A stretch of 64,000 nucleotides of DNA from an uncultured Bacteroidia bacterium (GTDB lineage Bacteria > Bacteroidota > Bacteroidia > NS11-12g > UBA9320), in the NCBI GenBank assembly GCA_905478335.1, contig CAJQIC010000015.1, forward strand, positions 1-64,000. Reading direction: 5' to 3'. The position numbers and the translations under genes are program-made. The notes under the pieces are model-generated. The model saw only the letters and a list, made by a program, of their open reading frames with translations. It had not been told where the DNA came from and ran no database searches. Below are positions 1 through 64,000 of the stretch, one piece after another. Positions within the stretch are counted from its first letter, which is position 1. Each line of letters begins with the position of its first letter.

Positions 1-692
1 TTCTCAAACTTGTTGCCACCGGCACTACGGTTATAATAGTTAGTAATACCATAGTAAGGTCCTGCACTGTTACCTGTAGAACCATTCCACATTTTACTGT
101 TTGAGAATGTGTTGTACGATCCATGATCTCCTGCAGATCTGTTAGACGAAGTCGAAGCAGAGAAAGCAATGTATGCTGTACTGTTTGAAGAACTTGTGTA
201 TTTAGAAACGATAAACTCACAATTGTCAAAAGTGTTGTAATCTGCATTGTTTTGCATCAAAACACATTTGGTCCTGTTACTCGTACCTGCTGCATCAATC
301 TTTAGGTTGTTAACCGTGATACGGTCAGCACCATTTAGACGCATTACATGAGTAGAAGACGTTGTTGTGATTGTGTTACCATTACCATTAATAGTAATTG
401 TGTTAGTTGCACTAACTCCAGAAATCGCACCAAAGGTTACCGATTCACTGTAAGGACCTGAAGAAGCAACCACATTAACCGTTACTGCACCTTTTACCCC
501 GTTTGTTCCGAGGGCTGAGGCAAGGTCAGAAAACGATTTGAAGTTTGTTCCGCTAGTTGCAGAAGCTGCGTTGACGGTGTACGTACCGTCTAATTGTGCC
601 ATTGCCATTCCACTTACCAAAAGTAAGCTGACAGACATAAGCACTCCCCGATAAAGGGCCGAAAGCCATTTCGTGTTGTAATGTTTTTCCAT
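1..692 (-). CDS. Secreted beta-helix-type surface protein, 5' part only
   Basis: An open frame runs leftward from ATG at 692 off the left edge, so only about 230 N-terminal residues are visible. Residues 1-33 form a signal peptide (basic start, hydrophobic core, ending in a Met-Ala-Met-Ala-Gln stretch). The mature part is rich in Asn, Ser, Thr and Gly. It has repeating strand-turn units of the INGNGNTI and RITVNNLRID kind, typical of right-handed parallel beta-helix surface proteins of Bacteroidota. Such proteins usually end in a T9SS sorting tail, but the C-terminus lies outside the window, so T9SS export is inferred. A perfect -7 box lies about 65 bp upstream. Function unknown; adhesin-like or polysaccharide-binding roles are possible. 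Confidence 0.85.
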   Translation of the reverse strand, partial: MEKHYNTKWLSALYRGVLMSVSLLLVSGMAMAQLDGTYTVNAASATSGTNFKSFSDLASALGTNGVKGAVTVNVVASSGPYSESVTFGAISGVSATNTITINGNGNTITTTSSTHVMRLNGADRITVNNLKIDAAGTSNRTKCVLMQNNADYNTFDNCEFIVSKYTSSSNSTAYIAFSASTSSNRSAGDHGSYNTFSNSKMWNGSTGNSAGPYYGITNYYNRSAGGNKFE

Positions 693-757
693 TTTTACTT
701 GTTAAATTAATAAATATATTACCTACTACGGACAGAGCAGAGCTTTGCCCAAGGGTT

Positions 758-789
758 CAAATATATACGATTGACACCAAGAAAACCAA
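758..789 (-). promoter_or_regulatory. Bacteroidota RpoD promoter for the surface protein gene
   Basis: On the minus strand TATATTTG (765 to 758) matches the -7 consensus TAnnTTTG exactly. A TTGG at 789-786 lies 20 bp upstream, where the -33 TTTG element is expected. It predicts a leader of about 60 nt before the ATG at 692. Confidence 0.6.
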
Positions 790-1121
790 GGTTTTACGAC
801 GCATAACGACCTGAATGAAAAATGTATCAAAGAAATGCTATCCACTAAAGAGTGCGTGGATGCCCATTATTAAAGGCACTAGAAAGGATTTACACATCTC
901 TCCATAAGCATGTCATTTTTTAAATAAATTCTCTGCACAGCTTCATAATTAGCCCCATTGGCAGTAAAATTTACTGAAATCACATAATTTATCTGTTTTA
1001 CAAAACAAAATTGAGTTGCAATATTTGTTAATTGTGGAATACCATGTTGACCTATTATTAACAATACGAATACTTTCTAGTCAGACATGCGTCATTGACG
1101 CAATTTGCCAAAAAGCTTACC
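790..1121. other. Gene-free stretch between two leftward genes
   Basis: I see no convincing gene here. The only reading frame of note is a 61-codon minus-strand frame (879-1064), without signal peptide, recognisable domain or promoter. The one structured element is a 15-bp dyad, TGCGTCA-T-TGACGCA, at 1088-1102. It lies just beyond the stop of the M2 peptidase gene and is not followed by a T-run on that strand. Confidence 0.5.
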
Positions 1122-2948
1122 TTAACCCTTCAACGGATAACTTACAGGCAAAGCATGTTTTCTATCCGAATTCTGCAATTTGAGCCAAGACATCAATGGT
1201 TCAAAATATTTGACCATGGCCTCTGCACTCATATCTGCATTAAGGTGTTTTTTCAAATGGCTTCGCCAATCACAGTTTGCACCATCTTTCATCAATTCGT
1301 GAATAAACGCTCCTGTTTCTTTACTACCATAGTAATTGGTATTGTGTGGATCTTGTTTAAGGATGTTTGTCGCAATATGGTCGTGGAATTGAAATAACAA
1401 AACGTTGCTCAATGCATAATCATAGTATTGTGCCGCATCATCATTGATGTGTGTTTTACTTGCAGCATCACAATACGTATCGTCTCGTTTAGTTGGCGGG
1501 GCAATACCTTGACAAGTCATTTTTAATTCCCACCATCGTTCGTTATAGGTTTCTTCCGACATTTCTTTGGCATAAAGATCGTGCTCAAATTCGGTCATGA
1601 CGCCTGCACCCCAAGGTAATAATACCACATAGTCGAATGCCTCTTTCAGCAGTTGTTGCGTTGGATCAATCTGCTCATCCTCAGAAATCAATCCATATTG
1701 TTTTAAGAATGGAGGCTGCATGCTGGCCAAACCAATCAAAGTACCCATCGCTTCATGATAAGCTCGATTAGCCCCACCTCTCAGTATAATTGGCACGCTG
1801 TCGTTTGTATATGACATATAATAATATATATGACCCAGTTCGTGCAAGGTTGTTCCCCACCATCTTGTATTCGGAGTTATACTCATTAAGCTCCGAACGT
1901 CTTTGTCGTTATCCATGTGCCAAGCGGAGGCATGATTGTTTTTTTTGAATGTTGTATCATTTGGCAGCGGATACAAACTTGATTTTTCGTAAAAGCTTTG
2001 TGGTAGTTTGGGAAAACCAAGGCTAATATAAAAATCCTCGCCTTGCTCCATAATCCATTTGGCAGACTTTTGCCCCAAAGCCTCGTCTAGGTCAACACCG
2101 TCCGAATCAATCATGCTGCTCCATTCTTGTCCCCATCTATTAGGTAACCAATGGGCCGGGATCATCTCAGGTACAGGTTGGTCATATTTTTTTGCCAATT
2201 CATATCTTGCCCAGGTATGCAGTTCACGATATAACGGCCAAACATCTTGAATCAAGCCTCTACAGGTGCGCATCATTTCATCGCTCGACATGTCGTAATC
2301 AGACACCTGATATTGAAAGTAATCTTCATAGTCAAGGGCCTGAACAGTTGCGTTACGCAATCCACGTAAATCGGTCAAACCATGTTTCAATGATTTCCCA
2401 ACTTCTTTACTGGCTTGCCATGCCAACAATCTTTCTTCCAAATCAGAACTGGTTTCTAAAATGGCATCGATGTCGTTGGCTGATACAGGTTTGTTATTCA
2501 TTGTAAAAGTGTATCCGAACAAGTTTTGTGTCTGCGTGTTTTCAGCCTTAATTCTTTTCTTCACCAAATCTGAAGCGATTGCTGGATTGCTCCCTGCCGC
2601 GTAAAGAATCGTTTTTAGCTGACGAATTTGAACTGGTGTTAACTGAGATTCAATTGTCAAAAACCGCTTTGCTTTTGAGATATTCTCTTCACTGCCTGTA
2701 AACGCAGCCATCTTTTCAGATGCCACTTGGGCTGCTTGAGCGGTTATCGTATCGTCTTCAACAATATACGTATTCAATTTCCACTGCGCCTCACTGGAGG
2801 GAATCATTAACTCTTGATACGTTTTGTTATACCCATCTAGGTATTCCTGAACTTCTGCGACTGTAATTTCTGAAGTCGTTTTATCCGTTTGATTACAACC
2901 GAAAAAACAACAAACCACTATACATGCAACTGCTATTGAATATCTCAT
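1122..2948 (-). CDS. M2-family (ACE-like) zinc metallopeptidase, lipoprotein
   Basis: Predicted peptidyl-dipeptidase of the angiotensin-converting-enzyme family, about 608 residues. The zinc site is visible as HELGH (about residues 369-373) in a TTLHELGHIYYY context, with the third ligand in the HEAMG motif (Glu about 399). Both are family hallmarks; the usual ACE form is HEMGH. The N-terminus is a lipoprotein signal with a lipobox Cys at about residue 18, so it is probably an envelope-anchored peptidase acting on exported or imported peptides. The start is ATG 2948; an upstream in-frame TTG at 2978 overlaps the promoter box and spoils the signal peptide. It stands alone, leftward, divergent from the sigma factor gene. 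Confidence 0.88.
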   Translation of the reverse strand: MRYSIAVACIVVCCFFGCNQTDKTTSEITVAEVQEYLDGYNKTYQELMIPSSEAQWKLNTYIVEDDTITAQAAQVASEKMAAFTGSEENISKAKRFLTIESQLTPVQIRQLKTILYAAGSNPAIASDLVKKRIKAENTQTQNLFGYTFTMNNKPVSANDIDAILETSSDLEERLLAWQASKEVGKSLKHGLTDLRGLRNATVQALDYEDYFQYQVSDYDMSSDEMMRTCRGLIQDVWPLYRELHTWARYELAKKYDQPVPEMIPAHWLPNRWGQEWSSMIDSDGVDLDEALGQKSAKWIMEQGEDFYISLGFPKLPQSFYEKSSLYPLPNDTTFKKNNHASAWHMDNDKDVRSLMSITPNTRWWGTTLHELGHIYYYMSYTNDSVPIILRGGANRAYHEAMGTLIGLASMQPPFLKQYGLISEDEQIDPTQQLLKEAFDYVVLLPWGAGVMTEFEHDLYAKEMSEETYNERWWELKMTCQGIAPPTKRDDTYCDAASKTHINDDAAQYYDYALSNVLLFQFHDHIATNILKQDPHNTNYYGSKETGAFIHELMKDGANCDWRSHLKKHLNADMSAEAMVKYFEPLMSWLKLQNSDRKHALPVSYPLKG

Positions 2949-2965
2949 TAATAAAATGTTTTGGA

Positions 2966-2973
2966 CAAATGTA
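2966..2973 (-). promoter_or_regulatory. -7 box of the M2 peptidase gene
   Basis: TACATTTG on the minus strand matches TAnnTTTG and lies 17 nt before the ATG at 2948. No clear -33 TTG is seen. The box sits inside the region that the longer TTG-start reading would translate, which supports the ATG start. Confidence 0.5.
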
Positions 2974-3099
2974 ATCAATCAGGTATTGAGTTAACTTAGA
3001 GTATCACACCTCAGTAAAATATCAAAATAATCGTTGGACTGAGGCCCAATTATCTCATTAAACGAATTGATAATGTTTTATTTGCACTAATCCTTTTGC

Positions 3100-3669
3100 A
3101 TGGCTGAAGCTCAAAACAGACAACACCTTAGCCCCGAATCAGCGCTTACTGATTGGGTGAACAACTACAGTGATGTGCTATACGCTTATGCGATGAAACG
3201 ACTTTCTGACGAAGGGTTAGCAAAAGACCTTGTCCAAGAAACTTTCATGGCTGCCTTTCAGTCTTATGAACGATTCGAGCACAGGTCAAAACCGAAAACA
3301 TGGTTAACCTCCATTTTAAAAAATAAAATCATGGATCACTTTCGTCAGGTTTATAGACGGAAGGAGACTTCCATAGAGGGCGACTTTCAAATGTTTAACG
3401 AAGATGGTTCTTGGAAAACTGAAAACATTCCAACACCATGGGAGGAAACACATTTGTTGGACAACCCAGAATTTATCGATGTATTTGATTCGTGTGTTGA
3501 TGCACTTCCCGAACGATGGGCGTCATCTATCCGAATTAAGTATTTAGAATCTGAAATGAATATTGAAGATTTGGGTGTGTCTAAAGCAAACTATTGGAAA
3601 ATGCTTGAACGGGCGCGCACCCAACTAAGAAAGTGCATTGAAGTAAATTGGGTGCAACCCAACAAATAA
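3100..3669 (+). CDS. ECF-type RNA polymerase sigma factor
   Basis: A 189-residue sigma-70 family protein of the extracytoplasmic-function group, about the usual length. Region 2 covers residues 20-90 and includes the DLVQETFMAAF helix (2.2) and a TWLTSILKNKIMDHFR segment (2.3/2.4). A linker of about 50 residues follows, then region 4 (about 120-185) with a helix-turn-helix around NIEDLGVSKANYWKMLERAR. The next gene, 18 bp downstream, encodes a small ZAS-type anti-sigma, the usual pairing. The heme lipoprotein gene after it is a candidate target or operon member. A near-consensus -7 box (TTTATTTG, 3077-3084) precedes the ATG. Confidence 0.92.
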   Translation: MAEAQNRQHLSPESALTDWVNNYSDVLYAYAMKRLSDEGLAKDLVQETFMAAFQSYERFEHRSKPKTWLTSILKNKIMDHFRQVYRRKETSIEGDFQMFNEDGSWKTENIPTPWEETHLLDNPEFIDVFDSCVDALPERWASSIRIKYLESEMNIEDLGVSKANYWKMLERARTQLRKCIEVNWVQPNK

Positions 3670-3687
3670 AATAGAATAAAGAAAAAG

Positions 3688-3924
3688 ATGTTTAGCATTT
3701 CATGTAAACGTGCTTCAGAGTTGGTTCATAAGAAACACAACGAAGGCTTGACAACCACTGAAAAATGGCGCTCAAAGGTGCATAGCAGCATGTGCTCGGC
3801 ATGCAAAACATTTGAAAAGCAGACGGATCAAATTGAAATGATTATCAAGTCCAGAATGCAAAAACAAGCTTCAACCACTGTGGAAGATTTTAAAACCGAC
3901 ACCTTATCCAAAATAATTAAATAG
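3688..3924 (+). CDS. Small zinc-type (ZAS) anti-sigma factor
   Basis: A 78-residue soluble protein immediately behind the sigma gene. It begins with a Cys-containing helix (SCKRASELVHKK) and carries an H-x3-C-x2-C motif, HSSMCSAC, near residues 31-38. This is the zinc-binding signature of ZAS anti-sigma domains. There is no transmembrane segment or sensor domain, so it would act in the cytoplasm and hold the ECF sigma factor through the ZAS fold, possibly releasing it on thiol oxidation or zinc loss. That trigger is inference from related ZAS proteins. The C-terminal 35 residues are charged and unassigned. ATG start, 18 bp after the sigma stop, same operon. Confidence 0.75.
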   Translation: MFSISCKRASELVHKKHNEGLTTTEKWRSKVHSSMCSACKTFEKQTDQIEMIIKSRMQKQASTTVEDFKTDTLSKIIK

Positions 3925-4002
3925 ATAATTTCTGTTTTTTCTGTCAGGTTTGTTAAAGAACCTCGACCACACTGTTTAATTGATTAAAAAATTTAACAGA
4001 AA

Positions 4003-4518
4003 ATGAAAAAAACAAAAACTATTTCGATGCTTGCCTTTTTGCTGTTGTCAATGGTGTTTGTGCAGTCTTGTAAAGAAGACGACGAGCCAGAACCAACAAC
4101 CAACAATGAATTTGTTGCCGACGATGCAAGTTTTGCTGGCTGGGACACTTGGGACCTAGTAGACACTAAAAACGGCATAGACCCTGCACTGGGAGGTGCG
4201 CATGCAGGAAATGACAGCACTGCTGTACGAAAAATCTATGTTAAAGACGCACAAAAAGCAGTTAGCGGCATTTACCCGATAGGAACTTTAGTGGTTAAAC
4301 ACATGAAAAGTGATTCTATGGAAATGATTACCGCTATGGCAAAACGAGGCAACAACTTCGATGCAGCAAACAATGACTGGGAATACTTCGTCATTATGGC
4401 TGATGGTAAAATAGTTGTGGACAACGGTATGACCATGCGTGGGAGCACCGGCCTTATGAACGGAATGTGTGTAGGATGCCACTCTAAAGCTACAACAGAT
4501 TACATATTCACTGAATAG
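4003..4518 (+). CDS. Cytochrome P460-like heme lipoprotein
   Basis: A 171-residue exported protein with a lipobox Cys near residue 23 (VQSCKEDD). The C-terminal part carries one c-type heme site, CVGCH, followed by SKATTDYIF. This CxxCH...DY(V/I)F end is typical of the cytochrome P460 / cytochrome c'-beta family, which bind NO or oxidise hydroxylamine. The family's other landmarks (GWDTW near the N-terminus, a central Met-Glu-Met segment) fit an all-beta P460 fold. It follows the sigma/anti-sigma pair by 78 bp and ends in a strong terminator. It may be part of that operon or read from a weak box (CAGGTTTG, about 3944-3951). Function in NO or redox stress is inferred. Confidence 0.75.
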   Translation: MKKTKTISMLAFLLLSMVFVQSCKEDDEPEPTTNNEFVADDASFAGWDTWDLVDTKNGIDPALGGAHAGNDSTAVRKIYVKDAQKAVSGIYPIGTLVVKHMKSDSMEMITAMAKRGNNFDAANNDWEYFVIMADGKIVVDNGMTMRGSTGLMNGMCVGCHSKATTDYIFTE

Positions 4519-4565
4519 GATTTACTGTTTTTCAACCTTTTCAATAGTCTAATTTAGACAACGCT

Positions 4566-4591
4566 AAAGCCCCTCTTGTAGGGGCTTTTTT
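4566..4591 (+). terminator. Rho-independent terminator after the P460-like gene
   Basis: A 9-bp perfect stem, AAAGCCCCT (4566-4574) and AGGGGCTTT (4580-4588), encloses the loop CTTGT and runs into a T-tract of six to seven bases. It separates the sigma-factor operon from ruvA. Confidence 0.92.
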
Positions 4592-4639
4592 GTTGCTAGA
4601 CTCGAGCATCCTTTTATTTTTAATATATCATTGTAACTC

Positions 4640-5224
4640 ATGATTGAATTTGTAGAAGGAAGTGTAGAGGTATTAACGCCTACGCATGCTGTAATTAATG
4701 TGAACGGAATGGGTTACTTCGTTCATATTTCTCTGAATGCCTATGAGCATTTACAAGGTAAAAAGCAATTACGCCTTCTGACCTACTTGTCGGTAAAAGA
4801 AGATAGTCATACGCTTTATGGTTTTTATGATGCGTTGGAAAGAACAATTTTTCTGCATTTAATTAGTGTCAGTGGTATTGGCACAGCTACGGCTAGAATG
4901 ATATTATCCTCTTTGAACCATAATGACCTAATAGGTGCAATAATTAACGGAAATGTTCCGTTGTTAAAATCTATAAAGGGCATTGGCCCCAAAGCTGCCC
5001 AAAGAATGATTTTAGAATTAAAAGAAAAAATGACCAAACTAGGAGGTGAAGTATCTTCAGCAGGTACATCTACGCACAACCAGTTTAATGAAGCACTTGA
5101 AGCCTTACAAGCTCTGGGTTTTGGACGTCTTGCTGCCGAGAAAGCAATCCTTAAAATTAGCAAGGAATTAGGCAACGAAGCAACTACCGAAAACCTAATC
5201 AAAAATTCACTCAAAATATTATAA
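4640..5224 (+). CDS. ruvA: Holliday junction branch migration protein RuvA
   Basis: Full-length RuvA, 194 residues. The N-terminal OB-fold covers residues 1-62, with a typical start (MIEFVEGSVEV) and VINVNGMGYFVHIS. The central helix-hairpin-helix pair is seen in LISVSGIGTATARMIL and SIKGIGPKAAQRMILELK (about 72-130). After a short Ser/Thr linker, the C-terminal RuvB-binding helical domain covers about 150-194. RuvA tetramers bind the four-way DNA junction and load the RuvB motor in recombinational repair. ruvB is not nearby. sprA follows about 100 bp downstream on the same strand, an adjacency I recall from other Bacteroidota. Confidence 0.97.
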   Translation: MIEFVEGSVEVLTPTHAVINVNGMGYFVHISLNAYEHLQGKKQLRLLTYLSVKEDSHTLYGFYDALERTIFLHLISVSGIGTATARMILSSLNHNDLIGAIINGNVPLLKSIKGIGPKAAQRMILELKEKMTKLGGEVSSAGTSTHNQFNEALEALQALGFGRLAAEKAILKISKELGNEATTENLIKNSLKIL

Positions 5225-5229
5225 TTTTG
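5222..5229 (+). promoter_or_regulatory. -7 box likely driving sprA
   Basis: TAATTTTG, an exact TAnnTTTG match, overlaps the ruvA stop codon and predicts an approximately 95-nt sprA leader. The leader also contains the perfect 10-bp palindrome AGATATATCT (5243-5252). No -33 TTG is evident, so sprA may also be read through from ruvA. Confidence 0.4.
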
Positions 5230-5330
5230 TCGGTCTTCAGAAAGATATATCTGCCTATAGAAAATAATTACTTTTTACGCGGTATTTACTCGCGTTCACA
5301 CTCAACACTAGACACAAAAAAAAAGACAAT

Positions 5331-8300
5331 TTGAGAAGTAGTTATAGAGTACTGTTGGCAATTGGTATTTTGTCCTATTGGGCCATAACTTCTGCGGCGA
5401 ACAAGCCTAAAGTTGGTTACACTTCTTTTGATCAAACACTTGAGGAAGAAGATTCTTCTAAAAAAGATAGTCTTAAGTACCCTATACGAGATAAAACTTC
5501 CCGTGATTTTGAGAAAATTAATCAGTTCGACCTGAACGACCCTGACAACGTCAGAACCGACATCGAATATAATCCGGAAGACAAAACCTATACCTTCCAG
5601 AAAAAAATTGGAGACCAGGATTTTGGCTCACCCAAACCCATGAGCTTTAAAGAGTACCTGGAGTACCAGAAAAAGCAAAACCAACAAAACTATTTCAGAC
5701 AAAAATCGCAAGCCACCAATTTTGTGCGTTCTAGCGGTTTGCTTCCCGATTTGTTTTTCGACCCAAAACTAGCCGGAGATATGTTTGGTGACGGACTTAT
5801 TGATATTCGACCAAGTGGTTCTGCCGAGCTCATATTTGGTGGTAATTACAACCGTGTTGAAAATCCAAACTTTACTGCACGACAACAAAAAAACGGAAAC
5901 TTCGACTTCAAAATGAAGATGCAAGTGAACGTTACTGGTCAAATTGGTGATCACATAAAAATAAATACCAACTACGATACAGAAGCTACATTCGAATTTG
6001 AAAATCAAACAGGTTTAAATTGGCAAGGAAAGGAAAACGACATACTCCAATCCATTGAGCTTGGTAACGTAAGTTTACCCCTAAATGGTAGTTTGATACA
6101 AGGTGGACAAAGCCTCTTTGGAGTGAAGACAAAACTTCAGTTTGGCAAACTAACCATGACAGCCATAGCCACGCAACAGAAAGGGGAAACCAGAGAGACT
6201 GAAGTAAATGGAGGCGCACAGATTACAAGATTCAACATTCAAGCGAGTGACTACGATGTGAACCGTCACTTCTTCTTATCTCAGTATTTCGCAGACAATT
6301 ACGACAATGCCCTTGCACGTTTACCAGTCATCCAGAGTAATGTACTTATCAATTACATTGAAGTATGGGTAACCAACAGAGCTTCCAATTATAGCAACAC
6401 TGGAAATCTTGTGGCCTTAATGGACCTTGGTGAAAGTGATCCATATAACAATGCCTACGTAATACCTGGTGTTGAAGACTTCCCGTCAAACGAAGCCAAT
6501 AGGATTTTTGATGCTATAACGGCGAACGCTGATGCAACAAAAAACAATTTGCAGGTTGGGGTTGAATATGTTGACTTGACCAACGCACGTCAATTGAACC
6601 CTCAAGAATATACCATGAATGCTCAACTTGGATATATCTCTCTGAACCAGGCACTTAATACTGATGAGATACTGGCCGTAGCGTACGAATATTCTTATAA
6701 CGGACGAATTTATAAGGTCGGTGAATTTGCTAGAGACCGACCACCGAACAATCAAAACCCGCCTACCTTGGCGGTAAAAATGGTTAAATCTACCTTGATT
6801 AAAACCAACCTCCCTACTTGGAACCTGATGATGAAAAACATCTATTCGCTTGGGGCTTATAACATGCAAACGGAGGACTTTAGTTTTAACGTGGTGTATG
6901 CTGATGATAAAGGTGGTGGAGATTTAGGTTATTTACCCGTTGAGCCAAGTGAACCCAATTGGTATAAGCGTCAACTTAATGCCGTTTTCAAATTAGATAA
7001 AATGAACCGTCAGTTTGAAGCAAAACCAGACGGACTTTTTGACCTTATAGAAGGCGTAACCATACAGGCCGGACAGGGCAGAATTATTTTCCCTATGCGA
7101 GAGCCTTTTGGTGAATTTGCACGTTCCAATTTTAACGACCCAACAGGCAAAAATGCAGACTATTACGCCTTTGACGCACTCTATGACTCCACGAAATGGG
7201 ATGCCGAACAGGATGTATCGCATGATAAATTTTTCTTACGCGGTAGTTATAAAGGGTCGTCTAGTAATCAAATAAGGCTGCAGTGTTTTAACGTGCCAAA
7301 AGGTTCTGTTAAGGTGACGGCCAATGGTTCTTTATTGAATGAAGGATCTGATTATATTGTTGACTACACCATCGGTATGGTGACGATTATCAACGAAGGG
7401 ATATTAGGCGCTGGCGCTGTTATTAAAGCGACGTGTGAGAGTAATTCTTTGTTTAACTTACAACAAAAAACCCTTGTCGGAAGTAGGTTTGATTATAAGG
7501 TATCTGATAAATTGCTTTTAGGTGGTACAATACTTCACCTCACAGAAAGACCGCTGACCCCCAAGACCAACATTGGTGAAGAACCTTTGTTGAATACAAT
7601 TTATGGGTTTGATGGTGCTTTCAACACCAAGTCAAGAATGCTTACTAGATGGGTTGATAAACTTCCTTTTATTGAGACTAAAGAAGAATCCACGGTTGCA
7701 TTGACATGGGAATTCGCTCAAATCATCCCGCATAAACCGCTAAGTATTGGCGATGCAGAAAGAGGTACGTCGTTTATAGATGATTTTGAAGGTGCAGAAA
7801 CACCATATGAAATTAAAAATGTGAGCCGTTGGAAACTGGCAAGTGCCCCGCAGCATCAACCAGATTTATTTCCAAACGCCGCGCAAGGACTAATAAAATT
7901 AGAGAACGACAGAAGAGGCTTGTTTTCGTGGTATACGATTGATCCTGTGTTACAACAGGGTAATCCGGACAGAATGCCTGAACATTTGAAGCAAGATGTG
8001 ATACAACGTTCCGGGCATTTTATCAGACCTATTCAGTTTGATGAACCGTTTCCAACAAAAAACATCCAGCAACAGCAAGTTCGAACAATTCAAACGCTTG
8101 ATTTAGCCTACTATCCAAGAAAAAGAGGCCCATATAACTTTACCGTCGACAATCTTCTGGCATCTGGCGACTTGGGCAATCCTGAATCGAACTGGGCAGG
8201 CATTAGTAGACGTATTGAAAACACAGATTTTGAAGCAGCCAATTACGACTACATCGAAATTTGGATGATGGATCCATTTGTTTATGAAAAAGAGCCAGGA

Positions 8301-11300
8301 TATGCTGGAGCAAACAATAGTGGCCAACTGTATATCAATTTGGGTAGTGTTTCGGAAGATGTTTTACCAGACAAAAAACGGTCGATGGAAAACTCTTTGC
8401 CTACAGCCAATTCCTTAGCTGCTCCTGTAGAGCAAACGGCTTGTGGTTTAGTAGGTACGATTCAGCCCATTGTAGATGGTTTTGACAACGATCCGAACGC
8501 AAGGGTGTATCAAGATGTTGGGTTAGATGGACTGAGCGATGAACTCGAGTTAGGCTTTTTTGATACCACGTATTTAGAAGACGTTCTGAATAAGTTTGGA
8601 GCCACATCTCAGGCCTACCAAAACGCCATTAATGACCCGGCTGGTGATAATTTTAGGCACCATCGAGATCCGGATTATGATCTAACCGAAACGTCTGTAC
8701 TGCATCGGTATTTATACTACAAGCAACCGGACGGTAACTCTAACTTAGATCGATTACCTGATGGCACTCCGCAAGCAAACTCTACATTCCCAGATGACGA
8801 GGATATCAATCAAGACAATACATTAGATCAAATTGAAGAGTACTTCCAGTATAAAATCGACCTTAGCCAGCGCGACTTAGTTGTAGGACAGGGTTATGTT
8901 GCGGATTCGATACGGGTATTTGCTGTTCGGGAAGATGAAGGGGCGAAACCCGATAGTGTTACCTACTATCAGCTTAAAATTCCGATTCGCGAATATCAAA
9001 AACGTGTTGGTGGTATTTCTAACTTCAAGTCCATTCGATTCATGCGTATGTTTATGACTGGATTCGAAGACAGCGTTATCCTACGTCTTTTAGAAATGCG
9101 CATGATTCGTGCCGATTGGAGACGTTACCAAAACAGTTTAAAATTCCCTCCAACAATTGGTTTACCGCCAGATCCAAATGATCCGGTTGAATTTGTAGTT
9201 AGTACGGTTAACATTGAAGAAAATAGCTCTCGGGTTCCAGTGAAATACGTTGAACCTCCAGGTATAACGCGTGAGTTAGATCCAACTCAGCCGAATCAAG
9301 TGCTACAAAACGAGCAATCATTGTCGTTGCGCGTATGTGAATTAGAAAAAGGTGACGCCCGAGGTGCATTCCGGGTAACCGAGGTTGATATAAGGAACTA
9401 TAAAGACTTTAAAATGTTCTTGCACGCCGAAGGAGAACAGCTTCAGAATGGTGATGTATGGGCATTTGTGCGTATTGGTACAGATTTAGAGAACAACTAC
9501 TATGAGTACCAAATGCCACTCCAAATTACGCCCAACGGAGCAATCCTTCAAGATGAGATTTGGCCATCTACGAACAACATGGAGTTCGCCTTACAAGATT
9601 TTTACAACTTAAAATTAGAACGCGAAACCGCTACCGGTTCAAAGACGGCCACCTACGAAAAAGCAAATGCCAAAGGCCATATCCTTCGTGTGGTTGGTTT
9701 ACCTGATCTGAGTCAGGTAAGAACCATGATGCTTGGCGTTATGAACCCAAACAACAGCACCGGCCAAGAGAAATTATGCACTGAAGTGTGGTTCAACGAA
9801 ATGCGCGTAACGGGTATATCCAACAAAGGTGGTTGGGCCGCAACAGCACGTATGGTGACAAAATTGGCAGATTTCGCTCGTGTAAACATTTCAGGAAATT
9901 ACACCACCATTGGATTTGGCGGTATTGATAAGACATTGAATGAAAGAAGTCTTGATCAAACATTCCAATACGACATATCTTCAAATATTGAACTGGGTAA
10001 ATTCTTCCCTCAAAAATCAGGTATCTCAATACCGATGTTTATTGGATGGAATGAGAACTTTATCAATCCTAAATATTACCCGCTAAACCCGGACATCTTA
10101 TATAAGCAGGTACTGCAGAGTGCAAGAACCGAAGAAGAAAGAACTAAGGTTAAAGAAACCAGCCAAGATTATACAAGTAGGTACAGTTTGAACTTTACGA
10201 ATGTGAAGAAGAACCGAACCAGTGGAGGTAAAGTTAGGTTGTGGGATATTGAAAACTTTAATACGAGTTATTCTTACCAGCGTACCTACAGAAGAAATCA
10301 GATTGTTGAAGAGAACTTCATCAACACGCATAGAGCTAGCTTAGCCTACACCTATGCGAAACGGCCAAAACCATGGGAGCCATTTAAAAAGATTATTAGG
10401 GCTAAAAAACTGCGGTTTGTGAAAGACTTCAATTTCACATTAATGCCAAGCAGCCTGAACTTCCAATACGATGTTGACCGAAGATATGGTGAATTACAAA
10501 ACAGAAGTAATGATGATTTTGAAGCCATTGTACCCCGATTCTACGACAAATCATTTACGCTAAAACGTACCTATGGTGGTCGATGGAATTTCACGAGAAA
10601 CTTAAAATTCAACTATAACAGTGTTGTAGATGCATGGGTAGAAGAGCCTTTTGGCGAAATAGTCAATAGAGAACAAGAAGATTCTATTAGAAACAATTTC
10701 TTCAATTTCGGCACCATGCGGAACTTTAATCAGGTGATGGATATTAACTATACCGTCCCGTTTAACAAGTTCAAATACTTGAACTGGATTACTGCTTCTG
10801 CAAAATACGCAGCCAACTATAGTTGGACTACAGCGCCTCCTACCTATCCAACTTTAGGCAATACGCTTCAAAATAGTCAGACGATCACTTTAAATGGTCG
10901 AATGAATTTTACATCATTCTATAATCGTAACAAGAAACTTAGACCGTTTGTATCTAGAACGGTTAAAAAGAAACGACCAAAAGAGACAAAGAAAGCTCCA
11001 GGTGATGACGAAGAAGAAGATACAAAAAAGAAGAAACGAGAAGGTTTACACCCGGTTGCCAAAGGCGTTGGTGCTTTCTTCTTAATGATGAAACAGGCCC
11101 AATTGACGTATACCGAAACAAATGGTACAACGCTGCCTGGTTTTAATCAAGACATTCAATACTTGGGTCACAATTTCGATTTAGCAACGCCTTCGTGGCC
11201 GTTTATTTTAGGTTTACAAGATCCTAATATTCGTTACGACCTTGCGCGTAATGGTTATATGACCAATGACACTGCGCAAAACAACCGGTTCTTGCAGTTA

Positions 11301-12449
11301 AAAGGTCAGAACATCACTGGTAGTGCGACTCTCGAGCCATTCAGGAACTTTCGTATCACGTTAAATATTACCAAACGTACCAGTAACACCGTTTCGAGTA
11401 ATTTTAGATATGACAATGAGCAACAACGGTTCTTAGATTTAGGTCTTCAAGAAGTTGGTCAATACTCCATATCTTTCTTTTCTTGGGGAACGGCCTTTGA
11501 CAAACTAGGTGATGTAGCGCAAAACTATAGTTCAGCAGCCTTCACATCATTCAAGGATAACCGCTTAGAGGTAGCGCAGAGATTACAAGCACAAGAATTT
11601 TCGAACGGGAATAAACGATTTGAAGACCGCATTGGTGATTTAGACCCTAACACAGGTTTCCCTGTTGGATACGGACAAACGCAGCAAGATGTTATGCTTT
11701 ACTCCTTCTTGTCAGCCTACAGCGGCAAGGATGCCAAAAGCATACTATTGAGCCCTTTCAAACGATTACCTGCACCTGCTTGGCAAATCAGCTATAATGG
11801 TTTAAAAGATCTGTTTGGCTTAAAGAAATACTTTACCAACATTAGTATTCAACATGCCTATAACTCCACGTTAAACCTGAACAGTTACTTTAGTGAGTTG
11901 AGCTACGGAATCGATACGATCGTAAACGACACCAATAACTTGAAAGCGCAGTATACCTTCCAACAAGGTGTTTCGTTGATAGAAAGGTTAACACCTGTTT
12001 TGGGCGTTGATGTAACGATGAAAAATGGTTTAACGTTAAAACTTGAGCATAAACGCGATAGAAATATTACCATGTTCATGAATACGTTCCAAATGATTGA
12101 GCAACGAAATATGGAGTGGGTTATTGGCGCTGGATTTGTAACCAAAGGCGTTAAGCTTCCAATTAAATATAGAGGCTCCAGAATCTTCTTAGAAAACAAT
12201 CTTAACTTCCGATTTGACTTGTCGATACGTGACGGTGTTACGGTCCGTCGAGATATTGAACTGGGGACCAATACGGCTCAAGCCGGAAATAGAATATTCT
12301 CGATTAAGCCAAACATTGATTACAAGATTAATGACAATACGAATTTGAGAATGTTCTATAACCGTACGTTAACAGAACCAAAGAACTCTCAAAGTTTCCG
12401 ATCAGCAATCACTGATTTCGGGATAAGCTTGCGTTATACCTTACAATAA
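5331..12449 (+). CDS. sprA: SprA, T9SS outer-membrane translocon / gliding motility protein
   Basis: A giant 2372-residue protein of the length expected for SprA (Sov in Porphyromonas). In T9SS it forms the very large outer-membrane barrel through which cargo with C-terminal sorting domains leaves the periplasm. A signal peptide occupies residues 1-22. The rest is a long series of amphipathic beta-strands with Asn/Tyr/Phe-rich repeats, two SprA-type N-terminal repeat regions, and a C-terminus ending in an aromatic beta-strand (GISLRYTLQ). A charged cytoskeleton-like Lys/Glu segment lies near residue 1890. The start is TTG 5331; no in-frame ATG exists upstream that preserves the signal peptide. 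Its last 9 bp overlap the convergent exporter gene. Confidence 0.96.
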   Translation: MRSSYRVLLAIGILSYWAITSAANKPKVGYTSFDQTLEEEDSSKKDSLKYPIRDKTSRDFEKINQFDLNDPDNVRTDIEYNPEDKTYTFQKKIGDQDFGSPKPMSFKEYLEYQKKQNQQNYFRQKSQATNFVRSSGLLPDLFFDPKLAGDMFGDGLIDIRPSGSAELIFGGNYNRVENPNFTARQQKNGNFDFKMKMQVNVTGQIGDHIKINTNYDTEATFEFENQTGLNWQGKENDILQSIELGNVSLPLNGSLIQGGQSLFGVKTKLQFGKLTMTAIATQQKGETRETEVNGGAQITRFNIQASDYDVNRHFFLSQYFADNYDNALARLPVIQSNVLINYIEVWVTNRASNYSNTGNLVALMDLGESDPYNNAYVIPGVEDFPSNEANRIFDAITANADATKNNLQVGVEYVDLTNARQLNPQEYTMNAQLGYISLNQALNTDEILAVAYEYSYNGRIYKVGEFARDRPPNNQNPPTLAVKMVKSTLIKTNLPTWNLMMKNIYSLGAYNMQTEDFSFNVVYADDKGGGDLGYLPVEPSEPNWYKRQLNAVFKLDKMNRQFEAKPDGLFDLIEGVTIQAGQGRIIFPMREPFGEFARSNFNDPTGKNADYYAFDALYDSTKWDAEQDVSHDKFFLRGSYKGSSSNQIRLQCFNVPKGSVKVTANGSLLNEGSDYIVDYTIGMVTIINEGILGAGAVIKATCESNSLFNLQQKTLVGSRFDYKVSDKLLLGGTILHLTERPLTPKTNIGEEPLLNTIYGFDGAFNTKSRMLTRWVDKLPFIETKEESTVALTWEFAQIIPHKPLSIGDAERGTSFIDDFEGAETPYEIKNVSRWKLASAPQHQPDLFPNAAQGLIKLENDRRGLFSWYTIDPVLQQGNPDRMPEHLKQDVIQRSGHFIRPIQFDEPFPTKNIQQQQVRTIQTLDLAYYPRKRGPYNFTVDNLLASGDLGNPESNWAGISRRIENTDFEAANYDYIEIWMMDPFVYEKEPGYAGANNSGQLYINLGSVSEDVLPDKKRSMENSLPTANSLAAPVEQTACGLVGTIQPIVDGFDNDPNARVYQDVGLDGLSDELELGFFDTTYLEDVLNKFGATSQAYQNAINDPAGDNFRHHRDPDYDLTETSVLHRYLYYKQPDGNSNLDRLPDGTPQANSTFPDDEDINQDNTLDQIEEYFQYKIDLSQRDLVVGQGYVADSIRVFAVREDEGAKPDSVTYYQLKIPIREYQKRVGGISNFKSIRFMRMFMTGFEDSVILRLLEMRMIRADWRRYQNSLKFPPTIGLPPDPNDPVEFVVSTVNIEENSSRVPVKYVEPPGITRELDPTQPNQVLQNEQSLSLRVCELEKGDARGAFRVTEVDIRNYKDFKMFLHAEGEQLQNGDVWAFVRIGTDLENNYYEYQMPLQITPNGAILQDEIWPSTNNMEFALQDFYNLKLERETATGSKTATYEKANAKGHILRVVGLPDLSQVRTMMLGVMNPNNSTGQEKLCTEVWFNEMRVTGISNKGGWAATARMVTKLADFARVNISGNYTTIGFGGIDKTLNERSLDQTFQYDISSNIELGKFFPQKSGISIPMFIGWNENFINPKYYPLNPDILYKQVLQSARTEEERTKVKETSQDYTSRYSLNFTNVKKNRTSGGKVRLWDIENFNTSYSYQRTYRRNQIVEENFINTHRASLAYTYAKRPKPWEPFKKIIRAKKLRFVKDFNFTLMPSSLNFQYDVDRRYGELQNRSNDDFEAIVPRFYDKSFTLKRTYGGRWNFTRNLKFNYNSVVDAWVEEPFGEIVNREQEDSIRNNFFNFGTMRNFNQVMDINYTVPFNKFKYLNWITASAKYAANYSWTTAPPTYPTLGNTLQNSQTITLNGRMNFTSFYNRNKKLRPFVSRTVKKKRPKETKKAPGDDEEEDTKKKKREGLHPVAKGVGAFFLMMKQAQLTYTETNGTTLPGFNQDIQYLGHNFDLATPSWPFILGLQDPNIRYDLARNGYMTNDTAQNNRFLQLKGQNITGSATLEPFRNFRITLNITKRTSNTVSSNFRYDNEQQRFLDLGLQEVGQYSISFFSWGTAFDKLGDVAQNYSSAAFTSFKDNRLEVAQRLQAQEFSNGNKRFEDRIGDLDPNTGFPVGYGQTQQDVMLYSFLSAYSGKDAKSILLSPFKRLPAPAWQISYNGLKDLFGLKKYFTNISIQHAYNSTLNLNSYFSELSYGIDTIVNDTNNLKAQYTFQQGVSLIERLTPVLGVDVTMKNGLTLKLEHKRDRNITMFMNTFQMIEQRNMEWVIGAGFVTKGVKLPIKYRGSRIFLENNLNFRFDLSIRDGVTVRRDIELGTNTAQAGNRIFSIKPNIDYKINDNTNLRMFYNRTLTEPKNSQSFRSAITDFGISLRYTLQ

Positions 12450-13385
12450 ACGCTGCGCTCTTCTTCTTTGAATCCGAGTTATTATCGGATGGATGATGAC
12501 AGAAAGGAAAATTAATCCTGTTCCGACATAGAACTTGGTTGTTAATTCACTATCCTCATTAAAGATAATTATAGCCATGATTACACCATAAATTGGCTCC
12601 AAGTTCACTGCAAGCCCTGCGCTAAAGGCCGATAGTCCGCGTAATGAAGACAAGGCTAAAACGTAGGCAACAGAAGTACATAAGAGTCCTAAAACCAACA
12701 GATACCAAAACGAATGAAAATGTATCCCAAAGAGTGGATATTCCGATTCTAAGTTTGGTTGGGTTAGTGCGTAAGTACTAAAATCTAAACCTCCTTCAAA
12801 TATTGGGATAACCAAGGTAAGAAATAAAAAACCTGCCAATAGTTCAATCGCCGAAACGGATATTGGGTTGTGTTCTTTGAGGTGTTGCTTGTTTAGGGTT
12901 GAGAATAACGCCGCTAAAAAAGCAGCTAAAAGACCTATAAATATTGAAGCATAGTACGCTTCTCCAATGTCTAGAATGAGCAAAATCCCGGCGATTACAA
13001 AGGCGCCTATTATGAGCTCATACCATTGAAATTTGGACTTGGTTATAATGGGTTCGAGAAATGATATGAATAGTGTAGTTGTAGCCATACAAGCCAACGC
13101 AATGGAAACATTACCCAATTTAACACTGGCAAAAAAAGACACCCAATGGATGCTAACTATCACGCCAATTACAGCGAAGGTTATCAAACTACGTTTACCA
13201 ATTTTGCGCGCTCCCCTTATAACGCCTGGGAACAAAAGCAAACCAACAACGGCTATCCACATACGGTGCCAAACCAAAGCGAGTTGATCGAACACAATAA
13301 ACTTTCCTAAAATGGCTGTAAACCCAAAAAGCAGTACAGCAATATGAATTTCGAGATATGACTTATATCCGCCCTTTTTAGACAT
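12441..13385 (-). CDS. DMT-superfamily (EamA) transporter
   Basis: A 314-residue membrane protein with about ten hydrophobic segments arranged as two EamA repeats, the layout of drug/metabolite exporters. The second repeat contains the usual Pro/Glu-rich signature near SAGLAVNLEPIYGVIMA. The substrate cannot be read from sequence; efflux of amino acids or metabolites is typical. The ATG at 13385 lies only 4 nt after a -7 box, so the mRNA may be almost leaderless. It sits behind the LytTR regulator gene and shares a 10-bp half-site with that gene's promoter, so it may be its target. Its 3' end overlaps sprA by 9 bp. Confidence 0.9.
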   Translation of the reverse strand: MSKKGGYKSYLEIHIAVLLFGFTAILGKFIVFDQLALVWHRMWIAVVGLLLFPGVIRGARKIGKRSLITFAVIGVIVSIHWVSFFASVKLGNVSIALACMATTTLFISFLEPIITKSKFQWYELIIGAFVIAGILLILDIGEAYYASIFIGLLAAFLAALFSTLNKQHLKEHNPISVSAIELLAGFLFLTLVIPIFEGGLDFSTYALTQPNLESEYPLFGIHFHSFWYLLVLGLLCTSVAYVLALSSLRGLSAFSAGLAVNLEPIYGVIMAIIIFNEDSELTTKFYVGTGLIFLSVIIHPIITRIQRRRAQRLL

Positions 13386-13389
13386 GTGG

Positions 13390-13419
13390 CAAATATTGAC
13401 CTTCTCACTGATATGACAA
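13390..13419 (-). promoter_or_regulatory. Promoter of the DMT exporter, with operator half-site
   Basis: On the minus strand, TTG (13419-13417) is 19 bp upstream of AATATTTG (13397-13390), a 7/8 match to the -7 consensus. Only CCAC separates it from the ATG. The half-site TGTCATATCA (13418-13409) overlaps the -33 element and is identical to each arm of the palindrome in the LytTR gene promoter. Confidence 0.6.
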
Positions 13420-13433
13420 GCGAATTTGTCTGC

Positions 13434-14180
13434 TTATTTGTCTTTCAAGAACCTAATAAAAGCCGGTTTTCTTCTGTGCGCCAAATGCAATTCTGCGTCA
13501 TTTGACATAATTACTTTGAATGCTCCTGAGTTAAAGCGTTTCATTTCGTTGACGTTAATGATGTGAGACTTGTGTATTTTCACAAATGGTTTTTCATCAA
13601 GCACATCTTGATAATAAGACAATGGCCTAGATGCCATTGCTTTTGACCCGTTTTTGAGCACAAACTTGGTGTAGCCTCCTCGTTGACCCTCGGCATAAAC
13701 AATTTCGTTAAGGTTTACTTTTTCGTATGCACGCAAACCGGGAATAACAAAATAAGTAGGTTTCTTTTGAGCCATTGCCTCGGCCCTAATTTGACCGTTT
13801 CGCAGCACTACTTTGGTTTTAGTAAGTGCCACGTTTAGTGCTTCCACACTATATGGTTTTAAAATGTAATCTATTGCAGAAGACTTGATTGCTCTAATTG
13901 CGTAGTGATCATATGCGGTTTCAAAGACAACATTTATCTCATCAAGATTGAGTCTTTCAAGCATCTCAAAACCATTCATGCCGGGCATCTCAATATCCAA
14001 CAAAAGAAGGTCAGGCTTTTTTTCTTGAATGGCTTTAAAGCCTTTTACAGGACTCGTGTATTCTCCAACTACTGTTGTCTTGTACTTGAGATCTTTAAGA
14101 CGTTGTCTGGTGACGTGGATGCTATTGATCTCATCGTCGATAATCATTACGTTCATAGGTTTAATGGTTATTTGTGTCAT
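13434..14180 (-). CDS. LytTR-family response regulator (orphan)
   Basis: A 248-residue regulator: receiver domain (about residues 10-125) with phosphoacceptor Asp62 in LLLLDIEMPG and a conserved Lys in DYILKPY, then a LytTR DNA-binding domain (about 145-245) with the FVKIHKSHIINV motif. No histidine kinase gene is adjacent, so its partner must lie elsewhere. The promoter contains a 22-bp palindrome that includes the ATG, suggesting self-repression or self-activation. The same half-site recurs in front of the next gene, an EamA exporter. It is separated from the envelope operon upstream by about 30 bp and has its own -7 box. Confidence 0.92.
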   Translation of the reverse strand: MTQITIKPMNVMIIDDEINSIHVTRQRLKDLKYKTTVVGEYTSPVKGFKAIQEKKPDLLLLDIEMPGMNGFEMLERLNLDEINVVFETAYDHYAIRAIKSSAIDYILKPYSVEALNVALTKTKVVLRNGQIRAEAMAQKKPTYFVIPGLRAYEKVNLNEIVYAEGQRGGYTKFVLKNGSKAMASRPLSYYQDVLDEKPFVKIHKSHIINVNEMKRFNSGAFKVIMSNDAELHLAHRRKPAFIRFLKDK

Positions 14181-14202
14181 ATCAAGTGATATGACAAATA
14201 TA
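14175..14202 (-). promoter_or_regulatory. Palindromic operator plus -7 box at the LytTR regulator start
   Basis: A perfect inverted repeat, TGTCATATCA-AG-TGATATGACA (14175-14196), covers the ATG at 14180. The -7 box TATATTTG (minus strand, 14202-14195) abuts and slightly overlaps it. A protein bound here would cover the transcription start. Confidence 0.6.
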
Positions 14203-14211
14203 TCCCCCTAC

Positions 14212-14724
14212 TTATTTTCTGGGCGAATCACCCTCCGAACGTAGTATTTTGTCTTCTATGCGCGAGGTTGAAAACCCTTCTAGAAAAGGAATTACCTTGA
14301 CTTCTCCTCCAGCTTGAATAACATCATCTGCACCAACGATAGTGGCTATTGTATAATCACCACCTTTCACCAAGACATCCGGTTTGATCAGGTTCAACAA
14401 TGCTAATGGCGTATCCTCTGCAAACAAAGTGACCGCTGACACACAACCTAGACTTGCCATTACCCAAAGTCTTGAAGACTCGTCTTGAATTGGTCGGTTT
14501 GGCCCTTTTAATTTACTAACCGAAGCATCCGTATTGAGGGCCACAATCAACCTGTCTCCCAAATCCGCAGACCGGTTTAAATAGTCAATATGGCCTTTAT
14601 GCAATAAATCGAAGCAGCCATTTGTAAAAACTACCTTCTCTCCATTCAACTTCCATTTTTCAACCAACGTGGACAGTTGAACCCGATCAACAATTTTGTG
14701 CTCTATGGTTTCTATGTGTTTCAT
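14212..14724 (-). CDS. rfaE2: D-glycero-beta-D-manno-heptose 1-phosphate adenylyltransferase
   Basis: A stand-alone nucleotidyltransferase of about 170 residues, corresponding to the C-terminal half of HldE. It would transfer AMP from ATP to heptose-1-phosphate to give ADP-heptose for lipopolysaccharide core. The nucleotide-binding motifs are clear: FTNGCFDLLHKGHIDYL (HxGH type) and GFSTSRIEDKI near the C-terminus (STS motif). No kinase half (rfaE1) is in the window. The start is taken at ATG 14724, which overlaps the stop of the flippase-like gene as ATGA; a longer reading from 14751 is possible. Last gene of the OstA-like operon. Confidence 0.93.
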   Translation of the reverse strand: MKHIETIEHKIVDRVQLSTLVEKWKLNGEKVVFTNGCFDLLHKGHIDYLNRSADLGDRLIVALNTDASVSKLKGPNRPIQDESSRLWVMASLGCVSAVTLFAEDTPLALLNLIKPDVLVKGGDYTIATIVGADDVIQAGGEVKVIPFLEGFSTSRIEDKILRSEGDSPRK

Positions 14725-15713
14725 TGCAATGCCTTTCTTTCTTCGAGCCAAATCATCAACATGGATAACCCTCCAGCTATAAATATCATGAGCATCTGAC
14801 TGCCATGAGATATTATGGCATAACTTGTTCCTAGGCTGATATTTATGCCATACAGCAGTAAGCCTTGCGGCACAAAATAATGGAAACTACCTAACCCACC
14901 AGGTGCTGGGATGATAACCGCAAAAGTGGCCACAATAAGAGTAGTTACAGCAGCGTCAAGACCCAAATGACTTGTTCCGTCTAAAGCAAAAAAGATTAAA
15001 TAGGACACCAAAAAATACATGAGCCATATGACTCCCGTATAAAACAAAAACAGCCATGGCCGCTTTAGTTTAAAGATACTCTTTGCGCCTTCTAATAAAC
15101 CCGCTATGAAGTCAATGATTTTTTGAATTAATGGTGGATTATTGCTACGTTTTTTTAACCACAGGTATACAAACAATCCAGCAATACCAGCAACAACTAA
15201 TCCTCCTAAAATGTAGAGTTCACCCGTTCCAGAACCTTCTGCAGAGTTTAAGGTCTTCAACACGAAGTCTTCAATTAATTGGTATTGCGAAAACACAGCA
15301 ATCATGGTGACGAGCAACATAACCAACACATCAAAAACACGTTCAGTAAAAACGGTTCCTACAAGTTTATCAACCGGGACATCATCCGTTTTACTTTTAA
15401 GGGCACAACGAACCACTTCGCCAACTCGTGGTGTCGCATAATTGACTGTATAGCCAACCATCACAGCGTAAAAACCTGTACGAACCCGAGCCTTGTATCC
15501 CATCGGTTCTATTAACAATTTCCAACGTACTGCTCTTATAAAATGACTAAACAAACCCGCTAATGCGGCCAAAGCCACCCAAAAATAATTGGCCCCTTTT
15601 AAGTCTGACAAAACTTGCTCAGGTTGTATTTTATTGTATACCCAAAAAATGAGCAATATGGCTATTGTTGGGTACAACAGTTTCTTTAATATTTTTTTTG
15701 TTTTTGGTGTCAA
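14721..15713 (-). CDS. Flippase-like integral membrane protein (YbhN / UPF0104 type)
   Basis: A 330-residue polytopic protein with about eight transmembrane segments. It resembles the lysylphosphatidylglycerol synthase transmembrane domain, including the [15 protein letters not shown] start and a conserved [17 protein letters not shown] segment. It lacks the catalytic MprF synthase half, so it is better described as a flippase-like domain that may translocate lipids or lipid-linked sugars. Its place between panD and rfaE2, in an operon led by an OstA-like protein, points to envelope assembly. The start is TTG 15713, overlapping the panD stop as TTGA; no ATG fits. Confidence 0.85.
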
Positions 15714-16060
15714 GCCGTTAGTTTGTTATTGGCGTCTGGGAAGATAATTGTTGGTACGAATTTTTTTGCTTCCTCAAAATCGAAATGTGCAAACGATATA
15801 ATTATGAGTTGGTCACCCCATTGGGCTTTTCTTGCTGCCGCCCCATTAAGACACACCATACCGCTTCCACGCTCTCCTTTGATTGTATAGGTTTCTAAAC
15901 GTTCTCCGTTATTATTATTTACAACCAAAACCTTCTCACCCTCAATCATATTTGCGGCGTCGAGCAAGTCCTCGTCAATGGTTATACTCCCAACGTAACG
16001 CAACTCCGTTTGAGTCACTCTTACATTATGTATTTTCGATTTTAGTATCTCAATCATCAT
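15710..16060 (-). CDS. panD: Aspartate 1-decarboxylase proenzyme
   Basis: PanD makes beta-alanine from aspartate for pantothenate and CoA synthesis. The protein is about 116 residues, family-typical. It starts [17 protein letters not shown] and carries the self-cleavage site in [10 protein letters not shown], where Gly-Ser is cut and Ser becomes the pyruvoyl group. The NGAAAR segment of the active site is also present. The C-terminus is slightly extended ([16 protein letters not shown]), as in other Bacteroidota. Start at ATG 16060 or the next codon 16057; an upstream TTG reading (16072) is unlikely. Its stop overlaps the start of the flippase-like gene. panB and panC are not in the window. 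Confidence 0.95.
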
Positions 16061-16102
16061 AACTCTTGGCAAAGTTAGTCCTTTAAACGACAGATGTTTT
16101 TC

Positions 16103-16711
16103 TTAATCATGCCACTTTTTCACGCCAGCCTCGATTCTAACATCCAAGGTATTTTCTCTTGGAGTTATAGGGCATGAATAACGGTGACTATAGGCGCAAT
16201 ATGGATTATAACACGTGTTAAAATCTATGAGCATTGTGTTTTTCTGAATTGACTCAAGCTTGAAGTCCATATATCGTCCGCCGCCGTAGCTAGAATCAGC
16301 GTTGGTTAGATCCCTAAAAGGGCAAAACAAATAGTCATTTGCTGGTATGCCTTTTTGCTTTGCTGTCATTTGCTGATATATGTAAAGCTTACGCTTTTTA
16401 CCGTTTAGCTTAAACTTAACATGACCATATTGCCTATATATTGGTTTGCGTTTGGTGCTGGTTGGCATCTCAAATGCTTTTTTGGTTTTCTTTTTAAATA
16501 TCGCCACGATTCTAAACGAGGTATCAATGGCATAATATCGAAGCCCCTCGAAAACGTCAATTTCTTGTTGACTCAATAGGTGTTTCGACGTATCACGGAA
16601 AAATGAATCAGTCGTCGCCCTGTCTTTCAATATCGATTCCACATAATCAGCTTGAGCGAATGCAGAAAACGCACCCATCCAAAGCACACATAACGTCAAT
16701 AATCCTTTCAT
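16103..16711 (-). CDS. Exported DUF1684 protein
   Basis: A 202-residue protein with an N-terminal signal peptide (residues 1-20, ending near AFAQ). The C-terminal half carries the DUF1684 signature, DFNTCYNPYCAYSHRYSCPI, followed by TPRENTLDVRIEAGVK. This family has a conserved Asn-Pro-x-Cys-Ala-Tyr core, and its biochemical role is unknown to me. The ATG overlaps the stop of the OstA-like gene upstream (ATGA), so the two are co-translated; panD follows after about 40 bp. Periplasmic or lipid-interacting roles are plausible from context only. Confidence 0.85.
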   Translation of the reverse strand: MKGLLTLCVLWMGAFSAFAQADYVESILKDRATTDSFFRDTSKHLLSQQEIDVFEGLRYYAIDTSFRIVAIFKKKTKKAFEMPTSTKRKPIYRQYGHVKFKLNGKKRKLYIYQQMTAKQKGIPANDYLFCPFRDLTNADSSYGGGRYMDFKLESIQKNTMLIDFNTCYNPYCAYSHRYSCPITPRENTLDVRIEAGVKKWHD

Positions 16712-18297
16712 TCTTCAGTTTCTTCTTCCTCGTTAAACAAATCCTTTACGGCGTCGGGTCTAACCCTGTCCTTTTCTTCCTTTGCGTTCATGAAGTACTC
16801 AAGCGTTGGTCTTTTATTTGGATACCATACGAAGTTTGGAAGCTTTTTCTTGTCTGACGGAAAATCAGTTACAGGATAAAATCCTCCTTTAGGACTATCA
16901 TAATACCGGACATCTGAAACGGTATTATCTTCAACGTAAATGAGCATATCGCTGCACACCATATGGTTGACACCAGTATACGCTGTGTCGTTTTCTTTCA
17001 CATAATAGACACTTTGCCCATTTCCCTGAACGTTGACTTTATGAAGCTTGTTTTGGTTGAAATAAGCCGTCATATCGTTGCCGTCAATTTGGTTATACAC
17101 TTCAGGCTGAACGTAAGAAACGATGAATGCTTCTTCAATCACTTCTAAACGATTTAAGCTTCCATTTTTTCTGTATACCACTAAAGTATCACCCGTAATT
17201 TGATTCTCTTCCGTCCAAAGCACGGGTTTACCCAGCATAGAGATTGTTGAGTCGGTAAAAGAATAAATCAAAGAGTCTGAAACGCCTTGCATATCAGTTT
17301 TATGGATTTTGGTATTGTAGAAGGCTGATAGTCTTCTACCTGTTGTGTCCGCCAAATCGATCAGCGTGTCAGCCTTGACAAACAAGCTGTCGTCTTCAAA
17401 GTATTTTATCGCCAATGGATTTCCGGTAACCATGGTCTTTCCTGTTTTGCGATAAGATATACCATACTGACCTTCAATTTTGATTTGTTCAACAGTGTCT
17501 ATCAGGGTGATGTTCCGAAATGCCTGTCCGATACCCGTATTTCTGTTATACAACAGACTATCGGCCACGAGTTTATTGTCTTTGCCTTGAATCCAAACTC
17601 CTTTACTAAACTGACTGGTATTTTCATTCGTGTTATACCAACCGTATCGACAGAAAATGGTGTTTTCTTCGCTATAAATGTATGTTGGCCCATAGAAGTA
17701 AGCGACTTTTGAGAAGGTATTATAGCTTAACGTATCACTCTTCATTTGGTATTCGGGGTTTACCAATAAAACCCTGTCTTTGAAAAAAAAGGTCTTGCTT
17801 CGACTATAATACCTACCCTGTTTGCTTGTCAATCTATCCGAGCCATTTACAATCCTCCCACCCGTTGTATAAAATGCGATTTTAGCCTCAACGTCGTATT
17901 GCACCATGTCTGTCGTTAACTGCATGTCTTGGTCACGAAGACGCACGTTATCCCTAACATAGGCTTGCTTTTTGTCGCCGTCGTACTCTAGATAATCACC
18001 CCACAAATTGAACGTATCTCTCTGCCGGATATAAATATTGCCATACGCTTCAATCCTGTTGTCTTTTCGATAGAAATAAGCACTATCACAGTTCATCAAA
18101 ACTTGATCCTGTTTAAATCGTACATTACCTTTTACCCGCTCTGCATCGACAAACTCTTGGTCGTATTCAATCACATCAGCACCCAACAATTCAATCGTGC
18201 TCTGACCATAAGACTGACCAAGTCCTAAGAACATACATGCTGAAATTGCGATTATTAATTTCCCTGCAAAGGGTTTTATTACCGAGATGGGTATCAT
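16708..18297 (-). CDS. OstA-like / LptA-type periplasmic protein
   Basis: A protein of about 529 residues with a signal peptide (to about residue 32) and many short repeating beta units built on hydrophobic-Tyr-Asp patterns, such as GNIYIRQRDTFNLWGDYLEYDGD. This is the OstA/LptA/LptD-N jelly-roll fold that carries lipopolysaccharide across the periplasm. At this length, without a barrel, it fits the long OstA-like proteins of Bacteroidota. It heads an operon with DUF1684, panD, flippase-like and rfaE2. The ATG at 18297 is preferred over a TTG at 18315 that lies inside the -7 box. Start codons of this gene and divergent tilS are only 23 bp apart. Confidence 0.85.
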   Translation of the reverse strand: MIPISVIKPFAGKLIIAISACMFLGLGQSYGQSTIELLGADVIEYDQEFVDAERVKGNVRFKQDQVLMNCDSAYFYRKDNRIEAYGNIYIRQRDTFNLWGDYLEYDGDKKQAYVRDNVRLRDQDMQLTTDMVQYDVEAKIAFYTTGGRIVNGSDRLTSKQGRYYSRSKTFFFKDRVLLVNPEYQMKSDTLSYNTFSKVAYFYGPTYIYSEENTIFCRYGWYNTNENTSQFSKGVWIQGKDNKLVADSLLYNRNTGIGQAFRNITLIDTVEQIKIEGQYGISYRKTGKTMVTGNPLAIKYFEDDSLFVKADTLIDLADTTGRRLSAFYNTKIHKTDMQGVSDSLIYSFTDSTISMLGKPVLWTEENQITGDTLVVYRKNGSLNRLEVIEEAFIVSYVQPEVYNQIDGNDMTAYFNQNKLHKVNVQGNGQSVYYVKENDTAYTGVNHMVCSDMLIYVEDNTVSDVRYYDSPKGGFYPVTDFPSDKKKLPNFVWYPNKRPTLEYFMNAKEEKDRVRPDAVKDLFNEEEETEE

Positions 18298-18320
18298 AGA
18301 TTTGAAACAGGACAAAAATA
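18297..18320. promoter_or_regulatory. Two face-to-face -7 boxes between OstA-like gene and tilS
   Basis: TAGATTTG on the plus strand (18297-18304) and TATTTTTG on the minus strand (18320-18313) both match TAnnTTTG exactly. The first would start tilS near 18310, the second would start the OstA-like operon near 18307. Both initiation regions share about 10 bp, so the polymerases should compete. Confidence 0.5.
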
Positions 18321-19655
18321 ATGCAAGAAAGGCTCGGACATATCCTATTTAACGAAGGAAAGGTAAAAAAAACCGACCGAATACTCTGTGCCGTCAGTGG
18401 AGGGGCAGACAGTATTGTTATGACCTACCTAATGTCTCAATTGGGTGTCGACATCGTTGTAGCCCATTGTAACTTTCAATTACGCGGCAATGAAAGCGAC
18501 GAAGACGAAGCATTTGTAGCTGATTTTTGTGATAAACATGGTATCCCTTTTGTAACCAAATCATTTGATACGATTGGATATAGTAGAGTACATAAAAACT
18601 CGATTCAAGAAGCCGCACGTGACTTGAGGTACGCCTGGTTCAACCAAGTGTCAGAAATTGAAAACTGCCATTGGATTTGCACCGCACACAACCTGTCTGA
18701 CAACGCCGAAACTATGCTGATTAATCAACTACGTGGAACAGGTATCAAAGGATTAACGGGCATTCCTTTTAAACGTGAGTCACTTCTGCGACCGATGCTT
18801 GAATTTAGCTCAAGTGAAATCAGGGCCTATGCGAATGACAATAAACTTGCTTATAGGGTGGACAGCAGCAACCATTCAGACGCCTATTTAAGAAACTCCC
18901 TCCGACATCGTGTTACCCCGGAACTTCTTCAAATCGCCTCAGGATTTGAAAGTACATTCCTTGCCAACGCAAATAGAATAAAAGAATCTGTAACGTTACT
19001 TGACGCTTTTGTTTTAGACTTTAAACACCGTCATGTAAAACGTGATGGCAAAACCGTGTTCATACCAAAAAAGAAACTTTACAGTTATCCACACCCACAC
19101 ATCATTGTGTCCAAATTATTACGCAATGGCAATTTTGAGATGGGCCGAATAAAACAATTGCTGGCGTCTAATGATGTTGGTAAGCGTATTGAATCCGTAT
19201 CACATACGCTGCACTCCGAAAGAGATTACTTCATTTTGAAACCCATTTCAGATGAAAAAATCCCCACCCTCGACATTCGTGCAACTGGCCATTTTGAATT
19301 TGAGAATTGGACAATATCAGTAGTCAAAAGGGTTTTAAACGATGTGAAATTTCCTTTGTCAAAAAGTGAAATTGTTATTCAATCGGATGTTTTGGCTCAA
19401 TCAATTCAGGTAAGATCCTGGCACCAATCAGATCGAATTCGGCCTTTTGGTATGAAGGGAAATAAACTGATAAGTGACGTGCTTACAGACAACAAAATCT
19501 CCTCAGCGTTAAAGCCCGAGATACCGATTTTTACTATCGACGATACCATATTTTGGGTAGGTGGTTTGTGTTTCTCTGAACTTTTCAAACTAAACCTAAA
19601 TGCGACTGATCAATCAACAGAGGTTGTTCATATTACACTTTCCAAAAAAAACTAG
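18321..19655 (+). CDS. tilS: tRNA(Ile)-lysidine synthetase
   Basis: TilS converts cytidine 34 of the AUA-reading tRNA-Ile to lysidine, an essential decoding step. The PP-loop ATPase motif SGGADS is at residues 26-31, followed by the typical VVAHCNFQLRGNESDEDEAFV segment, TAHNLSDNAETML, and the RNSLRHRVTPEL tRNA-contact region. The C-terminal TilS domain (about 370-435) contains RSWHQSDRIRPFGMKG. At 444 residues it is full length. It is divergent from the OstA-like operon and convergent with msrA, with 7 bp between their stop codons. Confidence 0.96.
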   Translation: MQERLGHILFNEGKVKKTDRILCAVSGGADSIVMTYLMSQLGVDIVVAHCNFQLRGNESDEDEAFVADFCDKHGIPFVTKSFDTIGYSRVHKNSIQEAARDLRYAWFNQVSEIENCHWICTAHNLSDNAETMLINQLRGTGIKGLTGIPFKRESLLRPMLEFSSSEIRAYANDNKLAYRVDSSNHSDAYLRNSLRHRVTPELLQIASGFESTFLANANRIKESVTLLDAFVLDFKHRHVKRDGKTVFIPKKKLYSYPHPHIIVSKLLRNGNFEMGRIKQLLASNDVGKRIESVSHTLHSERDYFILKPISDEKIPTLDIRATGHFEFENWTISVVKRVLNDVKFPLSKSEIVIQSDVLAQSIQVRSWHQSDRIRPFGMKGNKLISDVLTDNKISSALKPEIPIFTIDDTIFWVGGLCFSELFKLNLNATDQSTEVVHITLSKKN

Positions 19656-19662
19656 CGTACAC

Positions 19663-20319
19663 CTACTCTTTTAATAGGTGCTTAAATTGTTTTCGAACCT
19701 TTTGTACTTTTGGTCCAACCACTGCCGAGCAATAGGGTTGATTCGGATTGTTGTTTAGGTAGTTCTGATGATAGTTTTCCGCTGGGTAATATGTTGGAAC
19801 CGCAGTGATTTCCGTAACAATAGGATTTGGCCAAAGACCGCTTGTATCTGTTGCTGATTTGCTGGCTTCTGCCATAGTTTTTTGCTCATCGTTGTGGTAA
19901 TAAATCACTGACCGATATTGAGTTCCCTCGTCTGCTCCTTGTCTATTTAAAGTTGTTGGATCATGAGAATGCCAGAATATCTCAAGCAAGGTTTCATAAG
20001 AAATTATCGAAGAATCAAACCAAATTCTGGCTACTTCGGCATGACCTGTTTGACCAGAACAAACCTGTTTGTATGTAGGGTTATCAATAAAGCCACCCGC
20101 ATAACCTGACTCAACCTTATGAACGCCTTTCATTTGTTGAAAAACGGCCTCAACGCACCAAAAACATCCAGCACCAAACGTCGCTGTATCAAGGTTCAAA
20201 TTATCTGTTTCCGTTGTCATATCTTCACTCTTATCGGTATCTATGTTGTTGTTTTGTGCACACCCAAAGAAAGGCAAAAGCAGCAAAAGTGGAACAATTG
20301 ATTTTACCATTTGTTTCAT
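19663..20319 (-). CDS. msrA: Peptide-methionine (S)-S-oxide reductase, exported lipoprotein
   Basis: MsrA reduces the S-epimer of methionine sulfoxide in proteins. The catalytic motif GAGCFWC is at residues 49-55 (Cys52 nucleophile), followed by the family segments VESGYAGG and FWHSHDPTTLNRQGADEGTQYRS. A lipobox (FFGCAQ, Cys20) and a 25-residue polar linker come first, so repair takes place in the envelope, not the cytoplasm. The gene is 1 bp downstream of msrB and almost certainly co-transcribed with it. Two Cys are in the active motif, but the usual C-terminal resolving Cys pattern is not obvious beyond QPYCSAV. Confidence 0.94.
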   Translation of the reverse strand: MKQMVKSIVPLLLLLPFFGCAQNNNIDTDKSEDMTTETDNLNLDTATFGAGCFWCVEAVFQQMKGVHKVESGYAGGFIDNPTYKQVCSGQTGHAEVARIWFDSSIISYETLLEIFWHSHDPTTLNRQGADEGTQYRSVIYYHNDEQKTMAEASKSATDTSGLWPNPIVTEITAVPTYYPAENYHQNYLNNNPNQPYCSAVVGPKVQKVRKQFKHLLKE

Positions 20320-20320
20320 G

Positions 20321-21367
20321 CTATTTGTTTAAAGGTTTAAATTTAATCGACACAGAATTAACGCAGTGTCGCGTGTTTTTATCGGTCATTTGCTCTCCTT
20401 CGAATACATGACCAAGATGGCCTTCACAAGTCGTGCATATTATCTCTGTTCGTCTACCGTCGGCATCAAGCTTCCGGGTCACCATCCCATCGATTTCATC
20501 GTCAAAGCTTGGCCAGCCACAGTGCGAATCAAATTTGTCTGCACTCCAGTATAGTGGGGCATTGCACCTTCTGCAGGTATAGATGCCTTGCGCTTTATGA
20601 TTAAAATACTCTCCGGTATACGCGCGTTCTGTACCCTTTTGAGCAATTACATAATTCTCGAAGTCATTAAGATCATTGTACGGTCTAAAAGCGGAACCGT
20701 CTTTGATGTCAAATACTGCCGTTAAAAAGATTCTTTTAACCTCCAGCGGATCTACAAAATCAGTAAAAACTTGGCTAGACCACACCTTAACTACGTCTTG
20801 ATTTTCATCCAGCAGGATCGCATACTGATGACTAAGGTTTAAGTCGAAACCCTCAGCAATTGCATCTGCCCATGCGTTCGGTACACGCACAGATGAATCT
20901 ATACCATTTAATACGGTATGAGTATGGTCGTATGAAAGAATTGCACTGCTAGTCAACCCATCCACTTCGCTGCTTGAAACGATAACCGTCTGCAAACCAA
21001 ATTCTTTCGCATTTGGCACCAATCGGTCATAATGAGCCAAAGCCGTTTTGTATATCGGATCATTCAGATTACCAAGAAACGCAATGAAGGTTGGTTTTGA
21101 TTTATCCCATTGGTTGCCTAAACCACCCAAATTAATTTTTGGTGTGGGGTTCGAAACAACGAAAGACTTGTCGTGCCGAAACCACTTAGACTTATTGTCC
21201 AATAAACCTGGGATGCTATTAATAACTGAATCTACGTCTGCATGAATATTCTTGCCTGTTTTCATTTGCTCTTGACCTTTCATCTGCTCTTTACTTTGTC
21301 CGTTACAATTTAGTAGTAATAGTAAGGATAAACCTACCATAATTGTTTTGTGAATTGCATACTTCAT
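20321..21367 (-). CDS. msrB: Exported MsrB with an extra N-terminal domain
   Basis: The C-terminal 115 residues are peptide-methionine (R)-S-oxide reductase: zinc Cys pairs in [10 protein letters not shown] and [10 protein letters not shown], substrate loop HCGWPSF, and the catalytic Cys in TRHCVNS (about Cys335). The N-terminal 230 residues are unusual. After a lipobox (Cys21) comes an alpha/beta region that looks like a thioredoxin-type fold (strands [32 protein letters not shown]) but contains no cysteine. It could be a dock for a reductant or a degenerate redoxin. Total 348 residues, against about 150 for plain MsrB. First gene of the msrB-msrA pair, divergent from the FixL-like kinase. 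Confidence 0.88.
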
Positions 21368-21461
21368 ATATATTAAACGAGTTTTAAGCTTAGTTGGTTT
21401 TATTTGTGTATTACTGACACAGATTAATCGACTAAAGTGGGTTGTTTAACGTGGAGATTCA

Positions 21462-21479
21462 CTATGACCGCTGTCATAG
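21462..21479. promoter_or_regulatory. CRP/FNR-type palindrome in the msrB / kinase intergenic region
   Basis: CTATGAC-CGCT-GTCATAG is a perfect inverted repeat. It has TGA-N6-TCA geometry, the same as CRP (TGTGA-N6-TCACA) and FNR (TTGAT-N4-ATCAA) sites. Its centre is about 62 bp upstream of the start predicted from the -7 box at 21522-21529, the class I activator position. Confidence 0.55.
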
Positions 21480-21521
21480 CTGGCAGGTGATATTTTTCAA
21501 TAAAGGTCAAAGTTTTAAAAG

Positions 21522-21529
21522 TAACTTTG
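21522..21529 (+). promoter_or_regulatory. -7 box of the FixL-like kinase operon
   Basis: TAACTTTG matches TAnnTTTG exactly, 16 nt before the ATG at 21546. No -33 TTG is visible at the right spacing, which fits a promoter that needs an activator. Confidence 0.55.
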
Positions 21530-21545
21530 GGACGCAATTGCAGGC

Positions 21546-23132
21546 ATGGAGAACAACGAACTTTCATTAAAATTCAAATCCGTTTTTGAAACGGCGATTG
21601 ATGGCATTATTCTCATTAATTCAAGAGGAATTATCGAAGAAATTAATACTGCGGTCACCAAGCTTTTTGGGTATACTAAACTTGAACTTTTTGGTAAGAA
21701 TATAAACGTCTTAATGCCAGAGCCACATCACAGTGGTCATGATGGCTACATACATAACTATCTTACTTCCAAAAAGGCCAAAATCATTGGTATCGGTAGA
21801 GAAGTTGATGGGTTAAAAAAAGACGGAACCCATTTCCCATTCCGACTTGCGGTGAGTGAAATAAAACTCGAAAACGAAACCATGTTTACAGGTTTTATTC
21901 ACGATCTAACTGAAGAAAGAAAAGCACAAAAAAAACTCAAAGAGTACGTTGACAATCTTGAGTTAATGGTGCAAGAACGGACAAACTTACTGGAAGACAG
22001 TAACAACCAATTGGCTAAGGAAATAAGCGAGAAGAACAAAACTGAAGAAGCCTTAATTGAAAGTCAAAAGTTATACGAAACTATTGCTAAAAATTTCCCT
22101 AACGGGACGATTAGTGTTTTAGATAAAAACTTGAACTTCCTATTCATTGAAGGCCAAGGATTACGTGATTTCGGTTTTGGGACTAAGGAGCTAATCGGGA
22201 AAAACTATCTCGATGTCATCCAAGCCAAACTTAGAGACTTGGTTAACCAAAAACTGCAGGTGGTTTTTGACGACATCCCTTCTACTTTCGAGCTTGAACA
22301 CAACCAGAACACGTTTAGGGTTCGTGCTGTGCCATTGGTCAATAATGCACACGTAGAAGATCGAATTCTGCTCGTGGAAAGCAATATAACCCAGCAAAAA
22401 AACGCAGAAAAAGAAATCTACAACTCGCTTCAAAAAGAAAAAGAGTTGAACGAGATGAAGTCAAAATTCGTAAGTATGGCTTCACACGAATTTCGCACAC
22501 CATTGAGTACTATACTCAGTTCTGCCGGGTTAATAAATAAATACGTTGAGGTTGACCAGACAGAAAAAATTAATCGACATACAGACAGAATCCAGAACAA
22601 TGTCCGTAATCTTACCATGATTCTTAACGACTTCTTAAGCTTAGAAAAGTTAGAAAACAACAACCTAACATCTGAGGTAAAACCGTTCGATATCATTGAA
22701 TGTGCATCAGAAGTCAAAGAGGATATGCAGATGCTCAAAAAACCGGGACAAAACATTACCTTAGAGCATAATCTGATTGATACAGATGTGCATACCGATC
22801 GTTTCGTCATTCAAAATATACTGACGAATTTGCTCAGCAATGCAATTAAGTATTCGAAAGAAGATTCGGACATAGGTATTAACATTGAAAAAATGGATAA
22901 AGAATTGAGCATTAAGGTATCTGATAATGGCATTGGAATTAGCAAACCAGATCAAAAACTGCTTTTCCAACGTTTTTTTAGGGCATCGAATTCAGGCAAT
23001 GTGCAAGGAACAGGACTCGGCCTTCACATTATAAAACGATATGTAGATTTGTTGGGAGGAGAAATATTTTTCGAAAGTGAGTTAGACAAAGGGAGCACCT
23101 TTGGTTTTGTTTTACGAAATTTACCGGAATAA
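21546..23132 (+). CDS. FixL-like PAS sensor histidine kinase (possible heme oxygen sensor)
   Basis: A 528-residue soluble kinase without transmembrane segments. PAS1 (about 8-125) closely resembles the FixL heme PAS: LMPEPHHSGHDGYI and IIGIGREVDGLKKDGTHFP. His65 falls where FixL has its proximal heme ligand (His200 in Bradyrhizobium), and Arg85 where FixL has the ligand-sensing Arg220. A coiled coil (125-175) leads to PAS2 (175-285). The HisKA H-box SMASHEFRTPL follows (His314), then HATPase with DNGIGI and GTGLGL. Many related PAS domains keep these residues, so heme binding is likely but unproven. The regulator gene starts 1 bp after the stop. Confidence 0.85.
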   Translation: MENNELSLKFKSVFETAIDGIILINSRGIIEEINTAVTKLFGYTKLELFGKNINVLMPEPHHSGHDGYIHNYLTSKKAKIIGIGREVDGLKKDGTHFPFRLAVSEIKLENETMFTGFIHDLTEERKAQKKLKEYVDNLELMVQERTNLLEDSNNQLAKEISEKNKTEEALIESQKLYETIAKNFPNGTISVLDKNLNFLFIEGQGLRDFGFGTKELIGKNYLDVIQAKLRDLVNQKLQVVFDDIPSTFELEHNQNTFRVRAVPLVNNAHVEDRILLVESNITQQKNAEKEIYNSLQKEKELNEMKSKFVSMASHEFRTPLSTILSSAGLINKYVEVDQTEKINRHTDRIQNNVRNLTMILNDFLSLEKLENNNLTSEVKPFDIIECASEVKEDMQMLKKPGQNITLEHNLIDTDVHTDRFVIQNILTNLLSNAIKYSKEDSDIGINIEKMDKELSIKVSDNGIGISKPDQKLLFQRFFRASNSGNVQGTGLGLHIIKRYVDLLGGEIFFESELDKGSTFGFVLRNLPE

Positions 23133-23133
23133 T

Positions 23134-24165
23134 ATGAAAACGATATTGGTAATTGAAGATCACGAAGAAATTAGGGAAAACCTTTCCGAAATTTTAGAAC
23201 TCGATGGTTACAACGTTCTAAAAGCGGAAGATGGAAAGATTGGTGTAGCTGCGGCAATTGAGCACCTTCCTGACATGATTTTATGCGACATCATGATGCC
23301 GAATTTAGATGGGTATGGGGTGTTGCACATGCTGAGCAGAAATCCGCAAACGATGCGCATTCCATTTATTTTTCTTACCGCAAAGGCTGAAAAAATTGAC
23401 ATCCGTAAAGGAATGAGTCTAGGGGCCGACGACTACATTGTTAAGCCTTTTGATGAAACAGATTTACTGTCGGCAGTTGAAAATCGATTACGGAAGTTTG
23501 ATTTAATACAAGAGGGCTCGGTTACCGCAAAGGCTGCAACCAAATCTGATGGAGAATTGTTCCCTAATGCATACTTCAAAAACTACGTTAAAAAGGACTT
23601 AATATATCACGAAGGTGAAACACCTACCCATGTTTATCAGCTGTTGAGTGGTAAACTAAAACTTACCAGACTGAGCGACGATGGCAAAGAGATGGTGTTG
23701 GACCTCTTAAAAACTGGCGATTACTTTGGCTATTGGTCTGTTCTCCAAAAGCAAACGACAACAGAAAGTGCTGAAGCTCTTGAACCGTCGAAAGTGATGT
23801 TAATCCCAACAGAAGATTTCTTAGAGGTGGTTGAACATGAAAACGATATCGCTTCAAAATTTATAAAGCTACTGAGCAATAACCTACTGGCCCAACAGTA
23901 TAAAATTGTCGAATTGGCCTACAACTCGGTCAGAAAGAGGGTTGCGAGTGCCCTCGTTCAAATTGCGGACAAATACAAGGATGATGATGCTTCAAAACCC
24001 TTTAGCATGGCCGTATCTAGAGAAACTCTAGCGGGTATTGCGGGCACATCTGTAGAGTCTGCTATTCGTATGTTATCAGAATTTAAGTCGGATGGTTTGG
24101 TTGAAGTAGATAAAGCAACCATTACGATAATTGACTACGATACGTTGAAAAACGCTCCGTATTAG
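23134..24165 (+). CDS. Response regulator with CRP/FNR output (REC-cNMP-HTH)
   Basis: A 343-residue fusion. The receiver (2-120) has acidic residues at EDHEE, Asp52 in CDIMMPN and Lys104 in IVKPFDE. A CRP-type effector fold (about 145-260) contains the DYFGYWSVL region but no iron-sulfur cysteines of the FNR type. The HTH (about 270-335) has the recognition helix GTSVESAIRML, keeping the Glu and Arg that contact the TGA core in CRP and FNR. Phosphorylation by the kinase 1 bp upstream should therefore control a CRP-like activator directly. The true start is ATG 23134; a TTG at 23101 would overlap the kinase gene. Confidence 0.92.
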   Translation: MKTILVIEDHEEIRENLSEILELDGYNVLKAEDGKIGVAAAIEHLPDMILCDIMMPNLDGYGVLHMLSRNPQTMRIPFIFLTAKAEKIDIRKGMSLGADDYIVKPFDETDLLSAVENRLRKFDLIQEGSVTAKAATKSDGELFPNAYFKNYVKKDLIYHEGETPTHVYQLLSGKLKLTRLSDDGKEMVLDLLKTGDYFGYWSVLQKQTTTESAEALEPSKVMLIPTEDFLEVVEHENDIASKFIKLLSNNLLAQQYKIVELAYNSVRKRVASALVQIADKYKDDDASKPFSMAVSRETLAGIAGTSVESAIRMLSEFKSDGLVEVDKATITIIDYDTLKNAPY

Positions 24166-24167
24166 TT

Positions 24168-25106
24168 TCATTTTGTCGGCACGTAAGTGTCAACATGCCT
24201 TTCTTTTTTTGATGGGTAAATATCAGATATGGTGACAAGTATTCCTGTTTCTTCAACGCTACCAAAATCCTTGTTCAATGCAGTACCAAAAACCTTCATC
24301 GTCGGCGATAGTTGCATGTAATTATTAATGAGCGGCGGTATGTTTTCCTCTCTACTACGGACAAACTTTGTTAATACCTTATGTGCATCCTTAAAATCCA
24401 ATCCTTCAAACTCAGCCGCTAATTCGGTCAAGTCTGAATGAATAGCGAGTGCTTCAATCGGTTTGACTAAACCCTGCTTGTCAGGAAAGTAAATATCCAT
24501 AAAAGTAAGAACAGCATCTCTGGCAACTGAATCGTAATTACTGTACATCGTCACCTTCCCAAAAAAATGTTGAATGTGCGGATTGTCTACGGTAATAGCG
24601 CCCAAACCATCCCATAAATTATCTAAGGCAAAAATGCCTTTACGTGAGCCAAGTTTGGGTTGAAAATTGGGTTGAACCCAACTACGGCCTAATTCTATGG
24701 TATGCGACAAATACCTTTCTACAAATCGATCCGAAAAGTTAAAATAATGTGCTGTTGACAGTGGTAACGGGTTTGTGTGCGGAATCTTTGAACAATCAAT
24801 AAATCGATACCCTCCAATTATTTCTTCGGACTCAGGTGCCCAAAGAATTAATTGATTATAACAGTGCTCACTGGTGTCATATTCGTCAATATCCAACGGT
24901 TTACCTGTACCTCCCCCAGAAGAAGCAAAAGTCACTTCACGAAGTCTCCCGATTTCTTTCATCACCATCGGGCTGTTGTGATGGTTAACAATGTATATCT
25001 CGTTTCCTGCTTTGTTGGTGGTCCGCACAAAACGATCTTTTGTTAATTCAGATTTAATTACCTCTGTTGGAACAGGGTCCATTATATAATCCAATGATTT
25101 ATCCAT
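24168..25106 (-). CDS. glsB: OlsB/GlsB-type GNAT N-acyltransferase
   Basis: A 312-residue acyltransferase of the OlsB/hemolysin-like GNAT group. Diagnostic parts are the IGRLREVTFASSGGGTG loop, DEYDTSEHCYNQLILW, and IIGGYRFI followed by ELGRSWVQP. In Bacteroides the homologue GlsB adds a 3-hydroxy fatty acyl chain to the amino group of glycine, the first step to glycine lipids. The partner O-acyltransferase (GlsA) is encoded immediately upstream and overlaps by 8 bp, so the pair is complete. Ornithine as substrate cannot be excluded from sequence. It is convergent with the REC-CRP regulator gene, 2 bp apart. Confidence 0.85.
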   Translation of the reverse strand: MDKSLDYIMDPVPTEVIKSELTKDRFVRTTNKAGNEIYIVNHHNSPMVMKEIGRLREVTFASSGGGTGKPLDIDEYDTSEHCYNQLILWAPESEEIIGGYRFIDCSKIPHTNPLPLSTAHYFNFSDRFVERYLSHTIELGRSWVQPNFQPKLGSRKGIFALDNLWDGLGAITVDNPHIQHFFGKVTMYSNYDSVARDAVLTFMDIYFPDKQGLVKPIEALAIHSDLTELAAEFEGLDFKDAHKVLTKFVRSREENIPPLINNYMQLSPTMKVFGTALNKDFGSVEETGILVTISDIYPSKKERHVDTYVPTK

Positions 25107-25920
25107 TGCTCGACTTCAATTTATACACCTCTTTTTTAACCCACTCTGCCCAGCGTTTGTCTGTTTTCTCGTTCGTAAATGTTACTGATTCAATGGGTTT
25201 CCCAAATGTAATACGTATGGTCTTATTCTTTTGTTTGAACAATTCATCAACTAAGTACAGCATTTCGATGTTGATACGCAGTTTTAAAAACCGTCTCAAC
25301 TTAGCTAGTCGATAGAAAAAAGGGCTTAATTGACCATCCAAATGGACTGGAATCACTGGTTTGTTGTGCTTTTTTGCTTGGGTGACAAACGTTTTCTTCC
25401 AATCAAGATCCATAATCTCCCCATCAATTTTACGACTGACCAAACCCGCAGGAAAAATAAATATGGCGTTCTCAGATGCAAATAACGCCTCAACCTCCTT
25501 CAACGCACTTTTTACGTTCGACTTGTGCTTATCTACACCTACAAACAAGCCTTTGAGGTTTTCTAAGGTCAGGAGTATGTCGTTGACAATAAACTTAATG
25601 TCTGTCCGAAACGCACTGAGTACCGAAACCAATGCCATGGCGTCCATTCCACCCAAAGGATGATTCACAACGAAAATAGCTCCTTCTGATTTGGGTATGT
25701 GTTGGGTTCCAGATGTTTCAAGATTTAAACCAAATCTATCCACGATTTCTTGGCAAAAGATTTCATTTTTGAGTGCCTTGTTCTCCTGAATTATGTGGTT
25801 AATCTCCTTTTGATGGAGCACCCTTTTGAGGTAGGCAATTACAAACTTGGGTAGGCGCTTCAAAAGTTTTTCATTTTTTGAAGCAATTATGCGTTCTACG
25901 TCTACAAACTTTTTCTCCAT
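25099..25920 (-). CDS. glsA: PlsC-family O-acyltransferase, GlsA type
   Basis: A 273-residue lysophospholipid-type acyltransferase expected to add the second acyl chain to N-acyl-glycine. The catalytic block reads VVNHPLGGMDAMAL (His87, Asp93), giving H-x5-D instead of the textbook H-x4-D; I recall the same spacing in related Bacteroidota proteins. Later blocks IFIFPAGLVSRKIDG and PVIPVHLDG correspond to the acceptor-binding and Pro motifs. There is no strong transmembrane helix. Co-translated with glsB (8-bp overlap). The locus stands between the oxygen-sensor system and the sugar genes, with divergent transcription toward 26.1 kb. Confidence 0.85.
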   Translation of the reverse strand: MEKKFVDVERIIASKNEKLLKRLPKFVIAYLKRVLHQKEINHIIQENKALKNEIFCQEIVDRFGLNLETSGTQHIPKSEGAIFVVNHPLGGMDAMALVSVLSAFRTDIKFIVNDILLTLENLKGLFVGVDKHKSNVKSALKEVEALFASENAIFIFPAGLVSRKIDGEIMDLDWKKTFVTQAKKHNKPVIPVHLDGQLSPFFYRLAKLRRFLKLRINIEMLYLVDELFKQKNKTIRITFGKPIESVTFTNEKTDKRWAEWVKKEVYKLKSSNG

Positions 25921-26107
25921 AACCGCATGGCGAATTTAAGTGTTTCACCCCTACTATCCATCTATTTGACTGCGTTGTTAGTCACACGATTACCATCGTA
26001 TGTCGTTTAACTTTTGGCCAATCACATCCTTGATGGTTTGTAGTCAAAGTGTCAATCTCACCTCAAATTACTTTGTAGACACAAGACTTTCCACTTCCTT
26101 TGTGTTG

Positions 26108-26683
26108 ATGGACTTCTTTGCACATGAAACCGCTGTTATAGATAGTGGTTGTACAATTGGTGATGGCACTAAAATATGGCATTTCAGCCATGTTATGTCC
26201 AACAGTGTTTTGGGTCAAAATTGCAATATTGGTCAAAACGTAGTCATCAGTCCTGAGGTTGTTTTAGGAAACAACGTTAAGGTTCAAAACAATGTCAGTA
26301 TCTACTCTGGAGTAATATGCGAAGACGATGTATTTCTAGGACCTAGCATGGTATTTACCAATATTATTAATCCAAGAAGTGCTGTTGTGCGAAAAGGCGA
26401 ATATGCTAAAACAACGGTAAAAAAAGGCGCTAGTATTGGCGCCAATGCGACCATAGTTTGCGGAAACGACCTTGGAGAATATTGTTTTATTGGTGCAGGG
26501 ACGGTAATTACAAAAGAAGTACCTCCTTTTGCTTTAATGGTTGGTAATCCTGGTAAACAAATTGGTTGGATGAGCAAATATGGTCATCGATTATCTTTTG
26601 ACGACAACGGCATTGCAACATGTCCGGAAGGTGGAGAATCATACAAGTTAGAATCAAACAAGGTTAAGTGTTTAGATGAGTAA
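26108..26683 (+). CDS. Left-handed beta-helix N-acetyltransferase (WbpD/WlbB-like)
   Basis: About 191 residues, made of hexapeptide repeats (DGTKIWHFSHVM, GQNCNIGQNVVI, VKVQNNVSIYSGV, KKGASIGANATI). It closely resembles the acetyltransferases that acetylate the 3-amino group of UDP-2-acetamido-3-amino sugars in O-antigen synthesis. The KIWHFSHV and NNVSIYSG segments are typical. The C-terminal extension has CPEGGESYKLESNKVKC, a common tail of this group. The start is ATG 26108, where the family fold begins; an earlier frame opening at 26000 is probably not used. galE overlaps its last 8 bp. Confidence 0.85.
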   Translation: MDFFAHETAVIDSGCTIGDGTKIWHFSHVMSNSVLGQNCNIGQNVVISPEVVLGNNVKVQNNVSIYSGVICEDDVFLGPSMVFTNIINPRSAVVRKGEYAKTTVKKGASIGANATIVCGNDLGEYCFIGAGTVITKEVPPFALMVGNPGKQIGWMSKYGHRLSFDDNGIATCPEGGESYKLESNKVKCLDE

Positions 26684-27677
26684 AATATTAGTTACTGGAG
26701 GTTTAGGGTACATCGGAAGTCATACTGTTGTAGAGCTTCAAAATGTAAATGCAGAAGTTGTCGTTGTAGATAACCTGGCCAATACGACTTTGGATGTAGC
26801 TGGCCGCATTCAAAAAATTACTGGGAAACCAGTGACTTTTTACCAAGTGGACGTTTGCGACACACCCGCTTTGGAAGAAGTCTTTGAAAAAGAAGATATT
26901 TCAGGCGTTATTCATTTTGCCGCTTATAAGGCAGTTGGAGAATCTGTTGAAAAACCTGTTGCCTATTACCAGAACAACGTTTCTGGTTTAATATCACTGT
27001 TGCACTGCGTCAAGAAGTATAAAACCAAATCCTTGGTATTTTCTTCATCGTGCACGGTATATGGCGACACCAAAGAAAGTCCAATTACAGAAAATCATCC
27101 TATTGTTGAGGCGATATCGCCATACGGAACAACAAAAATATTAGGAGAAGAAATTCTTACTGACTTCACTAAATTCTGTGACACCAAGGTTGTTTGTTTA
27201 CGCTACTTTAATCCTGTTGGTGCTCACAAATCTGCATTGATTGGAGAGCTTCCATTAGGTGTTCCAAGCAATTTGATCCCTTATGTCACGCAAACTGCGG
27301 CAGGCATAAGAGAACAACTGACCATATTCGGAAATGATTACGATACGCCAGATGGCACAAACATCAGAGACTTTATACATGTTGTAGACCTTGCAAAAGC
27401 ACACGTAAAGGCGGTTGATTATGCAACCTCAAATCCAATATCTTTAGATGTATTTAATTTGGGTACGGGTGTTGGACAATCGGTTAAGGAAGTGGTAGAG
27501 ACCTTCGAACGTGTTAACGACCTGAAATTAAATTACACTTATGGTCCACGACGACAAGGTGATGTCGAGCAAATTTGGGCTGATGCTTCAAAAGCTAAAA
27601 ACGTATTGGGTTGGGAAACAGAAATAGAACTTGATGAAATGATGCGTTCTGCTTGGGCCTGGCAACAAACCTTGTAA
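26676..27677 (+). CDS. galE: UDP-glucose 4-epimerase
   Basis: A 333-residue extended short-chain dehydrogenase that interconverts UDP-glucose and UDP-galactose. The NAD-binding motif GGLGYIGSH is at the N-terminus. The catalytic Ser-x-Tyr-x3-Lys region is seen as SSSCTVYG and SPYGTTKILGEE, and the substrate segment as RYFNPVGAHKSALIGE, all GalE hallmarks. It overlaps the acetyltransferase gene by 8 bp, so both belong to one sugar-nucleotide operon for surface polysaccharide. Its stop is 1 bp from the stop of the convergent UbiA-like gene. Confidence 0.95.
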   Translation: MSKILVTGGLGYIGSHTVVELQNVNAEVVVVDNLANTTLDVAGRIQKITGKPVTFYQVDVCDTPALEEVFEKEDISGVIHFAAYKAVGESVEKPVAYYQNNVSGLISLLHCVKKYKTKSLVFSSSCTVYGDTKESPITENHPIVEAISPYGTTKILGEEILTDFTKFCDTKVVCLRYFNPVGAHKSALIGELPLGVPSNLIPYVTQTAAGIREQLTIFGNDYDTPDGTNIRDFIHVVDLAKAHVKAVDYATSNPISLDVFNLGTGVGQSVKEVVETFERVNDLKLNYTYGPRRQGDVEQIWADASKAKNVLGWETEIELDEMMRSAWAWQQTL

Positions 27678-27678
27678 C

Positions 27679-28569
27679 CTAAAAGAAACTTGTTTGTTGA
27701 AATAGCAACCAAACAAGACCCGGCACTATAAAAATAAAATCGCCCCAAAATCGGTACTTCTCATCTTCTGCAAATCGATCCTCTTGAATATAGATCACCA
27801 ACAGGATATTGAACATAATAAGCAACGCTATGCTTATGGGTAGCTTGATTGGACTAACAATGAAAAACGTCCAAATGGTAAAGCAAATAAAAGCGCTTGC
27901 CAAGGCATACATGATTATTCCCCTTGTACGCTCTATACCCCATTGCGTTGCCGCAGATTCTAAGCTGTTTTTTGTGTCGTTTGCATAGTCGTGATAAGAA
28001 AAAATAAGCAGGTTGGTGAAGTTTACAAGCGTCAAAGAAAGCACCATGAGTAAACCCTCTCCATTGAATTTCATGTCTCCGGCAACACCAGGCAAAACAA
28101 CCATGCCACAAGCCACAATTACAGCAACCATCAGTTCTTTTGGAATGGTAATGTTAATGACCTTCAGAAAATGTACAACTAAAAAATATGCCAACACACT
28201 CAACGCCAGTGCTATTCCTGCTTTTAACAGAATAGGTGGCAAAAACACCAATGCGATATACGCGTTAAAAATGGAAAGTGCGGCGAGGGTTGGAAGGATT
28301 GTTTTTCGGTATTTGTAATGTATATAATGTCGTATGGAAACCGATTGCTCCTTTTGCTTCATCCCATCTAACACATGATCAAGGGTATAAATTATCCAAA
28401 TGGTAGAGGCCAGCAACCAATAAAACGAAAAGCCCAATTGGGCCTTATAGATTTGTCCAAAGAAATACGAAGTGGACACAGAGCCAGCGACTACAAGGAC
28501 GCTAAAACAATTAATAAATTCTACTATTTCTAAATCTGAAATGCGCAGGTTGCGGCTGTCGGAAGACAT
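27679..28569 (-). CDS. UbiA-like membrane prenyltransferase
   Basis: A 296-residue protein with eight or nine transmembrane helices. The UbiA superfamily has two Asp-rich loops that bind prenyl diphosphate through magnesium. Here these appear as YTLDHVLDGMK (about 60-70) and SYHDYANDTKNS (about 190-200). Both are present but shorter in Asp than the NDxxDxxxD form, so substrate and activity are uncertain. Quinone or lipid modification is the usual role. It lies just downstream of the NifU/Mrp genes on the same strand (4 bp after the NifU stop) and may be in their operon. Confidence 0.65.
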   Translation of the reverse strand: MSSDSRNLRISDLEIVEFINCFSVLVVAGSVSTSYFFGQIYKAQLGFSFYWLLASTIWIIYTLDHVLDGMKQKEQSVSIRHYIHYKYRKTILPTLAALSIFNAYIALVFLPPILLKAGIALALSVLAYFLVVHFLKVINITIPKELMVAVIVACGMVVLPGVAGDMKFNGEGLLMVLSLTLVNFTNLLIFSYHDYANDTKNSLESAATQWGIERTRGIIMYALASAFICFTIWTFFIVSPIKLPISIALLIMFNILLVIYIQEDRFAEDEKYRFWGDFIFIVPGLVWLLFQQTSFF

Positions 28570-28573
28570 AGGG

Positions 28574-28807
28574 TTATGCCTCTGCTACGACTTCTTTTAC
28601 CTCAGGGTAAATACGACGAATACTCTCTTCAATACCAGCCTTCATTGTGATATGACTTATTTCACAACTACTGCATGCCCCTAATAAACGTAGTTTTACA
28701 ACATCATCGTCAACGCTAATTAACTCAACATCTCCGCCATCGGCTTTTAAAAAGGGTCTTATGTTATTAAGCGCCTCTTCAATTTTAGCTTGTATTTCGT
28801 TATTCAC
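28574..28807 (-). CDS. NifU C-terminal-domain iron-sulfur protein
   Basis: A short NifU-like scaffold or carrier, about 77 residues from the GTG at 28807. It begins NNEIQAKIEEALNNIRPFLKADGG, the usual opening of the domain. The cluster ligands are the two Cys of GACSSCEIS. It probably holds a [4Fe-4S] or [2Fe-2S] cluster shared between subunits. A longer reading from 28858 would overlap the mrp gene and adds residues foreign to the family. It follows mrp by 28 bp and is likely co-transcribed, making an iron-sulfur delivery pair. Confidence 0.88.
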   Translation of the reverse strand: MNNEIQAKIEEALNNIRPFLKADGGDVELISVDDDVVKLRLLGACSSCEISHITMKAGIEESIRRIYPEVKEVVAEA

Positions 28808-28835
28808 GATTACTTTATTATAGTTCGAAGTTACG

Positions 28836-29897
28836 TTAATTTGATAAACTGGCAACACCGTTTGTTATGGCCACTTGACGCGCTAATTCTCCGGCCAATT
28901 CATCATACGCCGCCTTGACTGTTTCCGTTTTTTGAATAGCGGTACCGCTGTCTCCAGAAGTACGAATCGATTCTACCAAAGGAATCTGACCCAATAGAGG
29001 CAAATTAAACTGCTCGGCTAACGCTTTCCCGCCATCCTTACCAAACAGATAGTAACGTTTATCTGGTTGATCTTCTGGACTGAAATAACTCATGTTTTCG
29101 ACGATGCCGAACACAGGTACATTTATGTTCGGGTTTAGGAACATATTGACGGCCTTTTTGCAGTCGGCTAAAGCCACTGATTGAGGCGTAGTCACAATTA
29201 CCGAACCACTCACAGGAACTTGTTTGGCAATCGTTAAATGGATGTCTCCAGTGCCTGGAGGTAAATCCAATATTAAATAATCCAAATCTCCCCAATTCAC
29301 ATCTGTTGTGAACTGCTTTATTGCAGAAGACGCCATTGGCCCTCGCCAAACGATGGCCTGATTTTCATCCACCAAAAAACCAATAGAAATTACCTTAATT
29401 CCGTCTTTGACCAATGGTTCCATTTTGCCATCAACTTGACCCGGTTTTTGGCCCTGTAAGCCAAACATGGTAGGCATACTTGGCCCGTAGATATCTGCAT
29501 CTAAAATACCAACAGAAGCTCCAGTATCGGACAAACTGCGCGCCAAATTAACAGCAACCGTAGATTTACCTACTCCACCTTTTCCACTTGCCACAGCAAT
29601 TATGTTTTTGACACCAGGCAACACATCTTTTTCTTCTCGTGTCGTAGTGACTCTACTGGTCATGTTAGGCGTGACTTGTAAATCTTTAGAAACAAAATGT
29701 TGAACAGCATTTACACAGGCATTTTGAATCATATCCTTCATTGGACATGCTGGCGTGGTTAGCTCCACATCAAACTGAACGCTGTTGTCTTCAATCTGTA
29801 TATTCTTTATCATGTTTAGAGTGACCAAATCCTTTTTCAAATCTGGATCATCAACATGACTTAATGCCTTTAATATGGCCTCTTCTGTAACACTCAT
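28836..29897 (-). CDS. Mrp/ApbC-type iron-sulfur carrier ATPase
   Basis: A 353-residue P-loop ATPase with an N-terminal MIP18/DUF59 domain (1-75, including TTPACPMKDMI) and the deviant Walker A GKGGVGKS at 105-112. Later landmarks are DADIYGPSMPTMFG, DLPPGTGDIHL and the ENMSYF block. Mrp proteins donate iron-sulfur clusters to apo-proteins. The segment after ENMSYF reads SPEDQPDKRYYLFGKDGG and lacks the CxxC that holds the bridging cluster in Escherichia coli Mrp; I recall this being usual in Bacteroidota. The adjacent NifU-domain protein offers a CxxC. Its ATG overlaps the stop of the upstream small membrane gene. Confidence 0.92.
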   Translation of the reverse strand: MSVTEEAILKALSHVDDPDLKKDLVTLNMIKNIQIEDNSVQFDVELTTPACPMKDMIQNACVNAVQHFVSKDLQVTPNMTSRVTTTREEKDVLPGVKNIIAVASGKGGVGKSTVAVNLARSLSDTGASVGILDADIYGPSMPTMFGLQGQKPGQVDGKMEPLVKDGIKVISIGFLVDENQAIVWRGPMASSAIKQFTTDVNWGDLDYLILDLPPGTGDIHLTIAKQVPVSGSVIVTTPQSVALADCKKAVNMFLNPNINVPVFGIVENMSYFSPEDQPDKRYYLFGKDGGKALAEQFNLPLLGQIPLVESIRTSGDSGTAIQKTETVKAAYDELAGELARQVAITNGVASLSN

Positions 29898-30202
29898 TTT
29901 GTAGGTTTTTTACCAATCATTCTCAGGTTCATTTTCTTTATGAACCACCAAAAGAACTTCCCTTCTCTAAAAATAGTCCCAATAACAAACAACATAATTT
30001 GATAGATGAAATAGATGGACACCCACTTCACAATTATTGCCAGAATTTTGTGATCTATGTCAACGTTAAATGCGCTATATAGTGCCTTTCGAACAAATAG
30101 CGTGGTGCTCCCTGTTATTGCAAATACGACAAATATGATCACCATCCTTCGATCGGTTTCAATTCCCCATTTTGCCTTCAGACGTTCCCAATACTTTTTC
30201 AC
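29894..30202 (-). CDS. Small membrane protein, two helices
   Basis: A 102-residue protein with two hydrophobic helices (about 20-42 and 55-80), flanked by basic ends (KKYWERLKAKWG at the start and KKMNLRMIGKKPTK at the end). It resembles a short Bacteroidota family that databases call DUF6787, although I cannot confirm this. The start is GTG 30202. Its stop overlaps the mrp ATG (ATGA), so it is translationally coupled to the iron-sulfur ATPase. Function unknown. Confidence 0.7.
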   Translation of the reverse strand: MKKYWERLKAKWGIETDRRMVIIFVVFAITGSTTLFVRKALYSAFNVDIDHKILAIIVKWVSIYFIYQIMLFVIGTIFREGKFFWWFIKKMNLRMIGKKPTK

Positions 30203-30311
30203 TCCGCGAAATTAAGTTTGTTCCTAGTATAAACAGTAATGACGGGAATTAGTTTCGGTCCAAAATGACTTCTGAGTCAAAGTTTAACTTCTTTTGTACT
30301 TTTCCGTCGAA

Positions 30312-32261
30312 ATGAAGAAAAAGTATCTCCTGTACGCAATCCCTTTAGTCTTGTTATGCAGTATTTGGGTATATTTTCAATTTAACCAATCTAAGGTCCT
30401 TAGTGGCTTCAAGCTAATACCAGACAATGCCTTGTATGTTCTGGAAACGAAAGACCCGATATCCAATTGGACAGCTTTTAGTCAAACTGAAATCTGGCAA
30501 ATTCTTAAATACCATCCCGTGATGGCTGATTTAACGGATGACGCGGATTATCTAGACACACTCATTTCTGATAATCGTAAAATATTTGAATGGTTTGATA
30601 ACACAAGCCTTTTGATCTCTGCTCATAATACAAGCGCCAAAGATTATGACTTTCTTTTTGTTGTTGGTGTAAGTCCAAAAGCTAAAAAGTCCTTACTTCT
30701 GCCTGGGTTGAAACAGGTCTTAAAGTCCTCCGGCTTTACGACATCCGAATTGGCTATCGAAACAGAAACAGTACTAAAAGCTGCGGATAACTCCGGGGAA
30801 TCTATATTCTTCGCTCATGTCGACAACCAATTGCTGTGTTCTTATTCAAAAAGCATCTTATCACAATCTTTGCATACCAGGGTTTCAAACCAATCGGTTG
30901 AGGCCACAATACAATTTGAATCCACGTTTCAATCCGTTTCTAAAAACGGCCTGTGCCGATTCTATTTGCCATTCAATCAAATTCAAAATTTACTGAACTG
31001 CTATTTCGAGGATGACTTAAGTGGTTTAACGACTATTACCAAGCAACTACAATCCAGCAGCTTCGATTTTACGGTCGATTCTGACTATTGGCAGGTTCAA
31101 GGTTATACAGCTATTGATAGTGCTCAAAGTTCTTATGTTAAGGCTTTCACGCAATCAGGGGAAAGTATCAATGAAGTTGGCACGGTATTGTCTAACAGAA
31201 CAGCTTGGTCGATGAGTCTCAACTTTGAATCTTTTGTCTCATTGAAATCGAATCTTGACTTGTATTTAAAACAAGAATCATCGTACGCGCAATACACGAA
31301 ACAAATATCTCAACTGGAAACATTGCTAGGCGTTTCAGTTGAAAGGTATCTGCTCGATTGGATAGGGAATGAAATATCAATAGCCCAATTGCGCAAGAAC
31401 TTGGATTATAATAAAAAAGAAAATGCAGTCGTGTTGATTAAAACGAAAGACATAACTGTTGCTAAAGAAAGACTCCATTTTGTGTCTGAACAAGTAAAGA
31501 AAAGGACTCCAGCACTATTCAAGCAGATTGACTATCGAAATTACAGGATCGAGTATTTGGAAATTAAAGGCTTCTTCAAACTACTATTCGGAAACAAGTT
31601 TAACACCATAACCAAACCCTATTACACCATTCTTAAAGATTATGTTGTGTTTTCGAACAGTCCATACACACTTATCGGGCTCATTGAAGATTACGAAAAT
31701 CAACGTTGCTTAGAAACGACTACAAATTACCAGAACTACACCGATCAACATGACAAAAGCAGTGTCAACGTATATGTTTCTGTTCCTAACTTATACCCAG
31801 TACTCTATCCTCTTGCCGACTCGAAATCTAAAAAATCCCTACGGGAGAGCAAATCATACTTTGACGCTTTTGAAAGTTTTGGATTAAACTTAAAAGGTAA
31901 TGGCGAAGGATTTAGGACAATCGCTACACTTCTTAAAGCCTCTGAACCTGAAATTGCAACAACCATCGAGGAAAATGAGTTTGAAAAACTCTATCGATTG
32001 TATGCTTCTGAACGTGACATCAACAGTTCAAAATTTGTGCTAGAATGGATTGAAGATGGCATGTATAAAAAACAATTTCCTGGATCGGACAAACTGCAAA
32101 TTAAGGCCGATACAAAGCAAGGCGTGTTGCATGGTTCGTATATCGAATACTACCAAAATGGAAGTAAGCGCATAACGGGCAAATACAAAATGGGGCGCAA
32201 AAAAGGAACCTGGAAAACCTTCGACAAGGCTGGTGCGCTATTAGAAAAAAAACGCTATTAA
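30312..32261 (+). CDS. Membrane-anchored DUF3352-like protein with YwqK-type tail
   Basis: A protein of about 649 residues. One N-terminal hydrophobic segment (residues 4-22) serves as signal or anchor. The long middle part has the alternating alpha/beta look of the Bacteroidota DUF3352-like family (PDNALYVLETKDPISNWTAF). The last 45 residues contain MORN/YwqK-type repeats, GVLHGSYIEYYQNGSKRI and GKYKMGRKKGTWKTF, which are also found in YwqK-like antitoxins. I do not recognise a catalytic site, and function is unknown. The start is ATG 30312. The gene is divergent from the mrp operon and convergent with the DUF4197 gene. Confidence 0.75.
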   Translation: MKKKYLLYAIPLVLLCSIWVYFQFNQSKVLSGFKLIPDNALYVLETKDPISNWTAFSQTEIWQILKYHPVMADLTDDADYLDTLISDNRKIFEWFDNTSLLISAHNTSAKDYDFLFVVGVSPKAKKSLLLPGLKQVLKSSGFTTSELAIETETVLKAADNSGESIFFAHVDNQLLCSYSKSILSQSLHTRVSNQSVEATIQFESTFQSVSKNGLCRFYLPFNQIQNLLNCYFEDDLSGLTTITKQLQSSSFDFTVDSDYWQVQGYTAIDSAQSSYVKAFTQSGESINEVGTVLSNRTAWSMSLNFESFVSLKSNLDLYLKQESSYAQYTKQISQLETLLGVSVERYLLDWIGNEISIAQLRKNLDYNKKENAVVLIKTKDITVAKERLHFVSEQVKKRTPALFKQIDYRNYRIEYLEIKGFFKLLFGNKFNTITKPYYTILKDYVVFSNSPYTLIGLIEDYENQRCLETTTNYQNYTDQHDKSSVNVYVSVPNLYPVLYPLADSKSKKSLRESKSYFDAFESFGLNLKGNGEGFRTIATLLKASEPEIATTIEENEFEKLYRLYASERDINSSKFVLEWIEDGMYKKQFPGSDKLQIKADTKQGVLHGSYIEYYQNGSKRITGKYKMGRKKGTWKTFDKAGALLEKKRY

Positions 32262-32263
32262 AA

Positions 32264-32294
32264 AAGGTGCGATTCGCAAAGCGAATCGCACCTT
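32264..32294 (-). terminator. Terminator between convergent genes
   Basis: A perfect 14-bp stem, AAGGTGCGATTCGC (32264-32277) and GCGAATCGCACCTT (32281-32294), with a 3-base loop. Read on the minus strand the stem runs into TTTTTT, so it ends the DUF4197 transcript well. On the plus strand the T-run is weak, but the stem may still help. Confidence 0.85.
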
Positions 32295-32309
32295 CCGACA
32301 ATGTCTTTA

Positions 32310-33047
32310 TTACTTGTTTGAATCCGCGTAGGCAAAAACCTTTTTAAGGATCTCTGTTGTCCGTTCTACAGGGTTTGACCGTATCTTGTCTTCTTGACTT
32401 TTAATCTCTGAGAACAACGCCGTCATAGCGTTTTCAGTTACATATTCGTTTAAGTCTGTTGTAACACTTTTCCCTGTGACAACGTTATACCCCTTTGATA
32501 CAGGCGTCCAAATGTCATTGGCGTTTACTTTGTCTAATGAACTTTTGATTACGGGTAAAAACTTCTCTTTAAGCTGCGCACTTGTTGCACTTTTCAAATA
32601 GTTGGTTGCAGCACCGTCACCACCGGTTACAATATTGATTGCGTCCTTAATTGTCATTTGCTTAATGGCATTGACAAATATGGGTTTGGCTTCAGCCATG
32701 GCACCTTCAGCTCCTCTGTTCATGGCCGTCACCAAATTATCTAAGTGTTTTCCGGCAATTAAATTAGCGGCAACGTTACCTCTAATCTTTTGTTCAACGT
32801 CTCGTACCTCTTTAGGCATCAAAATTTTGTACGCCGCATTCTTCAAGAACCCATCTGTCTTTCCAAGAAAATCAGTCCCGCTGCCTACTCCCTTTGTTAA
32901 TGCTTGTTTCAAGCCATCAGCAGCTTCTCCTTCTGTTATGCCACCAGTTTCACTTAATACCTCATTTGCAGTACCGAGAACTTGTAACAAAGAATCACAA
33001 GACGTAAGGGTGATGGTTAACCCTAAAATTAGACTCCACTTTTTCAT
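32310..33047 (-). CDS. DUF4197 lipoprotein
   Basis: A 245-residue exported protein with lipobox TSCDS (Cys17). The mature part matches the DUF4197 pattern: GLKQALTKGVGSGTDFLGK, LMPKEVRDVEQKIR, then NRGAEGAMAEAKPIFVNAIKQMT and a C-terminal ALFSEIKSQEDKIRSNP. It is predicted to be all alpha-helical. The family is common in Gram-negative bacteria, but its function is not known to me. It appears to be a single-gene unit with a terminator directly downstream; the GH3 fusion gene lies about 55 bp upstream on the same strand. Confidence 0.88.
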   Translation of the reverse strand: MKKWSLILGLTITLTSCDSLLQVLGTANEVLSETGGITEGEAADGLKQALTKGVGSGTDFLGKTDGFLKNAAYKILMPKEVRDVEQKIRGNVAANLIAGKHLDNLVTAMNRGAEGAMAEAKPIFVNAIKQMTIKDAINIVTGGDGAATNYLKSATSAQLKEKFLPVIKSSLDKVNANDIWTPVSKGYNVVTGKSVTTDLNEYVTENAMTALFSEIKSQEDKIRSNPVERTTEILKKVFAYADSNK

Positions 33048-33102
33048 TTAAATCTTTTTTGAATTATACAATTGGACTGACGACGACGTCAAAAGTACTG
33101 AA

Positions 33103-36012
33103 TCACTCCATTGATTCGTAAATCACATCCATAATTTTGGTGCGCACACTCATGCTAATTAACTTTTTATTATCAGCATTGGGATACACCCTGTTTGATA
33201 GAAAAACATAAACTATGCCATTTTCAGGATCTGCCCACATTTGAGTACCCGTAAAACCACTATGTCCAAACGTTTTGCCAGAAGCGTAATCGGATACCGG
33301 ATTTACCTTCCTAGAATTCGATTCTGGTTTGTCAAAACCAATGCCTCTACGCGAGTTAATACTTTGGTATTTGGTAAATGTTCTAATGGTTTCTGGAGCC
33401 AAAAAGCGCTTGCCATTATAAAACCCACCATTCATTAACATTTGCAAAATGGCCGCTACATCAGCACTGTTAGAAAACAGGCCTGCATGCCCCGAAACCC
33501 CGCCCAACATGGCTGCTGCTGGGTCATGTACGTAACCATGTATTAAACTTTTTCTAAAATCTGCGTTGTTCTCCGTTGGCACGATTTCCGTTTTCCCGAA
33601 TTTGTTTAGTGGGTTATACGTCATCGTTCTCAATCCCATGGGTTGATAAAACACGCTATCCACAAAACGGTCTAAAGTGGTATGGGTCACTTGTTCAATC
33701 AGGTACCGCATCAATATCATGCCCAAATCACTGTATTTGTAATGGCCTGGTTGCTTTACTTCTGAATCATAAATCGTCCCGAAAATAACCGATTGAAATT
33801 CACGACACATGTACAAATCATCCGACACTTTTATACAGAACCTGTCTGAAGCAATGTGTGAAAACGTCGTATCATACACCAATGGGTCTTCAGTTGTAAC
33901 GCGATAAAAAGGTATCCAACTTTTGAGACCAGCGGAATGTGTAAGTACCTGTTTTAGGGTTATGTCCTGCTTATTTGTGGTATCAAGATTTTCTAGATAT
34001 TTTGACAATGGGTCAGAAAGCTTGATAACAGAATCCTCAACGAGCTTCATGATAGAAAGTGTTGTGGCGTTTACCTTGGTTAACGAGGCTAAGTCGTACA
34101 AATCATCGTTGTTTACCCGACGTCTTTCATTGTACGTATGTTTTCCAAACGATTTCTGATAAACCACCTTGCCATATCTAGCCACTAGCACTTGACAACC
34201 TGGAGTTGCTCCTTTAGCAATAGCGTCTTTGGCGATACTGTCGATCTTGGAAAGTTTATCTTGGTTTAAAGCCACCTCATTCGGTTCACCATACTGCAAC
34301 AACCTGGCGTCTTCAACTACTTTTTGATTGAATACTTTAAAATTCTGCGTTACAGACACCGGAAGAAACGCATCTGCCGGTATTGCGCCAAACAACATTT
34401 GTGCAGCTTTCACCTGATTGACTTTGTCGTCTTGGTAAGCCATAACAACGGTCTTCATTCCGTCGAAAAATTTCAAATTATACGGATTACCAAAATCAAC
34501 AAAAATGCACTTCTTTACTTTGTTCAACGCCTTTACAAATCGGGCAGTAGACATATCTACACCAAAGTTGTTTCTTGGGTATTTGCTCGTTTTATGAAGT
34601 GTAACAACCACGATGTCATAGTCTGCGTATATTTTGGCCACACTTGCAATCTGTGCAGTCGAAATGGTTTTGGGTAAATGTAAATGCGTCGCTTTTTGAT
34701 AGTGGTCAAAGGTTTTTTGGAAATCGTTATTCACCGCACCGCCAATTGATAAGGTTGCCACTTTTTTCTTACTGTTAAGTTTTAGCGGTAGCAAAGTATC
34801 CTTGTCTTGAACAACACATAGCTGTTTTTCAATCAATTTATTCAGCAAGAAGTTGGCATATGAAGAATTAAGTTCTTCGACTAAATTTTCCTCTTCTAGA
34901 GGTTTATACTCATTTAAGCCCGCCCAATATTTTGCTCTCAATACCTTGCGCACTTTGTTGTCGACATAGGCCTGCGTTAGTTCACCGCTCTTAATGGCTC
35001 CTTTTATTAGCTCTATGGCCCTAGGTATGTTACCAGGCGCAAGTAGAATATCATTTCCTGCTTTTAACGCTTTAAGCTCTAACTCTCCTGGCTGATGGAA
35101 TTTTGCCACACCTTGCATATTCAAAGCGTCTGTAAATGCCAGACCATTGAAGCCTAATTCCTCACGTAACAACCCATTGATACCGATAGGTGAAATTGAA
35201 ATGGCCGTTTTGGGTGTCGGATCTATAGCTGGAATGTACAAATGTGCTGTCATTACACTCATCACACCACTATCTATTAAGGATCTGAAGGGATAAAGTT
35301 CAATTGAATCTAACCTTTCTCTTGAGTGGTTTATAACAGGAAGGTCTTTGTGTGAATCGACGTCAGTATCGCCATGGCCAGGAAAATGTTTGGCGCAAGC
35401 CATTACATTCTCGCGTTGCATACCACTTGCATATGCCCAGCCTTTTTCTGCAACATTCTTTTTATCTTCTCCAAACGATCGATAGTTGATCACAGGATTA
35501 TTTGGGTTGTTATTGACATCAATAACTGGTGCGAAGTTTACGTGAATACCCATGCGCTTACATTGACGTCCAATTTCTCGACCCATTGCATGGATAATCG
35601 AATTATCGGAAATTCCGCCTAAACCCATCTGATACGGAAACGATGTTGTATTGCTTAAGCGCATGGCTAAGCCCCATTCACCATCTATAGCAACAAGTAA
35701 CGGGGTTTTTGACATTGCCTGAAATTCATTGGTTAGGCGTACTTCTGTTAGGGGGTCTCCTTTAAAAAAGATCACGCCACCAACTTTATACTTATTGATG
35801 TCTGAACGCACTTTGTCAAGATGTGCTTTGCCATAGCTCGTGCGTACTTCAATCATCATAAGCTGGGCAATTCGCTCGTCAGCTGTCATGGCGTCAAATG
35901 CATTATCCACCCAATCAGAAGCATAATTCTCCGGATTAGGTGCAAAACCTGCTACATGTACCAGCAACAATGCAATTAAAGCGACCTTATGTATGATGAA
36001 TTGTTTAACCAT
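33103..36012 (-). CDS. GH3 glycosidase fused to a beta-lactamase-type serine hydrolase
   Basis: A 969-residue exported fusion (signal peptide to about residue 22). The N-terminal 590 residues are glycoside hydrolase family 3 of NagZ type, with KHFPGHGDTDVDSH at 208-221 (catalytic His region) and a nucleophile candidate Asp295 in FTDALNMQG. The C-terminal 330 residues are a class C beta-lactamase / penicillin-binding-like domain with SLTK (643-646), Tyr-Ser-Asp (760-762) and HSG (917-919). Both parts look catalytically intact. The combination suggests periplasmic peptidoglycan turnover: removal of N-acetylglucosamine plus peptide cleavage. This architecture recurs in Bacteroidota. Confidence 0.9.
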   Translation of the reverse strand: MVKQFIIHKVALIALLLVHVAGFAPNPENYASDWVDNAFDAMTADERIAQLMMIEVRTSYGKAHLDKVRSDINKYKVGGVIFFKGDPLTEVRLTNEFQAMSKTPLLVAIDGEWGLAMRLSNTTSFPYQMGLGGISDNSIIHAMGREIGRQCKRMGIHVNFAPVIDVNNNPNNPVINYRSFGEDKKNVAEKGWAYASGMQRENVMACAKHFPGHGDTDVDSHKDLPVINHSRERLDSIELYPFRSLIDSGVMSVMTAHLYIPAIDPTPKTAISISPIGINGLLREELGFNGLAFTDALNMQGVAKFHQPGELELKALKAGNDILLAPGNIPRAIELIKGAIKSGELTQAYVDNKVRKVLRAKYWAGLNEYKPLEEENLVEELNSSYANFLLNKLIEKQLCVVQDKDTLLPLKLNSKKKVATLSIGGAVNNDFQKTFDHYQKATHLHLPKTISTAQIASVAKIYADYDIVVVTLHKTSKYPRNNFGVDMSTARFVKALNKVKKCIFVDFGNPYNLKFFDGMKTVVMAYQDDKVNQVKAAQMLFGAIPADAFLPVSVTQNFKVFNQKVVEDARLLQYGEPNEVALNQDKLSKIDSIAKDAIAKGATPGCQVLVARYGKVVYQKSFGKHTYNERRRVNNDDLYDLASLTKVNATTLSIMKLVEDSVIKLSDPLSKYLENLDTTNKQDITLKQVLTHSAGLKSWIPFYRVTTEDPLVYDTTFSHIASDRFCIKVSDDLYMCREFQSVIFGTIYDSEVKQPGHYKYSDLGMILMRYLIEQVTHTTLDRFVDSVFYQPMGLRTMTYNPLNKFGKTEIVPTENNADFRKSLIHGYVHDPAAAMLGGVSGHAGLFSNSADVAAILQMLMNGGFYNGKRFLAPETIRTFTKYQSINSRRGIGFDKPESNSRKVNPVSDYASGKTFGHSGFTGTQMWADPENGIVYVFLSNRVYPNADNKKLISMSVRTKIMDVIYESME

Positions 36013-36185
36013 GAAATTCAGATGTTCACTAGATGATAGTCAAAAAGCGTACCCTGCAATGTTATATAAATCTTAACTGTATGCATATTGTTTTTATCAA
36101 CTCACGTCTTCACCTGTCCAATGAAAAAATATATCAAACCACGATGCATACTACCAAACTATAACGCAGCGTTTCAATTATAGAT

Positions 36186-37043
36186 ATGCAATACTTCCCA
36201 AGAATAATTAACTCCCTAATAACTAGCGGCATACTGATCTTGTTTTTAACAAACTGTACGGCTCAACCCACAGACTCTAGTAACACCGAAATTGAATCAG
36301 TTGTGGAAATAAATACTGTCGGACAAATACCCCCGCCATCAGGATTTTACAGATTGCCTTTGGATAGTCTGCACGTTGGGAGCTTTCTTAGAAATTTGTC
36401 GCTTAAAGAGGACAACCAAGTGTATTTATACGATGGCAGTCTTAAGTATAATCAAAGTGCTCAATATGCCATAATTGACATTGATGTAGGCAATAGAGAC
36501 TTGCAACAATGCGCAGATGCAACCATGCGGCTACGTGCTGAGCATCTGTTCCAAACAGGTCAATTCGATAAAATTCAATTTCATTTTACAAGTGGTCATT
36601 TAGCGCAGTGGCTTAAATATGCGGAAGGCTATCGCGCCAAAATCAGTGGCAGCAGTGTTACCTGGGTTAAGCTTGCCAATAAGGATACTTCACATGCCAA
36701 TTTTAGAAAATATATGAATCTCGTTTTTTCTTACTGCGGTACGCAATCCATGAATGGAGAGGTCGAGCCTGTGAGAATTGAGGACATTGCACCTGGTCAT
36801 GTTTTCCATCAAACAGGCAACCCTTATGGTCATGCGGTTACAGTTATGGACGTAGTCACTGATACTACGGGTAACAAGCGTTTCTTGCTGTCGCAGAGCT
36901 ATATGCCAGCACAGAGCATACACGTGCTCAAAAATCCGACAAATTCAGCGTCAAGTCCGTGGTACTCAATAAAGCCAGGAGAACCGCTGGTAACACCCGA
37001 ATGGACTTTCCCCTCAGGAAGTTTGAAACGTTGGAAAAATTAA
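36186..37043 (+). CDS. DUF4846 lipoprotein
   Basis: A 285-residue exported protein with a lipobox Cys near residue 24 (TNCTAQ). The mature protein matches the DUF4846 pattern: PPSGFYRLP near the start, QYAIIDIDVGNRDLQQCADATMRLRAEHL in the middle, and GHAVTVMDV with a His near the C-terminal third. The conserved QCAD segment, the HFTSG motif and the late His hint at an NlpC/P60-like papain fold, but this is inference. Function unknown. The stop overlaps arsC, which is convergent, by 4 bp. Confidence 0.82.
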   Translation: MQYFPRIINSLITSGILILFLTNCTAQPTDSSNTEIESVVEINTVGQIPPPSGFYRLPLDSLHVGSFLRNLSLKEDNQVYLYDGSLKYNQSAQYAIIDIDVGNRDLQQCADATMRLRAEHLFQTGQFDKIQFHFTSGHLAQWLKYAEGYRAKISGSSVTWVKLANKDTSHANFRKYMNLVFSYCGTQSMNGEVEPVRIEDIAPGHVFHQTGNPYGHAVTVMDVVTDTTGNKRFLLSQSYMPAQSIHVLKNPTNSASSPWYSIKPGEPLVTPEWTFPSGSLKRWKN

Positions 37044-37375
37044 AGGTCTAAAACTAAGCTTGGTGGCCGTCCTATAACTGCTTTATCACCTGAAACAACA
37101 ATCGGACGCTCCATTAAAATGGGGTATTTTACCATCGCTTTAACCCAATTGACGCGATTCGCGTTCTTGTCTTTGTAATGCTTCTTGAAGATTTGCTCAT
37201 TCTTGCGAATTAAATCGTAAGGTTTTATGCCTAACATTTGCACGAGTTCGGTAAGTTCAGATTCAGAAAGCGGGTTGTTTACATAATCAACCACTTCGTA
37301 AGTGTGTCCTGCCTCGGTAAGCAATGCGCAAGCCTGTCGACTTTTGCTGCACCTTGCGTTGTGGTATACAATCAC
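37040..37375 (-). CDS. arsC: ArsC-family arsenate reductase-like protein
   Basis: A 111-residue thioredoxin-fold protein of the glutaredoxin-linked ArsC/Spx/YffB group. The N-terminus reads MIVYHNARCSKSRQACALL with a single catalytic Cys (Cys9) in the CSKSR loop. The PILMERPIVV segment and GRPP motif near the C-terminus follow, as in arsenate reductases. No arsenite efflux gene or ArsR is nearby, so a general redox or regulatory role is equally possible. The start is GTG 37375, overlapping the stop of the lipocalin-like gene (GTGA), so the two are translationally coupled. Conserved Arg residues for arsenate binding (Arg near GRPP) are present. Confidence 0.85.
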   Translation of the reverse strand: MIVYHNARCSKSRQACALLTEAGHTYEVVDYVNNPLSESELTELVQMLGIKPYDLIRKNEQIFKKHYKDKNANRVNWVKAMVKYPILMERPIVVSGDKAVIGRPPSLVLDL

Positions 37376-37926
37376 TGCTTGGTATTGACGTAATTAATTT
37401 TGATAACATGATCTGTTTTCCCGCCATTAATCGAGTCAACAAATTCATATACCATATGTAAGTCTAAATTACTTTCGGTTAACGTTTCTATATCTAGTGT
37501 TTGTGGAGCACCGGTTGGGTCAAAAGGAAAGCTGCTAAATTTCATTTTTGTTTCGTTTTCAACAAAATACCACAAACCACCATCTTCGGATTGTGGGTCG
37601 TTCATGTCACATTTTGTTGGCCCTTCGTCAAGTAATACGGTCGAATCCGTTCGCAAAAACATCAAGTTATCTTTATCACAATCCTGCACTGTGCCTCCAC
37701 CTTGATAAGCCAACAAGTCCCAGAAATTGTCAACGGTAATCACATTTCCCATGATATCTATGGTTATAGAAGGAACTATTGTTCCGCCATTTACCCTCCA
37801 TTCGGCCTCGGTTGCCAAGTCCGTTTTTGTTTTTTCTTTGGTTGTCGGCGTATCGCCTTCATCATCCTTACACCCTACAGTTAGGGTTAAGCTCGCAATC
37901 AATAAAAGTCCCAAAAATTTTTTCAT
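37372..37926 (-). CDS. Lipocalin-like lipoprotein
   Basis: A 184-residue exported protein with lipobox VGCKDDEGD (Cys19) and a Thr/Lys-rich linker. The mature part has two cysteines spaced as in Bacteroidota lipocalin-like proteins: VQDCDKDNLMFLRTDS and EGPTKCDMNDP, then GGLWYFVENETKMKFSSF. These strands would build a small beta-barrel that binds a hydrophobic ligand. Identity of the ligand is unknown. It overlaps arsC downstream by 4 bp. Confidence 0.7.
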   Translation of the reverse strand: MKKFLGLLLIASLTLTVGCKDDEGDTPTTKEKTKTDLATEAEWRVNGGTIVPSITIDIMGNVITVDNFWDLLAYQGGGTVQDCDKDNLMFLRTDSTVLLDEGPTKCDMNDPQSEDGGLWYFVENETKMKFSSFPFDPTGAPQTLDIETLTESNLDLHMVYEFVDSINGGKTDHVIKINYVNTKQ

Positions 37927-37984
37927 ACCGTAATTTTGTAGTGCAATTTACACCATTTTTAAACTTCTAAATGTGACACTGGAG

Positions 37985-38338
37985 TCATTTCTGTTGATAC
38001 ATCTTTCTTGTTAACAGCTTTTGTAATGCCCGGTTGAGTATTAACTCCGTAATCCTTTTTACTTGGTCTTTATGATCTAATGTCCAAGCCATTCTCAACT
38101 TTGATTCAAATACATCCATTCGGTACAAAGCTGATTTCAAAAACGATATATTGGTCAATAACAAATGTTCAACGACACCTTCAGCTTCTGAAATAAACGC
38201 GTTAAAAGGATTGTCCGTATTGGAGTCCCATTTCAATTCAATTTCGGATGATCCGAAATCCTTATTCACCTGGTTTATTACAGCTTCGAGCAGGTCGTTG
38301 TGCGTTTCTAACTGTGCATACGTATCGATGTTACTCAT
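37985..38338 (-). CDS. Hypothetical helical protein
   Basis: About 117 residues, largely alpha-helical, starting MSNIDTYAQLETHNDLLEAV and ending in a basic helix. I do not recognise a domain. There is no signal peptide or membrane segment, so it should be cytoplasmic. The ATG at 38338 lies just after the stop of the preceding outer-membrane gene; a longer reading from 38395 would overlap that gene. The two genes are probably co-transcribed. Confidence 0.65.
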   Translation of the reverse strand: MSNIDTYAQLETHNDLLEAVINQVNKDFGSSEIELKWDSNTDNPFNAFISEAEGVVEHLLLTNISFLKSALYRMDVFESKLRMAWTLDHKDQVKRITELILNRALQKLLTRKMYQQK

Positions 38339-38339
38339 A

Positions 38340-39455
38340 TTAATTGATACTGAATAAATCGAATCGTGGTGTCCATCTAAAATAGAACTCTGCAACTACA
38401 TCAGTTACGTTAGACTTCAAATTCCGCATGAGATTGGCTCGAATTAAAAAATTAAAGTCGGTGGTGATTTGTGTTTGCCATTGAGCGCGCACCATAGCGA
38501 GCTTACGGTAGTCAAAAATATAACTTGAATTTCGAGCAGAAACGCTTCGATACGCCACATCACCCATCGGATTATGGAATTGATGTGCATCATAATAATT
38601 AAACATTAACCCAAAGCCTTTGGCATATAAAGCAAGCGACGCATACTGTCCTAAACCGTCAATATAGTTGACTTGTTCTGTGGATATGTCTTCATAATAC
38701 AGCGCATGAAGTTGAATATCTATAGAATCCAAAAATCCGCTTTTTTTGAGTTGACGATATCGGAAACCATAATCAAAATTGAAGTTGCTTATGGTTGGCA
38801 TATGAGAGGTGTCTATTTCGCCTCCTTTATGAAAAGACAAGGCTGTAATAGGAAGGGAAAGCACGTGGTTGCCTATATGTTTCTTAGGTTCAACGCGAAC
38901 CCCTGATGTAAACTCTTCTCGGAATGGACTGTTTTGGTATATCATTTTACGCCAATCAACCCAAAGCTCACCATCAAAGTTTTTACCTGACCGCTTGTAT
39001 TGAAAACCATTTTCCAAACGATTTTCGATAAGCCGTTCAGGGTCATATAAGGGCTCTACCAATTGATGTTGTAGCGCCCCTGTTAAGGTTCCAAATCGTA
39101 TGAAGTGTCCTTTGTGTTTGAACTGGAAACTAAAGGTGGGTTGATTATTAATCATTTCATCCGCACCAAAATCTTGTTGAACAAATAACCCTAATGATAC
39201 TTGAAGTTTTTCCGAGGACTGCAGCGTTAACTCCGGCCAGAGCTGATATCCAAACAACGTACGCCCTTGATCTATACGCGATTTATATTCCGTATTTCTG
39301 AAGTATCCTAAATTCTCCACATTGAGTTGAACCAAACCAACTTCCGTATCCGTACGGTCTATATCAAAAAACGAATTATCCCATTGACCGTATGTAATTG
39401 TAGACAATGAGCAGCATAAACACACAAGTAAAAAATGTTGTATTCGACGTACCAT
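38340..39455 (-). CDS. Probable outer-membrane beta-barrel protein
   Basis: About 371 residues with a signal peptide (to TYGQ, about residue 24). The mature protein is a run of amphipathic strands rich in Tyr, Phe, Gln and Arg (for example FGYQLWPELTLQ and FNFDYGFRYRQL), fitting a porin-like barrel. The last strand ends EFYFRWTPRFDLFSIN rather than on a terminal Phe. No family assignment is possible by eye. The ATG is at 39455, five bases after an exact -7 box, so its mRNA may have no leader. A hypothetical cytoplasmic gene follows in the same operon. Confidence 0.65.
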   Translation of the reverse strand: MVRRIQHFLLVCLCCSLSTITYGQWDNSFFDIDRTDTEVGLVQLNVENLGYFRNTEYKSRIDQGRTLFGYQLWPELTLQSSEKLQVSLGLFVQQDFGADEMINNQPTFSFQFKHKGHFIRFGTLTGALQHQLVEPLYDPERLIENRLENGFQYKRSGKNFDGELWVDWRKMIYQNSPFREEFTSGVRVEPKKHIGNHVLSLPITALSFHKGGEIDTSHMPTISNFNFDYGFRYRQLKKSGFLDSIDIQLHALYYEDISTEQVNYIDGLGQYASLALYAKGFGLMFNYYDAHQFHNPMGDVAYRSVSARNSSYIFDYRKLAMVRAQWQTQITTDFNFLIRANLMRNLKSNVTDVVAEFYFRWTPRFDLFSIN

Positions 39456-39460
39456 CACGA

Positions 39461-39468
39461 CAAATATA
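39461..39468 (-). promoter_or_regulatory. -7 box of the barrel-protein gene
   Basis: TATATTTG on the minus strand is an exact TAnnTTTG match, 5 nt before the ATG at 39455. Transcription would begin at or beside the start codon. Confidence 0.5.
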
Positions 39469-39617
39469 GGGGTAAGTGATTCATTTTTTTACATTAACTA
39501 AACATTTGATTATCTGAATATTACAAGTCCAGTGGCCCGCATATTGTGTCTATTCCCTATCTTCGAATTTCATTATTCGTTTCACGTATGGAACGTGATT
39601 TGAATAGGTTAAGTGAA

Positions 39618-39625
39618 AATATTTG
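39618..39625 (+). promoter_or_regulatory. -7 box of the DUF3108 gene
   Basis: AATATTTG (7/8 match to TAnnTTTG) ends 6 nt before the ATG at 39632. Upstream are two short dyads, CGAAT-N6-ATTCG (39564-39579) and TCACGT-N5-ACGTGA (39582-39598). Confidence 0.4.
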
Positions 39626-39631
39626 ACCCTT

Positions 39632-40429
39632 ATGAAAACAAATATCAAATACATAGCGCTCACACTCATTGTCATGCTCAACTTTAGCTTTACGCAAAAG
39701 GAGAATGCAGGGTTTCAGTTTAGACAGCAAAACAACAAAGCTTTTGGTTTTGGGGAAGCACTAACCTATCGTGTGCATTATGGTTGGTTAAATGCTGCTA
39801 GGATTACAATGAAAGTAGATGACACCATCGTTTCTGTTGGCAAACGCCCAACATATCATATAGTGGCTAAAGGAAAGACCAATAAGTCTTTTGACTGGAT
39901 GTATACGGTTCGAGACCGATTCGAGTCTTATGTCGACACAACAGGTATTGCCCCTTTAAAGTACTTTAAAACAGTTCAAGAAGACAAATACACAGATACC
40001 GACCTGGTATACTATAACCATGAAGAAAAGGAACTAAAGGGTTTGAAGAAAAACATGGATATGCCAGAATATGTGCAAGACATTGTTAGTGGAACCTATT
40101 ATGCGAGAACCATTGATTTTAGCAACGCATACATTGGCAAAACATATCCGCTTGACATCTACCTAGATCAAAAAATCTATAACCTTAAATTTAAATACCT
40201 GGGCATAGAAACCATTAAAAGTGATTTTGGGAAAGTCCGATGTATCAAGTTACGTCCACAACTAGTTGTGGACCGTGTGTTTAAAGACGAAGACGATATG
40301 ACTATATGGGTTAGCGACGACAAAAACCGCTTGCCAATACGGGTTAAAACAGACATTTGGGTAGGCTCACTTAAAGTAGACTTAACAGATTATTCTGGGT
40401 TAGCCAACCCGTTTGACGCAAAGCTGTAA
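39632..40429 (+). CDS. Exported DUF3108 protein
   Basis: About 265 residues with a signal peptide (to about residue 22). The sequence follows the DUF3108 pattern: GFGEALTYRVHYGWLNAARITM near the mature start, TVRDRFESYVDTTGIAPLKYFK in the middle, and a final block DDMTIWVSDDKNRLPIRVK followed by GSLKVDLTDY. It is predicted to be all beta, possibly binding a lipid-like ligand, as these proteins are often seen with envelope genes. Function unproven. ATG 39632 is preferred over TTG 39623, which falls in the promoter box. It is convergent with the DUF1801 gene. Confidence 0.85.
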   Translation: MKTNIKYIALTLIVMLNFSFTQKENAGFQFRQQNNKAFGFGEALTYRVHYGWLNAARITMKVDDTIVSVGKRPTYHIVAKGKTNKSFDWMYTVRDRFESYVDTTGIAPLKYFKTVQEDKYTDTDLVYYNHEEKELKGLKKNMDMPEYVQDIVSGTYYARTIDFSNAYIGKTYPLDIYLDQKIYNLKFKYLGIETIKSDFGKVRCIKLRPQLVVDRVFKDEDDMTIWVSDDKNRLPIRVKTDIWVGSLKVDLTDYSGLANPFDAKL

Positions 40430-40451
40430 GCAAGGTAAAAACGATCCTTTT

Positions 40452-40871
40452 TTATGAAGAAGGGTAGACTTCATTGATGCGGTTTATTGAGTATAGCGTT
40501 AACTCTTTGAGCACTTTTAAGTCAATATCCTCCAACTTTTTAACGTACAGACAAGACTTCCCCGTTTTATATGTACCTAAACGCGACATGATCTTCTCGT
40601 TTTTAAATCCAGCCATAACGTAAATGGTTAGACTTGTTTTGCGCGGTGAAAACCCACACAAAAGCATATCGCCTTCTCTACCAGATTTGTATTTGTAATG
40701 GTATTCCCCAAAACCAACAATACTATTGCCCCACATAACAGCTGGCTCTCTAGTTATTTCCGTAAAAAAGTCAATTAAACCAAAACAGTCCTCGTGGTAC
40801 TTTTTAGGTTGTGCGTTGATAAAGTCAACAACGCTTTGATTGGTCGGCTGTGTTTTGTTTTGGTCAGACAT
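40452..40871 (-). CDS. DUF1801 (YdhG-like) protein
   Basis: A 139-residue cytoplasmic protein with the DUF1801 pattern: SVVDFINAQPKKYHEDCFGLIDFF, EPAVMWGNSIVGFGEYHYKYKSG and LTIYVMAGFKN. The fold is small alpha/beta and resembles the YdhG/frataxin-like group, but its role is not settled. Last gene of the operon that begins with the T9SS cargo, 8 bp after the AHSA1-type gene. Confidence 0.88.
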   Translation of the reverse strand: MSDQNKTQPTNQSVVDFINAQPKKYHEDCFGLIDFFTEITREPAVMWGNSIVGFGEYHYKYKSGREGDMLLCGFSPRKTSLTIYVMAGFKNEKIMSRLGTYKTGKSCLYVKKLEDIDLKVLKELTLYSINRINEVYPSS

Positions 40872-40879
40872 ACGGACCT

Positions 40880-41275
40880 TTAATCCAAACCATCTTCTTC
40901 CACAAATTCTTTGACTTGAGCAAAGTACGCATGATCCCAGCCATCCGCAAAATCATCGTAATCTGCATCTGGAATGTTGGTGTGTTTCAATTCAACTGAT
41001 GTCCCTTTTTTATGTGGATGGAGTATAATGGTTACAATTGACTTTTCTTCTTGTTCACCGAAATACCACTCTTGCACTATTTTTCTATTCTCTTCAAACT
41101 CCAAATTCATCCCACAAATACTTCCACCCCAAATGCTAAACTCCGTATTTGGCTCGGTACTCATCTCCGCCTCATCATCTGTCCATAGTGTGATGCTTTT
41201 GGCATTCGTAAGTGCCATGTATATCTCGCTTGGAGGTGCTTTTACTATGTAGTACTTTTTAAAATCTTTCGGCAT
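40880..41275 (-). CDS. AHSA1-type START-like (SRPBCC) protein
   Basis: A 131-residue cytoplasmic protein resembling the activator of Hsp90 ATPase domain. Landmarks are YYIVKAPPSEIYMALTNAKSITLWT, the glycine-rich FSIWGGSICG, and a C-terminal helix GWDHAYFAQVKEFVE. The helix-grip fold forms a cavity that binds a hydrophobic ligand, which is not identifiable. It sits 2 bp downstream of the propeller-like gene and 8 bp upstream of DUF1801, so all three are co-transcribed. Confidence 0.88.
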   Translation of the reverse strand: MPKDFKKYYIVKAPPSEIYMALTNAKSITLWTDDEAEMSTEPNTEFSIWGGSICGMNLEFEENRKIVQEWYFGEQEEKSIVTIILHPHKKGTSVELKHTNIPDADYDDFADGWDHAYFAQVKEFVEEDGLD

Positions 41276-41277
41276 TT

Positions 41278-42090
41278 CTATTCTTTTGATATTATGTGCA
41301 AACTGTCTTCAACCCAGCTATATATTTTACCATTGTCTATTCTCACCATCTTGGCTAGCGAATCGACATATAGTGTGTCGCTCACGAAAAACTTATAGTC
41401 GTAACTAACAAGGTGTGAGGTTTCGAAATATATGATTTTGTTTTTCTTTACTTGAAAATCAAGCAGTCCTTTTATATCGATGGATTTGTAATAGTTACCA
41501 AACACGTCAAACAAACAAATACCATTAGATGAATCATGCACAAAGATGTTCTTTTCGTTATCTAACAATTGGGTTGGCTTCCATACCTCATTGGTCCAAG
41601 TAGCCATCGGAACTCCTTCTATTTGGGTCACTAAATTTTTTGTTGCTTTCAACAATTTCATGCTACTCGCATCGAAATACCATATACCATTGTCAAATGA
41701 TCGAGCAGCAGCAGAAACTTCGCCGGTACTAATGTCTGTCATGTCTATTTCTGCTCTTACATTAAGCAGATTATCCAGAATAAGAAGCACTTGTTGGTCT
41801 GCATAATAACAATAAATCTCGAAGGGGTTACTTACATCCAATTGGCTCAGACTGCCATAGATTTTAAAATTCACTACAGCATCTCGTTCACCGTCTGCTC
41901 CATACTTCTCAATAGAGTTATCGGATTGAACCAAAAATACATTGCCCAGATTATCCGTTGTAAAAAATTTGCCTGAAAAGGGGATAGATTCCGTATGCGT
42001 GACACCCTCATTTAGACCCGTTGACGACATCAATGCAATGACAAACATTGCCAGACCACATCGCTTCAAATATTTACTTAAACTTTTCAA
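41278..42090 (-). CDS. Exported propeller-like protein of unknown function
   Basis: A 270-residue protein with an N-terminal signal-like segment (KYLKRCGLAMFVIALMSS). The remainder has repeated short strands with Asp/Asn turns (TTDNLGNVFLVQSDNSIEKYGAD, LLDNEKNIFVHDSSNGICLFD), suggesting a small beta-propeller. No catalytic signature is seen. The start appears to be TTG 42090, since the next ATG (42048) would remove the basic part of the signal. It overlaps lpxH by 17 bp, which ties it to that operon. Confidence 0.7.
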   Translation of the reverse strand: MKSLSKYLKRCGLAMFVIALMSSTGLNEGVTHTESIPFSGKFFTTDNLGNVFLVQSDNSIEKYGADGERDAVVNFKIYGSLSQLDVSNPFEIYCYYADQQVLLILDNLLNVRAEIDMTDISTGEVSAAARSFDNGIWYFDASSMKLLKATKNLVTQIEGVPMATWTNEVWKPTQLLDNEKNIFVHDSSNGICLFDVFGNYYKSIDIKGLLDFQVKKNKIIYFETSHLVSYDYKFFVSDTLYVDSLAKMVRIDNGKIYSWVEDSLHIISKE

Positions 42091-42820
42091 GTGTTACCGT
42101 TGTACCGTCAAACATGGCGTACGTGCAATGATGCAGCCATTCGCCTAAGTTAATGTACTTCCCGCCATTGTCCAAGTTAATGTTTAGTGGTAGGTGACGA
42201 TGGCCAAATATCATGAAATCAAACGCCTTGCTTTGAACTTCCTTATTACAGAATTGCAACAACCATTCCGAACCTTCATGATAGGTTTCATCATAGGCCG
42301 CATTGGCTAGCCTGCTTTTGGACGAAAAATAATGGGCAATACCTAAACCGACTCTGTTGGGTAGGATTCCGAACAACCAAATACAAATCGGATTTCTAAA
42401 TATTCGCTTTAAGAATTTATAGCTATAGTCACCGTCTCCTAATCCATCGCCGTGATGCAAATAGAATTTTTTTCCATTCGCTTCAAACTCTAATTCATCA
42501 GAAATTAACTTGACCCCAAGCTCATGCTGAAAATAGTTAAACATCCACATGTCGTGGTTGCCCTTAAAAAAATAGATCTCTATTCCGCTGTCAACAAGAC
42601 TTGCAATCTTTCCTTGCAACCTTACAAACCCCTTTGGTATCACTTTTTTATACTCGTACCAAAAGTCAAAAATGTCACCCATTAAAAAGATTTTTTCTGC
42701 GTTGGGGGCGGCAAAATCGAGCCAATCGACTATTTTTTTTTCACGAACTAAGCTAGTTTCATAATCTGGGATTCCTAGATGGAAATCAGAAGCAAAATAT
42801 AGGTTCTTACCGTCGTTCAA
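42074..42820 (-). CDS. lpxH: UDP-2,3-diacylglucosamine diphosphatase (LpxH-like)
   Basis: A 248-residue calcineurin-type metallophosphoesterase. The metal motifs are in order: SDFHLG, GDIFDFW, GNHDMW, HHGDGLG and FGHRHLP. Together with its length these place it in the LpxH group, which cuts UDP-diacylglucosamine to lipid X in lipid A synthesis. The start is TTG 42820, two bases after the T9SS cargo stop; no ATG is available nearby. The downstream propeller-like gene overlaps it. Confidence 0.9.
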   Translation of the reverse strand: MNDGKNLYFASDFHLGIPDYETSLVREKKIVDWLDFAAPNAEKIFLMGDIFDFWYEYKKVIPKGFVRLQGKIASLVDSGIEIYFFKGNHDMWMFNYFQHELGVKLISDELEFEANGKKFYLHHGDGLGDGDYSYKFLKRIFRNPICIWLFGILPNRVGLGIAHYFSSKSRLANAAYDETYHEGSEWLLQFCNKEVQSKAFDFMIFGHRHLPLNINLDNGGKYINLGEWLHHCTYAMFDGTTVTLEKFK

Positions 42821-42822
42821 GG

Positions 42823-45800
42823 TTATTGAATTGCAATCTTAAACGTTGTCTTTTTATTGTTCTCAACAAGCTCCAATACATATAAGCCGGCCACTTGATC
42901 TTGTAAATCTAGTTGGATTAAACCGCCTTGTACATTACCGCTGATTGTTCGCACAACTTGGCCTGTCATATTCGAGGCTTTAAGCGTAAAACTATTGCCT
43001 TCTGAACCTGCATTGGTTTGCAAAGTTACCAGACCAGTACTCGGATTTGGGTAAATTTTCCAAGGCTTACTTACCACTTCTTCTTCAGACAGCGTATGGC
43101 CAACGGTAAAATGATACTCAATGCTTTTACCAAAATCTGGATTAAAGCTCTGGTTAAAACTTGTTCCGGTTTTAATCAATCTCAAAAGACCTGAACCGAT
43201 GTCGGGGATGAGTGGATAGAACAATCCGAATTGGTTTTCCGTTTCGCATACGAGCTTATAACACCCTCTGTTAAGTGTAATATCTTCTTTAATCAACTGT
43301 CCTGCAGGCGCATTGAGTTGTTCGTAAACGACTGTACCACCGTCGTCAAAAATCTGAAGTGTTGCATCAGCGATGTTATTGTTTCTAAAGTACACCGTAA
43401 ACGTTTTAGGTGCCATGGTCGGAATATCAAACTCTGACTCTGCACGGTTGTTCTCAGCATATTCATCTGCCACTTTGTTCACTGAAAATACTTCAGCAAA
43501 AAATGTATTTGATGTTTCTGTAGAAATGTAATCCCACATAGCAAAAGGTAGTTCAATGACGGCTGATTTACCTGGCAATAAACTGTCTTTCCAGTAATAC
43601 GTTATAGGGTTTCCGCCAACTACACCGTATTTTAAGCCTAACTCTTTAATTACATTTTTACCCGTATTACTAACTTGTATTTTAGGCTCACCGCAAGTTG
43701 GGTTCATCTTGAGATAGTATTCCCAATTGTTCGGGCTGATGATTTGCTCAACCGTGGCATCGTTTTCAAAATTGTACTCTCCGTATTGCATCAAATGCAT
43801 AGAGACAACGTAGCGTCCTCCTCCTTGACCGAGATTGTTTACCGGAACTGGTTCGATTTCGTAGTCAATTGAAACTTTGTCACCAGTTACAAACTCTGTA
43901 ATATCGAAGTTATAATCATCTACAGGAGCACCAGGACACCAACCTGCTCTTGGCGGAGCCCAATTCCCACCTTGATCAAATATAGGGTTCAGTGCACACT
44001 TATCATCTTGCCAAATATCCCACTGTAAAGCATCTTTCCCGTCTAGTTTGATGTAATGTTGCTTGTCGGCCCACTCACAGCAATGTGGCTTGGTGTTGTC
44101 GTCGGTATTGTGCCCGTGACCTGTAACCCGAGTAACTAATTTATGTGTTTTGGCTTCAGGATGAATGGCAATTTCTTTGTTCTGAAAGTTTATATCATCA
44201 GCGATACTGCTGTAAGACCGGCTCTCACGATTAATATAGTAGGAGATTTCTTTTAAATCTCTTACTGGTGTGCCTTCAATCATTTCAAAACGAAGGTCAA
44301 TGAGCTCCTGCTGATTTCCTGCGGTAAAAGTCACTTGACCTTCAAGAAGAGATGCATAATCTGTAACATCGTAAATCCATTTAAACCCTTCTGGGCCCAA
44401 GTCCAGTCCAATACCATAAGGCGTGATGTATCTCGCAATCTCTGCGTTATTGATTACCTCATATGGAACGTAGTATTTTCTTAATGTTTGATTAAGCGTT
44501 TGCGTTCCTGGAATTGCCGATGAGTCCTTTTTGGTTCCGTCTGGGTTGTAACTATAGACAAAGTCTCCGGCATAGGTCTCCAAAACACCAGACTGCTTTG
44601 TAACGTCAGTAGCATCATTAAACTCATCAACGTATATGTGCCAACGAGATACTACATCCGATACAAGTGTTGAATCTAAAGTGGAAGACTGAACAGCAGA
44701 AACAAACTCAACTTTAGGCCTGTCTGAAAGGGCTTGTGTATTAAACCATGCGGTCGATGCATATTGCTTTAGCATAGTTAACCCCTTAAATTGAGCCGTA
44801 ATATTGGCATCAAAATCAGATTCCATGATGGCTTTGTTGGCATATTTCTCAAACGAGAATGCACAAATCAGGTCCGAGAAATTGGGCTGAGAAGTTTCAA
44901 TATCTTTCGTTGTTAAGTCTTTGGCTTGAATCGCAGACAATTCCGAATTCCAAATACTTAATCGATCTATGGCACCCGCATATTGGTAATTATTAATACC
45001 CTTACCTACTCTAAACTGCGTAATCGCACCAAGATCTCTATTCTTAGCGGTACCTGTATGCCACAAGCTTCCATTTAGGTAAATATTCATTACACCTGTT
45101 CGCGCATTTTTAGTAAAAACCCAGTGATTCCAACTGTTTTTGTAAATGTTAGCATTGGCAGCTTTGTTTATTCTGTCATGTCCTGATGCATTTCCAGCAT
45201 CCCAATACACCTGGCCATTTGACCAAGGGAAATGGATATTGATTATCCTTTTCCCGTTCTTGTCTTTACCCTCTAAGACTGAGGTATTTTTAGGAAGCGA
45301 GGCGTCGCCTTTGGCCCAAAAACTAATGGAAATGGCAGAATCAAGATCTTTAAAAACTGTTTCGGCTGATTCTACTGCCATGAAATTATCTGGACCCATT
45401 TCATAGTAATGATCCATTCCAACCTCCTGAATACCTGTATTGATCGCCGGGTCACTTTCTATCCGTAATACTCCCGTAGTTAAGAACTGAGGTCGACTAA
45501 ACTCAACGACTATGTTTGATACACCATCCCAAGCCAGCGGCTCTATGGCTTGAAGCCTAACTTTGCCTGGTCCGTAAGTCCATTCACCTTCATAAACCGA
45601 GTTGAAACCTGATTCTACCATCGTAGACAAACTCGCTAATGGTGTTTCAGCTATCCTCACTTTGAAATTTTCTATTGTTCCAACTCTATTCGAAACATAT
45701 ATAGACAACGCTGTTATATCCCCTGGCTGCAATCCGGCCAACGTCAATTCATTGGCGGTATACATAAATTGTACTCTATTTTCATCTATAATTTGTGACG

Positions 45801-46239
45801 TGGATGTAGTTCCCGTACCAATGACAACAGAATCTGCAGAAGTAACTCCGTTAACAACTCGGAATCTGTTGTATTTATAAAAGGTATCTGAAACAGGCGT
45901 TGTTACATAATTGTACGTCAATGGCATTAAATCGCCAATCTGGAAATTTGCATGTTCGTATTCGTTACTATCAATTCGCCCAGTACTATCATGTACAATT
46001 ACATAGGATAAATAATCCCATTCTCCACAGTTGAAATTGTCACGGGTGGTTTGTGGATCGCATTTCAGCGTGTAATGCATGTTGATTTTACGATATGTTT
46101 TGCCCTCAGGAAACTGAAACGTTCCTCGTCGTTTAGTAATATCGCTAAAGTTTAGGGTATTGACCCAGGTGGTATCTTGTGCTATCGCTGCGCAGGAAAT
46201 CGTCATGGCAACCAGAGCTAATAAGCATTTCTTAATCAT
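42823..46239 (-). CDS. PNGase F-related secreted protein with LamG insert and T9SS tail
   Basis: An 1138-residue secreted protein (signal peptide 1-20). Residues 40-85 match the start of the PNGase F N-domain, with NCGEWDY holding Asp75 where the enzyme has catalytic Asp60. The rest of that domain resumes only at about 598 (AEIARYITPYGIG). In between lies a block with a LamG-type lectin domain (about 285-440). The PNGase F C-domain follows (695-825) with CCEWADKQHYI (Glu722, matching Glu206) and RAGWCPG. The residue equivalent to Glu118 is not evident. The C-terminal 80 residues are a type A T9SS sorting domain (KIYPNPSTG). It may remove N-glycans or bind them. First gene of a five-gene operon. 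Confidence 0.85.
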   Translation of the reverse strand: MIKKCLLALVAMTISCAAIAQDTTWVNTLNFSDITKRRGTFQFPEGKTYRKINMHYTLKCDPQTTRDNFNCGEWDYLSYVIVHDSTGRIDSNEYEHANFQIGDLMPLTYNYVTTPVSDTFYKYNRFRVVNGVTSADSVVIGTGTTSTSQIIDENRVQFMYTANELTLAGLQPGDITALSIYVSNRVGTIENFKVRIAETPLASLSTMVESGFNSVYEGEWTYGPGKVRLQAIEPLAWDGVSNIVVEFSRPQFLTTGVLRIESDPAINTGIQEVGMDHYYEMGPDNFMAVESAETVFKDLDSAISISFWAKGDASLPKNTSVLEGKDKNGKRIINIHFPWSNGQVYWDAGNASGHDRINKAANANIYKNSWNHWVFTKNARTGVMNIYLNGSLWHTGTAKNRDLGAITQFRVGKGINNYQYAGAIDRLSIWNSELSAIQAKDLTTKDIETSQPNFSDLICAFSFEKYANKAIMESDFDANITAQFKGLTMLKQYASTAWFNTQALSDRPKVEFVSAVQSSTLDSTLVSDVVSRWHIYVDEFNDATDVTKQSGVLETYAGDFVYSYNPDGTKKDSSAIPGTQTLNQTLRKYYVPYEVINNAEIARYITPYGIGLDLGPEGFKWIYDVTDYASLLEGQVTFTAGNQQELIDLRFEMIEGTPVRDLKEISYYINRESRSYSSIADDINFQNKEIAIHPEAKTHKLVTRVTGHGHNTDDNTKPHCCEWADKQHYIKLDGKDALQWDIWQDDKCALNPIFDQGGNWAPPRAGWCPGAPVDDYNFDITEFVTGDKVSIDYEIEPVPVNNLGQGGGRYVVSMHLMQYGEYNFENDATVEQIISPNNWEYYLKMNPTCGEPKIQVSNTGKNVIKELGLKYGVVGGNPITYYWKDSLLPGKSAVIELPFAMWDYISTETSNTFFAEVFSVNKVADEYAENNRAESEFDIPTMAPKTFTVYFRNNNIADATLQIFDDGGTVVYEQLNAPAGQLIKEDITLNRGCYKLVCETENQFGLFYPLIPDIGSGLLRLIKTGTSFNQSFNPDFGKSIEYHFTVGHTLSEEEVVSKPWKIYPNPSTGLVTLQTNAGSEGNSFTLKASNMTGQVVRTISGNVQGGLIQLDLQDQVAGLYVLELVENNKKTTFKIAIQ

Positions 46240-46258
46240 AAAATTGATGTAATAGCCT

Positions 46259-46289
46259 CAAAATTGGGCATAATTGGTTATGTAAACAA
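46259..46289 (-). promoter_or_regulatory. Promoter of the PNGase F-related gene operon
   Basis: On the minus strand, TTG (46289-46287) lies 20 bp upstream of CAATTTTG (46266-46259), a 7/8 match to the -7 consensus. The leader would be about 15 nt. Confidence 0.5.
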
Positions 46290-46334
46290 GGTTGATTAAA
46301 AAAAGGATAAAAAAGTGGTCTTACTGCCGCCTGA

Positions 46335-47159
46335 TTATACCTTTTTCCCACCTTTTAATTGAGCCTGCATCTCATGCAGTTGATCCCATTTTTCTTCTAA
46401 GGCCAACTTTGCTTGCTCACCCCATGTACTTGGGTCGTGGACTTTGTACTGTGGCCCAGCCTTCAATAATATTTCTTTGATTTTGTCTGGTCCAGAATTA
46501 ATAACATGATTATAGGTATTAATTCCATCTGCATTGAGCAATTGCTCAATCTTTGGCCCAACGCCTTCAATTTTTTTCAAATCATCACCATTACCCGACT
46601 TTATAATTTTTGCCTTGGTTTTGGCTTTAGACTTTTCCTTGGGAGCACTGCTTTTGGTGATTATCGCTTTACCATCATTTGCTTCTTTTTTCGTCGAGGA
46701 CGCCTTCTCTTGAGCAATGACTTTAGCCGCGGATAACGAGGCATTGAAATCTGCTTCTCGTTTCTTACTTAAATCCAGCTCTGCTCTAAGCTGGTTAATC
46801 AACTGATCTTGCGTTTGCAACTTAGCCTCTAAAACCGAAGTAGATTGGGTTGAACTCGGTTTAACCGCATCCATTCTAAGCCTGCTATTCTTGTCCTCCA
46901 AAATTTTAACCTTTTCGCTTAAGGTTATGATTTCCAGCTTACTGTCTTCAACGCCTAATGACTCTGCCTTAAGAAGCTGTAACTCAGATTCCGTTTCTTT
47001 ATGTTTCCTCCTCCATGTATTTACCGCTATTCTGCCGAGCCATAGGCCCAATAAAAAAGCGATAATCAACATCACGATTATTTCAATTAAATGTTCTGTG
47101 AAGGTTCCTGTACCTGGTCCTTGAATTGGGTTTTGTCCAAATATGTCTAAAAGTATCAT
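46335..47159 (-). CDS. Membrane-anchored coiled-coil protein with helix-hairpin-helix end
   Basis: A 274-residue protein. A transmembrane helix at about 24-44 is followed by a coiled coil (50-140), a Lys/Ser/Ala-rich linker, and a helix-hairpin-helix module (about 190-270). That module starts DDLKKIEGVGPKIEQLLNADGI and ends WGEQAKLALEEKWDQL. Such modules resemble those called 5'-DNA-nuclease-like or DUF4332, but no nuclease residues are visible, so DNA or protein binding at the membrane is more likely. It lies 10 bp downstream of the OmpA-family gene, in the same direction, and probably in the same operon. Confidence 0.78.
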   Translation of the reverse strand: MILLDIFGQNPIQGPGTGTFTEHLIEIIVMLIIAFLLGLWLGRIAVNTWRRKHKETESELQLLKAESLGVEDSKLEIITLSEKVKILEDKNSRLRMDAVKPSSTQSTSVLEAKLQTQDQLINQLRAELDLSKKREADFNASLSAAKVIAQEKASSTKKEANDGKAIITKSSAPKEKSKAKTKAKIIKSGNGDDLKKIEGVGPKIEQLLNADGINTYNHVINSGPDKIKEILLKAGPQYKVHDPSTWGEQAKLALEEKWDQLHEMQAQLKGGKKV

Positions 47160-47169
47160 TACCGTATTT

Positions 47170-48174
47170 TTATTGCCTATCGATTATTATTTCAACCCTA
47201 CGATTGTATGCATGGCCAACGTCTGAGTCACTTCCATTGCGGGGTTCTGTTTCTCCCTTTGAGCTTGTAATTATGCGCATAGGGTTAACGCCTCTATCCC
47301 AAATCATTTTTTTAACCACCCATGCTCTTTTCCTACCAATTTGGTGGTCTTCTCCTTGATCGCCTTCATCATCAGAATGTCCAACGACGTATACCTTAAC
47401 ATTGGGGTCACTTTTCATCAAGGACACTAAGCCATTGACATAAGCCCTCAACGCTGGTGTCATATTTTTCTTAATGGAGCCTTTGGGAAAATAAATGGTG
47501 GCTCGATTATCAATGTCTCCAGCGTAAGCACCAGCTACTTCAGAAGATGCATTGTCTTCCGAGGCGTTGTCCGTTGCGTCTGATTCATCTGTATACTCTG
47601 TGTCATCCGAATTATTGGCACTATTTGAATCGTCTGTTTCGCTAGATTCATCTACCCATTCGTCTGTAGTTTCACTATCCGAATCATCTATAATTTCATC
47701 GTAACCCTCGTCCGCTCCGGTGGATATGATAGTAAATTGCACCGCTTCAAGACTTGTTTTATCGTCCACCGAGGTCATTGCATCAAAGTTTACACGTGTT
47801 TGCAACCTGTTTATATCAAAATGATCTTCAAGTAAAGACTTTACGTTATCTGCCCTTTCTTGGCCAAGGTCGTTGCCATTTTGCTCATTACTAAAATACA
47901 TTCCATTAACCAATAAGGTATCTGTCTCACCTACTTTAGAAAGTAACTCGTCTCGTGTCTCATTGAATTGATCTCCGATAATTGGTTCGGCAGAGTTAAA
48001 CTGAAAACTTAAAGGTCGAAAAGACTCTTCAGTAGCATCATGATTTTTAGGATTGTCTGTGAGATTCAGAGAAATATCCCCACAAACCTGTTTTATTTTA
48101 CATAGGTAATAATATGATCCAGCAACTAGTAACCCTAAAAAAAGAATCACTGGAATAAAGCGTTTTGACCCCAT
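47170..48174 (-). CDS. OmpA-family protein with acidic linker
   Basis: A 334-residue protein. The N-terminal hydrophobic helix (about 6-25) can serve as anchor or signal. Residues 30-150 form an unassigned alpha/beta domain that itself resembles a degenerate OmpA/BON-like fold (LLVNGMYFSNEQNGNDLGQERADNV). A strongly acidic Ser/Asp/Glu/Thr linker covers about 155-210. The C-terminal OmpA domain (215-334) has ATIYFPKGS, VYVVGHSDDEGD, IGRKRAWVV and YNRRVEIII, the peptidoglycan-binding pattern. It probably ties the envelope to the cell wall. The HhH membrane protein follows by 10 bp. Confidence 0.88.
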   Translation of the reverse strand: MGSKRFIPVILFLGLLVAGSYYYLCKIKQVCGDISLNLTDNPKNHDATEESFRPLSFQFNSAEPIIGDQFNETRDELLSKVGETDTLLVNGMYFSNEQNGNDLGQERADNVKSLLEDHFDINRLQTRVNFDAMTSVDDKTSLEAVQFTIISTGADEGYDEIIDDSDSETTDEWVDESSETDDSNSANNSDDTEYTDESDATDNASEDNASSEVAGAYAGDIDNRATIYFPKGSIKKNMTPALRAYVNGLVSLMKSDPNVKVYVVGHSDDEGDQGEDHQIGRKRAWVVKKMIWDRGVNPMRIITSSKGETEPRNGSDSDVGHAYNRRVEIIIDRQ

Positions 48175-48216
48175 TTTCTTACTTCGTTTCCGTTATTCGA
48201 AGATATGTTATTTTGA

Positions 48217-49227
48217 TTAACCCTTAATCCTATAGTACTCCACAATCTTCAAGGCTTCGTCATACAAAAAGTCTTTGAGGCTTTTCGGTTCAATTATTTT
48301 AATGTTTGAACCCATTGAAAGCAATGTGCTTTTTAGTTCATAATTAAGTATCGCCTGGAGTTCTATAGTGACAAGCTTTTCATTTTTTGAAATACATTTT
48401 TGACTGGAGTGAATTGGTTGACTTTCAATGTATTGATATTCTCTTGGCGACAGTTCAAAGATTATTTGAATCGGCTCTTCAGACGTAATACTAACCCCCA
48501 CAGCATCCTTATAATACGCTTGTACGTCAAAATCACTCATTCTGTATGGTGTCGCGTAATCAGGTTCAATTCGTATCATCCGTTCAAGTGCTAGCGTTCT
48601 TAAACTTTTGTATGCCTCATGATAACCAATCATGTACCATCGGTTTCTATATTCTTTCAAAAAATAGGGATGGATGGTGTGCGTTTTAACCGAATTTGAA
48701 CTAAACGAATTGTATTCAATAATCACTGTTGTTTGTTGCCGGATATGTTGAAGTAGTTCGTTTATATGACGACTTCCGCCATCTGTTGTACTTTTTTCGA
48801 ATTCAATGATGTCACCAAGTGCTGTTGTATCATTCTGTTTAACATGAAGTTCTACCTTGTCACTTAGTTTCTCAACTGCCTCAGAGAAAGTTGAAAATAA
48901 TCCCACCTGACTATATTGCTTCAGCACGTTCGCCGCAAATGCAATAGCAGTGAGCTCTTCTTTCTGCAATGGAATTTGATCGATGGAATACGCCTTATCT
49001 GCATATCGGTACCCTTCACCCTTCACATTTTCAATGGGAGCCATATAACCCAATTGCGCATTATTGCGCATAGCGTTTATATCCCCTGCGATTGTGCGCC
49101 ACGAAACTTCGGCACCAACTGCATCGGTACATGCACCAATCAAGAGTTGCTTTGTTGCAATATTGTTGTTTATCAAACACCTGTTAATTGCTCGATACCG
49201 TACAAGTGCTTCCTTATTTGAAGGCAT
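48217..49227 (-). CDS. WYL-domain transcriptional regulator
   Basis: A 336-residue regulator: N-terminal winged HTH (about 1-75; RYRAINRCLINNNIATKQLL, WRTIAGDINAMR), central WYL domain (about 145-225) with the conserved NRWYMIGYHEAYKSLRTLALERM, and a WCX-type C-terminal extension. WYL proteins sense nucleic-acid or nucleotide ligands and often control DNA-damage or phage-defence genes. It is divergent from the unknown gene and HIRAN gene at 49.3-50.2 kb, with an 83-bp gap containing a dyad. It is the natural candidate to control that pair. Confidence 0.92.
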   Translation of the reverse strand: MPSNKEALVRYRAINRCLINNNIATKQLLIGACTDAVGAEVSWRTIAGDINAMRNNAQLGYMAPIENVKGEGYRYADKAYSIDQIPLQKEELTAIAFAANVLKQYSQVGLFSTFSEAVEKLSDKVELHVKQNDTTALGDIIEFEKSTTDGGSRHINELLQHIRQQTTVIIEYNSFSSNSVKTHTIHPYFLKEYRNRWYMIGYHEAYKSLRTLALERMIRIEPDYATPYRMSDFDVQAYYKDAVGVSITSEEPIQIIFELSPREYQYIESQPIHSSQKCISKNEKLVTIELQAILNYELKSTLLSMGSNIKIIEPKSLKDFLYDEALKIVEYYRIKG

Positions 49228-49256
49228 ATTGAAAATTTACTTCATCATTTTTCATT

Positions 49257-49275
49257 AATGCAAATAGGCTGCATT
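49257..49275. promoter_or_regulatory. Dyad in the WYL/HIRAN divergent promoter region
   Basis: AATGCA (49257-49262) and TGCATT (49270-49275) form a perfect inverted repeat with a 7-base spacer. It overlaps a partial -7 box for the WYL gene (CCTATTTG, minus strand) and lies about 20 bp before a 7/8 box (TTTGTTTG) for the rightward gene. Confidence 0.4.
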
Positions 49276-49310
49276 GTGAGGTTGTTTGTTTGAATCAAAA
49301 TTAAAGAATT

Positions 49311-49691
49311 ATGGAAGACAGAATTTATAAACAACGATTTTTTGAGGCAGGATCATCAGAATTTTCAATTGCCGTTAACCGACACCGAGATGCGAATGGT
49401 GAATTTGTGTATATGCTAGATACGTCGGAGAATGTATATGATTATCTGGAGCTTTCTTTCCCTGTATTTAACTCATGGGCTGAAACTTGGACCTATATTA
49501 AACAAAACTACCCTGGCTGGTGGAACATGAAACCATTTTTCATCCATCCAAAAGTGAGTTCATTTATTCTCCTAGAACTTAAAAATGAACTCAGAGAGTT
49601 ATCGATAGCAAGCAAAAAGTTTTGGAGAAACTGCATTCGTCCATTTTGGAGAAGCTGCCTTAAAGAAGACATTCAAGAATTATTAGGATAA
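49311..49691 (+). CDS. Unknown protein encoded next to the HIRAN gene
   Basis: A 126-residue protein I do not recognise. It opens with ADRIYK-like DRIYKQRFFEAGSSEFSIAVNRHRD. It continues with FNSWAETWTYIKQNYPGWWNMKPFFIHPKV, an aromatic-rich alpha/beta block, and ends in basic helices that include two tryptophans. No signal peptide, membrane segment or nuclease motif is visible. It starts 84 bp from the divergent WYL regulator and is 14 bp upstream of the HIRAN gene, so it is part of that small operon. Cytoplasmic. Confidence 0.8.
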   Translation: MEDRIYKQRFFEAGSSEFSIAVNRHRDANGEFVYMLDTSENVYDYLELSFPVFNSWAETWTYIKQNYPGWWNMKPFFIHPKVSSFILLELKNELRELSIASKKFWRNCIRPFWRSCLKEDIQELLG

Positions 49692-49705
49692 ATAAAACGA
49701 TTAAA

Positions 49706-50173
49706 ATGAAACAAACAGAATTAATGAACAAGCTCGGATTGGGCGCTGCTGGTGTTGTAATGCCAAATGGTTTGGCAAGGGTAAAGAATGAACCTGTTCG
49801 AGTGTACAATGGTTTTTTACGTTCCATTATGCACTACGGTTATGTCGATTTGAAAGAGCTCCTTTGCTCAGGAGATAAACTAACATTAGGACGTGAGAGC
49901 GACAACCCACATGATTTTTTCGCAGTAGGTGTTTTTTGGAAAGGCGTTAAGATTGGTTATCTACCAACAACAGAAAACATTGTTATTGCCAATTTGCTTG
50001 ACTCTGGTATTTCCATGCACGCTTATATTGGAAAAATAGATCTTCAAGCCAATCCACAGCATGCCTTATCGGTTGTAATTTTTACAGATATAGTGGTAGC
50101 ACTGCCAAGTGTGTCTTCCAAGTTTGTACCGAAACAAAAGACAACAATGAGAAAGGTTTATCAGAGTGCTTAG
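49706..50173 (+). CDS. Stand-alone HIRAN-domain protein
   Basis: A 155-residue protein whose centre (about 30-115) is a HIRAN domain: VRVYNGFLRSIMHYGYVDL, LTLGRESDNPHDFFAVGVFW, GVKIGYLPTTENIVIANLLDSG. HIRAN modules bind 3' single-stranded DNA ends in eukaryotic HLTF and are thought to recognise damaged or stalled DNA. The N-terminal 30 residues and C-terminal 40 (basic) are extensions. With an unknown partner gene and a divergent WYL regulator, it forms a compact unit that could respond to DNA damage or phage. The stop is 1 bp from the convergent LytTR gene's end. Confidence 0.85.
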   Translation: MKQTELMNKLGLGAAGVVMPNGLARVKNEPVRVYNGFLRSIMHYGYVDLKELLCSGDKLTLGRESDNPHDFFAVGVFWKGVKIGYLPTTENIVIANLLDSGISMHAYIGKIDLQANPQHALSVVIFTDIVVALPSVSSKFVPKQKTTMRKVYQSA

Positions 50174-50174
50174 A

Positions 50175-50927
50175 CTACTTAATAGCAGCCATGAGGTTAG
50201 ACTTTTTCCGTTCCGAGACTGGTAAATTTGTACCATTAGACATCACGACATAGCCCCCGCTTTTGTTGTGAAAACTGTCTAAATGTGCCAGATTAATCAA
50301 ATGAGAGGTGTGGATTCTAACAAATCTTGCTTGTTTTAACACTTGCTCAAAGTCCTTCAAGGTTTTGGATATCACCATAGGCATCTCGACATCTTTTAGA
50401 AACAGTTTTGTATAGTTACCGTATGCTTGAATATGTATGATGTCCTCAATCTTCTTCAGGTAAATTCCGTCTGTGGTATTCAACGCAATTTTTGCGCCGG
50501 CAGAAATTGTGCTTGGCAGTTTGATGATGTGGTCTATTTGTTCCTGCGGCAGTCTAAAACTACCCGTAGATGAATCCGTCATAATGCGATTAACCGTAGC
50601 TTGCAAATCATCTTGGTCAACAGGTTTTAATAGGTAATCAAAAACGCCATGTTTAAATGCTTTCAGCGCATACTGGTCGTAAGCCGTCGTAAAGACAACA
50701 CGGAAATGGCCAAAGTTGGTTAATGCAGTTAGTAAATCGAAGCCAAGTCCATCCTTTAAACGAATGTCAAGAAATAGGACATCGGGTGTTATGTCAGTCA
50801 AAAGTTTAAGTCCTGACTTTACGGAATTGGCCGTTCCGATTATCTCGACCTTTGGACGCACCTCGGCTAGTTCCATCTGGAGAGACGCTATAGCTTGTTT
50901 TTCGTCGTCGATTATTACTGCTCTCAT
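50175..50927 (-). CDS. LytTR-family response regulator (kinase partner adjacent)
   Basis: A 250-residue regulator: receiver (1-120) with Asp54 in LFLDIRLKDG and Lys in DYLLKPV, then LytTR DNA-binding domain (145-250) with QARFVRIHTSHLINL. The kinase gene ends directly before its ATG with no gap, so the two are translated together. LytTR domains usually bind direct repeats about 20 bp apart, and such repeats are found upstream of the kinase gene (53931-53961). Confidence 0.95.
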   Translation of the reverse strand: MRAVIIDDEKQAIASLQMELAEVRPKVEIIGTANSVKSGLKLLTDITPDVLFLDIRLKDGLGFDLLTALTNFGHFRVVFTTAYDQYALKAFKHGVFDYLLKPVDQDDLQATVNRIMTDSSTGSFRLPQEQIDHIIKLPSTISAGAKIALNTTDGIYLKKIEDIIHIQAYGNYTKLFLKDVEMPMVISKTLKDFEQVLKQARFVRIHTSHLINLAHLDSFHNKSGGYVVMSNGTNLPVSERKKSNLMAAIK

Positions 50928-53891
50928 TTATCTGTTGATAGGTAGTTTAACAATAACGGCAGTTCCTGGATTTTTACCACCATTTACCGGGCTTAAAATC
51001 TTTAATGTACAAGGTTTGTTATACTGCTTCGACAGAATATCTAACCTGTCATTTATATTTTCAAGTGCTACGGAATGATGTTGATCGTGCAGATCTTCTG
51101 TAAATCCCACACCAGAATCGACAATTTTGCACACCAGATGGCCATCAAACAACTCAAATGAAACAGATATCTTTCCCTCGTTTAAAGGCGCTATTCCATG
51201 AATGACGGCATTCTCAACTATGGGCTGTAGTATCATTGGTGGAATCTGAATATTAAGGTTTTCATCCACTAAGTTATTAATTTCATAATCAAAAACCTGG
51301 TCGTATCGGTTACGCATAAGCTCCAGATACAAGGTTAATATCTCTGCCTCGTCTTCTAGTGGTATTAAGGGTTTATTGCTTTCTAGAATCTTACGCAAAA
51401 GCTTTGAAAACTTGCCTATGAAGCCATTGGCTTCCTTCATTTTACCCTGACCGTAATACCCTTTGATTGTGTTTAAAGAGTTGAATAAGAAATGCGGGTT
51501 CATTTGCATAATACCGGCTTTCTGTTCTGCAACCAAGTACGCTTTTTCCAGTTGGAGTTTATCAATTTTTATTTCGGACAATCGGTTTTGCAAGGTTAAT
51601 TTTTCACGCCACGCCCGTAGCCTATTTTTTGTTACTAACCAGGTTAATCCTAAGACAGTTAAAACACTCAAAATGCGAAACCACCACAGACTCCAGAACG
51701 GTTTAAGCACTGTAAACTCAAAAAACACTGTTTTACTAATCATGCCTGTTTTGTGTATAGCGCGTAAGTTAAAGCGGTACGTGCCAGGCTCGAGGTTTTC
51801 GAATTGTATACCTCTATCCTGTGTTGTATGCCATGTTTCTTGCAAACCTTCGAGTGTATATTGATAGTCGACTTGTTGCAAGTGCTTGTATGTCACCGTA
51901 TTAAAATCAAATCGAATGGTGTTCTCATTGTGTTTCAAAACTATATTGGAGTCATTTGGGCCAAACAGTGTAGGCCCAACGGTGGCACTAGTTAACTTAG
52001 GTGTAATTGGATTTGAAATGAACGGTTGCGAGCGTAAATCGTACGTCATCAAACCAAGGTTAGTAGCCATATAGATAACATCTTGTCTCCGTACGATGTC
52101 AAATACCGTAGTAGGCCGAAGACCAATGTGTGCACCGAATCTGATCGCAGAGGTATCAAACGAAACGTCTGGCACTAAGTCTAAACCTTCACTAGTCCCA
52201 ATCCACAATTGCCCAGAAGGATCCAAATCAAACCCCACGCAGGTGTTGGAAGAAAGGTTTTCTTTGACCGTATATCTCTTCACCTCAGATGTACCTTTAA
52301 TCACAATAACACCTTCCCCTCTAGTTGCTACATAAATCAACTTCCTTTGGTTGTCAAAAGCAATGTCGTTTATATAGGCATTTAACCCCTTTATATTTTT
52401 ACCGAGATCAATTGAAATGCCTTCATTTTCTACAAAGAGTCCATGATCTGTACCCATATACAGGTTCCCGTTTTCATCCCTACAAAGCGTCGACGTTCTG
52501 TGTGGAACGGTAATATTCTCTAATAAAACTGGATTTATGGTTCCTAGTTCTTCCCGGTCCTTTGTCATCGAACTATAAAAGTCTGCTTTGGGAATTTTGT
52601 AGGTTCGATTACTAGCCAGTGTAACCCAGTTCGAATCAATCAACAAGTCGTTAAGAAGCATCCGTAAATACTTCTTCTTTTTTAATGAGTCGATGTAGGT
52701 AAGGTAAGTCTTTGACGATACCAAATATTCACCCTTGCGGTTTTGTTTGATTTGAGTTACGGGCTCATTTGTTGGCGTAACAATTGGATCGTTGATGACC
52801 TTGCCTTGCTCAAACACCCCATAACTTCCGTTTCTATAACCTAGCCAAATAGCGCCTGATGCATCATCGTAAAGTCTGCTAACCTGATTGAGCGCTAGTC
52901 CAGATTCTGTTGTATAAATCTTCGTCTTGGGAGACGACGAAAAATAGACGCCATCGCCTACTGTAGAAATCCATAGATTACCTTCATCGTCGTTCACAAT
53001 GGCTGAAACGACAGACCCGTCAAGCATCCTTAATTGTTCTGTGTTTTGAAAATCTGTAAAAGGAATGTAAGCCCCGGTTCTGGTACCAACCTCTAACCCC
53101 TCATTGCCGTGTGATAAAGATGTAACCTCAACATTGTCAGGGAATTGGCCAGCGAAATACATACTGTCGGTATAATAATACAACAAGTCTCCAACGGCTA
53201 TATAGCACGTATCCGCTTGAATCGTTGTTCGGGCATAGTGTCCTTCTCTTTGGAAACTTTCAATTAATATGGCCTGTCCATCCTGTAACAAATAAACGCC
53301 TTTCGATCCAAGTGCCAACAATTCATTTTTTTTGTTGGTCCACACCTGATATACCGATTGTATATCGTATTGAGTAGCTTTAAAATTAGAATCAAGCACA
53401 AACACTCCTCTAGTTAATGTGGACAGTGCAATGTCTCCATTTGGCATTTCCCATATTGAAGTCAAATGCGAATTTATATTGAGCTCAGCCAGCGCTGATA
53501 AATTCTTTGAACTGTATAATTCGTGGTCCTTGTAAAACGATACTTCACCATTCTGTGAGAGGAACCATAATCTGTTCCTTGAATCAACAAACATGTCAAA
53601 GACTTCATTGGCGGTTAAATCACGACGGTTGTCAAAATTTTTAAAGTCATACCCATCAAAGACAGAAACGCCAGCATCTGTGCCAAACCACATGTGTCCA
53701 TGGTGGTCTTGTAACATGCAAAATACTTTATCTGAGGCTAGTCCGTTAACTGTTTCAATTTTCTGAAAATAGGGCTGTTGCGCCTGGGCGACGTACAAAA
53801 CAATTGATAACCAAAACGTGACTAATGTCCTCACTTCTCCAAATTTACTTCGAGAAAGTGAGTTTCGCTTCGACTTTTCGCCTGAATACAT
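50928..53891 (-). CDS. Propeller-type LytS sensor histidine kinase
   Basis: A 987-residue membrane kinase. A signal/anchor (about 25-38) is followed by a long periplasmic sensor of two-component-regulator propeller repeats (about 40-640), for example VFCMLQDHHGHMWFGTDAGVSVFDG. A Y_Y_Y domain follows (about 690-750, YQYTLEGLQETWHTTQDRG). One transmembrane helix is near 770. The His_kinase (LytS/YehU) domain begins MQMNPHFLFNSLNTIKGYY with His at about 800, followed by the ATPase part (QPIVENAVIHG, DSGVGF). ATG 53891 is preferred over TTG 53894. It senses an external signal, often oligosaccharides in this group, and signals to the adjacent LytTR regulator. Confidence 0.93.
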   Translation of the reverse strand: MYSGEKSKRNSLSRSKFGEVRTLVTFWLSIVLYVAQAQQPYFQKIETVNGLASDKVFCMLQDHHGHMWFGTDAGVSVFDGYDFKNFDNRRDLTANEVFDMFVDSRNRLWFLSQNGEVSFYKDHELYSSKNLSALAELNINSHLTSIWEMPNGDIALSTLTRGVFVLDSNFKATQYDIQSVYQVWTNKKNELLALGSKGVYLLQDGQAILIESFQREGHYARTTIQADTCYIAVGDLLYYYTDSMYFAGQFPDNVEVTSLSHGNEGLEVGTRTGAYIPFTDFQNTEQLRMLDGSVVSAIVNDDEGNLWISTVGDGVYFSSSPKTKIYTTESGLALNQVSRLYDDASGAIWLGYRNGSYGVFEQGKVINDPIVTPTNEPVTQIKQNRKGEYLVSSKTYLTYIDSLKKKKYLRMLLNDLLIDSNWVTLASNRTYKIPKADFYSSMTKDREELGTINPVLLENITVPHRTSTLCRDENGNLYMGTDHGLFVENEGISIDLGKNIKGLNAYINDIAFDNQRKLIYVATRGEGVIVIKGTSEVKRYTVKENLSSNTCVGFDLDPSGQLWIGTSEGLDLVPDVSFDTSAIRFGAHIGLRPTTVFDIVRRQDVIYMATNLGLMTYDLRSQPFISNPITPKLTSATVGPTLFGPNDSNIVLKHNENTIRFDFNTVTYKHLQQVDYQYTLEGLQETWHTTQDRGIQFENLEPGTYRFNLRAIHKTGMISKTVFFEFTVLKPFWSLWWFRILSVLTVLGLTWLVTKNRLRAWREKLTLQNRLSEIKIDKLQLEKAYLVAEQKAGIMQMNPHFLFNSLNTIKGYYGQGKMKEANGFIGKFSKLLRKILESNKPLIPLEDEAEILTLYLELMRNRYDQVFDYEINNLVDENLNIQIPPMILQPIVENAVIHGIAPLNEGKISVSFELFDGHLVCKIVDSGVGFTEDLHDQHHSVALENINDRLDILSKQYNKPCTLKILSPVNGGKNPGTAVIVKLPINR

Positions 53892-53930
53892 CAAAGGACA
53901 ATACGCTTATCCTCCAAATAGCGCACTAAC

Positions 53931-53961
53931 TCATTAAATCAGTTCAATCATCATTTAATCA
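53931..53961 (-). repeat. Two 11-bp direct repeats 20 bp apart
   Basis: TCATTAAATCA and TCATTTAATCA differ at one position and start exactly 20 bp apart. On the minus strand they lie at about -20 to -50 of the kinase promoter, the placement and spacing expected of a LytTR activator site. Confidence 0.5.
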
Positions 53962-53971
53962 ACAAGAGATA

Positions 53972-54085
53972 ATGAAAAATTTAAATATTTGTGTCGCTAA
54001 AACCAATGCACAAGATACTTGGGCAAATTCTCCTAACTACAACTGGATATCCGATCATAAGGAGATTAGGCCGATACTAATGTGA
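53972..54085 (+). CDS. Possible 37-residue small peptide
   Basis: ATG at 53972 opens a 37-codon frame (MKNLNICVAKTNAQDTW, then polar residues) to TGA at 54083. It has no signal peptide, no promoter box of its own and no known relative that I recognise. It is reported because it lies in an otherwise empty region next to a strong fold. Confidence 0.15.
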   Translation: MKNLNICVAKTNAQDTWANSPNYNWISDHKEIRPILM

Positions 54086-54107
54086 TTGAAAACTATTAAG
54101 CCAACTC

Positions 54108-54174
54108 AATCCGGCACTTCACTTCTGCTCTATCTGGTGAAACAAACAAATTGTTTCGCCAGAGAGCCCGGATT
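54108..54174. other. Nested RNA-type fold, possible ncRNA or attenuator
   Basis: A 13-bp inner stem pairs TCTGGTGAAACAA (54133-54145) with TTGTTTCGCCAGA (54151-54163), including one G-U type pair, around a 5-base loop. It continues through GCTC/GAGC (54127-54130 with 54164-54167), then after a 12-base one-sided bulge through AATCCGG/CCGGATT (54108-54114 with 54168-54174). No T-run follows on either strand, so it is not a plain terminator. Confidence 0.4.
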
Positions 54175-54286
54175 TAGCTCTTACTGTATAACACCCATCC
54201 AATAAACAATAACATAGTAATCAGGAGTTATTTAAAATGGTTACGGTCTGTTAAGACCTAGTCAGAAATTCGAGGGCAACAACGCG

Positions 54287-55291
54287 CTAAGGCAATCGCT
54301 TATGCATGACACGAAACCACAACGGCGGCACCAAGCTCAACAACATCATTCCGGGATAACCTGAAGGCAATTGTGATGCCTTTTCTTTGCTCTCTAGAAG
54401 CGGATATTTAAGTAATGTATTGGCGTGATGATGTGAATGCCTTGTTAATTCAAATAGTAGCGTTCGACCTAAGAGATGGTCCGAATTCCATGAATGCATG
54501 TCTTGAACACGTTCGTACGATGCCTTGGATATCTTTTTTCTGGTCAGTCCATAATGTTCTATGTAATTGATTGTCTCAAGTAATAGAATACCAATGAGAC
54601 AGACCAATAAGTATATACCTAAAACAGCCATACCAAATGCAATCCACACAACAGCAATAAAAGTAATTTGTATCAATGCATATTTAACCATCGCATTTTG
54701 CATCGACCACACTGGAAGGTTTAAGCGAATAAGTCGATTTTTTTCCAAGTTCATCGCTGATCTATACGAATCAATTATCACCCGAATCCAAAACCAATAA
54801 ACCGTTTCTCCTTTTCTGGCGGTTGCCGGATCTTCATAGGTGCCTACGCGCTTATGGTGGCCCCGATTGTGTTCTATAAAGAAGTGTGTATATTGTGTTG
54901 TAGACAAAAGCATTTGAGCCAGAAACTGATCAAACTTGCGCATTCTGTGGCCCAATTCGTGGGCCATGTTTATACCGAAAATGCCGCATAAAAGACCCAT
55001 TGCCGTAATCTTTCCAACTAAAGACGCCATGTTTGTTTCAGTACCAATGGTGGCTAAAAACAAGACAAAAAGTGCTATGTAAACTGGCGCGAGTACATAT
55101 AAGATTAGGTCAAAAAGCACAAGACTCTTCAGCTTGTTTGACGACTTTGATGGTGGGATAATCAATTCAGACAGAGGTATAATCGCAAAACTAAATATCA
55201 ATAAATAATATGTTTCGATACCTGACCCCGTTATGGAGAGGTAGCCCAAAAAAATGAAAACAAAAGAAGTGCAATACTTTAAAACAGACAT
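54287..55291 (-). CDS. AlkB-type membrane di-iron monooxygenase
   Basis: A 334-residue integral membrane protein with about six hydrophobic segments and the histidine boxes of alkane 1-monooxygenases: HELGHR, EHNRGHHKR, the NYIEHYGL signature and LTRHSHHHA. In AlkB the last box is usually RHSDHH; here it reads RHSHHH. The enzyme hydroxylates terminal carbons of alkanes or fatty-acyl chains. No rubredoxin gene is in the window, so the electron donor lies elsewhere, and the substrate could also be a lipid. The ATG follows an exact -7 box by 5 nt, so the mRNA may be leaderless. Confidence 0.85.
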   Translation of the reverse strand: MSVLKYCTSFVFIFLGYLSITGSGIETYYLLIFSFAIIPLSELIIPPSKSSNKLKSLVLFDLILYVLAPVYIALFVLFLATIGTETNMASLVGKITAMGLLCGIFGINMAHELGHRMRKFDQFLAQMLLSTTQYTHFFIEHNRGHHKRVGTYEDPATARKGETVYWFWIRVIIDSYRSAMNLEKNRLIRLNLPVWSMQNAMVKYALIQITFIAVVWIAFGMAVLGIYLLVCLIGILLLETINYIEHYGLTRKKISKASYERVQDMHSWNSDHLLGRTLLFELTRHSHHHANTLLKYPLLESKEKASQLPSGYPGMMLLSLVPPLWFRVMHKRLP

Positions 55292-55296
55292 CTAGT

Positions 55297-55326
55297 CAAA
55301 AATACAAATAGGCATGAAACCACCAA
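55297..55326 (-). promoter_or_regulatory. Promoter of the AlkB-type gene
   Basis: On the minus strand, TTG (55326-55324) is 19 bp upstream of TATTTTTG (55304-55297), an exact -7 match. ACTAG then separates it from the ATG at 55291. Confidence 0.65.
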
Positions 55327-55336
55327 TAATAAGCCA

Positions 55337-55945
55337 TTATTTGACCTTAACCTCTAATACCTTAGTACCTTCAACAAAACCTTCAAGAAGATCTCCTTTC
55401 TGCACTGGACCAACTCCTTCAGGTGTGCCGGTAAAAATTTGATCCCCGATTTTTAAGGTAAAGTATTGAGACGTATGGTCGATAATTTCATCGATTGAAA
55501 ACAACATAGCTGATGTATTTCCACTTTGAACCACTTGTCCATTTTTTTTGAGCTCGAATGACAGATTAGCCATGTCAAAATCTTTCACAGGTAACCACTT
55601 TCCGCAAACAGCACTGCTATCGAAACCTTTGGCCTTTTCCCAGGGTAATCCCTTTTCCTTCAATTTAGCTTGAAGGTCTCGTGCAGTAAAATCTATGCCT
55701 ACGGTAAATTCTGCATAGTATTTGTGTGCGAATTTGCTTTGAATGCGCTTCCCTAGTCTATTTAATTTAACAACGATTTCTGCCTCATAATGCACATCTG
55801 AAGAAAAGTCTGGAATATAAAAGGCGTCCCGTTGCCGTAAAATCGCAGAGTCCGGCTTCATGAAGATAACTGGTTCGTCTGGTACTTTATTACCCAGTTC
55901 TTGTGCATGCTTCCTATAATTTCTCCCTATACAAATTATCTTCAT
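55337..55945 (-). CDS. Fumarylacetoacetate hydrolase-family protein
   Basis: A 202-residue FAH-fold enzyme of the acylpyruvate hydrolase (YcgM) length class. Motifs are CIGRNYRKHAQELGNKVPDEPVIFMKP, DVHYEAEIVVKL (metal-binding Glu residues), TVGIDFTARDLQ, and the C-terminal GDQIFTGTPEGVGPVQKGD. It cleaves C-C bonds in keto-enol acids using Mg or Mn. The exact substrate cannot be read, and oxaloacetate or acylpyruvates are common. It overlaps the TolC gene by 4 bp, an odd partner for an efflux operon. Confidence 0.9.
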   Translation of the reverse strand: MKIICIGRNYRKHAQELGNKVPDEPVIFMKPDSAILRQRDAFYIPDFSSDVHYEAEIVVKLNRLGKRIQSKFAHKYYAEFTVGIDFTARDLQAKLKEKGLPWEKAKGFDSSAVCGKWLPVKDFDMANLSFELKKNGQVVQSGNTSAMLFSIDEIIDHTSQYFTLKIGDQIFTGTPEGVGPVQKGDLLEGFVEGTKVLEVKVK

Positions 55946-57291
55946 TTTACCAATGTTCCGTTTAATCGAAGCAACTGATACTCCGCTTTTTTCAAATTAT
56001 ACTTTGCCGCATTAATACGATTTTTAGACGAAAGTAAACTCAACTGAATTTGTCGATATTCTACAGAAGTAATTTGACCAAGTTTCAATTGGTCGTTGGC
56101 TCTATCAAGGCTTAGCTGCGCCGTTTCTACATTAGCCGTTTCTTTTTTGAGCACGGTCTCGTATAATTTATAGTTGCTCCAATAATCATTCACCTCTTTT
56201 TCTACCAATCCTTCGTTTTGCCGTTTTACTACTTGGCTTTTTTCCATTTCAATCGCAGCATTGTCCATGGCGATTTTTGTCCTCCCACCTGAGAAAATAG
56301 GAACACTGATAGATATCCCTCCAGCAAAGCCAACATTACTTTGCTCTAAAACAATACCTGCTCCGTTCCGCGATGAGTTAAGTCCATAACTGCTGTTTAG
56401 CAAAATCTTGGGGTACAAATTTGCCGTTGCTAACTTTTGGTCAATGTTGGCAATGTTTTCTTGAATGCCAGCCATCACCAATAATGTACTATTGAGTTTG
56501 GCACGCGTCAACACCTCATCGAACACGAAATCGGTAAAAAAGGTCACTTCCCTATCGAGGTTAATGTCGGTGTTAATCTGATTACCCATCAGGTAGTTTA
56601 ATTGCCGTTTTAACGCCCCTGCACTGTTTAAGGCAGTCAACAAATTGACACTATCTGCATTAAGGTCAACCTTTGCTGTGTATACCTGTAACGTACTACC
56701 ACTTCCGTAAGATTTGGCGAGTTCTGCACCTTTCAATCTTGTTTGTGAAATTTCGACGGTTTCTTCAAGTGCAGTTATATCTGCTTGAATTTTAGCCAAA
56801 TCTAGATATACCCCTATGGTAGCGATTACTGCATTTTCTATAGTTAATCGAAGTTGAGCTTCAGATAAGTCTTGGGCATATTTTAATTTTTCGAAGGTTC
56901 GAATATTGGCGAACCCATTGAACACCGTGTAGTTTAATGCAATGGATCCATTATAACTCGTGGACTGAGCACCATCGACATTAGTAGGTGGGATGCCCCC
57001 TGCAAATTCTAACTTTGTATTGTTGTTACTGTAGTTAGCACCACCGTTAGCGGAGATAGTTGGTAACAATCCCGCATTTCCTTTGGTGGCAGCATTTTCA
57101 GTTGCTGTTTGGGTTAAACTTGCTAACGATACGTCAAAGTTATTGGTTAATACATGTGTAATACACTTCTCTAAAGTGAGTTGTCCATCACCCTCCCAAC
57201 GCTCCATTCTACTCACCGAGTTTTGGCCGTAAACAGAGACACTCGATAGTATGACACAGGCCAATATGGATATTAAACTATTCGCCTTCAT
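55942..57291 (-). CDS. TolC-family outer-membrane efflux channel
   Basis: A 449-residue protein with a signal peptide (to about residue 22) and two long antiparallel coiled-coil helical repeats of the TolC type. Examples are LEETVEISQTRLKGAELAKSYGSGSTLQVYTAKVDL and LDRANDQLKLGQITSVEYRQIQLSLL. These trimerise into the exit duct for an RND pump. It overlaps the RND gene by 14 bp, so channel, pump and adaptor form one operon. Confidence 0.93.
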   Translation of the reverse strand: MKANSLISILACVILSSVSVYGQNSVSRMERWEGDGQLTLEKCITHVLTNNFDVSLASLTQTATENAATKGNAGLLPTISANGGANYSNNNTKLEFAGGIPPTNVDGAQSTSYNGSIALNYTVFNGFANIRTFEKLKYAQDLSEAQLRLTIENAVIATIGVYLDLAKIQADITALEETVEISQTRLKGAELAKSYGSGSTLQVYTAKVDLNADSVNLLTALNSAGALKRQLNYLMGNQINTDINLDREVTFFTDFVFDEVLTRAKLNSTLLVMAGIQENIANIDQKLATANLYPKILLNSSYGLNSSRNGAGIVLEQSNVGFAGGISISVPIFSGGRTKIAMDNAAIEMEKSQVVKRQNEGLVEKEVNDYWSNYKLYETVLKKETANVETAQLSLDRANDQLKLGQITSVEYRQIQLSLLSSKNRINAAKYNLKKAEYQLLRLNGTLVK

Positions 57292-60200
57292 TGTCGACTT
57301 TTAATTCTCTAATAGCTGGCTCAACGGCTTCATGTGATACGACTTGCCCATACCAAAAATGTCTCCACCACACACGTATATGATTTAAGACCAACAAGAT
57401 CACCGGCAACACAATGAGCGTTAACACGGTAGCAATTCCAATTCCATAAGCCACTGCAATAGCCATTGGCTTTAAAAATTGAGCTTGAAAACTTCTTTCA
57501 AACAATAACGGCGCAAGACCTGCGATAGTAGTTGCAGAAGTCAAGAATATGGCTCTAAAGCGCATATATCCTGCCTGGAACACGGCATCTTTAAATTTCA
57601 TTCCCTCCTTCAAATAGCTGTTTAATTTGGTCACCAATACCAATGAGTCATTTACGATAATTCCAATCAAAGCAACAATGCCTAGAAAAGACAAAATGCT
57701 GAGCTGATTGCTGTGCAAATAATGCCCCCAGGCCACGCCAATTAAACTAAATGGGATGAGTGCGAAAATGGCCAGTGTTTGACCAACACTTCTAAACGTG
57801 AAAATAATCAACGAGATGATGAGAATTAACACAAGAGGTAGGGCTGTTTTTGCCGATTTTTGGGTTTTGTCCGCCTCACGATTTTGCCCCTCATATAAGG
57901 GTGTTACCGAAGGATATTTTTGTAGAATCTGTGTGACATAATTTGTTCGCAAATCTTCTATCACATCTGGAGCACTTATTTGTGGTCCAATTACATCGGC
58001 TTCAACAGTGACTTCTCTTTTGGCGTCTATATGGCTAATGTTCACCACACCACGCTGTTTTGTATACGTTGCCAATTCCTTTAGCGGGTATTCTTCACCA
58101 GATAGTGTTCGAATCCGCATATCCTCCAAATTTTTGACCGATGCCCTATTGGCTTCACCGTATCGAACCCACACTTTAACCTCATCAATTCCACGTTGCA
58201 GGCGTTGCACTTCTTGCCCGAAAAACCCTTGTCGAATTTGGCCCATAATCGCGGCTTCAGAAAGACCCAAGAGGTATGCTTTTTCCTTTAGAGACAACCT
58301 AATTTCTTGTGGTCCTGGTTGTTCATTGACCACAACATCTTTTAGCTCAGAGAATTTATTCATTGCCGCCTTAACTTCTGCTTGAGCCAACGACAATTGC
58401 TCGTTGTCTCTGCCTAAGAGCGTAACGGATACAGGCTTGCCAAATGGATTACCCACCCCAAAAGTTAACTTTTCGGCACCCGCAATGATGCCTACTCTTT
58501 TTCTGATTTCGTTTTCTATTTGATAACTTGGGATGCCTCGTGTTTCTCCTTTTAAAAGGGAAATACTTACTGCACCCACGTTGGTTCCTGGCCCTACTTT
58601 ACGAACGACATTATCTACAATGGCTAAGCCGTCTTCCCTTTTGGCTGTAAAATCATCATTTACAAATTCTACTGCTTCCTCAATTTGTAACAGCTTTTGT
58701 TCGGTGATTTCAGGTCTTGTACCCGCCGGCATGGTGAGTGAAATATCAATATTGTCACGCTCGATAAACGGGAAAAATGTTGCTTTGATAATGCCGCCTT
58801 TAAACGCACCCACAGTAATTATAAGTGCACTGAAAACGACCACCATGGTCAAAAATTTGTTATTTAAACTATACCGTAATACTGGCGCATACACTTTGTC
58901 ACGCAAGTAATACATTAGCTTGTCGGTTGTACGTTCTAGTTTATTCTTTGTCTTTTCTCCCGCTTTTAAGGCCTTGGAATGTGCCATATGGCTGGGTAAT
59001 ATGATTAATGCTTCAATCATTGAAACCAATAAGGTTGCAATCACTACAAATGCCAATTCCGAGAAGAAATCTCCTGCACGACCATCGACCATATAGAAAA
59101 ATGAAAATGCAATAATGGTCGTAAAAACCGCAGACAATACCGCCGTTATTACCTCCATTGTTCCATCAATTGCAGCTCTTAAAGGAGACTTCCCTTTTTC
59201 GTAGTGGTGATAGATGTTTTCGGCAATAACAATGGCGTCATCAACCAAAATACCTAAAACAATAATCATCCCGAAAAGTGAAATTACGTTAATGGTTACA
59301 CCCACATACGCGGCTAACACAATCATACCAAAAAATGATATGGGGATGCCTACTGCCACCCAAAAAGCGATTCTTATGTTGAGGAACAACGCAAGTAAAA
59401 TCAGCACCAATATCATCCCTGTGCCTCCGTTTTTTACAAGCAGGTCTCTACGTTCATTTAGCGTTACACTCCTATCGGAAATTAGTGTGGCGGTAACCTT
59501 GGTATTGACGGCATTAAAGTCTTTAACATAATCTCTAACAAAGGCTGCATTCTGCATTAGGTTTTGGTCGTCCGTGCTGCTCACATTGATTTCGACGCCA
59601 AGCTCTTTATTGATTACACTTTTATTCGGGTTGTCTACCCATTGATCTTTGACATCGGCCAGGTCTCCTAGCCTAACCACTTGACCATCTTTGGTTGCTT
59701 TTACAACAATGTTTTCCAGTTCCCTGGCATAATAGCCTTTGCTACGTCCACGGATAAGTAATTCTTCAGCCTTTGTTTTAATCGTACCACCGGTGATATC
59801 AACATTGCTGCCACTTATAGCCGAAGAGATTTGATTGAAACTGACGTTATACATCCGCATGGCGTCCTCGCTTAACGCGACTTCAATCTCTTCTTGAGGA
59901 AAACCACTTAGTGCTACTTTAGAGATCCCCTCTTGACTTAATAAGTCGGTTTCTACCTGCCGCGCAAACTCTTTAAGGGTTTTTAGATCAATGTTTTTAC
60001 CCGTTAATGCAAATGTTGCTGTTGCATTTACATTCTCCTTTAAAACTACAATTGGTTTTTCTAAGCCTACGGGAAATGAATTAATGGCATTGACAGAATT
60101 TTTGACATCTTCTAAGGCAACATTGGTTTTGTATCCTTTTTCGACCTCTACTGTTATCGTGGCGGCATTCTCTTGACTTTTTGATGTAACACGTTCAACC

Positions 60201-60430
60201 CCTGAAACACCCTTTAGTTTTTCCTCAATCTTTACTACAACACCTTCTTCAATTTCTTCTGGTGATGCCCCTGGATAGACCAGTTGAATATTTACGATTC
60301 GATTGGGTACTATAGGGAAAAAACTAGCATTCAGTTTGAAGTAGGATGCAAAACCAAAAACAATCATCAGCACCATCAACACATTGGCTGTGATTGGGTA
60401 CTTAATAAAAAATGAGATGATTTTTCGCAC
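57278..60430 (-). CDS. RND-family efflux pump, inner-membrane component
   Basis: A 1050-residue AcrB-type transporter with twelve transmembrane segments and two large periplasmic loops. Typical blocks are the N-terminal YPITANVLMVLMIVFG, VYPGASPEEIEEGVVVKIE, and the proton-relay helix region near LVDDAIVIAENIYHHYEKG. The start is GTG 60430, one base after the adaptor stop. Substrates cannot be deduced; this group often exports hydrophobic compounds. With an AlkB-type hydroxylase nearby, removal of hydrophobic products is a possibility, not shown. Confidence 0.94.
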   Translation of the reverse strand: MRKIISFFIKYPITANVLMVLMIVFGFASYFKLNASFFPIVPNRIVNIQLVYPGASPEEIEEGVVVKIEEKLKGVSGVERVTSKSQENAATITVEVEKGYKTNVALEDVKNSVNAINSFPVGLEKPIVVLKENVNATATFALTGKNIDLKTLKEFARQVETDLLSQEGISKVALSGFPQEEIEVALSEDAMRMYNVSFNQISSAISGSNVDITGGTIKTKAEELLIRGRSKGYYARELENIVVKATKDGQVVRLGDLADVKDQWVDNPNKSVINKELGVEINVSSTDDQNLMQNAAFVRDYVKDFNAVNTKVTATLISDRSVTLNERRDLLVKNGGTGMILVLILLALFLNIRIAFWVAVGIPISFFGMIVLAAYVGVTINVISLFGMIIVLGILVDDAIVIAENIYHHYEKGKSPLRAAIDGTMEVITAVLSAVFTTIIAFSFFYMVDGRAGDFFSELAFVVIATLLVSMIEALIILPSHMAHSKALKAGEKTKNKLERTTDKLMYYLRDKVYAPVLRYSLNNKFLTMVVVFSALIITVGAFKGGIIKATFFPFIERDNIDISLTMPAGTRPEITEQKLLQIEEAVEFVNDDFTAKREDGLAIVDNVVRKVGPGTNVGAVSISLLKGETRGIPSYQIENEIRKRVGIIAGAEKLTFGVGNPFGKPVSVTLLGRDNEQLSLAQAEVKAAMNKFSELKDVVVNEQPGPQEIRLSLKEKAYLLGLSEAAIMGQIRQGFFGQEVQRLQRGIDEVKVWVRYGEANRASVKNLEDMRIRTLSGEEYPLKELATYTKQRGVVNISHIDAKREVTVEADVIGPQISAPDVIEDLRTNYVTQILQKYPSVTPLYEGQNREADKTQKSAKTALPLVLILIISLIIFTFRSVGQTLAIFALIPFSLIGVAWGHYLHSNQLSILSFLGIVALIGIIVNDSLVLVTKLNSYLKEGMKFKDAVFQAGYMRFRAIFLTSATTIAGLAPLLFERSFQAQFLKPMAIAVAYGIGIATVLTLIVLPVILLVLNHIRVWWRHFWYGQVVSHEAVEPAIRELKVDNEGE

Positions 60431-60431
60431 G

Positions 60432-61556
60432 TTACTCTTCGTTATTCAATACGGTTACAATCATGCCTTCATGTACGCTAGAAATCGTTTGATTTAAGTA
60501 CTTTGTTCCGTCTTCAAGGTTTCTTACATACATCCATTCGGTGCCTTTGTATACCACGTTGATGTTCTCCTTGGTTAACACAGAATCATTTTCGATTAAA
60601 TAGATTTCAGTCTTGCCAACCAACAAGCTACGCGGAATGGACACTACATTGTTCAGCGTTACCCCTTCTACAATTGCGGTCAGGTATTGCCCTTCTTTTA
60701 AGGTCGGATCATTTACCCCAACATACACTTTAACACTTTGCGTAGATGGATCTAGTTGTTCGTTTATTCTGAGCACTTTTCCAGCCCATGTCTTATCAAG
60801 CTCAGCGCTTGACAATGTAACGACTCTACCCACGTCTATAAACTTTAAATCGTCCAAACTTACCGATGCTTCTAACTCGTATGCATTTGGTTGGATAAAA
60901 GATCCAATGCGCTGGCCAGCTCTAACCAATGTGCCCGTGTTAATATCTGTACTGCTCAAGGAACCGCTAAATGGTGCTTTAATCACATGCTTTGCAAGCC
61001 GCACCTCTTGGGCTTTTATGCTGAAATAATTAGAAAACACATTACGGCTAGAAATGAACATTTTCAGTTTGTCGTTGCTTATTTCGGGAAGCAGCGGTAG
61101 ACTTTTATCAAAGTCAATAGCCGCATGAAACGCTTTCCATTTATCTATTTCGTTGGGAAAATCAATGGCAATGTCTGGTAAGATTTGTGAAACGCTATTG
61201 AGTAAAACACTTTTTTGAGATTTTACAGTGGCTCGTAATTCACTATCATCGATTCTTGCTAAGACCTGGCCTTTTGAAAACCGTTTTCCCTCTCTAAAAC
61301 TATTTGAGAGTAACACGCCGCTTACTTCCGAAAATATATCAATTCTATTTTTGGCAACTAGTTTACCACTAAGATCAATTAATAGTTTTTGGTCTTTATT
61401 CTTAACCTCGGCCGCTTGCACACTTAGTTTTTGGAAACTTGTTTTGTTTTCGATCTTTTGAGCCTTGGTCGAAATTTTCTTGAAGACAAGTATCGTAACA
61501 CCAATCAGTAGTAACCCAAAAACAATACTCCTTCTAATTTTCACTTGCTTTAACAT
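60432..61556 (-). CDS. RND efflux periplasmic adaptor (MFP)
   Basis: A 374-residue membrane fusion protein. An N-terminal hydrophobic anchor (about 9-25) is followed by a lipoyl-type half-motif (LSGKLVAKNRIDIFSEVSGVL, then later IKAPFSGSLSSTDINTGTLV), a short helical hairpin, and beta-barrel and membrane-proximal domains (EGQYLTAIVEG). It links the RND pump to the TolC channel. First gene of the four-gene efflux operon. No repressor gene is adjacent. Confidence 0.92.
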   Translation of the reverse strand: MLKQVKIRRSIVFGLLLIGVTILVFKKISTKAQKIENKTSFQKLSVQAAEVKNKDQKLLIDLSGKLVAKNRIDIFSEVSGVLLSNSFREGKRFSKGQVLARIDDSELRATVKSQKSVLLNSVSQILPDIAIDFPNEIDKWKAFHAAIDFDKSLPLLPEISNDKLKMFISSRNVFSNYFSIKAQEVRLAKHVIKAPFSGSLSSTDINTGTLVRAGQRIGSFIQPNAYELEASVSLDDLKFIDVGRVVTLSSAELDKTWAGKVLRINEQLDPSTQSVKVYVGVNDPTLKEGQYLTAIVEGVTLNNVVSIPRSLLVGKTEIYLIENDSVLTKENINVVYKGTEWMYVRNLEDGTKYLNQTISSVHEGMIVTVLNNEE

Positions 61557-61619
61557 TATGTTGGAAGTCTATAATATGGAACCGTTTACGAAACACTTTG
61601 TTTTGCTTCAATCTGGCAA

Positions 61620-62381
61620 CTAAACAATTTTGACCGATACACCTCCTAATGTCTCAACTTCAGCCGAAACGATTGAGTTTGGCTTAATAAAAACAGCAGG
61701 AGTAGCAGCACCAGCCAATAAAACTGATCCTTTAGGAAATGGTTGACCATATTTGGCAGCTAACCTTGACGCATTACACACAGACAAATATGGGTTATCC
61801 AAAATGGCATTGCTCGAATCTGACTCTACGATTTCACCATCAAAAGACAACGACATCTGCAAATCATTCAAGCTTTTAGGCAGTGGTTTCCAATCGCCAA
61901 GTATGAAACCCGTTGACGAGCAATTGTCTGCTATGACATCTTCAAGGGAGAACTTAAAATTCTTATATCTTGAGTCGATGATTTCTATCGCACTAGAACA
62001 GGACTCTATATAATCCGGTATTTCATCCAAGCTAATTTCACGATCTAAGTCTTTTTTTAACTTAAATGCTATTTCAGGTTCTGCGCGTGGATGGATAAAG
62101 CTAGACAGGTTAACCTCACCTCCATTTTCAATCCACATATTTTGAGTTAAACGACCCCATATCATATCATGAACGCCCATTTGCTCCATTTTGGCAAAGC
62201 TGGTAAACCCAAGCTTTAACCCAACAAAATCGTCGTTTCTTGCGTATCGTTCTTCCATAGATTTGGCCTGTATTTCATAGGCTTCATCTTCGGTCAATTG
62301 TTGCGTTAAACTAATTTGTTCTACTGCTTCTGCTGAACTTGCAGCTTCATCCAGTTGTTTTGCTATCGTCTCTTTGTTCAT
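61620..62381 (-). CDS. 2-keto-4-pentenoate hydratase family (MhpD/DmpE type)
   Basis: A 253-residue FAH-superfamily enzyme. Key segments are [37 protein letters not shown] (metal-binding Glu residues), [11 protein letters not shown] and [14 protein letters not shown]. Relatives hydrate 2-hydroxypenta-2,4-dienoate to 4-hydroxy-2-oxovalerate, or decarboxylate 4-oxalocrotonate. The two are hard to separate by sequence. The neighbouring aldolase uses the hydratase product, which favours hydratase. Its ATG overlaps the aldolase stop by 4 bp. Meta-cleavage of aromatics is the classical role. Confidence 0.85.
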
Positions 62382-63385
62382 TTTTTCTTTTTTTTCATGT
62401 CCAAGGCAACATCCAAAATCATGTCTTCTTGTCCGCCAACCATTTCACGTTTACCCAATTCTTCCAGAATATCTCGCGTATCCAAGCCATAACGTTTTGC
62501 AGCACGTTCACTATGAAGCAAAAAGCTCGAATAGACACCTGCGTATCCCAGGCTCAATGTTTCTCGATCCACCCGAACAGGTCTGGTTTGAAGTGGTCTA
62601 ATCTCGTCATCGGCTAAATCCATTAATTGATGAAGATCTGAATTGTGCTTGGCATCCATCTTATTCAATACCGCAATGAGGACTTCAAGTGGGCAGTTTC
62701 CTGCTCCTGCGCCCATTCCGGCCAAAGAAGCATCAAGTCGTTTTGCCCCATGTTCCATGGCTACGATTGTATTCGCAACTCCGAGCCCTAGGTTATGATG
62801 ACAATGAATCCCGATTTCAGTTTTTTCATCTAGCGCGTCTTTGAAAGCTTTCATTCTATCTGCCACCTCATGCATCAATAATGCTCCTGCACTATCCGTT
62901 ACATAAACACAGTCTGCACCATATTTTTCCATCAATTTGGCTTGTTCTGCAAGTTTGGTAGGTGTATTCATGTGCGACATCATTAAAAACCCGCCAACAT
63001 CCATACCCATGTTTTTAGCGGCTTCAATATGCTGCTGAGATATGTCTGCTTCCGTGCAATGTGTTGCAACCCGTACAGACCTAACCCCTAGGGCATAGGC
63101 CTTTTTTAAGTCATCAATAGTCCCAATTCCTGGTATCAACAGGGTCGTCAACACGGCATGATTCAACTCTTCTGCCACGCCTTCAAGCCAGTCCCAATCT
63201 GTATGTGCTCCAAAGCCATAATTAAAGCTTCCTCCAGACAAGCCATCGCCGTGGGCAATTTCTATGGCGTCTACTTTTGCCCGGTCTAAAGCAATAGCCA
63301 AATCCTTAATTTGTTGTTTTGTATACTGATGCCGTATGGCATGCATTCCATCTCGAAGGGTAACGTCTTGAATGTATAGCTCCAT
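62378..63385 (-). CDS. 4-hydroxy-2-oxovalerate aldolase (MhpE/DmpG type)
   Basis: A 335-residue class II aldolase of the HMGL-like TIM-barrel family. The N-terminus reads [16 protein letters not shown] (catalytic Arg-Asp), and later [13 protein letters not shown] gives the metal-binding His pair, with [15 protein letters not shown] at the end of the barrel. It splits 4-hydroxy-2-oxovalerate into pyruvate and acetaldehyde. Its usual partner, acylating acetaldehyde dehydrogenase, is absent from this window. It is first in a two-gene operon with an exact -7 box upstream (63401-63408). Confidence 0.9.
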
Positions 63386-63400
63386 AATCTAATTCGACTT

Positions 63401-63408
63401 CAAAAATA
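63401..63408 (-). promoter_or_regulatory. -7 box of the aldolase/hydratase operon
   Basis: TATTTTTG on the minus strand matches TAnnTTTG exactly and lies 15 nt before the ATG at 63385. No -33 TTG is seen. Confidence 0.45.
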
Positions 63409-63472
63409 CCTTTGTTTATAGATTTTCTGTTTGGTTTTGTAAAATTCACTCTTCTGAAGTAACAGTCCTATA

Positions 63473-63480
63473 TATCTTTG
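63473..63480 (+). promoter_or_regulatory. -7 box of the DUF456 gene
   Basis: TATCTTTG matches TAnnTTTG exactly and lies 4 nt before the ATG at 63485, predicting an almost leaderless mRNA. Confidence 0.5.
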
Positions 63481-63484
63481 TTAC

Positions 63485-63973
63485 ATGGACGTAGTAATCA
63501 TTATCCTCGGTATTGTATTCTTATTACTTGGTGTAGTCGGTTGTTTAGCACCAATTATTCCTGGTCCACCCATCGCTTTTTTAGCCTTGCTCGGTTTGCT
63601 TTTTCATAGCACTGAAGCTTCAGTGCCTGAAACAAAACTCTTGTTGCTATCGGGTTTTCTAGTGATTGCAGTAACCGTAATAGATTACTTTTTACCCATA
63701 TGGGGGACGAAAAAATTTGGTGGCACAGATGCTGGTAAGCGCGGCAGCATCGTTGGATTAATTCTGGCTTTTATTTTCCCAATACTCGGACCGCTAACAA
63801 TATTGATTGGCCCATTTGCAGGTGCTGTTGTTGGTGAATTAATATCTGGCCAAAACAACCAAACCGCTTTAAAATCCGGTCTTGGATCTTTCTTAGGCTT
63901 TGTAGGCGGAGTGATTCTTAAACTTGGTGTGGTTGTGTATGTCGGGATAAAATTTATAGGCTTGGTGTGGTAG
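63485..63973 (+). CDS. DUF456 membrane protein
   Basis: A 162-residue protein with four or five hydrophobic segments rich in glycine. The pattern matches DUF456: IILGIVFLLLGVVGCLAPIIPGPPIAFLALL, then VIDYFLPIWGTKKFGGTDAGKRGS and IGPFAGAVVGELISG. The glycine-rich repeats suggest a small oligomeric membrane protein. Function unknown. It is divergent from the aldolase gene and is the last complete gene in the window. Confidence 0.88.
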   Translation: MDVVIIILGIVFLLLGVVGCLAPIIPGPPIAFLALLGLLFHSTEASVPETKLLLLSGFLVIAVTVIDYFLPIWGTKKFGGTDAGKRGSIVGLILAFIFPILGPLTILIGPFAGAVVGELISGQNNQTALKSGLGSFLGFVGGVILKLGVVVYVGIKFIGLVW

Positions 63974-64000
63974 TTTGATTTTCTAACCACTTCTTTAAAT

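Follow-up and report, generated by a model that had tools for sequence, protein, structure and literature searches.

A putative tandem CRP-type operator before a FixL-type kinase and receiver-fused CRP operon in Bacteroidia

The closest described counterparts of the locus reported here include systems from other groups of bacteria. In the FixL-FixJ-FixK system of the Alphaproteobacteria, a FixL-type haem PAS kinase acts through two separate proteins, FixJ (a receiver joined to a LuxR/FixJ-type HTH) and FixK (a stand-alone CRP-type protein without a receiver, under the control of FixJ), the latter with the motif TTGANCNNGATCAA, and the targets include cco (cbb3), hemN and, in some species, the sensor's own genes (PMC4999443). 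The hFixL-FxkR-FixKf pathway of Rhizobium likewise leads from an oxygen-type kinase through a response regulator to the cco operon, with FxkR and FixKf as separate proteins, the CRP-type one forming a second layer, and with predicted autoregulation of fxkR (PMC4999443). In Escherichia coli, FNR and CRP share a TGA-N6-TCA core, which is read by a Glu and an Arg of the recognition helix, and act from positions -41.5 and about -61 to -63. The adjustment of respiration to low oxygen appears little characterised in Bacteroidota, for which full-text literature searches returned no oxygen-responsive CRP/FNR regulon. CRP/FNR homologues of Flavobacteriales, Saprospiraceae and Ignavibacteria, which belong to the same broad bacterial groups and the same protein superfamily as those considered below, were assigned to a MalR-like carbon response, and no oxygen regulon was found, in a study whose main text makes no mention of receiver-fused proteins (PMC8510549). 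The operator that we present here is not described in the literature searched full-text, a body of work outside which most subscription papers lie.

The operator region and the operon that it faces

The window analysed is a 64-kb stretch (64,000 nucleotides) of DNA from an uncultured Bacteroidia bacterium, in which an intergenic gap of 178 bp (21368-21545) separates a divergent gene with a C-terminal SelR (MsrB) domain (20321-21367, minus strand; followed by msrA, 19663-20319) from a kinase-regulator operon. Within this gap lies the palindrome CTATGAC-CGCT-GTCATAG (site 1, 21462-21479), composed of perfect 7-bp arms around a 4-bp loop and containing a TGA-N6-TCA core (21465-21476); the geometry ascribed to it by an earlier sequence-only reading is real. 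This symmetric spacing is that of a CRP/FNR-family DNA site, and the outer flanks are not those of E. coli CRP (TGTGA) or FNR (TTGAT), being TATGAC in the window and ATGAY-N4-RTCAT in the consensus of its relatives. Further downstream is a -7 box, TAACTTTG (21522-21529, plus strand), of a predicted housekeeping (sigma-A) promoter without a -33 element; no TTG is found 19-21 bp upstream of the box, and the absence of a -33 box noted by the same reading is therefore correct. As the -7 box has been mapped at -12 to -5 in Flavobacterium psychrophilum (PMC9723704), we place the predicted start at 21534 and the centre of the palindrome at -63.5, the class I distance originally proposed having been about 62 bp.

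The view of this region as a single CRP/FNR palindrome before the kinase gene holds for site 1, and it overlooked both the FixL-type sensor described below and a second TGA-N6-TCA sequence, TGATATTTTTCA (site 2, 21488-21499; neither site is assigned a strand). Site 2 begins at -58 in the kinase upstream region, 23 bp past site 1, and is centred at -40.5, so that together the two form a putative tandem class I plus class II operator. In most relatives, site 2 follows at 22 bp and is centred at -41.5; the register in the window is 1 bp off, with spacings of 23 and 34 vs the usual 22 and 35, and the 57 nt between the TGA of site 1 and the -7 box are the same distance as in relatives. With the start being predicted, the arrangement corresponds to a class I/II activated promoter, for which a centre near -61 to -63 and/or -41.5 and a weak upstream element are expected. 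The promoter looks activator-dependent and the site of CRP/FNR type, probably serving the downstream regulator, as had been suggested. Co-regulation of msrB and msrA, also envisaged at that stage, was not borne out: no -7 box lies in register on the minus strand, and we regard these genes as neighbours of the operator.

The first gene of the operon (21546-23132, plus strand) encodes a sensor histidine kinase with a FixL-type haem PAS domain (residues 10-133), a second PAS-like region, HisKA and HATPase_c. Its first PAS domain matches FixL 1dp6 (E-value about 1e-32), and both the proximal haem His and the FG-loop Arg are aligned with those of FixL (MPEPHHSGHDGYIHNY...IIGIGREV). As a FixL-type haem PAS that retains its His ligand and FG Arg would be expected to do, the kinase probably senses oxygen via haem. 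For the kinases paired with receiver-fused CRP regulators at loci L019, L024, L036, L063-L067 and L070, we observed that the His is kept and that the FG-loop Arg is mostly replaced by Met; their signal may therefore differ from that of FixL-type kinases.

The second gene (23134-24165, plus strand) begins one base past the kinase stop codon, which makes it probable that the two constitute one operon. It specifies a response regulator made up of REC, cNMP_binding and HTH_Crp domains (REC-CRP), the likely ligand of the operator. Asp52, which is phosphorylatable, Glu308 and Arg312 (numbered from Met) are invariant in 77 of 77 REC-CRP proteins, and in an alignment the recognition-helix Glu and Arg fall on their counterparts in CRP; the retention of this pair, remarked upon in the sequence-only reading, was thereby confirmed. 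These residues and the cNMP_binding and HTH_Crp domains are those of a CRP/FNR-family regulator. The residues by which CRP contacts cAMP, Glu72 and Arg82, are not conserved (GELGLF vs GYWSVL and QERSAWVRA vs QTTTESAEA, respectively). The protein is not a FixJ, as its output domain is HTH_Crp_2, nor is it a FixK, as it carries a REC domain. In the regulators of Pedobacter and Sphingobacterium, a change of Ile to Ser in the recognition helix was considered as a reason for their missing sites; to judge from DNA conservation, however, their upstream stretches apparently lie within the preceding coding sequence.

Conservation of the operator and genome-wide scans

Taken alone, a perfect 7+7 palindrome with a 4-bp loop is no rarity: the 64-kb window contains eight. 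A genome scan for TATGAC-N4-GTCATA, put forward earlier as a check, revealed no enrichment, with 130 matches in the window's own genome vs 127 in the reversed control when up to two mismatches were allowed. In the same genome, intergenic copies with one mismatch numbered two, and 32 of 180 permuted palindromes did at least as well; the single-site motif was not enriched in intergenic DNA, a weight-matrix scan giving only a slight intergenic excess on which we place no weight. The scan as proposed would thus fail, the real signal being the composite operator; as this kind of palindrome is not rare and the exact motif not enriched, it is conservation that carries the argument.

G001, the closest relative (kinase 90 % identical), retains both arms intact at -83, as in the window, with a changed 4-bp spacer, whilst in G004 (kinase 78 % identical) ATGA-N6-TCAT is kept exactly at -83; the -7 box is found at -24 from the ATG in the window, G001 and G004 alike. 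Of site 2, G001 retains one half-site and G004 neither. Before the kinase genes of G002 and G003, from the same genus, both sites are absent, so that autoregulation is not universal even within the genus. In G002, we noted a composite operator right after the REC-CRP gene (G002:C39:107482-107546, minus strand), the kinase promoter there being without a palindrome; the gene that it regulates may be the next one downstream.

For a broader comparison we took the DNA upstream of related kinase genes at 64 Bacteroidota loci, which gave a non-redundant set of 60 with the window excluded. Over all spacings tried, TGA-N6-TCA was the commonest 3+3 inverted pair in these regions, occurring in 24 of the 60 relatives' promoters vs 2.9 ± 1.6 in shuffled sequences (maximum 9; 500 shuffles). 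Moreover, 12 of the 14 site pairs in this set were spaced by exactly 22 bp, a result for which shuffles gave 0. Among 72 promoters scored for box offset, namely those behind tandem sites in loci fetched via the kinase, TAnnTTTG stood exactly 35 nt after the TGA of the second site in 20, and in 39 with one mismatch, with at most a few elsewhere. A box 35 nt past the second site puts the two centres at -63.5 and -41.5, which are the class I and class II positions of CRP/FNR. As read from these alignments, the layout of such predicted paired-site promoters is fixed almost to the base across much of Bacteroidia, and conservation in relatives, the lack of which the sequence-only reading had named as refuting, was upheld both for the position of the arms (-83 in G001 and G004) and for spacing across genera.

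The elements were combined into a composite score (site, site and box, each spacing ± 1), trained on other genera with the window's own genus left out. Across the 85 % of the genome that was read, the window promoter ranked first, scoring 29.9 in comparison with 22.3 for the best match in the reversed genome, and 14 matches scored 22 or more, compared with one in reverse. The full composite with up to two mismatches occurred 12 times in six genomes (the window's own and five relatives), and 0 times in the reversed control. Class-wide, a strict tandem pattern yielded 146 sites in 88 of 395 sampled Bacteroidia genomes, whilst the reversed pattern was matched in one genome only (six matches). About half of the sample (198 of 395 genomes) encodes full-length REC-CRP proteins, and the tandem pattern was present in 62 of these 198 vs 26 of the 197 without (p = 2e-5, threefold odds, kinship ignored). 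Judged by these comparisons, position and conservation raise the palindrome above chance, and it is almost certainly a CRP-type operator. As for the reversed-control matches, all six of which fall in the single genome G404, they perhaps represent a repeat family.

Genes associated with the operator

A total of 46 genes were located directly behind in-register tandem operators, comprising, amongst others, nine PAS kinases, six Usp, four COX1 (ccoN), three FixO and four DoxX-like genes, as well as two CBS, two Hsp20 and two YgaP-like genes, an E1-E2 ATPase and a radical SAM (HemN-like) enzyme; as the loci were fetched through the kinase, gene counts near it are biased toward the kinase neighbourhood. 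FixS was identified separately behind a tandem operator in relatives, and CcoI is listed among the relatives' genes preceded by one. From an unbiased pattern search came six cases (G226, G473, G312, G109, G189 and G325) with tandem sites on the right strand, 260-340 bp ahead of the COX1 match of ccoN; in G465 and G306, such sites precede a Usp gene by < 100 bp. Both sets of distances were taken from coordinates. On the strength of these associations, the predicted targets correspond to the genes classically ascribed to FNR and FixK at low oxygen, and REC-CRP is computationally predicted to run an FNR/FixK-like microaerobic regulon in relatives. Before the ccoN gene of G325, two overlapping tandem matches (C157:1174-1231) amount to three TGA-N6-TCA sites at 22-bp steps.

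The genome of the window contains a single COX1 gene and no cbb3 oxidase, so that clustering at respiration genes, which the sequence-only reading had named as supporting evidence, is visible in relatives, where cbb3 genes lie behind the operator, and not in the window's own genome. G001 does have ccoN (C3:7889-9181, minus strand), with a canonical operator upstream of it in the same orientation (C3:11731-11795); in the window genome, the regulator seems to have lasted longer than its classical target. The second-best composite operator (G000:C3:3328, minus strand, beside C3:1375-3301) precedes a YgaP-like membrane protein gene and then a SulP sulfate permease gene, and YgaP-like genes are found behind the operator in two relatives as well. 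Other next-ranked composite matches in the window genome lie ahead of an operon that includes a CBS protein gene, of a thioredoxin reductase-like gene and, in sixth place, of hmgA. At G000:C60:17985-18079, a Usp gene is accompanied by a tandem site that departs from the canonical form by one mismatch in site 1, with TTTG in the -7 register; it is followed on the same strand by a small conserved protein, of a kind also found behind the operator at L027 and L070, and by a second Usp.

Copies of the palindrome itself were also seen upstream of hmgA (homogentisate 1,2-dioxygenase), one near-perfect with a single mismatch in the window genome (G000:C41:677-692, L008) and one perfect, TATGACATTTGTCATA (G001:C14:75805-75820, L126). 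A regulon of oxygen-consuming enzymes (hmgA and a desaturase) was considered and dropped as the main explanation, with only hmgA also ranking in the composite scan.

Proposed mechanism and relation to known systems

We hold with considerable confidence that the palindrome forms the first site of an autoregulatory operator with two sites, through which the oxygen-sensing kinase and REC-CRP would activate their own operon; it is, in other words, very probably a docking site for an oxygen-sensing regulator that switches on its own genes. When oxygen is scarce, the haem kinase would, by analogy with FixL, phosphorylate Asp52 of REC-CRP, which would then dimerise and bind TGA-N6-TCA at -63.5 and -40.5. 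Acting as class I and class II sites, these would allow the bound dimers to bring RNA polymerase to a TAnnTTTG promoter lacking a -33 element, and the kinase-regulator operon would thereby be expressed more strongly. A microaerobic regulon would, in relatives, be controlled through this operator in its usual register, with 22 bp from site to site and the -7 box 35 nt after the second. The sites, their spacing and conservation, the residues and the associated genes are read from sequence, and from them we infer the oxygen signal, phosphorylation, binding, and activation rather than repression.

Repression of the operon in a negative feedback is unlikely. Site 2, at about -40.5, overlaps the place of a -33 element, and a dimer bound there could therefore block polymerase; however, activators of class I and class II typically have their centres at -63.5 and -41.5, a -33 element is absent, and in relatives the same layout precedes the genes for cbb3 oxidase, an enzyme that oxygen limitation strongly induces in F. 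psychrophilum (PMC9723704). Rather improbable, too, is binding of the sites by another CRP/FNR-family protein, such as a stand-alone Crp, in place of the neighbouring REC-CRP. The 26 genomes with tandem sites and no detected REC-CRP suggest that other CRP-family proteins probably read such operators too, and the window genome does encode a second HTH_Crp_2 protein (C23:48172-48816), the sole other Crp-like protein over the cut-off; nevertheless, in its sequence Val replaces the TGA-reading Glu common to CRP, FNR and REC-CRP, and the operator precedes the REC-CRP operon itself across many families. It is very improbable that the palindrome arose by chance or serves a structural purpose (e.g. 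as an mRNA hairpin) with no regulator involved, despite the eight such inverted repeats in the window and the lack of exact-motif enrichment, since it lies upstream of the predicted start and would not be transcribed from that promoter, since its arms but not its loop are kept in G001, and since its spacing to the box is constant across genera and its composite score the highest in the sequence read.

Beyond activation of its own operon by REC-CRP, the reading that we favour, it is reasonably likely that the locus belongs to a widespread oxygen-response system of Bacteroidia that replaces FNR and FixL-FixJ-FixK. Such a system would consist of a FixL-type kinase and a receiver-fused CRP, and would govern cbb3 oxidase, a HemN-like enzyme, universal stress proteins and its own operon through two sites 22 bp apart, at -63.5/-41.5, on TAnnTTTG promoters without a -33 element. 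The composite operator amounts to an explicit sequence rule that can be tested and from which regulon members are predicted, and the kinase-regulator pair would represent one short step from oxygen to promoter. The layout also bears on how activators work with the unusual sigma factor of Bacteroidota, as it suggests that a dimer at -41.5 may substitute for the -33 element.

By its predicted working the system resembles both FixL-FixJ-FixK and FNR, and is a member of neither, because its output is not FixJ-type, its CRP protein carries a receiver and its motif differs. With E. coli FNR and CRP it has in common the TGA-N6-TCA core, the helix Glu and Arg and the positions of the sites. It differs from them in that there is no evidence here of an Fe-S cluster, in that Glu72 and Arg82 of the cAMP site of CRP are not conserved, and in that control is presumably by phosphorylation, with two adjacent dimers as the default layout. 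Its likeness to FixL-FixJ-FixK lies in the FixL-type haem PAS kinase, the CRP-family output with a TGA...TCA core and the targets; in place of separate FixJ and FixK proteins, however, the receiver is fused to the CRP-type DNA-binding protein, making the route one step shorter, and in contrast to the FixK motif the sites follow ATGAY-N4-RTCAT, paired 22 bp apart on TAnnTTTG promoters (PMC4999443). The path from oxygen-type kinase through response regulator to the cco operon is shared with hFixL-FxkR-FixKf, whose two separate regulators (PMC4999443) would have their counterpart here in a single REC-CRP that does the work of both.
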